DNA from: Nitrospinota bacterium
GTDB taxonomy: Bacteria; 2-12-FULL-45-22; JACOWJ01
Direction: 5' to 3'
Assembly (NCBI GenBank): GCA_016176845.1
Contig: JACOWJ010000017.1
Coordinates: 1 to 29,608, forward strand
DNA length: 29,608 bases
A model generated the notes under the pieces. It worked only from the letters and a program-made list of their open reading frames with translations. It was not told the DNA's origin and made no database searches. Shown here piece after piece: positions 1-29,608 of this stretch (position 1 is its first letter; each line of letters opens with the position of its first letter). A program made the position numbers and the translations under genes.

Positions 1-73
1 GCTCTACGAACTTCCCGGCAGCGATGGGATCTCCTCTCACAATATGTGCGATCAATTCCCGGTCGGAGGTCAT
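1..73 (-). CDS. Partial 5' end of a possible ECF-type sigma factor
   Basis: On the minus strand an ATG at 73-71 opens a frame that runs off the left edge of the window. The 24 visible residues begin MTSDRELIAHIVRGDPIAA, which resembles the start of ECF sigma-70 family factors (a D-x-E-L-I motif followed by a G-D repeat and an A/F-x-x-L/F helix). No strong ribosome binding site is seen upstream. The call rests on a very short stretch, so it could be an unrelated protein. Confidence 0.3.
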   Translation of the reverse strand, partial: MTSDRELIAHIVRGDPIAAGKFVE

Positions 74-247
74 GATGTCAAGTCGGACTCTTTGCTTGCT
101 CCATTTTGTTCTTACTGTGTGATGATCAGGCAGAGCGGTGGACACAAAAAGCCAATGCGGGGCCTCGGCCTGGGCGCTGTATCAGCCCTGAGAAGCCGGG
201 ACTTCATCACGATTCCAAGGATGGTTGGGCAATCGCTATGGTTGTGC

Positions 248-285
248 TTGACGATTGGCTTTTTTTGTATATACAATAGTATACT
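248..285 (+). promoter_or_regulatory. Promoter with overlapping palindrome ahead of the antitoxin gene
   Basis: A -35 hexamer TTGACG (248-253) is followed 18 bp later by a -10 hexamer TACAAT (272-277). The -10 is embedded in an inverted repeat, GTATA (267-271) and TATAC (280-284), and the perfect palindrome AGTATACT (278-285) overlaps its downstream edge. A palindrome over the -10 box is typical of an autorepressed antitoxin promoter, and the next gene is a CopG/BrnA-like antitoxin. Autoregulation is inferred. Confidence 0.5.
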
Positions 286-340
286 ACAAAAGTAAAGGGA
301 ATTGAATGAGCCGTATGGCTTATCTGGCAAGGGATTAAAA

Positions 341-643
341 ATGGCTAAGAAACCGATTCCAAAATTTAAGAACGAGGCGGAAGAGGCTCAGTGGTATTGC
401 GAGCACCAGGATGAGCTGGAGGATTATTTGGAGCCTGCCCCGAAGTCCTCTGTCCCACTTCACATAGAGCTGGACCTTCCGGCTCGCAGGAAGCCTCCCA
501 CGAAGCCGGTGCCTCTTCGCATTCCCTTGGATGACCTTGAACGAGCCCAGAGGATCGCTACCCGGAAGGGCATTCCTTACCAAACTCTCCTTAAGATGCT
601 CATCCATGAGGGATTAGAGCGCGAAGAGTCCCCTAGTCGCTGA
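341..643 (+). CDS. CopG/BrnA-like ribbon-helix-helix antitoxin, apparently without its toxin
   Basis: 100 residues from ATG 341, preceded by AAGGGA. A longer TTG start at 302 is possible but lacks a good Shine-Dalgarno sequence. The N-terminus (IPKFKNEAEEAQWYCEH) is the acidic 'KF-x-x-E-x-E-A' segment of BrnA/CopG-type antitoxins that masks the toxin. The C-terminal half (PLRIPLDDLERAQRIATRK then GIPYQTLLKMLIHEGLE) is a typical ribbon-helix-helix DNA-binding domain. In type II modules a BrnT-like RNase toxin gene normally lies directly upstream, but positions 74-340 contain no recognisable toxin frame and none follows. It is therefore a solitary antitoxin, perhaps a remnant or a stand-alone repressor, probably acting on the palindromic promoter at 248-285. 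Confidence 0.7.
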   Translation: MAKKPIPKFKNEAEEAQWYCEHQDELEDYLEPAPKSSVPLHIELDLPARRKPPTKPVPLRIPLDDLERAQRIATRKGIPYQTLLKMLIHEGLEREESPSR

Positions 644-949
644 TTACCATAAAGATCTATAGTACGGGGAAGGGCGGTCCCTGAGTGTCTAATCGGCATG
701 CCCTGATGCAGCCAGTACCGATTGGTTCCCCCGGATCCAGGGGGGAGGACGGGTTGGTGAGCTGTACTACATAACCTTGAAGACACCCAGGAAATACCCC
801 CATATATATCCATAAGGTTTGCCCTTGATTTCTGGAGCCAGGCTGCATTAGAATGGGGAGCGCGATGGTATAAAATGAAAATCGTGTTTTCCACACGAAC
901 ATTCGGCCGGCATTCGAAATGGAAATGGCAGCAGGATAAAGGGGTAATC
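644..949. other. 306-bp intergenic region with a GC-rich hairpin
   Basis: No convincing gene is seen. TCCCCC (727-732) and GGGGGA (741-746) can pair around a palindromic GGATCC core, giving a compact GC-rich hairpin, but no T-run follows, so it is not a clear intrinsic terminator. A TATAAA (869-874) occurs 76 bp before the carboxylase gene without a recognisable -35 partner. Confidence 0.4.
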
Positions 950-3232
950 ATGGCTGAAGCCGCACAATCCTTCGACAAGCCCTTCGACAAGGCTCAGGAG
1001 AGCCTCAGGGCAGAGTCCTTGCCGGAGACCCGCCAGCCGATCGGCTGGGCGGGCAAGACGCTCCAGGAGATGATCGCCGAGAGCGAGCGCCTGCTCGTGG
1101 AGACCGGACATTACTGGGGGGTCGAGCGCCTCTCTCTCAAAGAGGGCGATCCGATCCGCTACGAGAAGATCTGGTCGCGGCTGCGCGGCGGCATCGTCGG
1201 CGCCCGTGAGACCGCGCTCAATATCTCCGCGTCGCCGATCGTGCGCGAGATCGGGGAACTATGCTTCGGGCTGTTCACGCCCGAAGGCGACTCGATCACC
1301 CTATCGACCGGCATTATGGCCCACGTCCACACCATGTCGGAGGCCATCAAGCACATGGTGCGCAGCGGCTATGAGACCGACCCGGAGATCCACCCAGGCG
1401 ATGTCTTCGTCAACAACGACCCGCAGCTGGGGGACGTGCACAACGCCGATGTGATGGAGATGCTCCCGATCTTCTACGAGGGGGAGGTCGTCGGCTGGGC
1501 GGCGGGCGTCACCCACGAGACCGACGTCGGCGCGCCCCAGCCCGCCAGCATGCCGGTCGGGACGACCAGCCGTTATGAGGATGGATGGATCCTTTCCTGT
1601 CAGAAAGTGGGGACCCATGACAAGCTGCGTCGAGACTACGAGAACCGCATCAACACGGCCGTGCGGACGCCTTTCTATTGGCTGCTCGATGAAAAGTGCC
1701 GCATTGCCGGCTGCCGGATCATCCGCGACAATGTCCTCCGTCTGATCCAGGAAGAAGGACTCGACACTTACAAGAACTTCATACGTGAGGTGATCGAGGA
1801 CACCCGGCGGGCGTTTCAGAACAACCTGCGGATGATGACGGTGCCGGGAACGTACCGCTTCCCGTCCTTCATGGACGTCACGCACGCCATCGATCGGGGG
1901 CGTATGCCGGAGTATGCGGCCGTCAACTCGCTGATGAACTGCCCGCTGGAGATGCGCATCGGGGTAGACTGCTCGTTTGAGCTCGACGTCGATGGCGCCG
2001 GCAAGTGGGGCTACCACAGCTTCAACTGCACGCCTTCCGGCCTGCAGGGCGGGTTATGGGTCGCGCTCTGCCAGACGCTGATTCCCAACGACAAGGTCAA
2101 CGACGGCGCCTATCTCGCCACCCGGTTCAACACCCCGTACGGGACCTGGGCCAATCCGGACAACCCGGCCGTGTCGAATACGTTGTCGTGGATGTTCCTG
2201 ATCCCGTGCTTCACCGGCATGTTCCACGGCCTGAGCACCGCCTTCGTGGCGCGCGGCTACCTGGAGGAGGTGGTGGCGGGCTATCCCTTCACCGGCAACC
2301 TGACCCAGGGCGGCGGCCCCAATCACCTGGGGAATCCCAACGGCGCGTGGTCGAACTTCGAGCACAGCTGCTGCGGCACGTCGGCGCGCTACATCTTCGA
2401 CGGCGAGACGGCCTGCGCGGCGGTCTGGAATCCCGAAGGCGACATGGGCGACGTGGAGGCCTGGGAGCTCCTCGAGCCCCTGCTCTATCTCGGCCGCAAC
2501 ATCCGGCCGAACACGGGCGGGCCGGGCAAGTTTCGGGGAGGGCTGGGCTTTGAATCGATCCGCATGGTCTACCACACCCCCTATCAGGTGATGTTCAACG
2601 GCCGGGAAGGCCATGTCTTTCAATGCTCCGGCCTGTTTGGCGGCTATCCGGGAGCGACGGGATATCGGCATTCGGTGAAGAAGACCGACATGAAGGAGCG
2701 GATCGCCCGCCAACAGGATTATCCGGTGCGCGATGTCGATCCCGAGAATAGCCAGGTCGAGGCCCACGTGAAGGGCGAGATCCTCAAGGATCAGAACCTC
2801 TACCACATCCCCGACCCCCACCGGGAGTACGACCTTTACATCAGCCTGCTCGCCGGCGGACACGGCGTCGGCGATGTGCTGGAGCGCGACCCGGCGCTGG
2901 TCATCAGCGACCTCAACGAGGGCTATCTCCTGCCGCGCTATAGGGGATCGATCTACGGGGTGGTCGCGAGCCAGGGCCAGGACGGCAAATGGGTGCTGGA
3001 CGCACCGGCCACCCAGGCCAGGCGCGCCGAGATGCGCCAGCAGCGCCTGGCACGCAGCCAGTCGGTGGAAGAATGGATGGCCCAGACCCGGCCGCGGGTC
3101 GAGAAGCAGGAGTTCATCGAGCCGGTGAGAAAGATGTACCGGCAGAGCCACGAGCTTTCGGAAAAGTGGCGCCGTGAGTATAGGGAGTTCTGGGGACTGC
3201 CCGAGGACTGGCAGCCGGCTCAGGACATTTGA
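950..3232 (+). CDS. acxB: Acetone carboxylase alpha subunit (hydantoinase B/HyuB family)
   Basis: 760 residues from ATG 950, chosen because AAAGGGG precedes it with 5-nt spacing. An upstream in-frame ATG at 875 has no such site. The length and the sequence throughout match the alpha (about 85 kDa) subunit of ATP-dependent acetone carboxylase, which turns acetone plus bicarbonate into acetoacetate. The family's metal-site region is intact: NDPQLGDVHNADV near residue 155 and GVTHETDVGAP near residue 187 carry the Asp/His residues that bind Mn in acetone carboxylase. The gamma subunit gene starts 12 bp downstream. The beta (HyuA-type, ATP-using) subunit that normally precedes alpha is absent from the window. 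GC content is visibly higher than in the genes that follow. A related acetophenone- or hydantoin-type substrate is possible, but the gamma partner favours a ketone carboxylase. Confidence 0.88.
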   Translation: MAEAAQSFDKPFDKAQESLRAESLPETRQPIGWAGKTLQEMIAESERLLVETGHYWGVERLSLKEGDPIRYEKIWSRLRGGIVGARETALNISASPIVREIGELCFGLFTPEGDSITLSTGIMAHVHTMSEAIKHMVRSGYETDPEIHPGDVFVNNDPQLGDVHNADVMEMLPIFYEGEVVGWAAGVTHETDVGAPQPASMPVGTTSRYEDGWILSCQKVGTHDKLRRDYENRINTAVRTPFYWLLDEKCRIAGCRIIRDNVLRLIQEEGLDTYKNFIREVIEDTRRAFQNNLRMMTVPGTYRFPSFMDVTHAIDRGRMPEYAAVNSLMNCPLEMRIGVDCSFELDVDGAGKWGYHSFNCTPSGLQGGLWVALCQTLIPNDKVNDGAYLATRFNTPYGTWANPDNPAVSNTLSWMFLIPCFTGMFHGLSTAFVARGYLEEVVAGYPFTGNLTQGGGPNHLGNPNGAWSNFEHSCCGTSARYIFDGETACAAVWNPEGDMGDVEAWELLEPLLYLGRNIRPNTGGPGKFRGGLGFESIRMVYHTPYQVMFNGREGHVFQCSGLFGGYPGATGYRHSVKKTDMKERIARQQDYPVRDVDPENSQVEAHVKGEILKDQNLYHIPDPHREYDLYISLLAGGHGVGDVLERDPALVISDLNEGYLLPRYRGSIYGVVASQGQDGKWVLDAPATQARRAEMRQQRLARSQSVEEWMAQTRPRVEKQEFIEPVRKMYRQSHELSEKWRREYREFWGLPEDWQPAQDI

Positions 3233-3244
3233 GGAGTAGCATGC

Positions 3245-3739
3245 ATGGCCACCAAGACCTATGACAAAAAAACGATTGCCGACCTGATCGATGCCAGGCT
3301 GCCCTGGACCGAAGTCAAAAACATGATGAGCAGCTACAAGGATCCCGATCGCTTCGACAAGTACCTCGAGATCCTGCAGGAAAGCGTGCCCTGGGACGAG
3401 CGGATCCTGCTGCCGTTGGGGCCCCATTTGTTCATCGTCCAGAAGGCCCATGGCGAGATCGTGACCAAGAGCCGCAGTGGGTTCGAATTCGGGGACTATC
3501 GAGAGAATTGGAAGCTGAAAGCCCGGATCTTTGTCCGGGACACGAACGAGAAGTACGAAGAGATCTATCCGCACCTTTCCCACGCGGATCCAGAATGGAT
3601 GGAGCTGCGCGAGTTCTACGATCCGATCGACGGCACGCTGTTGTATGTGGAAGCGGTCCCCCCGGGATACCCGATCGTGCACAACTTTCAGCCGGACATC
3701 GAGGCGTTCTACCGGGACTGGCTAGGGAGGGCGCTTTAA
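3245..3739 (+). CDS. acxC: Acetone carboxylase gamma subunit, cysteine-free variant
   Basis: 164 residues from ATG 3245, with GAGGAG 8 nt upstream; an overlapping ATG at 3241 leads quickly to a stop. It matches the small gamma subunit of acetone carboxylase along its length, including KDPDRFDKYLEILQESVPWD, ILLPLGPHLFIVQ, YRENWKLKARIFVRDT, EEIYPHL and NFQPDIEAFYRDWLG. In the classical gamma subunit, cysteines in an RCECGHDFCD-like segment and a CPECG-like segment form a metal-binding knuckle. Here those segments read KSRSGFEFGD and FYDPIDG, and the whole protein contains no cysteine. The fold can be assigned confidently, but metal binding must be lost or replaced. It is translationally coupled to the alpha gene. 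Confidence 0.85.
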   Translation: MATKTYDKKTIADLIDARLPWTEVKNMMSSYKDPDRFDKYLEILQESVPWDERILLPLGPHLFIVQKAHGEIVTKSRSGFEFGDYRENWKLKARIFVRDTNEKYEEIYPHLSHADPEWMELREFYDPIDGTLLYVEAVPPGYPIVHNFQPDIEAFYRDWLGRAL

Positions 3740-3838
3740 TATTTCATTACGATCAGAACCTGGCTCCCAAAATGCCCGAAAAGCCGCTGCGGAGGCGCGA
3801 TAAGAGCAGCCAGGGAGGAGATATCAGCTGTGAAGGTC

Positions 3839-4042
3839 TTACTGCTCTTCTGACAGGATTTCTTGTACTCGTCCGATCCGGCCGTCATCCAGCCGTACTT
3901 TGATCCCGCGCGAATGATGTGCCGAAGAAGTGAGGATATCTTTGACAACCCCAATGGTTCGTTCGCCGGTCCGCTGATTTTGCTTCAGGATAATTGCGAC
4001 GCGCATGCCGGGTCGAATATTACTGCGTTGTTGTCCATCCAT
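3839..4042 (-). CDS. ywbE: YwbE-family small protein (DUF2196)
   Basis: 67 residues on the minus strand. The start chosen is the ATG at 4042-4040 (MDGQQRSNIRPGMRVAI), because GGGGA lies 9 nt upstream; longer in-frame starts at 4051 and 4081 exist. The protein matches YwbE-like proteins nearly end to end: IRPGMRVAIILKQNQRTGE, GVVKDILTSSAHHSRGIKV and RLDDGRIGRVQEIL. The pattern suggests a small beta-barrel of KOW-like type, but no biochemical role is established to my knowledge. It converges on the acetone carboxylase operon with about 100 bp between the stops. Confidence 0.8.
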   Translation of the reverse strand: MDGQQRSNIRPGMRVAIILKQNQRTGERTIGVVKDILTSSAHHSRGIKVRLDDGRIGRVQEILSEEQ

Positions 4043-4254
4043 TATACGCATTCCCCAACAGACTTGTTGCAAGCGGGACACATTCTTCCGTGGTCGGTCG
4101 AATAGACGATACCCTCACCCATTTCTTTCCCTTTCAGTGCGGTATGAGCAAAGTCTATCGGCTACAGGAGGGACAAGCATCTTGCGTCTGAACTTCGGGC
4201 ACCCGATAAGATGATATTTCAGAGAGAAGACCGCACCCACATTTTTTCGGTATC

Positions 4255-4298
4255 TATCTGTCATACATATGCGTGAGCATATATCCGACAGACAGATA
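4255..4298. promoter_or_regulatory. Nested inverted repeat, possible operator or RNA hairpin
   Basis: An outer pair TATCTGTC (4255-4262) and GACAGATA (4291-4298) encloses an inner pair ATATGC (4267-4272) and GCATAT (4277-4282) around GTGA. It lies 72 bp upstream of the -35 box of the following promoter, a plausible position for a regulator site. No T-run follows, so a terminator is less likely. Confidence 0.45.
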
Positions 4299-4369
4299 AG
4301 TCAAGGGCAAGGGTTCGATCGAATCGGACCCGCCGCAGGGCGCAGGGGCAATTGGCAAAAAAATCCCCC

Positions 4370-4398
4370 TTGACTTTCTCTATCCCCAGGGGTACTCT
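4370..4398 (+). promoter_or_regulatory. Promoter copy 1 of a recurring TTGACTTTCTCT family
   Basis: The -35 TTGACT (4370-4375) and -10 TACTCT (4393-4398) are separated by 17 bp. The stretch CCCCTTGACTTTCTCT is nearly identical to the promoters at 16245 and 23025. The predicted transcript would start at about 4405, at the constant element at 4407-4430, and would serve the two dehydratase-type subunits. Confidence 0.65.
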
Positions 4399-4406
4399 CC
4401 CCAAAA

Positions 4407-4430
4407 GCAAATTCCTACACGGTTACATCG
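4407..4430 (+). repeat. Divergent copy of the GGAAATTCCTATACGATT constant element
   Basis: GCAAATTCCTACACGGTTA follows the -10 box of promoter copy 1 by 8 bp, in the same position as the better-conserved copy at 16283 after promoter copy 2. Confidence 0.45.
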
Positions 4431-4550
4431 AAGAGATTTCCCGTGAAGCAGATCCGAAGGGGTTGGTCGAACGGTAGGAAAGATGGCGATCCAGAGATTG
4501 GGCTCGTGGATAGAAACCTTTCCACCCCACAGAGAAAGGCTTGTTCGTCG

Positions 4551-5309
4551 ATGATCGAGGTATTCCGAGAAAAATTCAGAAAACGTCATCAGCTTTTGCA
4601 AGACCTCAAGGCAAAGAACCGAAAGACAATGGGCTGGGTTTGCACCTATGCCCCAGAAGAGATTCTCTACGCTGCCGGGGTGGTCCCGATTCGGATCTTG
4701 GGGGGGGCCACGGAAACACCCATGGCCGACGCCTACTTCTATTCCAACAGTTGTTCTTTTATCCGCAACTGTTTGGAAGAGGGGTTTCAGGGGAAGTATG
4801 ACCCTTTGGAGGGAGTGGTGATTTGCCAAACGTGCGATCATATCCGCCGCTTCTCCGATATCTGGAACCGTTACCTGAAAGAGCGGACCCCTTTTACCTA
4901 TGCGCTGAACATCCCATGTAAGATGGATCTTGACCTGGTCAGCGATTATCAAAGGACCCTGGAGCAATTTAAGGCCTCCCTGGAGGAATTCCTGGGGAAG
5001 GAGATTACGGAAGAGGCCCTGGCCAAACGGTATCTGCTTCGTCCTCCCTGTCCCCGAATGAGTCCCCAGGAGGTACGAATCGCCCATTTAAAGCAGATGA
5101 TCGAAGAGTTCCACGTCGAAGGGGTCATCTATGAAACGATTAAATTCTGTGATCTCCATGCCGGCGTCTATCCCGTCATTAAGGACGGACTGGCAGAATT
5201 AGGCGTCCCGGTGTTGAAGTTGGAAAGAGAGCATCTCCTGGCGGGAAGCGGGCAGTTGAGCACCAGAACGCAGGCATTCCTGGAGAGTATCGGCGCCGAA
5301 GTCGCTTGA
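4551..5309 (+). CDS. HgdB/BcrC-type subunit (2-hydroxyacyl-CoA dehydratase/benzoyl-CoA reductase family), internally shortened
   Basis: 252 residues from ATG 4551 (MIEVFREKFRKRHQLLQ). A GTG start at 4443 would add 36 residues but lacks a ribosome site. The N-terminal lobe (MGWVCTYAPEEILYAAGVVP, SNSCSFIRN, ICQTCDHIRRFSDIW) and the C-terminal lobe (RYLLRPPCPRM, GVIYETIKFCDLHAGVYP, STRTQAFLE) match the subunit family carrying a [4Fe-4S] cluster in ATP-dependent dehydratases and benzoyl-CoA reductases. Cysteines in NSC, TCD and KFCD, which occupy the usual cluster-ligand positions, are present. Family members are about 370-390 residues. Here the helix region KEITEE joins directly to ALAKRYLLRPP, so the central roughly 90-100 residues are missing in frame. 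The next gene, its probable partner, starts 26 bp after the stop. No activator ATPase (HgdC/BcrA/BcrD type) is in the window. Confidence 0.75.
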   Translation: MIEVFREKFRKRHQLLQDLKAKNRKTMGWVCTYAPEEILYAAGVVPIRILGGATETPMADAYFYSNSCSFIRNCLEEGFQGKYDPLEGVVICQTCDHIRRFSDIWNRYLKERTPFTYALNIPCKMDLDLVSDYQRTLEQFKASLEEFLGKEITEEALAKRYLLRPPCPRMSPQEVRIAHLKQMIEEFHVEGVIYETIKFCDLHAGVYPVIKDGLAELGVPVLKLEREHLLAGSGQLSTRTQAFLESIGAEVA

Positions 5310-5335
5310 GAAGATCGACGAAGGAGAACGAATCG

Positions 5336-6631
5336 ATGAGCAAAGAACGGGATCTGATGGAGAGCGTGGTCGCCTCCTTCGAGCAGCGGTTGAACTATCG
5401 AAGGGCCCATCCTGCGGCCAAGAGCAAGGAGCTCTATGTCCAGGCGATGAAAGATTATTTTGAGATGGTGCTCCGGGCCAAAGAAGAGGGGAAACATCTG
5501 GCCTGGACCAGTTTTGCCGTGCCGGTCGAGCTGTTTTACGCCATGGATACCGTCCCCTTCCTGGTGGAGCAGTTCTGTATCACCGACCTGGTTCAACGGA
5601 TCGCTCAGGGGCAAGGGTTGGAATATTTTGATATCGGAGCCGGAACGGGCTTTTCTACCGAAACCTGCTCTCCCCACCTGGCGACCGTGGGCATGGCGAA
5701 GGATGGGGCACTGCCGAAGCCGGATTTCATCATCGGGGCGAACTCCCCTTGCGATTCGGGATTGGTGGCCTTTTACGTCTTGAACAGTCTCTACCAATGC
5801 CCCAGTTTTTATCTGGACTACCCCTATCTCGCGGGAGAGGAGGCCATACGGTATTTCAAAAGAGATCTGGAACGGATGGTAAAATTTCTGGAAGAACAGA
5901 CCGGGAAGAAGATGGACTATGACCGGTTGAGAGAGGTCATGAAGTCCTCGGGCAAAGCCCATAACGATTATCTGAAGACGATGCAGTTAAGGAAGGCAAC
6001 CCCGGCGCCTTTCGGGGGGAGAGAGGCCTTCTCCTTGATGACCATTAAAATTTACACGGAAGGTCTCCCCCAAACCACGGAGTTTTTTGAGACCCTTTAC
6101 CGGGAAAACCAGGAGAAAGTCGATCGTGGAGAGGGAGTGCTGGCCGACGAGCGGCACCGCATTGCCTGGTTCGGCGGCTACCCTTTCTTCTTCACCAGGA
6201 TCACCGATTGGATGGAGGAGAATTTTCAGACGGTCGTCGTGGGGGATGGGTTGTGCTTGATTCCGAACACGCCGGTCGAGGATCTCTCCGATCCGTTGGA
6301 GTGTCTGGCCAGGAAAAATATGGGGGCCTCCTATTGGAAGATCACCCGGAGTTTTTGCCATGTGGCGGAAGATTTGGGCGACTTATCGAAAGAGTTCGGG
6401 ATCGACGGCGCCGTTTTCTTTGCCAGTCTGGGCTGCAAGCAGAACGGCGGGCAAATGAGGATGTTCCAGGATGTCTGGCGGGAAAAGCTGGGCATTCCGA
6501 CCCTCATCCTGGACGGAGATGTGATGGACCCCCGGGTGGTTTCCGCTGAACAGATGAAGGTGCGGTTGAGGGAGTTCTTTCCCCTCCTGGAGACCTCGAA
6601 GTCGTCCAGGTTGTCGCCTGTGGTTGTGTGA
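5336..6631 (+). CDS. BcrB/HgdA-type subunit (2-hydroxyacyl-CoA dehydratase/benzoyl-CoA reductase family)
   Basis: 431 residues from ATG 5336, with AAGGAG 9 nt upstream (an in-frame start at 5306 overlaps the previous gene). It is the larger partner type of the family. It starts with a helical segment, then WTSFAVPVELFYAMDTVPF, and has three cysteines in the expected cluster positions: TETCSPH, ANSPCDSG and ASLGCKQNGGQ. Unlike its upstream partner it appears full length. Enzymes of this type use a low-potential electron, delivered by a separate ATP-hydrolysing activator, to dehydrate 2-hydroxyacyl-CoAs or reduce aromatic acyl-CoAs. The exact substrate cannot be told from sequence. It belongs to one operon with the upstream subunit and probably the downstream crotonase. 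Confidence 0.82.
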   Translation: MSKERDLMESVVASFEQRLNYRRAHPAAKSKELYVQAMKDYFEMVLRAKEEGKHLAWTSFAVPVELFYAMDTVPFLVEQFCITDLVQRIAQGQGLEYFDIGAGTGFSTETCSPHLATVGMAKDGALPKPDFIIGANSPCDSGLVAFYVLNSLYQCPSFYLDYPYLAGEEAIRYFKRDLERMVKFLEEQTGKKMDYDRLREVMKSSGKAHNDYLKTMQLRKATPAPFGGREAFSLMTIKIYTEGLPQTTEFFETLYRENQEKVDRGEGVLADERHRIAWFGGYPFFFTRITDWMEENFQTVVVGDGLCLIPNTPVEDLSDPLECLARKNMGASYWKITRSFCHVAEDLGDLSKEFGIDGAVFFASLGCKQNGGQMRMFQDVWREKLGIPTLILDGDVMDPRVVSAEQMKVRLREFFPLLETSKSSRLSPVVV

Positions 6632-6679
6632 TATGGGATATTTTAAGCCTACAGATCAGCCACCCTATAGGAGCCTGAC

Positions 6680-7483
6680 ATGACAGACTATAGCCAGTAC
6701 CAACACCTTCTGTTTGAGCGCAAAGAGAACGGTATTCTGTTGATCACGATCAACCGACCTCAGGCTTTGAACGCGACGAACGCCCGGCTACACTGGGAGC
6801 TGTCGCGAGTCTGGCTCGATATCGCGGATGATCCCGAGACCCGCGTGGTGGTCATTACCGGGGCAGGACGGGCGTTTTCGGCCGGGGGCGATCTCGGTAT
6901 GATCGACTCGTTTAGTCATGATCTTGAGAGAATTTCAAGCGTGATGAAAGAGGCGAGCGATATCGTCTATAACATCGCCAACCTGGATAAGCCGGTCGTC
7001 TCTGCGATCAACGGGGCCGCCGTTGGGGCAGGATTGGCGGTTGCGTTGATGGCGGATATCAGCATTATCTCCGAAACGGCGAAGATCACGGATGGTCACG
7101 TCCGCCTGGGAGTCGGCGCCGGGGACCACGCCGCGATCATCTGGCCCCTCCTGTGTGGCCTGGCAAAGGCCAAATATTATCTGTTGACGGCCGATTTTAT
7201 CGATGGCAAGGAGGCCGAGCGCATCGGTCTCGTCAGCCTGTGTATGCCGGAAGATCAGGTGGTCTCCAAGGCGATGGAAGTGGCGACCAAGCTGGCTACC
7301 GGACCGCAGCTGGCGGTGCGCTGGACGAAGCGGGCGCTGAATAGCTGGATTCGGCTGGCAGGACCGACTTTCGATAATTCATTGGCCTTGGAAATGCTTT
7401 GCTTCTTTGGCAAAGATGTGGATGAGGGCGTCCAGGCGGTCAAGGAAAAACGGGCGCCGAAGTTTCCCTCTACCCAGAAGTAG
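6680..7483 (+). CDS. Enoyl-CoA hydratase/isomerase (crotonase) family protein lacking both canonical glutamates
   Basis: 267 residues from ATG 6680 (AGGAG 6 nt upstream). The fold is clear: ITINRPQALNATNA, the CoA-binding/oxyanion segment GAGRAFSAGGDLGM, and NGAAVGAGLAVALMADI. In rat-type enoyl-CoA hydratase the catalytic Glu144 and Glu164 sit in GGGCELAMMCD and FGQPEILLG. The aligned positions here are GAGLAVALMAD and ITDGHVRLG, i.e. Ala and His. The H-V-R-L-G-V-G-A-G-D pattern is typical of a distinct crotonase subgroup, so a reaction other than plain hydration (isomerisation, hydrolysis or C-C cleavage) is plausible. It follows the dehydratase/reductase pair by 48 bp and probably acts on the same CoA-ester pathway in the cytoplasm. 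Confidence 0.85.
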   Translation: MTDYSQYQHLLFERKENGILLITINRPQALNATNARLHWELSRVWLDIADDPETRVVVITGAGRAFSAGGDLGMIDSFSHDLERISSVMKEASDIVYNIANLDKPVVSAINGAAVGAGLAVALMADISIISETAKITDGHVRLGVGAGDHAAIIWPLLCGLAKAKYYLLTADFIDGKEAERIGLVSLCMPEDQVVSKAMEVATKLATGPQLAVRWTKRALNSWIRLAGPTFDNSLALEMLCFFGKDVDEGVQAVKEKRAPKFPSTQK

Positions 7484-7588
7484 GACCGGGCCGCCTCAGG
7501 GTATGGGATCGTTTCTATCTTTCCAGCAAAGCACCAGGTGGGCTGCCTGGGGGAACGCGCCTGCAGCCCTGGGGGGGAGGAGGACCCA

Positions 7589-9253
7589 GTGCCGAAAAGA
7601 AAGACCTTTGACGTCTGCGTGATTGGGACGGGAGCGGGCGGTGGTGTGATGCTCCAGGAGCTTACGCGCGCGGGCTTCGACGTGGTGGCGCTCGAGCGGG
7701 GCCCGAAGCTCGATACGTCGCAATTCATGAGCGACGACGAGCTCTCCGTGGTCATCCGAGACGAGCTCTTCTCTCAAGGGCAGATCGAGACCTGGCAGCC
7801 CAACAGTTCGACTCCCGCTGTCGCGGGCCGCCACAACATGATCGCTTACTGCGTCGGGGGAACGATCACCCACTGGGCCGGCTGGTCCTGGCGCTTCCGC
7901 CCCGATGAGCTCAAGGTGCGCTCTACCGAGGGTCCGGTGCCGGGCGCCAGCCTGGCCGACTGGCCCGTCGATTACGCAGAGATGGCGCCCTGGTACGAGC
8001 GGGCCGAGTGGGAGTTCGGCGTCTCGGGGCAGGGAGGATCGAACCCCTTCGAGGGGCCGCGCCAGAAGGGCTACCCGAACCCGCCGCACCCGCCGCGCGC
8101 AGCCAGCCTTCGACTGGAAGATGGCGCGAGAAAGCTCGGCTACGCGGCCTTTCCGGTGCCGATGGCGATCAACTCGCAGCCGTACGGCGGGCGGCCGAAA
8201 TGTATGCATGGTGGAGCATGCCAGCAGTACGGCTGCCCCATTCACGCCAAGGCCACCACCTTCTCCGTTTGCATCCCGAAGGCGGTCGCGACGGAAAAGC
8301 TCGACCTTCGCCCGAACGCGCGCGCCTTCGAGATCGCCCTCGGGAAGGACGGGCGCGCGCGCAGTGTGCGCTACCTGGATGGCGAAGGGCGCGAGCGAGA
8401 GGTTCTCGCGCACCAGGTCGTGGTGGCCGCCGGCCCCATTGGCACGCCCCACCTGTTGTTATCGTCGAAGTCCGGCGCGTTTCCCCAGGGGCTGGCCAAC
8501 GGTAGCGGGCTCGTGGGCCGCAACCTGATGTATCATCACTTCTCCATCGTCCACTTTACCATCGACGGCCCCGCCCGCTCCTTCACGGGGCTCGAAGCAC
8601 ACGCGGCTGTGGACGACCTCCACCCGAGCGATCCGAAACGGGGATTCATCCGGGGCGGGGTCATCGCCGACGGCAACCCGATGATCAAGCAGCCCCTCGC
8701 TTACGCGCTCTGGGGGCTGCCGGGCCACCCGAAGATCCGCCGGGCGTGGGGCGCCGAGCTCAAGCAACGCTTGCGAGACTTCCCACGAACCGTGCCCCTC
8801 GTGGCGGTCCTCGAGGACCTCCCCATGGAGGAGAACCGCGTGGAGCTCGACCCCGCCGTGAAGGACGCCCAGCGACTCCCCGCCCCGCGCATCATCCATC
8901 GTCAGCACCCCAACGACCTGGCGATGAACCGCTGGTTCGCGGAGCGACTTCTCGAGATGGCCGACGCAGCCGGCGCCGTCGAGAAGTGGCGGGCTCGAAC
9001 CTTCGCTCTGATGGACGAGTCGTCGGCCATGCCCGGCAGCGCTCACCTCCACGGTACCTGCCGGATGGGCGACGACCCGGCGAAGTCCGTCGTCGATCGG
9101 TGGTGCCGCAGTCACGACGTGCCCAACCTGTGGGTGGTAGACTGCAGCGTCTTCCCCACGTCGGGTGGCTACAATCCGACCCTCACGCTGCTGGCAATGG
9201 CCTACCGCGTGGCGGACCACTTCGTCCGCGAAGCCCGGAGGCAGAACCTGTAA
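7589..9253 (+). CDS. GMC-family FAD oxidoreductase (gluconate/glucose dehydrogenase large-subunit type)
   Basis: 554 residues. The GTG at 7589 is chosen because GGGAGGAGG precedes it closely and the FAD-binding GTGAGGG motif then falls about 15 residues in. Other features: YCVGGTITHWAGWSWRF, a cysteine cluster KCMHGGACQQYGCPIHAK like the segment of membrane-linked gluconate/glucose dehydrogenases proposed to bind an Fe-S centre, and at the C-terminus HLHGTCRMGDDP and GGYNPTLTLLAMAYRVADH supplying the His and Asn typical of GMC enzymes. No signal peptide is seen; such subunits are usually co-exported with a Tat-bearing small subunit, and one is encoded at 9728. The region is strikingly GC-rich compared with 4500-7480, suggesting separate ancestry. 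The oxidised alcohol or sugar cannot be predicted. Confidence 0.87.
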   Translation: MPKRKTFDVCVIGTGAGGGVMLQELTRAGFDVVALERGPKLDTSQFMSDDELSVVIRDELFSQGQIETWQPNSSTPAVAGRHNMIAYCVGGTITHWAGWSWRFRPDELKVRSTEGPVPGASLADWPVDYAEMAPWYERAEWEFGVSGQGGSNPFEGPRQKGYPNPPHPPRAASLRLEDGARKLGYAAFPVPMAINSQPYGGRPKCMHGGACQQYGCPIHAKATTFSVCIPKAVATEKLDLRPNARAFEIALGKDGRARSVRYLDGEGREREVLAHQVVVAAGPIGTPHLLLSSKSGAFPQGLANGSGLVGRNLMYHHFSIVHFTIDGPARSFTGLEAHAAVDDLHPSDPKRGFIRGGVIADGNPMIKQPLAYALWGLPGHPKIRRAWGAELKQRLRDFPRTVPLVAVLEDLPMEENRVELDPAVKDAQRLPAPRIIHRQHPNDLAMNRWFAERLLEMADAAGAVEKWRARTFALMDESSAMPGSAHLHGTCRMGDDPAKSVVDRWCRSHDVPNLWVVDCSVFPTSGGYNPTLTLLAMAYRVADHFVREARRQNL

Positions 9254-9493
9254 CGGACTCTTGACCGCTTTTCAAAAAAATGGACATCCGGTTACTCTTT
9301 GAGTTTGCGATAGCGCGGCGAGCGGGGGACGTGAGTCTCCCGTTAAGAAGGGGGAACCACTTCCCAACAACGAAGCGCGGGTAAAACGGCGGGCTAACGC
9401 CCACCGCTCGCGCATCCGAAGTGAGTTTTATAAATGTCCATTTTCACAGTAAGGAGCTCTAGAAAAAATAAATAGCCCAATAGCCCGTTGTTT

Positions 9494-9566
9494 GTCATTC
9501 CTGCAAAAGCAGGAATCCAGATTTTGATATGAGTTGCCTGGATTCCCGCTTTCGCGGGAATAACGA
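9494..9566. repeat. REP-like double palindrome
   Basis: ATTCCTGCAAAAGCAGGAAT and ATTCCCGCTTTCGCGGGAAT are each palindromes. Together with the flanking CCAG/CTGG they form a larger inverted repeat. This is the common bacterial repeat built on ATTCCCGCGAAAGCGGGAAT. It lies between the GMC gene and its small subunit. Confidence 0.75.
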
Positions 9567-9611
9567 CTCGGACCAATCTATTTTTTCGAAAGTCCCTAAG
9601 GATCGCGGACT

Positions 9612-9687
9612 AAATAAGTTTCCCATTTGGTTCTACCCCTTGGCTTTACTAGCTCTATCGGGGTTATATCAGATGGGAAAGTTATTT
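9612..9687. repeat. 76-bp inverted repeat ahead of the Tat subunit gene
   Basis: AAATAAGTTTCCCATTTG (9612-9629) and CAGATGGGAAAGTTATTT (9670-9687) pair at 16 of 18 positions. Weaker pairing continues outward, and CCCC/GGGG pairing inside. The rest of the 9254-9727 gap shows no gene. This could be a small transposable repeat or a leader hairpin of the gene at 9728. Confidence 0.5.
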
Positions 9688-9727
9688 GGTCGCCATTCCT
9701 AAAGGATCGATTTCCACGGGAGGCATC

Positions 9728-10342
9728 ATGAGCGATCTCACCCGGCGAGAGCTCCTGGCGCGCGCGGCCATTTACGGAGGCAGCGCGGTCGTCGCGCTCT
9801 ATTGGCCCTGCGCGGCGCGCGCCGCAGCGGAGAGCACGAAACCTGTGATCCTCTCGGCGCAGGAGTGGAAGACGGTCGAGGCGATGACTGCGCGCATCCT
9901 TCCCTCGGACGATGGAAGCCCCGGCGGCCGCGAGGCCGGCTGCGTGAGCTTCATCGACAAGGCGCTCGCCCACGAAGAGGCGGCGGCGCGACCGCTCTAT
10001 GCGATGGGGCTTCGCGGCCTCGATGCCTCGGCCAGGGCACGGCACGCGAAGCCCTTCGCCGAGCTCGACCCGGCCCAGCAAGACGCGCTCCTGGCGGCAC
10101 TCGAAGACGGAAAGGCCGAGGGATGGCCGGCCGACGCCGGCGACCCGGCCGTCTTCTTCGGGACCGTGCGCACCCACACCCTGCTCGGCTTCCTCTCAGC
10201 CCCGAAGTACGGCGGCAACCGCGACTTCGCGGGCTGGAAGCTGACCGGCTACCCCGGGCCCCGGCACATCCGTAACGGTTATACGCCCGCGCAGCTCCTC
10301 GGCAAAGCCCCCATTCGCGCTGTCTGGGGCGAGGAAGTCTGA
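9728..10342 (+). CDS. Gluconate 2-dehydrogenase subunit 3-like protein with Tat signal
   Basis: 204 residues from ATG 9728, with GGGAGG 4 nt upstream. The N-terminus SDLTRRELLARAAIYGGSAV is a twin-arginine signal (RR followed by a hydrophobic stretch and an A-R-A cleavage region), so the protein is exported folded. The mature part has VILSAQEWKTVEAMTARILP, EAGCVSFIDKAL and PAVFFGTVRTHTLLGFL followed by PKYGGNRDFAGWKL, as in the small gamma subunit of membrane-bound gluconate/glucose dehydrogenases, which chaperones and co-exports the GMC catalytic subunit. Here the order is large subunit first, then a 474-bp repeat-filled gap. No cytochrome c subunit follows, so the electron acceptor is unknown. 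Confidence 0.82.
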   Translation: MSDLTRRELLARAAIYGGSAVVALYWPCAARAAAESTKPVILSAQEWKTVEAMTARILPSDDGSPGGREAGCVSFIDKALAHEEAAARPLYAMGLRGLDASARARHAKPFAELDPAQQDALLAALEDGKAEGWPADAGDPAVFFGTVRTHTLLGFLSAPKYGGNRDFAGWKLTGYPGPRHIRNGYTPAQLLGKAPIRAVWGEEV

Positions 10343-10401
10343 GCCCAGGACAGGGACAGTCGGCGATTTGATCCATTGAGAGAAACTTACGCTTAGGGAG
10401 A

Positions 10402-10659
10402 TTAAATCAGTTTGATGCCGCAGAGGGCGATGGTCATGCCGGCGCGCGACCATTTTTTAACGTTCTTGATGTGCAGGAAATAGTCGCGCAGCTCTTCTTC
10501 GGTGATCTTATCAGGAGACTTGTGGTAATGCTCGGCCAACTGGAGCACTGCACGCACGTACATCTCCTGCGTGCGCCTGGACATACCGTCTAATTGCAGG
10601 TCGGCGATCATGCGACGGCGCAGTCCGGTCACGGGACGGAGCTCACTCGTGGTACTCAT
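10402..10659 (-). pseudogene. Truncated tyrosine integrase, N-terminal SAM-like domain only
   Basis: The 85 codons from ATG 10659 encode the N-terminal core-binding domain of a tyrosine recombinase (LRRRMIADLQLDGMSRRTQE, MYVRAVLQLAEHYHKSPDKI, EEELRDYFLHIKN), of the kind associated with IS91-like and XerD-like integrases. The frame stops after IALCGIKLI. The catalytic domain (Arg, His-x-x-Arg and Tyr residues) is absent, so the protein cannot recombine DNA. It marks a past mobile-element insertion beside the PIN toxin module. Confidence 0.75.
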
Positions 10660-10741
10660 GGTCTACCTTCCTCTGAGAAAGATAGTTTGGAAAATTCAGT
10701 TGGATTGATATATATTAGATGCCGAGGAAAGAGAAAAGGTT

Positions 10742-10858
10742 GTGAGGAAAACTGGCGAAGCCTTATTACTGCTCCACGGAGATAAGTATCCAAAATGGAC
10801 TAGGGAATATATGGATACTTTATTGTGGGGAGTTGTACTTAGTTCAACAAGGGCATGA
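10742..10858 (+). other. Short coding-like frame, possible gene remnant
   Basis: From GTG 10742 to TGA 10858 a 38-residue frame reads as a well-balanced peptide (ALLLLHGDKYPKWTREYMD then TLLWGVVLSSTRA). The same frame continues upstream for about nine codons to a stop, without an ATG. An inverted repeat AAGTATCC (10784-10791)/GGATACTT (10813-10820) lies within it. It may be the 3' end of a gene cut by the adjacent integrase insertion; no family is recognised. Confidence 0.3.
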
Positions 10859-10936
10859 GCCGACTGTCTCTAGCGTCCGCTTTTTCCTCGCTCCCGCTTA
10901 AAACAGGAGCTGTTTCGAAGCCGAATAAAGGTCTGT

Positions 10937-11398
10937 ATGGTAGAATCCACACCAATCCCACGCATCTACCTTGATGTTTGCTGCTTAAACCGACCGTTTG
11001 ACGATCAGCGCCAAGACCGTATCCGATTGGAAGCCGAAGCGGTTCTCTTGATCTTGGGACGCTGCGAGGCCGGTGCATGGCAGTGGCTCAGTAGTGTCGT
11101 TGTGGAGGAAGAAGTCAACAATACGCCCAGTAGCGAACGACGGTCCCGTGTCAGGAATATGCTCAGCGGGGCACATGGCACGGTCGCGCTGATGGATGTC
11201 GCTATCACACGTGCGCAGGAACTGAAGGCTATGGGGTTTCGCACCTACGATGCCCTCCATCTCGCTTGTGCCGAACAGGCGATGGTCGACATCTTTCTCA
11301 CCACAGATGATCGCGTGCTCCGCATCGCAACACGCCACACAGCAGAACTGAAGGTCCGTGTGGCGAATCCGTTGGATTGGCTCTTGGAGGTGATATAG
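10937..11398 (+). CDS. PIN-domain protein, probable type II toxin RNase
   Basis: 153 residues from ATG 10937 (AAAGG 5 nt upstream). The PIN fold is visible: IYLDVCCLNRPFDDQ at the N-terminus carries the first catalytic Asp, followed by a WLSSVVVEEEVNNTP segment, FRTYDALHLACAEQA with a central acidic residue, and FLTTDDRVLRIA with the C-terminal Asp. These acids bind Mg/Mn for single-strand RNA cleavage. The stop is 2 nt before the ATG of a 74-residue partner gene, the tight coupling expected of a toxin-antitoxin pair, although the partner follows rather than precedes the toxin. The RNA target is unknown. Confidence 0.8.
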   Translation: MVESTPIPRIYLDVCCLNRPFDDQRQDRIRLEAEAVLLILGRCEAGAWQWLSSVVVEEEVNNTPSSERRSRVRNMLSGAHGTVALMDVAITRAQELKAMGFRTYDALHLACAEQAMVDIFLTTDDRVLRIATRHTAELKVRVANPLDWLLEVI

Positions 11399-11400
11399 CC

Positions 11401-11625
11401 ATGAATCCGCAGGCAATGACACTAGAACAGATTCGCGAGCAAGGCTTGGCCGTTCTCCGCAAACATCTGGGAATTGTCGGCATGGTGCGGTTCCTCCAGC
11501 AATCAGAAATGGGGTGGGGCAATTATACAGAAGAACGGTATCAATGGCTGGGCGATCCAGACCTTGAAGAGGTAGCGAAAAAGATCCAAGCCCACCACCC
11601 AGACCGTGCAAACCTAACGACGTAA
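11401..11625 (+). CDS. Small partner protein of the PIN toxin, probable antitoxin
   Basis: 74 residues from ATG 11401. A full-strength ribosome site GGAGGTGAT lies inside the end of the PIN gene, 6 nt upstream, implying higher translation than the toxin. The sequence (MTLEQIREQGLAVLRKHLGI, GMVRFLQQSEMGWGNYTEER, YQWLGDPDLEEVAKKIQ) belongs to a small conserved family that I recall beside PIN-domain genes with the D-V-C-C-L-N-R-P motif. No ribbon-helix-helix or AbrB motif is obvious, so the antitoxin role is inferred from linkage and size. Confidence 0.6.
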   Translation: MNPQAMTLEQIREQGLAVLRKHLGIVGMVRFLQQSEMGWGNYTEERYQWLGDPDLEEVAKKIQAHHPDRANLTT

Positions 11626-11708
11626 GAATTCGTGTTGCGCGATGACGGGGACCAGGTATCTTCTCAAAAATCCAGGGCAACTCAATCACCCCCTATCCCT
11701 AACTCATT

Positions 11709-11793
11709 GAAACCGACATGGCCAGGCTGAGTTGGCCGCCCCTGAGAATGGAAATGGACTTCAGAAAGACTTCGGCATTTTCACGGTAAAAAT
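11709..11793 (+). repeat. 85-bp intergenic repeat, copy A
   Basis: It begins GAAACCGACATG and ends GGCATTTTCACGGTAAAAAT. A second copy of identical length, about four-fifths identical, lies at 23063-23147. Both sit 120-200 bp upstream of a gene start. The remainder of 11626-11988 shows no gene; a doubled TTGACATGTTGACATG (11853-11868) could contain a -35 box for the downstream SDR gene. Confidence 0.6.
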
Positions 11794-11988
11794 ATGAAGT
11801 CTTCTGAAGGAATTTTCGGTTTTGCCCCGATTTATTGAGAAGGTACTCGGGATTGACATGTTGACATGAAGGTAGAACTATATGGGGGCTTTCGTCGTAC
11901 CCAGGGCAGGTTTGACGATCGAGCCCCTTATCTGGGTTTAAGGGGATCATAACAGGGCGTCAGGTCTATGGACAACAGGAGGAATGGA

Positions 11989-12861
11989 ATGAGACTGGAT
12001 GGAAAAGTCGCCGTAATTACAGGGGGTGCGAGCGGCATGGGTCGGGCCACCGTCCTGCGTTTTCTGAGCGAAGGAGCCAGGGTTATTGTGGCCGATTACA
12101 ACGAACAGTCCGGCCATGAAACGATCGCTCTGGCCAAAGAGGCCGGCTACGGGGATACGGTCTGTTTCATCCGGACGGATGTGGCCAAGGAGGCTGACGT
12201 AATCGCCATGATCGGCCAGGCTACGTCGGCGTTCGGCCATCTCGACATTGTGTTCAATAACGCCGGGGTGATCGGAGCGATCGGGCCGGTCTGGGACATC
12301 GAGGTGGAAGAGTGGGATTATACGTTTGACGTCCTGACGAAAGGAGTCTTCTTGGGCATTAAACATGCCGCCCGGGTGATGAAGCGCCAGGGGCAAGGCG
12401 GGTCCATTATCAACACCGCTTCCATCGCAGGTCTCAGCGGCGGTGGGGGCACCCTCGCTTACTCAGCCGCCAAGGCGGCGGTAATCAATTTGACCCAGGC
12501 TGCCGCCGTGCAGCTGGCCCCCGACCGGATTCGGGTGAACGCGATCTGCCCCGGCGGGATCCTCACCGGATTAACCGACCAGGGAAATCCCGAAGCTGCC
12601 GTGAAAGTTCTCGAGAAATTCCAGCCCTGGCCTGAGCATGGCAGGGGGGAACATATCGCCGGGGCCGCCCTGTTTTTGGCGAGCGAGGATGCGGGGTTTG
12701 TGACGGGGGCGGCGCTGGTGGTCGATGGCGGCCTCACCGCGATAGGGCCGGAGATATGGAGCCGATTCGGGACCAAAAGAGAGGTCGAGGCCAAAAGAAG
12801 CCGGGTCAACCGGGGCTCCACCGGCGAACCGACGACATCTCGCTCAACCAGGCAGATCTGA
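11989..12861 (+). CDS. Short-chain dehydrogenase/reductase (FabG-like)
   Basis: 290 residues. ATG 11989 is preferred over ATG 11968 because GGAGG lies 6 nt before it and the protein then begins MRLDGKVAVITGGASGMGRA, placing the NAD(P)-binding TGxxxGxG motif at the usual position. NNAGVIGA (near residue 90), the catalytic Ser in INTASIAGL and Tyr/Lys in AYSAAKAAV are all present, as is the C-terminal GHIAG-like turn and FVTGAALVVDGG. The C-terminal 35 residues (rich in Arg, Ser and Thr) extend beyond the usual SDR end. It probably oxidises or reduces a 3-hydroxyacyl or cyclic alcohol intermediate. It stands alone between repeats. Confidence 0.88.
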   Translation: MRLDGKVAVITGGASGMGRATVLRFLSEGARVIVADYNEQSGHETIALAKEAGYGDTVCFIRTDVAKEADVIAMIGQATSAFGHLDIVFNNAGVIGAIGPVWDIEVEEWDYTFDVLTKGVFLGIKHAARVMKRQGQGGSIINTASIAGLSGGGGTLAYSAAKAAVINLTQAAAVQLAPDRIRVNAICPGGILTGLTDQGNPEAAVKVLEKFQPWPEHGRGEHIAGAALFLASEDAGFVTGAALVVDGGLTAIGPEIWSRFGTKREVEAKRSRVNRGSTGEPTTSRSTRQI

Positions 12862-12922
12862 AGCCAGCAGAACCCTAGCACATATCGGCGGAAATGATTC
12901 TCTCTGGTTTTCGCTTGCCTGG

Positions 12923-12988
12923 GATTGCTTGCGCTCCTCGCAATGACAAGGTCGGGTCATTGCGAGGAGCGCAAGCGACGAAGCAATC
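12923..12988. repeat. Palindromic repeat of the TTGCGAGGAGCG-AAGCAATC type
   Basis: GATTGCTTGCGCTCCTCGCAATGAC (12923-12947) is mirrored by GTCATTGCGAGGAGCG followed by AAGCAATC (12956-12988). A related palindrome occurs at 17461-17529. It could act as a terminator for the SDR gene or the convergent CdhA-like gene, although no T-run is present. Confidence 0.7.
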
Positions 12989-13038
12989 TAAACCAGCGCG
13001 AAACTTGCGCCAAGCTGTACTAGGGCGGCCCCTGGCCT

Positions 13039-13073
13039 AACGAACCGAAAGGTCCACGAACCGAAAGGTCCAT
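13039..13073 (+). repeat. Tandem duplication of a 16-17 bp unit
   Basis: CGAACCGAAAGGTCCA occurs twice back to back just downstream of the palindromic repeat at 12923. No coding frame is involved. Confidence 0.6.
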
Positions 13074-13119
13074 CGCAAGGAGCCACCCGGCGTTTCCCGC
13101 AGTCTGAGCTGCAAGTCTC

Positions 13120-15654
13120 CTAGAAATCTCCGCGGGTCTGTTCCTTCAGCACCAGGTGCTGATGGATTGTGGCGAAGATCCCCAAGGGAACCGTGTGGTT
13201 CTGGAACATCTCATCAGGGCTGATCAGGCGGCCGTCAGGCCGTTTGAACTGGTGGATCTTGCCCTTCTTGCGGTCCACCGGCCAACCCTTTTCATCCAGG
13301 TAGCGCAGCAGCTTGAACTTGAGATTCAGGGGCAGCTCGTTCTGGTCGCGCAGGTGGTATTCCCAGTCGGGAGGCAGGCCCCGGTCCAGCAGGCCATAGG
13401 CATTGATGTAGTTGCCGATTCGGGCGGCCTTGCCGTCGCGCATGTCATTGGGACTGAAGCCCAGCTTGGAGATCATCATCACCGCCTCCTCCCGGGTCTC
13501 TACCGGAACCAGCAGGTGGTTAGGGAAGGGCTCGATGAAGAGCTTCTTGCCGGTGAAGCCCTGGTAGACCCACCAGCGCCCCTCGTCCTGATAGTCCCCC
13601 AGCAGGCCGCGGTCCAGCAGTTCGCTCCCCCTGGGCCCGACGACCACCGGGATGCCATAGCGGGCCCAACCGGCCGCCTGGGTCAGCATCTCCTCGGTCT
13701 GGAGGCCCCAGATGACCACACAGGTGAACAGCCCGATCGTCTGCCGGTCGGCCACCTCCAGATAGTTGGCCCGGAAGGGGACCTTGCCGGCGATGTTGAT
13801 TAGCTTGCTGTCCCCGGCCATGCTGTGGCAATTGGCGGTACACTCGCCCAGGTTGACCACGCCGCGGACGCTGAAGAGGGTGTAGTGGCGCTCATAGACG
13901 GTCTTGCCCTCGGGGTTCCGATCGCGGGCCGCCGCCAGGGCCGCACAGCCCGAGACGTAGAGGGAGAAGCCCCGCTGGGCCAGTTCCTCCACCAGCCAGG
14001 CCACCTCCTGCCGGGCTCCGGGGGAGGCACAACAGCCGGTGACGGTGACGAACCCCGGGCTGTTGCCGTAGCCTGCCGTGAAGGCCACGTCTCGGTACTC
14101 CAGATGGGTGACCGGTCCCCGGCCGGCTCGAATGTTAAACCCTTCGCCCTCGATCTCCTCCCGGTTGGCCTTGAGGTAGAGGTCGATCAAACGGATCCCC
14201 GCCGGACAGGCCCGCTCGCAGGCCCCGCAGAAGTTGGTCTGTCGCTCAATGCCCCGCAGTCCTTCGGGATCGCCTGCGGCCGCCCGCTTGAGTGCCCCCG
14301 GAATGTCGAGCTCCCCGGGACAGATGGCCTCGCAACGGCCGCAGCCGGTGCACCGGCCGGCCTCGGTGGCCAGGTCGGCCGGGGTAAAGCCCAGGCCCTT
14401 TCGCTCCCTCACGCGCTTTCCCCGGAAGGCCAGGGCCGCCAGGGCCGCCTTGTGGGGATCGGTGACCACCGCCGCGCCGGCGGGACCATCGCCCAGGTGG
14501 GCCACGATGGACTCCAGGGGCTCGCGAGTCAGGTCGGGCAGCAGGGCATGGGCCCGGGCGGAGGTCAGGAGGAGAGGAATGCCGTGCTCGCGGGCCTCTC
14601 TCAGGATGTCGAGGGCGGTGCAGCCCTCATCCAGCAAAATCAGGTCGGGGATGCCCAGCCGGATGAACTTTACGAGGTCGGAGGCGATCCCCAGGGCCCG
14701 CGCCCCATCGTAGATCCGGGGCAGCTTCTGGGCGGCCTTGCCCACCCCGCACAGCTCCACCTCTCCCTGCAGCCCTTGCCCCTCCAGCTCCTTGACCAGC
14801 TCCGGGGCGACCAGATCTCCCGCCCCGACCAGCAGGACCACGTAGCGAGAGAGGTCCACAGAGGCCGCGCCGCTGCGGGTGGTGGGGGGAGGCCACTGCT
14901 TGAGGGCCACCAGGTCATGGTGGCCGGCGCTCTTGTGGCGATAGACGCAGATGTTGAGGATCTCGCTCACCTCCAGGGCCACGAAGGCCAGCATCCCGGC
15001 GTGGAGCGTGCGGGACTCCAGGTCTGCCCCGCTCAAACCGCTGCCGAAGGCGGCTGCCGCCGCCAGCCCCTCCACCTCCCGCTCCAGGTAAGCGATCACC
15101 GGCTCCAGGTCACGGATCCGGGCAGGATGGAGTCCCGTCACCGTCCAGATGAGCATGACGGGGTAATAGATGCTGGGCCCCAGATTGATCGGGTGGTCCT
15201 CGGCCTCGCTGCCCGGGCAAGGGGCATAGAGGAGCCTGGCCTGGTGGATGTAGCGCTGGGCCCCCAGCAGGGCCCGTCGCAGCGCCCTCAAAGCCAGGGA
15301 GCGGTCCAGATCCAGCCCACAGATGCCCGGCCATCCCTCCTTGAGCTCACAGATCCTCTGACCACACAGGTCACAGCGGGTGGAGCTGGGGAGAACGGCT
15401 CTCCCGTACCGCTCCAGCAGGAGCTGGTCCCGCGGGGCGATATCTTCATGCCGGGCGAAAGGGAGGAGGGTGGGACGGATCTGCCGGAGGCGCTTCTCGG
15501 TCCACTCGTCCCGGATGATGTCACGCACCAAATCCCGGCAGCGCTGGGGATCGGCCACCAGATCCTCGTAGCGGACGGTTAAGTTGCCTACGGTGATGCT
15601 CTCTTCGTCCCAGGTTACCTTCTTTTCGATCAACTCCCTGGTCTCTTCGCTCAT
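13120..15654 (-). CDS. CdhA-like CO dehydrogenase/acetyl-CoA synthase alpha-subunit homologue with altered C-cluster
   Basis: 844 residues. The ATG at 15654 (AGGTG 5 nt upstream) is preferred over an in-frame start at 15723. Domain order follows CdhA. A cluster segment CDLCGQRIC then GWPGICGLD (near residue 92) matches the B/D-cluster region. A domain near residues 270-350 ends in PDLILLDEGC. Two ferredoxin motifs follow, CTGCGRCEAICP and CGACERACP (about 433-480). Then come TVTGCCASPG (540), VSGCAALAA (568), VNLGECTANC (602), WARYGIPVVVGPRGSE and a C-terminal GFSPNDMRDGKAARI segment. CdhA reversibly oxidises CO at a Ni-Fe-S C-cluster. Four of the expected C-cluster Cys positions are retained, but the usual G-H-N histidine reads VGAGDLVAP and the usual G-I-C-C cysteine reads CGVGKAAQK. 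No CdhB, CdhC, CdhD or CdhE partner is nearby. It is transcribed divergently from the oxidoreductase operon. Confidence 0.78.
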   Translation of the reverse strand: MSEETRELIEKKVTWDEESITVGNLTVRYEDLVADPQRCRDLVRDIIRDEWTEKRLRQIRPTLLPFARHEDIAPRDQLLLERYGRAVLPSSTRCDLCGQRICELKEGWPGICGLDLDRSLALRALRRALLGAQRYIHQARLLYAPCPGSEAEDHPINLGPSIYYPVMLIWTVTGLHPARIRDLEPVIAYLEREVEGLAAAAAFGSGLSGADLESRTLHAGMLAFVALEVSEILNICVYRHKSAGHHDLVALKQWPPPTTRSGAASVDLSRYVVLLVGAGDLVAPELVKELEGQGLQGEVELCGVGKAAQKLPRIYDGARALGIASDLVKFIRLGIPDLILLDEGCTALDILREAREHGIPLLLTSARAHALLPDLTREPLESIVAHLGDGPAGAAVVTDPHKAALAALAFRGKRVRERKGLGFTPADLATEAGRCTGCGRCEAICPGELDIPGALKRAAAGDPEGLRGIERQTNFCGACERACPAGIRLIDLYLKANREEIEGEGFNIRAGRGPVTHLEYRDVAFTAGYGNSPGFVTVTGCCASPGARQEVAWLVEELAQRGFSLYVSGCAALAAARDRNPEGKTVYERHYTLFSVRGVVNLGECTANCHSMAGDSKLINIAGKVPFRANYLEVADRQTIGLFTCVVIWGLQTEEMLTQAAGWARYGIPVVVGPRGSELLDRGLLGDYQDEGRWWVYQGFTGKKLFIEPFPNHLLVPVETREEAVMMISKLGFSPNDMRDGKAARIGNYINAYGLLDRGLPPDWEYHLRDQNELPLNLKFKLLRYLDEKGWPVDRKKGKIHQFKRPDGRLISPDEMFQNHTVPLGIFATIHQHLVLKEQTRGDF

Positions 15655-15982
15655 GAGGCACCTCTCTCGACCTGATACGGTCCTTTGGCTTAATGTACGG
15701 GGTATCCGGTCTACCCCTTTCACGGGATCAAGGCTGCCAGCCCTTTAGCCTGGGCCCTATCCCTCTCTTACTCCTCCTGGGTTGGCTCCTTCTCTTTTTC
15801 AATCCGCCAGGGTCTTAGGGACTCTATGAAAATAAATTATCCCAAAGTTTGGCTTTCTGAGCAGACCCTGTTTGACCCCATAGCTACTGGCTGGGATATT
15901 TAATTTTTCTTTTGAGTCCCTTACAAACCGTTCAAAAAGGCGTTCCAACAATCCGTAATGTCTGGGATATCTCGTAAGGGAT

Positions 15983-15998
15983 AGGAATTTCCATTTTT
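15983..15998 (-). repeat. Inverted copy of the constant element
   Basis: Read on the minus strand it is AAAAATGGAAATTCCT, directly abutting an AGCTCAT-type hairpin (16000-16033). This is the same junction as seen on the plus strand at 17055-17076. Confidence 0.55.
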
Positions 15999-15999
15999 C

Positions 16000-16033
16000 A
16001 GCTCGAAGCTCAGGCTGCTACGAGCTATGAGCT
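16000..16033. repeat. AGCTCAT-type hairpin repeat
   Basis: AGCTCGAAGCTCAGGC and GAGCTATGAGCT form an imperfect hairpin of the AGCTCAT heptamer family, also seen at 17035-17062, 25563-25583 and 25690-25752. Confidence 0.55.
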
Positions 16034-16244
16034 AACTCGCCAGCCATCTCTTCAAGGAAGGCATGGGCTGTTCTTCCCTCAACGAGGGTCAAATCCACCT
16101 GGATGTAACGATCGGATAGGCTGTAGGCAAAGAGTCTAGCGGAACTGGAGGACGCCGTCAAGAGGATTTAGCCTTGAGGTTAAACGGGGAGTCGAAAGGG
16201 TCTGCCCCATGCCTCATGGACCGAAGCCCAAACGAAAGACCGGC

Positions 16245-16273
16245 TTGACTTTCTCTGTCCCTGGATATACACT
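16245..16273 (+). promoter_or_regulatory. Promoter copy 2 of the TTGACTTTCTCT family
   Basis: The -35 TTGACT (16245-16250), 17-bp spacer and -10 TACACT (16268-16273) are followed by CTCGCCCAAA and the constant element. It shares TTGACTTTCTCTGTC with promoter copy 3 and CTC-CCCAAA with copy 1. It should drive the 2-oxoacid:ferredoxin oxidoreductase operon, with a leader of about 200 nt. Confidence 0.68.
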
Positions 16274-16282
16274 CGCCCAAAC

Positions 16283-16306
16283 GGAATTTCCCTATACGAT
16301 TTAATT
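16283..16306 (+). repeat. Constant element at the predicted 5' end of the oxidoreductase transcript
   Basis: GGAATTTCCCTATACGATTT begins 10 bp after the -10 box, so it would form the first nucleotides of the mRNA. Closely related copies occur at 17068, 17162, 17536 and 17666. Confidence 0.6.
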
Positions 16307-16315
16307 ATTCTTCCG

Positions 16316-16459
16316 TCAAAATGGGGCAATAGCAGCCAAACCCTCGCCGGCTAGACGCTGGATGACGCCGCCTATGACACCGATCTCTTTCCCGATATCC
16401 GCCCAGCTACCGGGGGAAGAGTGCGCGTCTAGACGGGCAGAGGGAAGAACGATCAGCTC
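16316..16459 (-). other. Coding-like remnant without a start codon
   Basis: On the minus strand 47 codons up to TGA (16318-16316) read as a protein-like C-terminus (LPSARLDAHSSPGSWADIGK then EIGVIGGVIQRLAGEGLAAI). No ATG, GTG or TTG start is available before the frame enters the oxidoreductase gene. It may be the tail of a lost gene, or chance; no family is recognised. Confidence 0.25.
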
Positions 16460-16485
16460 AATCCAGGAAAGAAGGAAAATCGGTG

Positions 16486-17052
16486 ATGCTAAATATCCGC
16501 ATCCATGGAAGAGGAGGGCAAGGGGTCGTCACGGCCTCTAAGATATTGGGGATGGCCGCCTATCTTGCAGGCAAGCAGGTGAGAACCTTCCCGCTCTATG
16601 GGGCTGAAAGAAGGGGTGCTCCGGTAACGGCTTTCATCCGAATCGACGAAGCGGAGATCCATTTGAAATCTTTGATTTATCACCCCGATTGCATCATGGT
16701 CATAGATTCCAGACTCCCTTATGTGATCCATCCTTTTCAGGGGCTGAAATCAGGGGGGACGGTGATCTTAAACTCCCGTCTTCATCCTCAGGAAGCAAGA
16801 GCCAAACTGGGATTGAAAAATATCGAAGGGATCGCCGTCGTAAAAGCTACGGATATTGCCGAGGAAGTCTTAGGAACACCGATCACGAACATCGTGATGC
16901 TGGGCGCCTTTCCGAAAATGTATGGATTTATATCGCTGGACTCCATTAAACAGGGGATTAGAACGGTATTCGGCGAAGGCGAACGGGGTGATCGACAGAT
17001 TCAGGCCGCAGAGATCGGATATCAAAATACTGAAATAGCTCATAACTCATAG
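16486..17052 (+). CDS. 2-oxoacid:ferredoxin oxidoreductase gamma subunit
   Basis: 188 residues from ATG 16486; GTG 16483 directly before it is equally served by AAGGA. It shows the family signature HGRGGQGVVTASKILGMAA, then FPLYGAERRGAPVTAFIRI, MVIDSRLPY and NIVMLGAFPKMYGFI, as in the gamma subunit (PorG/VorG/KorC type) of CoA-dependent 2-oxoacid:ferredoxin oxidoreductases, a cytoplasmic TPP and Fe-S enzyme. The last residues (QNTEIAHNS) are encoded within an AGCTCAT-type repeat that also supplies the stop codon, so the native C-terminus has been replaced or extended by repeat DNA. It is the first gene of the operon gamma, ferredoxin, fused alpha-beta. Confidence 0.88.
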   Translation: MLNIRIHGRGGQGVVTASKILGMAAYLAGKQVRTFPLYGAERRGAPVTAFIRIDEAEIHLKSLIYHPDCIMVIDSRLPYVIHPFQGLKSGGTVILNSRLHPQEARAKLGLKNIEGIAVVKATDIAEEVLGTPITNIVMLGAFPKMYGFISLDSIKQGIRTVFGEGERGDRQIQAAEIGYQNTEIAHNS

Positions 17053-17062
17053 CTCATAGCTG
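17035..17062 (+). repeat. AGCTCAT heptamer repeat overlapping the end of the gamma gene
   Basis: AGCTCATAACTCATAGCTCATAGCT-like heptamers overlap the gamma stop codon and join directly to the constant element at 17068. Confidence 0.6.
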
Positions 17063-17067
17063 AAAAA

Positions 17068-17090
17068 GGAAATTCCTATACGATTAAATT
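17068..17090 (+). repeat. Constant element copy
   Basis: GGAAATTCCTATACGATTAA lies between an AGCTCAT repeat and a CCCTAG-type hairpin. Confidence 0.6.
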
Positions 17091-17158
17091 AGGGGCTAGG
17101 GGCTAGTAAGAAAGAAGAGCTTTTGCTAATCCCTAGCCCCTAGTCCCTAGCCCCTAAA
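17089..17158. repeat. TTAGGGGCTAG/CCCTAGCCCC hairpin repeat, copy 1
   Basis: TTAGGGGCTAGGGGCTAG (17089-17106) pairs with CTAGTCCCTAGCCCCTAA at the right end. The loop-side segment TAAGAAAGAAGAGCTTTTGC is shared exactly with copy 2 at 17559-17662. Confidence 0.7.
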
Positions 17159-17161
17159 AAT

Positions 17162-17177
17162 GGAAATTCCTATACGA
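17162..17177 (+). repeat. Constant element copy just upstream of the ferredoxin gene
   Basis: GGAAATTCCTATACGA starts 31 bp before the ferredoxin ATG and follows hairpin copy 1 through AAAAAT. Confidence 0.6.
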
Positions 17178-17192
17178 CCGAGGTATTGAGAG

Positions 17193-17441
17193 ATGATAAG
17201 ACGGAGAACCCATAATTTTGCCGCCAAGGAAACAGGAAGCTGGCGGACGGAAAAACCCCTGATCCTCTCGGATCGATGTATCCAGTGTGGCATTTGCATA
17301 GAATACTGCCCTGAAGGAACGATCATTCGAGATGATGGAGGCGTTGAGATCGATTACCGGTTCTGCAAAGGATGCGGCATTTGTGGAGCGGAATGTAAAT
17401 CCCAGGCGATTGAAATGGTTAGAGAACCGGATGAAGGGTAA
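17193..17441 (+). CDS. 2[4Fe-4S] ferredoxin, delta subunit of 2-oxoacid:ferredoxin oxidoreductase
   Basis: 82 residues from ATG 17193. Two complete cluster motifs are visible: CIQCGICIEYCPEG and CKGCGICGAECKSQAIEM, eight cysteines in the PorD arrangement. It would pass electrons from the TPP site of the alpha-beta chain to soluble ferredoxin. A basic N-terminal extension (MIRRRTHNFAAKETGSWRTE) is typical of PorD, which docks on the alpha-beta core. The gene is bracketed by two copies of a composite hairpin plus constant-element repeat, so it could have been inserted as a cassette or could be excised by recombination between them. Confidence 0.88.
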   Translation: MIRRRTHNFAAKETGSWRTEKPLILSDRCIQCGICIEYCPEGTIIRDDGGVEIDYRFCKGCGICGAECKSQAIEMVREPDEG

Positions 17442-17460
17442 ATTCCGTTACGATGGACTT

Positions 17461-17529
17461 AGATTGCTTCGCTTCGCTCGCAATGACTTTATCGTGTCAT
17501 TGCGAGGAGCGGTAGCGAGGAAGCAATCT
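17461..17529. repeat. Palindromic repeat of the AAGCAATC type, second copy
   Basis: AGATTGCTTCGCTTCGCTCG mirrors CGAGGAAGCAATCT around CAATGAC and GTCATTG. It is related to 12923-12988. It is preceded by a degraded constant element (AAATTCCGTTACGATGGACT at 17441-17460) and followed by an intact one at 17536. Confidence 0.7.
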
Positions 17530-17535
17530 CAAAAT

Positions 17536-17559
17536 GGAAATTCCTATACGATTAAATTA
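17536..17559 (+). repeat. Constant element copy
   Basis: GGAAATTCCTATACGATTAA separates the AAGCAATC palindrome from hairpin copy 2. Confidence 0.6.
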
Positions 17560-17662
17560 AGGGTTAGGGATTAGGGGTTAGGGGGTTAGTAAGAAAGAAG
17601 AGCTTTTGCTAATCCCTAGTCCCTAGTCCCTAGTCCCTAGTCCCTAGCCCCTAGCCCCTAAA
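17559..17662. repeat. TTAGGG/CCCTAG hairpin repeat, copy 2
   Basis: An expanded relative of 17089-17158. The left arm is runs of TTAGGG-like units and the right arm is seven CCCTAG(T/C)-type heptamers, around the identical central segment TAAGAAAGAAGAGCTTTTGC. Heptamer number differs between the copies, indicating slippage or unequal exchange. Confidence 0.7.
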
Positions 17663-17665
17663 AAT

Positions 17666-17689
17666 GGAAATTCCTATGCGATTGAATTA
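17666..17689 (+). repeat. Constant element copy upstream of the alpha-beta gene
   Basis: GGAAATTCCTATGCGATTGA starts 39 bp before ATG 17705 and follows hairpin copy 2 through AAAAAT. Confidence 0.6.
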
Positions 17690-17704
17690 AGAGAGGGCGG
17701 GTAT

Positions 17705-19792
17705 ATGGCTAAGGTTGAGTTAATCACGGGCAACGAGGCGGTCGCTCATGGAGTCAGGCTTGCCAGAACGGAGGTGATCGCGACTTATCCGATTACGCCC
17801 CAGACCACCATCATCGAAGAACTGGCCAAGTTTGTTGCTAAAGGAGAATTAGATAGCCGGTTCATCAATGTGGAATCGGAACATTCAGCGGCTTCTGTCT
17901 GCCAGGGGTCTGCGCTGGCGGGAGTCCGGACCTTCACAGCGACCTGTTCTCTGGGGCTGGCGTATATGTATGAGCCCCTGACCTTCTTTCATGAATATCG
18001 ACTCCCCGTCGTCATGGCGATTACCAATCGACCCCTTCCATTTGGCGGTCTGGCGGCCGATTATTCCGATTCGATGTCCATCCGAGACTTCGGCTTTATT
18101 CAATTCTTTGTCGAGAGCAATCAGGAAGCCCTGGATACGATCATTCAAGCGTATAAGATTGCTGAAGACCCGAGGGTCCTGCTCCCGGTCATGGTGAATG
18201 TCGATGGATGTTTCCTCTCCTTTTCCTCGGAACTGGTTTCCATTCCCGAGCAAAAGAAGGTCGATCAATTTTTGCCTTCCTATCGCCCGCCGGAAATCAT
18301 CCTCGACCCGGATCATCCTACGGCGGAATGGTATCTGGTAGAGCTGAGCATTCACCGAGAAAACAGCATCGAAGAGACGATGCGGAAGGCCCGGCAGGTC
18401 ATCGAGGAGACTGGGAGCGACTTTGAAAAGATTTTTGGAAGAAAATGGGGGCTGGTGGAGGATTATCGGTGCGAGGATGCCCAGGTGGTCCTGGTTACCC
18501 TGGGATCGGTCACCAGTACGGCCCGGGAAGTGGTCAAGGAATTTCGGGCCTCGGGAGAAGCCCTCGGTCTCTTGAAACTGAGGACCTTTCGGCCATTTCC
18601 AGAAGAAGAGATCTTAAGGATCGCCGCAAAGGCCGAAGTGATCGTCGTCGTGGATCGGAACGTGTCCCACGGTTCCGGAGGGGGATGCGGGATCGTCTAC
18701 AATGAGGTGCGATCTACCTTATACGATTTCAACAAAAGACCGAAAGTGATGAGCTTTATTGCGGGGACCGGAGGCCTGGATATCTCTGAAGATATGTTAA
18801 GAGATATGGCCAGACAGGCCCTTCAAGCGACCCAAAGCAGGCCCAAGGGAATTGGAAGCAGAACCCATTGGGTCTTGCCGGACCTGGAGAAGGTGCCTCA
18901 AAGCCAGCCCGTGATCCCGAAAAAGGCCCAGGAAAAGTTACTCTATCCGGGGCTCCAGACCTGTGCCGGATGTGCTGGGACGCTCCTTTTCAGGACAGCC
19001 GTCGAAACGATCGGCAAAGACCATGTCATGATCCTTCCTTTTTGCTGTGTCGATGTCGGGTTAATCAGCATGTATGGGGACTTCTCACCCATCAAAGTGC
19101 CCGCTTTCTTCCCTTGTGTCTTTGCCGGAACGGCTTCGGTCTCCACGGGAGTTCGGGCCGGATTGGATCGCCGGGGGAAGATGGACACGCTGGTGGTCGG
19201 CTTTGCCGGGGATGGCGGGACGGTGGATATCGGCCTCCAATCCCTTTCCGGTGCTGCCAACCGGGGAGAGCCCATTCTGTATATCTGCTATGATAATGAA
19301 GCGTACATGAACACCGGGATTCAGAGGAGTGGGTCCACTCCCTATGGCGCCAACACAGCGACTACCCCGGCTTCCTCCAAAGGGCAGGGCAACCCTACGC
19401 CGCTTCCCAAAGACATGGGCCGGATTATGGCGGCTCACGACATCCCTTATGTGGCAACGGCCTCGGTGGCTCTTCTGAAAGATTATCAACGAAAGCTATT
19501 GAAAGCCGCCCAGGTCGTCAAGAACCGACAGGGGATGGCCTACATCCATGCCCATAGCCCTTGTCCCCCGGGTTGGGGCTTCCCCGCGAGCAAGACGATT
19601 GAGGTCGCCAGATTGGCGATTCAGACCGGGATGTGGAGGCTGTATGAGATCGAGCATGGGAAGCATCACGCGACCAAGACGCCTTTCGCGCCCCAACCCA
19701 TATCGGAATACATCAAAGCGCAGGGCCGTTTCAGCCGCTTAACGGACGAACAAATCTCCCTGCTGGAGGCTCAAGTCATCAAGGAGCCATGA
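17705..19792 (+). CDS. 2-oxoacid:ferredoxin oxidoreductase, fused alpha and beta subunits
   Basis: 695 residues from ATG 17705 (GAGAGGGCGGG upstream). Residues 1 to about 390 are a complete alpha subunit: LITGNEAVAHGVRLA, TYPITPQTTIIEELA, ESEHSAASVCQGSALAGVRT, then a transketolase C-terminal-like domain with LGLLKLRTFRPFPEEEI. Residues about 400-695 are a complete beta subunit: LQTCAGCAGTLLFRTAVE with cluster cysteines near 418, FAGDGGTVDIGLQSLSGAAN (TPP site, near 500), YDNEAYMNTGIQRSGSTP and a conserved cysteine in HSPCPPGWGF. In most organisms these are separate chains (PorA and PorB). Here no stop or start separates them. With the separate gamma and delta genes this makes a complete CoA-dependent enzyme. 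The substrate could be pyruvate, a branched or an aromatic 2-oxoacid. Confidence 0.9.
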   Translation: MAKVELITGNEAVAHGVRLARTEVIATYPITPQTTIIEELAKFVAKGELDSRFINVESEHSAASVCQGSALAGVRTFTATCSLGLAYMYEPLTFFHEYRLPVVMAITNRPLPFGGLAADYSDSMSIRDFGFIQFFVESNQEALDTIIQAYKIAEDPRVLLPVMVNVDGCFLSFSSELVSIPEQKKVDQFLPSYRPPEIILDPDHPTAEWYLVELSIHRENSIEETMRKARQVIEETGSDFEKIFGRKWGLVEDYRCEDAQVVLVTLGSVTSTAREVVKEFRASGEALGLLKLRTFRPFPEEEILRIAAKAEVIVVVDRNVSHGSGGGCGIVYNEVRSTLYDFNKRPKVMSFIAGTGGLDISEDMLRDMARQALQATQSRPKGIGSRTHWVLPDLEKVPQSQPVIPKKAQEKLLYPGLQTCAGCAGTLLFRTAVETIGKDHVMILPFCCVDVGLISMYGDFSPIKVPAFFPCVFAGTASVSTGVRAGLDRRGKMDTLVVGFAGDGGTVDIGLQSLSGAANRGEPILYICYDNEAYMNTGIQRSGSTPYGANTATTPASSKGQGNPTPLPKDMGRIMAAHDIPYVATASVALLKDYQRKLLKAAQVVKNRQGMAYIHAHSPCPPGWGFPASKTIEVARLAIQTGMWRLYEIEHGKHHATKTPFAPQPISEYIKAQGRFSRLTDEQISLLEAQVIKEP

Positions 19793-19968
19793 GGGAGATT
19801 TTAACACGAAAATGCCCGATCACCCCCACTCTAACCCTCCCTCATCGAGGATGAGCCTTGAACACACTTGACACAGGGGGGAAAGGTGGTGAAATCCTAA
19901 TACTTTGAGGAATGCCCTTAAATCCTATTCGTTTAAAATCCTATTGGGAGCATTCCGCGATTCTTACG

Positions 19969-20402
19969 ATGACAAAATCACCTCTCTATGGTAAAGAATT
20001 TGAGGGCTTGGCCCAGGGGGGAGAGCGAGTTTTGAGAGCATCTACCCTAGGGAGGACTACCGGGTGGGACAGGCGGCCGTCATTTCGTTGGAAGACCTTC
20101 GGGAAGCCAGGAATCGAGCGGAACTTCGACAAAAGCTCCACGAACGCTTCGATCAATGGCTGGACAAGATGGAGGAGGCGATGGATGAGCCTCAACCCAC
20201 CCTGGCGCAACTGACCGAGGTGGTTTTCCGCCTGCGGCAGGAGTTGACCCAATCGGTGACCGAAGGCTTTGTGGAAAGCCGGTATGCCGCCGAGAAGGAG
20301 CGGGAGGTGGCCTTCTGCCCGGGCTGTGGTCGGCAGTTGCGCGCCCGCCCAAAGGTGGAGCGGATGGTGGAGACGATGGTGGGGGCCATCCTGTTGGAGT
20401 GA
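19969..20402 (+). pseudogene. ISKra4-like transposase 5' fragment with a frameshift
   Basis: Reading from ATG 19969 gives MTKSPLYGKEFEGLAQGG. At the six-G run 20016-20021 the frame breaks and continues in the -1 frame as ASFESIYPREDYRVGQAAVI, then LEDLREARNRAELRQ and RYAAEKEREVAFCPGCGRQL with a zinc-ribbon CPGCG. This is the N-terminal region of ISKra4-family transposases. It ends at VGAILLE with a stop at 20402, where the family continues for several hundred residues. It is therefore both frameshifted and truncated and cannot transpose. Confidence 0.65.
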
Positions 20403-20461
20403 GGGGAAATTTTCGGTTCAAAACCAATTCTTATGTCAATTGGATCAGGGAGGAACCGGGT

Positions 20462-21553
20462 ATGGACTGGCTGTTTCGCTCGGGGAAGATCGGGAATTTA
20501 GAGCTGAAGAATCGTTTCGTACGGTCGGCTACTGGGGAATGCCTGGCGGCTGCCGATGGGCAGGTAACCGATGCCCTGGTATCGCTCTATACGGATCTGG
20601 CCAAAGGTGGCGTGGGCTTGATTATCACGGGAGTGACCTTCGTGCACGAGAGTGGCCGCTCCGGTTACAAAATGCCCGGCCTGCATCGGGATGAAATGAT
20701 CCCTGGATGGCAAAGGCTGGTCAGCCAGGTCCATGCGTATGGAGCCAAGATCGCTCCGCAACTCTTTCATTGTGGCCGGCAGATGCAATCCGATAGCGCC
20801 CAAGCCTTTCCCCCCATGGCACCCTCACCCATCGCTTATAAACGGAGCGGGATTACGCCCAGAGAGATGACGGAAGAGCAGATCTGGGAGATGATCGGGG
20901 CTTTCGCGGAAGCGGCCAGAAGGGCCGGAGAGGCCGGGTTTGATGGAGTTCAACTCCACGGTGCCCATGGCTACTTGATCAGCCAGTTCCTGTCCCCCTA
21001 TTCCAATCGGCGTACGGACCGGTGGGGCGGCAATTTTGAGAACCGCCAGCGCTTTGTTCGCGAAGTATACCAACGGATTCGAGGAGTCGTAGGCCAGGAT
21101 TATCCGGTTTTTATCAAGATGAACGTAGACGACTTTGTAGAAGGGGGTCTTACCCTTGAAGAGACCCGAGAGACCGCCAAACGGTTATCGGACCTCGGTA
21201 TGGACGCGATCGAGATCAGCGGGGGGATGCTGGAGCTAACGATATGGAAATGTATGGTTCCAGGCATCAAGAGCACGGAGCAGGAGGCCTATTTTCTCCC
21301 GTATGCCGAGGCCATCAAATCCGAGATCCACTGCCCTCTGATCCTGGTGGGAGGTATGCGGACACCCGCCCGTATGGAAGAGATCTTGCGGCAGAATAAG
21401 GCAGACTTCATCTCCTTATGCCGGCCTTTTATCCGAGAGCCTGACCTGGTCAACAAGATTCAGCAGGGTCAACAGGAGTCGGTAACTTGTATCTCCTGCA
21501 ACAAATGTATGCGACTTCTGGACAAAGGCCTGGCCTGCTATGTCGATGCATAG
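20462..21553 (+). CDS. Old Yellow Enzyme-family NADH:flavin oxidoreductase
   Basis: 363 residues from ATG 20462, with GGGAGG 8 nt upstream. It is an FMN-binding TIM barrel: LKNRFVRSATGE at the N-terminus, QLFHCGRQ, the active-site GVQLHGAHGYLISQFLSPY (near residue 165) followed by NRRTDRWGGNFENRQRF, and LVGGMRTPA and FISLCRPFI for phosphate binding. A C-terminal CISCNKCMRLLDKGLACY supplies the cysteines that bind a [4Fe-4S] cluster in 2,4-dienoyl-CoA reductase-type OYEs. The second FAD/NAD(P) half of those enzymes is absent. It probably reduces an activated C=C bond, plausibly of an enoyl- or dienoyl-CoA, using electrons received through the cluster. Confidence 0.87.
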   Translation: MDWLFRSGKIGNLELKNRFVRSATGECLAAADGQVTDALVSLYTDLAKGGVGLIITGVTFVHESGRSGYKMPGLHRDEMIPGWQRLVSQVHAYGAKIAPQLFHCGRQMQSDSAQAFPPMAPSPIAYKRSGITPREMTEEQIWEMIGAFAEAARRAGEAGFDGVQLHGAHGYLISQFLSPYSNRRTDRWGGNFENRQRFVREVYQRIRGVVGQDYPVFIKMNVDDFVEGGLTLEETRETAKRLSDLGMDAIEISGGMLELTIWKCMVPGIKSTEQEAYFLPYAEAIKSEIHCPLILVGGMRTPARMEEILRQNKADFISLCRPFIREPDLVNKIQQGQQESVTCISCNKCMRLLDKGLACYVDA

Positions 21554-21617
21554 GCTAAGCTTGGGGAAAGATCATCTATAGAAGCTTTTCGCCCTGTGCA
21601 ATTAGCCCTGGAAAAGA

Positions 21618-21675
21618 TTTCTCGCTTCGCTCGAAATGACGAATCATCGACGATCATTTCGAGCGAAGCGAGAAA
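21618..21675. terminator. Perfect 22-bp inverted repeat between convergent genes
   Basis: TTTCTCGCTTCGCTCGAAATGA (21618-21639 read as 20 plus 2 bases) is exactly mirrored at 21654-21675, with a 14-nt loop. It lies just after the OYE stop and 7 bp from the end of the convergent CoA-transferase gene. A-rich and T-rich flanks make a bidirectional terminator plausible; it is also a REP-type sequence (TTCGCTCGAAATGA). Confidence 0.65.
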
Positions 21676-21681
21676 AATAAT

Positions 21682-22845
21682 TTATATCACCTCCGCTCCT
21701 TTAAACATCTCGAGATCTTCATCTCCGTAACCCAGCGAGAGAAGGATTTCCCGGTTATGCTGTCCCAATGATGGTGCCGGATGTTTTATTTGAGGTTGTT
21801 CCAGCAGAAATTTTACCGGGAAAGCAACCTGCCAGATATTCCCCAAGGAGGGATGCTCTTGGGGGAGGATCAATTGTCGCGAGAGGATATATGGGTCATT
21901 CAGGAGATCTTCAATGGTATTTACCGTACCACATGGGATATCCGCCTTTTCCAATATACCCAGCCATTCCTTTTGTTCACGGGTTTTAAATGTTTCTGCT
22001 AAGCGCTCGTTAATCTCTTTGCGATACTTACCTCTATGGATGGTCAAAGAGAATTTGGGGTCCTGGGCCAGGTCTTTCAGGTCAAGTGCCTGACACAGCC
22101 GCTTCCAGAAATGATCTTCCGCTGCGGCCAGAGTAATATATTTCCCCTCTTTCGTCTCGAAGACTCCGTGGGCAGCCCTCCCCATCTGCTCCTCCTTGGA
22201 GGGCTTCCCGCGGGCGAAAAATTCCCCGATCCGGTTGGACATCAAGGATACCGCAACATCCGCGATCGCGACCTCAATGCAATTGCCCCTCCCGGTTTTT
22301 TCTCGGTAAAATAGGGCCGCCAGTATCGAAGAGAGGGCAAACACGCTGGCATTCAGGTCCGCTGCCGCTACCCCGATCGTATAATCCGGGGGGCCATCCG
22401 GGGCCCCACTCAGGCTTAATACCCCCGCGACCCCTTGATAGTTGATATCATGACCGGGCCGGCTCTCCAAAGGGCTGTCCTGACCATAACCCGCGATCGA
22501 GCAATAGATGATCCGGGGATTGATCTCCCGCAATGGATCGTAACCCAAGCCGAGTCGTTTGAGCACCCCACCCCGAAATCCCTCCAAAAGGATATCGGCC
22601 GAGCGAACGAGCCGGGAAAAGATCTCCTTCCCTTGGGCTGATTTCAGATTCAACGTCAGGCTCTTCTTATTCCGGTTCAGGCTCTCGAAATAACCCGGGA
22701 TCATCGCCCTGGCAGAGTCTCCTCCAGCTGGCTGCTCGATCTTTACCACCTCGGCGCCCAGATCCGCCAAGAGCATGCTGCAATAAGGCCCGGTTAACAT
22801 CATCGAGCAATCTAAAACCCTGATATCCTGTAAATATGCGGTCAT
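21682..22845 (-). CDS. CaiB/BaiF family (class III) CoA-transferase
   Basis: 387 residues from ATG 22845 (GGAGGGAG upstream); longer in-frame starts are not supported by a ribosome site. Family features: IRVLDCSMMLTGPYCSMLLA then DLGAEVVKIEQPAGGDSAR at the N-terminus, NRNKKSLTLNLKSAQGKEIF, and the catalytic Asp in SRPGHDINYQGVAG (near residue 131), which forms the acyl anhydride intermediate. The C-terminal PCGTVNTIEDLLNDPYI and SLGQHNREILLSLGY are also typical. The enzyme moves CoA between carboxylic acids in the cytoplasm. It is divergent from the SnoaL/selenoprotein operon, so it may activate the substrate of that pathway. Confidence 0.88.
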   Translation of the reverse strand: MTAYLQDIRVLDCSMMLTGPYCSMLLADLGAEVVKIEQPAGGDSARAMIPGYFESLNRNKKSLTLNLKSAQGKEIFSRLVRSADILLEGFRGGVLKRLGLGYDPLREINPRIIYCSIAGYGQDSPLESRPGHDINYQGVAGVLSLSGAPDGPPDYTIGVAAADLNASVFALSSILAALFYREKTGRGNCIEVAIADVAVSLMSNRIGEFFARGKPSKEEQMGRAAHGVFETKEGKYITLAAAEDHFWKRLCQALDLKDLAQDPKFSLTIHRGKYRKEINERLAETFKTREQKEWLGILEKADIPCGTVNTIEDLLNDPYILSRQLILPQEHPSLGNIWQVAFPVKFLLEQPQIKHPAPSLGQHNREILLSLGYGDEDLEMFKGAEVI

Positions 22846-23024
22846 TTCGCTCCCTCCGGTAAAATCTCCCTGATGGGTTAAGATGTGTCTCTTGGCCATG
22901 GGTTCGAGTATGCCACAAAATTCGATTTTTGTCAGTCTACACGAAATGAAGGGCGGGAGTTTGCCCCCTGGCTCGGCGTGCATTTTTCTCCAGCGCCACC
23001 GTGTCCACAAACCGGGAAATCCCC

Positions 23025-23053
23025 TTGACTTTCTCTGTCAACGGATATATAAC
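23025..23053 (+). promoter_or_regulatory. Promoter copy 3 of the TTGACTTTCTCT family
   Basis: The -35 TTGACT (23025-23030), 17-bp spacer and -10 TATAAC (23048-23053). The block AAATCCCCTTGACTTTCTCT is shared almost exactly with copy 1, and TTGACTTTCTCTGTC with copy 2. It would drive the SnoaL-like gene and the selenoprotein genes. Confidence 0.68.
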
Positions 23054-23062
23054 CGCTCAAAA

Positions 23063-23147
23063 GAAACCGACATGCCCAAGCCAGGTTGACCGCCCCCGGG
23101 CATAACAATGAACCTTCGATAGACTTTGGCATTTTCACGGTAAAAAT
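23063..23147 (+). repeat. 85-bp intergenic repeat, copy B
   Basis: Same length and ends as copy A at 11709-11793. It starts 9 bp after the -10 box of promoter copy 3 and so would form the 5' end of the transcript. Confidence 0.6.
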
Positions 23148-23268
23148 TCCTGGAACGATCCCGATCACCCCAAAAGGGATGCGCCTCCGCGCTGAGGAAT
23201 TTGGGGGAGAGAGGAGAGGTCGCTCCTGGCCTGGCACAAGCGGTAAAAATAACGGAGGGAGGAAGGTC

Positions 23269-23757
23269 ATGGCGGATCCGCAAGAATGGATGGAAAAATT
23301 GGCCCTTCAAGAGCTCTTTGCGCGTTATGCGCACACCGTCGATGGGTATGATGCCGAGGGATGGGTGGACTGTTTCACCGAGGATGGGATCTTCGAGGTG
23401 GAAGGAGGGGGGTCCAGGTTGCAGTTTCGCGGACGCGAGGCCCTCCTCGAGTTCGTCCAGGCGCACATCCAGTTGCTTCCGGGGACCCGACACGTAATGA
23501 CGGGCCATCTGGCTGAAATCCAGGGAAACGAGGCGAGCCACCGCTGCACCCTGACGGGCTTTTTGACGAGGCCGGGGAAGGTCTACACCTTTGCCTCCGG
23601 GTGGTACGAATCGAAACTCAAGAAGGTCAATGGCCAGTGGAAGATCGCGCATCGGATCGCGCACTGCGACAACTTCGAACAGTTCACCCAGGGGGAGATC
23701 GCCAATCTCTTCGGGAGCTTCAACACCTGGATGGCGGAGCATGCCACGCGGCCCTGA
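23269..23757 (+). CDS. SnoaL-like/NTF2-fold protein
   Basis: 162 residues from ATG 23269, with GGAGGGAGGAAGG just upstream. The pattern LALQELFARYAHTVDGYDAE, GWVDCFTEDGIFEVEG, FRGREALLEFVQAH, TRHVMTGHLAEIQG and GQWKIAHRIAHCDNF is that of SnoaL-like polyketide cyclase/dehydratase and ring-hydroxylating dioxygenase beta-type NTF2 folds. Asp in the first helix-turn and His in TRHVMTGH are typical active-site positions. Its reaction cannot be inferred; such proteins often act as small isomerases or hydratases. It is the first gene of an operon with the selenoprotein, 55 bp downstream. Confidence 0.78.
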   Translation: MADPQEWMEKLALQELFARYAHTVDGYDAEGWVDCFTEDGIFEVEGGGSRLQFRGREALLEFVQAHIQLLPGTRHVMTGHLAEIQGNEASHRCTLTGFLTRPGKVYTFASGWYESKLKKVNGQWKIAHRIAHCDNFEQFTQGEIANLFGSFNTWMAEHATRP

Positions 23758-23812
23758 GGTTTCGGGCCCCGAAGGGGAATCGTTCAACCGCATTACACGG
23801 GAGGAGCATTCG

Positions 23813-25561
23813 ATGAACGAGAAGCATCCAGAGGGCTTGTACGCTGTAGTCTGGCCCCGCGGCAAAAAGGTCGTCAAGCTCCGGCCGCTGGCCCACCGGC
23901 TGGAAACCCTGGAAGGCAAGACCATCGGCCAGCTGTGGGATCACATCTTCCGGGGGGATGAGATCTTTCCCCTGATCGAGGAGGGATTGAAGCAGCGATT
24001 CCCTGGCGTGAAGTTCGTCCGCTACGATGCCTTCGGCTCCACCCACGGGGACGAGGAGCGCCAGGTCCTGGCCGAGCTGCCCGCCAAGCTGAAGCGCTAC
24101 GGCGTGGACGCGGTGATCTCCGGGATGGCCTGCTGAGGGAGCTGCACGCCCGCCGTGTTGCGGGCCAGCGCCGTGGTCGAGCAGGCCGGGGTTCCCACCG
24201 CATCGCTGGTATGCGAAGGGTTTCTGGGACAGGCCGCAACCACCGCCTCCGGCTTGGGCCATCCCAACATGCCGGTGGCCAAGGTTCCCGGCCACGTTGA
24301 CGTGCAGAGCGCGGAGGAGCTGCGAAACAACATCCTTCAGGTGACGCTGGATGCGGTCATCAGCAATTTGACCGCAAATCCCGGCGAGGCCCGGGACGAA
24401 CCCGAGCCGGGGGCCCAGGAAATCGTGTTCGAGGGCACCGCCGAGGAAGTGAACCGGCTCTTTTACGAGAATGAGTGGAGCGATGGACTGCCCATCGTTC
24501 CCCCCACCCCGGAGAAGGTGGAGGAGCTCCTGCGCTTCACCGATCGCGATCCCGAAGAGGAGATCGGAGTGCTCCTGCCGGACAACCGCAGTGCCACCGT
24601 ATGGAGCGTGGCCGTCAACGGCGTGATGGCCGGCTGCCGGCCGGAGTACATGCCGGTGTTGCTGGCCTTGATCGAGGCGATGGCCGACCCGGCTTATGGC
24701 GTCGAGCATAGCGGCAACACGCCGGGAGCGGAGACGTTGGTCACGATCAACGGCCCGATCATCCGGGAGCTGGGGTTCAACTACGAGCAGGGGGCGCTGC
24801 GGGACGGATTCCAGGCGAACACCGCCATCGGCCGCTTCTGGCGGCTCTACCTGAGGAACGTGGCCGGCTTCCTGCCCCATAAGACCGACAAGGGCACCTT
24901 CGGCAACACCTGGCGGGTAGTGCTGGCGGAGAACGAGGAGGCCCTCGCCAAAATCGGCTGGGAGCCGATGAGCGTCGATCGGGGTTTTCAGGCGGGCGAC
25001 AATGTGGTCACCATCTCCCGCTACACCGGCGGCAACGTCATCGCGTCGGTCTTCGGCAGCAAGGCGGAGGAGCTACTGCCCTACATGGCCGATGCGCTGG
25101 CGCGGATGATCGGGTGGGAGCTCTGCTTCACCGTCGGCATGGCCACGGGCACGCAGAAGCCCCTGTTGATCCTGAGCCCGATCCTGGCGGAGGCGATCGC
25201 CAAGTCCGGCTTCTCCAAGCAGGACGTGAAGAACTATCTCTACCGGCACGCGCGTATTCCCGCCTGGAAGTTCGAGCAGTACCTGGGAAAGTGGACGAAC
25301 CTGATCCCCGGAGGCCGCACGCTTAACGATCTGGTGAACTTCGGCAAGGCCCCCAGGCAGTTCGGCGAGTCCGCCGACCCCAACCGCCTGGTGCCCATCG
25401 TCTGCGAGCCGGAGGATTTCCAGATCACCGTGAGCGGCGACCCGTTGCGCACCAACGCCTACGTCTTTGTGCACAACGGGATGCTGGGCTTCCCGACCAG
25501 CAAGGAGATCTGTCTGCCGGCTAACTGGAATACCTTGCTGCGGGAGGCGAGATCAGTATAG
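23813..25561 (+). CDS. UGSC-family selenoprotein fused to a second conserved domain (in-frame TGA read as selenocysteine)
   Basis: 582 residues from ATG 23813 (GGGAGGAG 6 nt upstream), with TGA 24134-24136 read as Sec at residue 108. Before the TGA the sequence runs GVDAVISGMAC. After it the same frame continues GSCTPAVLRASAVVEQAGVP and then for 475 codons without a stop. The resulting C-U-G-S-C is the signature of the UGSC selenoprotein family, whose Cys forms have CGSC. A hairpin at 24141-24169 fits a bacterial SECIS. Residues 1 to about 200 form the UGSC domain. From about 203 onward (FEGTAEEVNRLFYENEWSDG, LPIVPPTPEKVEELLRFTD, VNGVMAGCRPEYMPVL) it is a domain repeated in the next gene. The part after the TGA has no ribosome site of its own. 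A redox role at U/C is inferred; the substrate is unknown. SelA, SelB and tRNA-Sec genes are not in the window. Confidence 0.88.
24141..24169 (+). promoter_or_regulatory. Candidate bacterial SECIS hairpin
   Basis: A lower stem GCTG/CAGC (24141-24144 with 24166-24169), a CAC bulge, an upper stem GCCCGC/GCGGGC (24148-24153 with 24160-24165) and a 6-nt apical loop CGTGTT. The loop begins 17 nt after the TGA and has G as its second base, matching the published geometry of bacterial SECIS elements (loop about 16-37 nt after UGA, G in the first two loop bases). It should recruit SelB-GTP-Sec-tRNA. Confidence 0.72.
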
Positions 25562-25562
25562 G

Positions 25563-25583
25563 TCATAGCTCATAGCTCATAGC
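25563..25583 (+). repeat. AGCTCAT heptamer repeat after the selenoprotein gene
   Basis: Three CATAGCT-type heptamers begin directly after the stop codon, the same family as 17035-17062. Confidence 0.55.
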
Positions 25584-25689
25584 GGATCGCTCGTAGTTTT
25601 TAACCAACTCCTCATGCCCTGGATACACCCAGGCACAGGAAAATGACCCCCTCCCCTTCCTTGCCTCCCGCCAGGGGAGGGGACAATCA

Positions 25690-25752
25690 AGCTCATAGCT
25701 CCTGGCTCAAAGCTCATCGTGGGTGGCTGCTTTGAGCTATGAGCTTTGAGCT
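25690..25752. repeat. AGCTCAT-type inverted repeat ahead of the 25767 gene
   Basis: AGCTCATAGCTCCTGGCTCA at the left pairs imperfectly with TGAGCTATGAGCTTTGAGCT at the right around GTGGGTGG. The hairpin ends about 4 bp before the ribosome site AAGGA of the next gene, so it may affect translation or processing of the operon transcript. Confidence 0.6.
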
Positions 25753-25766
25753 AACAAGGAATCCTC

Positions 25767-26981
25767 ATGGCCGCACGCGACACGGACAGCCTGTGGGTGC
25801 TGCTCCCAACGGGTCAGCAAAGCTCGGGAGCCTGGATCGACGACACGTTGAAGGAGCGGGTGCGGGAGAAAGGGCTGGCGGGCAAAATTCCGCTGGCGGG
25901 CCGGTTTCCGCGGCAACGGGTGGAGGTGATCCGGGATACGGACCCGGCGGCGATCAACGAGCTCTTCTACCGGCGCGGCTGGACCGACGGCCTGCCGATC
26001 ATTCCCCCCACCCTGGGCCGGGTGGAGGAGATGCTCCGCTTCACCGACCTCCCCCGGCAGGCGGTGATCGGAGAGCTCGATCCCCTCAAGGGCCAGGCGA
26101 CCGTGGAAAAAATCGCCGCCAACGCGGTGATGGCGGGCTGCCGCCCCGAGTACCTGCCCATCCTCCTTGCGGCGGTAGAGCTACTGGTCGACCCGCAGTT
26201 CAACCTGCGCGGGGTGCAGACCACGGATGAGAACGTCGCTCCCCTACTCATCCTCAATGGGCCGATCGCGCGCCAGCTGGAGATCAACGCCGGCTTCGGC
26301 GCCCTGGGCCCCGGCTGGCAGGCCAACGCCACCCTCGGCCGGGCCCTGCGGCTGATCCTGAACAATATCGGGGGCGGATGGCCGGGGGCCGTCTCCTTCG
26401 CGGGGATCGGGCAGCCTGGGCGTTATACGATGTGCCTGGCGGAAAACGAGCTCCAAAGCCCCTGGCCACCGCTGCACGTGGAGCTGGGCCACGATCCGCA
26501 GACGAGCACCGTGACCTTGATGCGGGCCGAGACGGCCATCAACGTAACGGGGGGATTGGCGGAGGTGGCCAGCGTGATGGGCAGTGCGGCCTCCCAATTC
26601 ACCCTGCTGCACCGGGGTAAAGTGGCCGTGGTCCTGGCCCCGTACGTGGCGCAAAAGCTTTCGGCGGAGGGCTGGGGGAAGGCGGAGGTGCGCCGCTACC
26701 TCCATGCGCAGGGACGCGTGCCCGCGCCGGCGCTGGAGCGCTCGTGGCTCTTCTCCAGGGTGTACGGTCGAAAGGACTGGCCCGACTGGGTGCGCCAGGC
26801 CGCAGAGCACGGCTCCGTGCCGGCAGTGAAGGACCCGGAGGATATCACCCTGATCGTGGCGGGGGGCGACATCCCCATCCCGCAGAACGTCTATTTTCCC
26901 TCCTGGGGCTTCCCCCCCTGCCGCCTTACCCGGGAGATCCAGCTGCCCCGGAACTGGGAGTCGTATAAGGAGGCGACATGA
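25767..26981 (+). CDS. Paralogue of the selenoprotein's C-terminal domain
   Basis: 404 residues from ATG 25767 (AAGGA upstream). From about residue 60 it parallels the second domain of the preceding selenoprotein: INELFYRRGWTDGLPIIPPT, VEEMLRFTD, ANAVMAGCRPEYLPILLAAV, LILNGPIARQLEINAGFGAL, GPGWQANATLGRALRLILNN, a CLAENE strand, and a C-terminal PEDITLIVAGGDIPIPQNVY. The single motif N-x-V-M-A-G-C-R-P-E-Y is shared exactly in pattern by both and may hold a key cysteine. The first 55 residues are unrelated to the UGSC domain. The two proteins are likely subunits of one complex formed by gene duplication. I do not know an experimentally established function. No membrane segment or signal peptide is seen. 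Confidence 0.75.
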   Translation: MAARDTDSLWVLLPTGQQSSGAWIDDTLKERVREKGLAGKIPLAGRFPRQRVEVIRDTDPAAINELFYRRGWTDGLPIIPPTLGRVEEMLRFTDLPRQAVIGELDPLKGQATVEKIAANAVMAGCRPEYLPILLAAVELLVDPQFNLRGVQTTDENVAPLLILNGPIARQLEINAGFGALGPGWQANATLGRALRLILNNIGGGWPGAVSFAGIGQPGRYTMCLAENELQSPWPPLHVELGHDPQTSTVTLMRAETAINVTGGLAEVASVMGSAASQFTLLHRGKVAVVLAPYVAQKLSAEGWGKAEVRRYLHAQGRVPAPALERSWLFSRVYGRKDWPDWVRQAAEHGSVPAVKDPEDITLIVAGGDIPIPQNVYFPSWGFPPCRLTREIQLPRNWESYKEAT

Positions 26982-26992
26982 AGGGGATCGAA

Positions 26993-28558
26993 TCAGATGA
27001 CGGAGAGCAGCGGGAATCGCTTGCGGTAAAAGTGCCCCTTGAGGCTGCGCAGCAGGTATTCCAGCCAGTAACTCTGGCTGCATTTCGTCAGCATGAAGGT
27101 TGCCTTGATGGATTCCTCGCCGCCATGCTCACGGAGCAATCGCCTCACGAAGGCAGGGCTGATGGCGTCGCAATTCATGACCCCCTGAATTGTCTCCAGC
27201 TCGTTCTCGTTCAAGTCCTCACCATTCTTCTTGAGGCCAGTGGTGACAGTGTTGTAGTTTACGAGGATTTCCTTACCTTCATCAGGGTTGATGAAGACAG
27301 CAAGACCATCCTTATGCTCAATCAGGTCTTTCGGATACTGCGCGTCAGTGTGTGGCTCCTTCATCCCAAGCTTCTCCAGCGCTGCTTTGACTTTCTCTGG
27401 AGGCATGGAATCCCAGATTGCCTTCATCTCCCTTTCGAAATCTGCCGCCAATAAGAGGCCATCTGGATAGACGATGAGGTCACTGCCATGGTATTCCAGC
27501 ATCCGCTTCACATCTACCGCAAATCTCTCCTGTACTAATTGCTCTTGCTCCTTCCAGTAGCGACAGATGATGCTGGTCTTTGGTTTCATCTCTTTCTTAA
27601 ACCAATCGATGAGTGACAGGGTCGCTTCGCCGAATAATCTCTGAGAACCCGACCAGTACCACTCACCCCGCCACGGTGTGACGCTGCCGGAGATCAGTTG
27701 TCCTTTTCTGAACGGATTGCGCTCGACCGAGAAGCGGATGTGATAGGGCTGGTCGCTAATGACGTTCAGAGCATCAACCGAATCCTCGTGCACGGACAAC
27801 AGCTTGAAGGCGGCATTATGGCGCAGATACCAGCTACGTAGTTCCCTACGTTGCTCGTCAGAGATATCGAGAACACCAGCCAGAATGTCAATGGTGCCAA
27901 GCCCTGACCAGCAGGTCGTCTCTTGGCAGATGAAGTCGTCGGTATGCTCAATGATGAAGTCGTCGGTATGCTCAACGTCGAACTTGCCTTCGTTCTCCTT
28001 GTCCATGTAGGCACGGTACAGGAGGCGGAACATGTAGGAGCGGGTGCCAAGCCAGATGAGCTTGCGCTTCACCTCCCATCCCAACTCGTTAGAGCTGGCC
28101 ATGAACTGCTTGATGCCGGAGTCCTTGGGTAAGGACAAGACTTTCTCATTGAGGAGCTCCAGTGCAGCGTCAGCAACTTTGAGCATGTCTTGATGCTGCG
28201 GCGAGATCACAAGATCGGAGACGAGCTGCGGGTAGGTCATCCACAGCAGATGCCGGAGGCGCTCACGGCTGATGCCGGTCGTTTGCACATCAGCCGTGAG
28301 GGGGAGTGGAGAGCCGAAGAGCTCGGTGTTGTAACGTTCGTAGGCGGTCCAGATGCCAATATCGTTGTGGATATCCACCGCGAAATCGATCAGTATCCCT
28401 GCCAGTTCCTCCTGTCTTTCTCCGTCCAGTTTCAGAGTGTTGTGAGCAAACTTCCTCTGAACATTGGTGAGAACGCGCTTCAGTTGCTTGACGAGCTGGG
28501 GCAGCTTGGAGTCGCTCTTGCCCCTGTGCTCCTCTGGGAGGTAATTCAAGTATCTCAT
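26993..28558 (-). CDS. Uncharacterised 521-residue protein
   Basis: 521 residues from ATG 28558, with AAAGGA 6 nt upstream. I do not recognise the family. It starts MRYLNYLPEEHRGKSDSKLP and is a soluble, charge-rich protein without signal peptide or membrane segment. It contains WTAYERYN, an aromatic-rich segment TPWRGEWYWSGSQRLFG and an EREMKAIWDSMPPEKVKAAL region. A peptide EHTDDFI is present twice in tandem (near residues 195-210), encoded by a 24-bp direct repeat. Codon use and GC are lower than in the neighbouring selenoprotein genes. It lies between that operon (stops 11 bp apart, convergent) and a truncated nitroreductase, suggesting it arrived by insertion, perhaps as accessory or defence cargo. 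That is a guess. Confidence 0.6.
   Translation of the reverse strand: MRYLNYLPEEHRGKSDSKLPQLVKQLKRVLTNVQRKFAHNTLKLDGERQEELAGILIDFAVDIHNDIGIWTAYERYNTELFGSPLPLTADVQTTGISRERLRHLLWMTYPQLVSDLVISPQHQDMLKVADAALELLNEKVLSLPKDSGIKQFMASSNELGWEVKRKLIWLGTRSYMFRLLYRAYMDKENEGKFDVEHTDDFIIEHTDDFICQETTCWSGLGTIDILAGVLDISDEQRRELRSWYLRHNAAFKLLSVHEDSVDALNVISDQPYHIRFSVERNPFRKGQLISGSVTPWRGEWYWSGSQRLFGEATLSLIDWFKKEMKPKTSIICRYWKEQEQLVQERFAVDVKRMLEYHGSDLIVYPDGLLLAADFEREMKAIWDSMPPEKVKAALEKLGMKEPHTDAQYPKDLIEHKDGLAVFINPDEGKEILVNYNTVTTGLKKNGEDLNENELETIQGVMNCDAISPAFVRRLLREHGGEESIKATFMLTKCSQSYWLEYLLRSLKGHFYRKRFPLLSVI
27929..27975 (-). repeat. 24-bp tandem duplication inside the 26993-28558 gene
   Basis: GATGAAGTCGTCGGTATGCT plus CAA occurs at 27929-27951 and 27953-27975, period 24 bp, encoding EHTDDFI twice. 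It keeps the frame. Confidence 0.8.
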
Positions 28559-28592
28559 AGATGGTCCTTTATCCTGAGTTGTTCCGAGAAAG

Positions 28593-28937
28593 TTATCTCG
28601 CGCCGAATTTATCGAACATGTACCAGTAGCCGCCCTTATCCGTAGCCGGTTGGCCGTCGCGGTAACCGGCCTTGTTCAGTTCGGCACAGGCGGCAATGAC
28701 AATCGGGGCTTGTTTCACAGCGTTCATACCCCGGTTACCCGGGCGTACGGCGTTCTCTGCAATTTGCGTTATTACGCTGCTGTCTTTAACCACAACAAAC
28801 CGCCATGTCTGGGAATTACCCCAGGAGGGGGCCAGGCGTCCCGCCTCAAGGATCGCATCGAGTGTTTTATCATCTACCGGCGACGTTTTGTAGGCGCGGA
28901 TAGTTCTCCTTTTTCTGATTGCTTCTAAAACGTCCAT
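28593..28937 (-). pseudogene. Nitroreductase-family protein, C-terminally truncated
   Basis: 114 residues from ATG 28937 (GGGGGGAG upstream). MDVLEAIRKRRTIRAYKTSP, LDAILEAGRLAPSWGNSQTW and RFVVVKDSSVITQIAENAV are the FMN-binding N-terminal half of NfsA/FRP-type nitroreductases. Members are usually 165-200 residues; this one stops after GGYWYMFDKFGAR, just where the family continues into the helix and strand that complete the flavin site and dimer interface. The break lies 35 bp before the start of the uncharacterised gene, consistent with an insertion or deletion at that junction. Probably non-functional, although the promoter and ribosome site look intact. Confidence 0.7.
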
Positions 28938-29428
28938 ATTCTCCCCCCTTCTGAATTGATAACCCCGATGCCAACCAGGTATTTCCGGTGATCGTCGTTT
29001 CCTGACTCCTTGAATGGCCTTCGGTGACAGGACTAGAGATGCTTAACGATTCCGCTTTCACAGACGCACGTACCCCTCGTCCGAATTGCACGCTATAATT
29101 TACCAGAATGTGATCAGCGCATCAACCCGTGGGTGGTCCGTGGTCAAACCCAAGATGTCCAAGTTCCCGCTAAAACAACTAACGCATCGGCGATGGCCTC
29201 AACCGTCCAAGGCCTTTCGTGATCCTATGGTCATGCTTAATTAAACCGTATTGGGTTTAGGCCATCTCTCGAAAGCCCTGCCAGACGAGCTCCAAGCCTT
29301 CCGCGGGACTTGCTTTTTCAAGCCCACGGAGTTAAGATATCCCTGGAGAGAAAGGACTGCATATCCCAGGATAGCCATCCAACAGAGAGGAGTCGGAGCC
29401 AGATAGGCGAGTATGATATAGGATATCT
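28938..29428. other. 491-bp region without a recognised gene
   Basis: Short frames exist on both strands but none shows a family motif or a good ribosome site. AGATATCC (29335-29342) and GGATATCT (29421-29428) form a distant inverted repeat ending exactly at the start codon of the next frame. Confidence 0.45.
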
Positions 29429-29608
29429 GTGGCAAAACACAGGACGGGGAAGATCATCATCAAACCCCAATTTGACTTTGCATTTCCTTTCCACGAAGGG
29501 TTAGCAGCCATCATAGGTAGGTACTTAAGCGACTTCTTCATATTCAACACGACCCTGGACCTCATCATGGACCTCAAGGAGCGGTTCCAGGCCAAGTTGG
29601 GATCGCCC
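29429..29608 (+). CDS. Partial protein with one WG-repeat-like segment, runs off the right edge
   Basis: From GTG 29429 (AGGA 5 nt upstream) 60 codons are open to the window end. The segment TGKIIIKPQFDFAFPFHEGL resembles the WG repeat consensus (TGK-I-I-x-P-Q-F-D-x-A-x-x-F-x-E-G-L-A). The following sequence YLSDFFIFNTTLDLIMDLKE does not continue the repeat. It may be a real gene start or a fused fragment. Confidence 0.35.
   Translation, partial: MAKHRTGKIIIKPQFDFAFPFHEGLAAIIGRYLSDFFIFNTTLDLIMDLKERFQAKLGSP

Follow-up and report, generated by a model that had tools for sequence, protein, structure and literature searches.

We propose that positions 23813-25561 of the window, the whole 29,608-nucleotide stretch of Nitrospinota bacterium DNA that was analysed, very probably encode one UGSC-family selenoprotein of 582 amino acids, in which the UGA at 24134 is read as selenocysteine (Sec). 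Default pipelines would mis-annotate this region as two fragments. The gene joins an already known, uncharacterised selenoprotein family, described in 2008 in a PLoS Genetics metagenome survey (PMC2398784), and being a UGSC selenoprotein is not new. The features of the locus are as follows.

23269..23757, + strand: SnoaL_4-domain protein upstream (Pfam); this association with the selenoprotein gene is not kept in the relatives examined
23796..23812, + strand: Shine-Dalgarno-like GGGAGGAG and spacer before the ATG at 23813 (sequence)
23813..25561, + strand: putative selenoprotein gene, 582 aa, Sec at 108, with a UGSC domain (aa 12-187) and a C-terminal domain (about aa 203-582)
24134..24136, + strand: in-frame TGA, predicted Sec codon 108, motif C-U-G-S-C with Cys 107 and Cys 111 (homologue column)
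24148..24165, + strand: predicted bacterial SECIS apical hairpin, 6-bp stem, loop CGUGUU, conserved G at 24155 (synonymous constraint, pairing, covariation)
24419..25558, + strand: C-terminal domain coding region, motifs WSDGLPIVPPT and VMAGCRPEY, no Pfam family (profile search, model)
25767..26981, + strand: paralog of the C-terminal domain, 404 aa, no Sec domain (39% identity)

The reading frame and its in-frame TGA

The frame runs from the ATG at 23813, preceded by a good ribosome site (GGGAGGAG), to a TAG at 25559-25561, and its single internal stop is the TGA at 24134-24136. On read-through the residues around Sec108 are ISGMAC-U-GSCTPAVLR. An earlier note on this DNA had joined two frames into one gene, and that joining holds: there is one TGA, in a C-TGA-G-S-C context, the frame stays open beyond it, and the joined chain models confidently. 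The long open frame that it reported after the TGA is also present, at 474 sense codons rather than the 475 it gave, and its statement that the downstream part lacks a ribosome site agrees with our finding that no possible restart codon 3' of the TGA has a well-placed one. The nearest homologue (L024, another genome, 77% identity) retains the TGA. Base changes between the two genes at codon positions 1, 2 and 3 number 13, 16 and 52 upstream of the TGA and 91, 63 and 186 downstream of it, and this third-position excess on both sides indicates that both halves are constrained as protein.

We consider it very improbable that translation instead stops at the UGA to leave a short UGSC piece, with the C-terminal part made as a second protein from its own start. 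Such an arrangement has a parallel in L032, L033, L047, L036 and haloarchaeal plasmids, which carry the UGSC frame and the C-domain as separate neighbours. These split relatives, however, break some 80-100 codons after Sec, at the domain border, with the Sec TGA still inside an open frame, whereas the window TGA lies inside the UGSC domain, is followed by no well-placed ribosome site and sits in a joined chain that models as one fold.

Membership of the UGSC family, also claimed in the earlier note, is borne out by a match of residues 12-187 to Pfam UGSC (PF24696; 106.7 bits against a cut-off of 25), a profile matched by all 66 aligned members, and the U/C-G-S-C active-site motif is present as C-TGA-G-S-C at codons 107-111. 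The NCBI UGSC equivalog NF041046 is missed (52.6 against 125 bits), although other fused relatives, with a D-U-G-[SG]-C motif, pass it (for example L112 and L130); the window protein thus falls in an outlying subfamily, marked by CUGSCTPAV.

Several genomes in a search of 386, the window's own included, carry the identical architecture with one TGA, and a scan of GTDB genomes added 80 further loci from alpha-, beta- and gammaproteobacteria, Chloroflexi, actinobacteria, Rokubacteria, Acidobacteria, Firmicutes and others. Relatives sought in viral contigs gave none. Across 111 homologous places the Sec column reads TGA in 94, TGC in 15 and TGT in 2, counts that follow best hits, include paralogs and are not frequencies in nature. 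One of the two TGT codons (L089) is an alignment slip beside a TGA; with that slip set aside the column holds only Sec or Cys. The alignment to Cys members that had been suggested as a check returned TGA in 94 of 111 places and Cys codons otherwise. Most Cys forms belong to a CGLC group of gut and rumen bacteria (Treponema, Lentisphaeria, Verrucomicrobia); others come from Nocardioides (L094) and one betaproteobacterium (L116). Two side observations concern these relatives. In L104, L106, L108, L110, L111, L113-L115, L117, L118, L121, L125 and L126, mainly from gut and rumen, CGLC replaces UGSC and the tail is longer, and one Chloroflexi genome holds three fused UGSC selenoprotein genes in tandem (L107, 3905-9353).

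The case for a sequencing error at the TGA, or for a pseudogene, is that the DNA comes from a single incomplete assembly (68% complete, 61 contigs). Many independent genomes nevertheless share the TGA, coding constraint acts on both halves and the SECIS is kept, and we regard this explanation as extremely improbable. A sequencing error, which the earlier note had named as a way for its reading to fail, is excluded in practice, since this column holds TGA in dozens of independent genomes and Cys in all the others.

Predicted selenocysteine insertion

The host genome (1.53 Mb in 61 contigs, 68% complete, the window being contig 22) encodes the machinery for which the earlier note had proposed a search, and whose complete absence it had named as refuting its reading, each component above its cut-off: selA (C61, 608 bits against 268), selB (C55, 378 against 242), selD (C23, 381 against 125) and tRNA-Sec (C61, 70 bits against a gathering threshold of 47), which ARAGORN also calls as tRNA-SeC with anticodon tca. 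The selD gene (G000:C23:19348-20271, L020) is itself interrupted by a TGA, in the motif GAG-U, and so supplies a second clear Sec codon in this genome.

The candidate SECIS pairs GCCCGC (24148-24153) with GCGGGC (24160-24165) around the loop CGUGUU (24154-24159), whose second base is G, and the spacing from TGA to loop is 17 nt. The distance and loop G that the earlier note had put forward for this hairpin both stand. Its folding energy, which the note had offered as a check, is unremarkable: z is -0.8 against shuffled sequence, not unusual for sequence so rich in GC. Energy was therefore not used as evidence, and the hairpin is convincing only by comparison, which does support a SECIS. In a set of 47 fused relatives that includes one Cys form, synonymous constraint peaks at codons 113-117 (mean z 3.3, rank 1 of 470 five-codon windows), and no other column for the residues concerned is as conserved in its codons as Pro113, Val115, Leu116 and Arg117. 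Standard pairs fill 98.1% of stem pair cells in the 43 Sec-encoding sequences, a value that none of 500 shuffles reached. In eight sequences, with relatives as far removed as Geosporobacter (L079) and a betaproteobacterium (L091) among them, the outer pair changes between G-C and A-U; it is broken in five cells among the 43 sequences. Compensatory change is confined to this one of the six pairs, and three pairs are invariant. In the Cys homologue L094 the stem is disrupted. Rfam gave only a sub-threshold hit here, to Pyrobac-1 (31.4 bits, threshold 40), which overlies the hairpin and was taken as chance. On this comparative evidence, the hairpin at 24148-24165 is under selection.

These observations also bear on whether the UGA might be decoded as something other than Sec, through reassignment to Trp or plain readthrough. 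Nothing in particular speaks for this, and we judge it highly improbable: substitutes in the Sec column are Cys and never Trp, the genome encodes SelA, SelB, SelD and tRNA-Sec, constraint acts on the hairpin, and reading UGA as stop gives no trouble in the neighbouring genes.

The C-terminal domain and neighbouring genes

Beyond the UGSC domain lies a conserved domain of about 380 residues that bears no Pfam name. Fusion of UGSC to another conserved domain ("Unknown_1") was already present in the 2008 survey (PMC2398784). Modelled alone, the C-terminal domain reaches a pLDDT of 95.2. Two folds considered for it, class I fumarate hydratase (Foldseek E 1.7e-3, TM about 0.2) and chorismate mutase (VIA Z at most 5.2), were rejected as too weak, and a role as a Grd component was set aside because the domain matches neither GrdB nor GrdE profiles.

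In some relatives, including haloarchaea, the UGSC and C-domains are the products of two adjoining genes, an arrangement that speaks for a functional link between them; on the sequence evidence, the two domains belong together. Of the 20 loci closest to the window, 12 have a C-domain paralog directly 3' of the selenoprotein gene. Near 11 of the 20 closest loci, usually as the third gene, there is a flavoprotein of the pyridine nucleotide-disulphide oxidoreductase family, thioredoxin reductase (TrxR)-like, with a CxxC of CAWC or CAFC. In the window, from a genome 68% complete, no TrxR-like gene is found next door. Other candidate partners were rejected: neither SnoaL nor OYE adjoins the gene in the relatives examined, and CaiB does so only sporadically.

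Several further observations concern the window itself. Between the selenoprotein gene and the paralog (25560-25753) lie repeated AGCTCATAGCTC-type units, both direct and inverted. Elsewhere, two adjoining 2-hydroxyacyl-CoA dehydratase (HGD-D) subunits occupy 4443-6631; a CO dehydrogenase/acetyl-CoA synthase alpha-like gene lies on the minus strand at 13120-15723 (TIGR00314 499 bits, under the cut-off of 781); and pyruvate:ferredoxin oxidoreductase is represented by its alpha and beta subunits in one 695-aa chain (17705-19792) and its gamma subunit at 16483-17052. A short nitroreductase-like frame on the minus strand (28593-28937), beside a DUF3843 gene, matches only the first third of its family and may be a fragment.

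Probable relation to GrdB/PrdB and proposed mechanism

Profile comparison and the predicted model together suggest that the UGSC domain is quite probably homologous to the GrdB-type Sec domain. In hhalign, the profiles of the UGSC domain and of GrdB's C-terminal Sec domain align Sec on Sec at 94-95% probability (P about 1e-7); among the controls, UGSC against GrdE was weak (18%), and the C-terminal domain of the window protein matched neither GrdB nor GrdE. The NCBIfam models for GrdB, GrdF, GrdH and PrdB match a few UGSC members at E-values of 4e-5 to 5e-4, and the PrdB model gives a weak match to the window protein that spans Sec (E 0.013). Pfam's GRDB domain (PF07355), sought in the window protein (P0001), gave no match even at E 10. 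The Pfam GRDB model ends just before Sec, which may be why the relation is not visible in Pfam. A UGSC-GrdB link was not found in the literature searched.

AlphaFold2 (66 sequences) returned one confident model of the joined chain (pLDDT 94.2, pTM 0.93). In it Sec108, represented by Cys, sits between strand 100-106 and helix 111-124 of an alternating beta-alpha domain. Residues 31-190 match the structures of Rossmann-type folds such as PurE with Z up to 10, a value near which a match reflects a common arrangement and is not evidence of function. No thioredoxin appears among the fold matches listed for the Sec-domain model, a listing that may miss a family, and the window protein (P0001), A1 and A4 matched nothing when compared by sequence with solved structures. 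In this model the UGSC domain appears Rossmann-like, rather than taking the thioredoxin fold suggested earlier.

In glycine and D-proline reductases, substrate cleavage proceeds via a Se-C bond and a selenenylsulfide (PMC10298544). A GrdB-like catalytic mode for the window selenoprotein, argued by analogy, is a possibility that we place somewhat short of probable. Decoding of UGA 24134 by SelB and tRNA-Sec, aided by the SECIS hairpin that follows it, is very probable on the comparative evidence. Under the GrdB-like mechanism, the Sec108 selenolate would attack a small substrate, probably of carboxylate type, held between the UGSC domain and the fused C-terminal domain, as proposed for GrdB/PrdB. 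Cys111, or Cys107 in the subfamily having it, would resolve the intermediate into a selenenylsulfide, to be re-reduced by the TrxR-like flavoprotein or by thioredoxin. The downstream C-domain paralog would probably act in complex with the selenoprotein. Slightly more tentatively, we suggest that the fused UGSC selenoprotein, the C-domain paralog and a dedicated TrxR-like flavoprotein might form an uncharacterised Grd-like selenol reductase, reductively cleaving a small organic substrate through a GrdB-type Sec domain in a new domain setting, and occurring widely among proteobacteria, actinobacteria, Chloroflexi and uncultured lineages.

The main rival concerns mechanism only and accepts the gene as a selenoprotein: it would be a thioredoxin-like thiol oxidoreductase or peroxidase for redox defence. 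The UxxC motif is compatible with such a role, as is the TrxR-like gene nearby in relatives, and the 2008 survey gives a likely Trx-like fold for UGSC (PMC2398784). We think it rather unlikely, however, as the model puts Sec in a Rossmann-like sheet, with PurE and other Rossmann-type folds as matches, and the profile relation is to GrdB/PrdB. Taken with the partner gene that is conserved and the gene likely to encode a reductase, the suggested GrdB/PrdB link offers a first concrete biochemical hypothesis for the long-known UGSC family, with named genes on which to test it.

Compared with thioredoxin-fold selenoproteins (Trx-like and Prx-like), the window protein shares the UxxC motif and a presumed redox use, but its Sec domain is predicted to be Rossmann-like alpha/beta and has no Trx-family profile match. 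The resemblance to GrdB, GrdF and GrdH (glycine, sarcosine and betaine reductase selenoprotein B) and to PrdB lies in the C-terminal Sec domain, which aligns over about 100 residues with UGTC in place of UGSC; unlike GrdB, the window protein is without the large N-terminal GRDB domain and carries UGSC followed by an unrelated domain. With the UGSC family (PF24696; NF041046; PMC2398784) it has in common the domain, the UGSC motif and a TGA-encoded Sec with a SECIS, whereas its subfamily does not reach the NF041046 cut-off, is fused to the domain of about 380 residues, and often carries an additional Cys ahead of Sec (CUGSC) with TPAV after it. To this known family our analysis adds a probable relation to GrdB/PrdB, as well as partner genes that are conserved.
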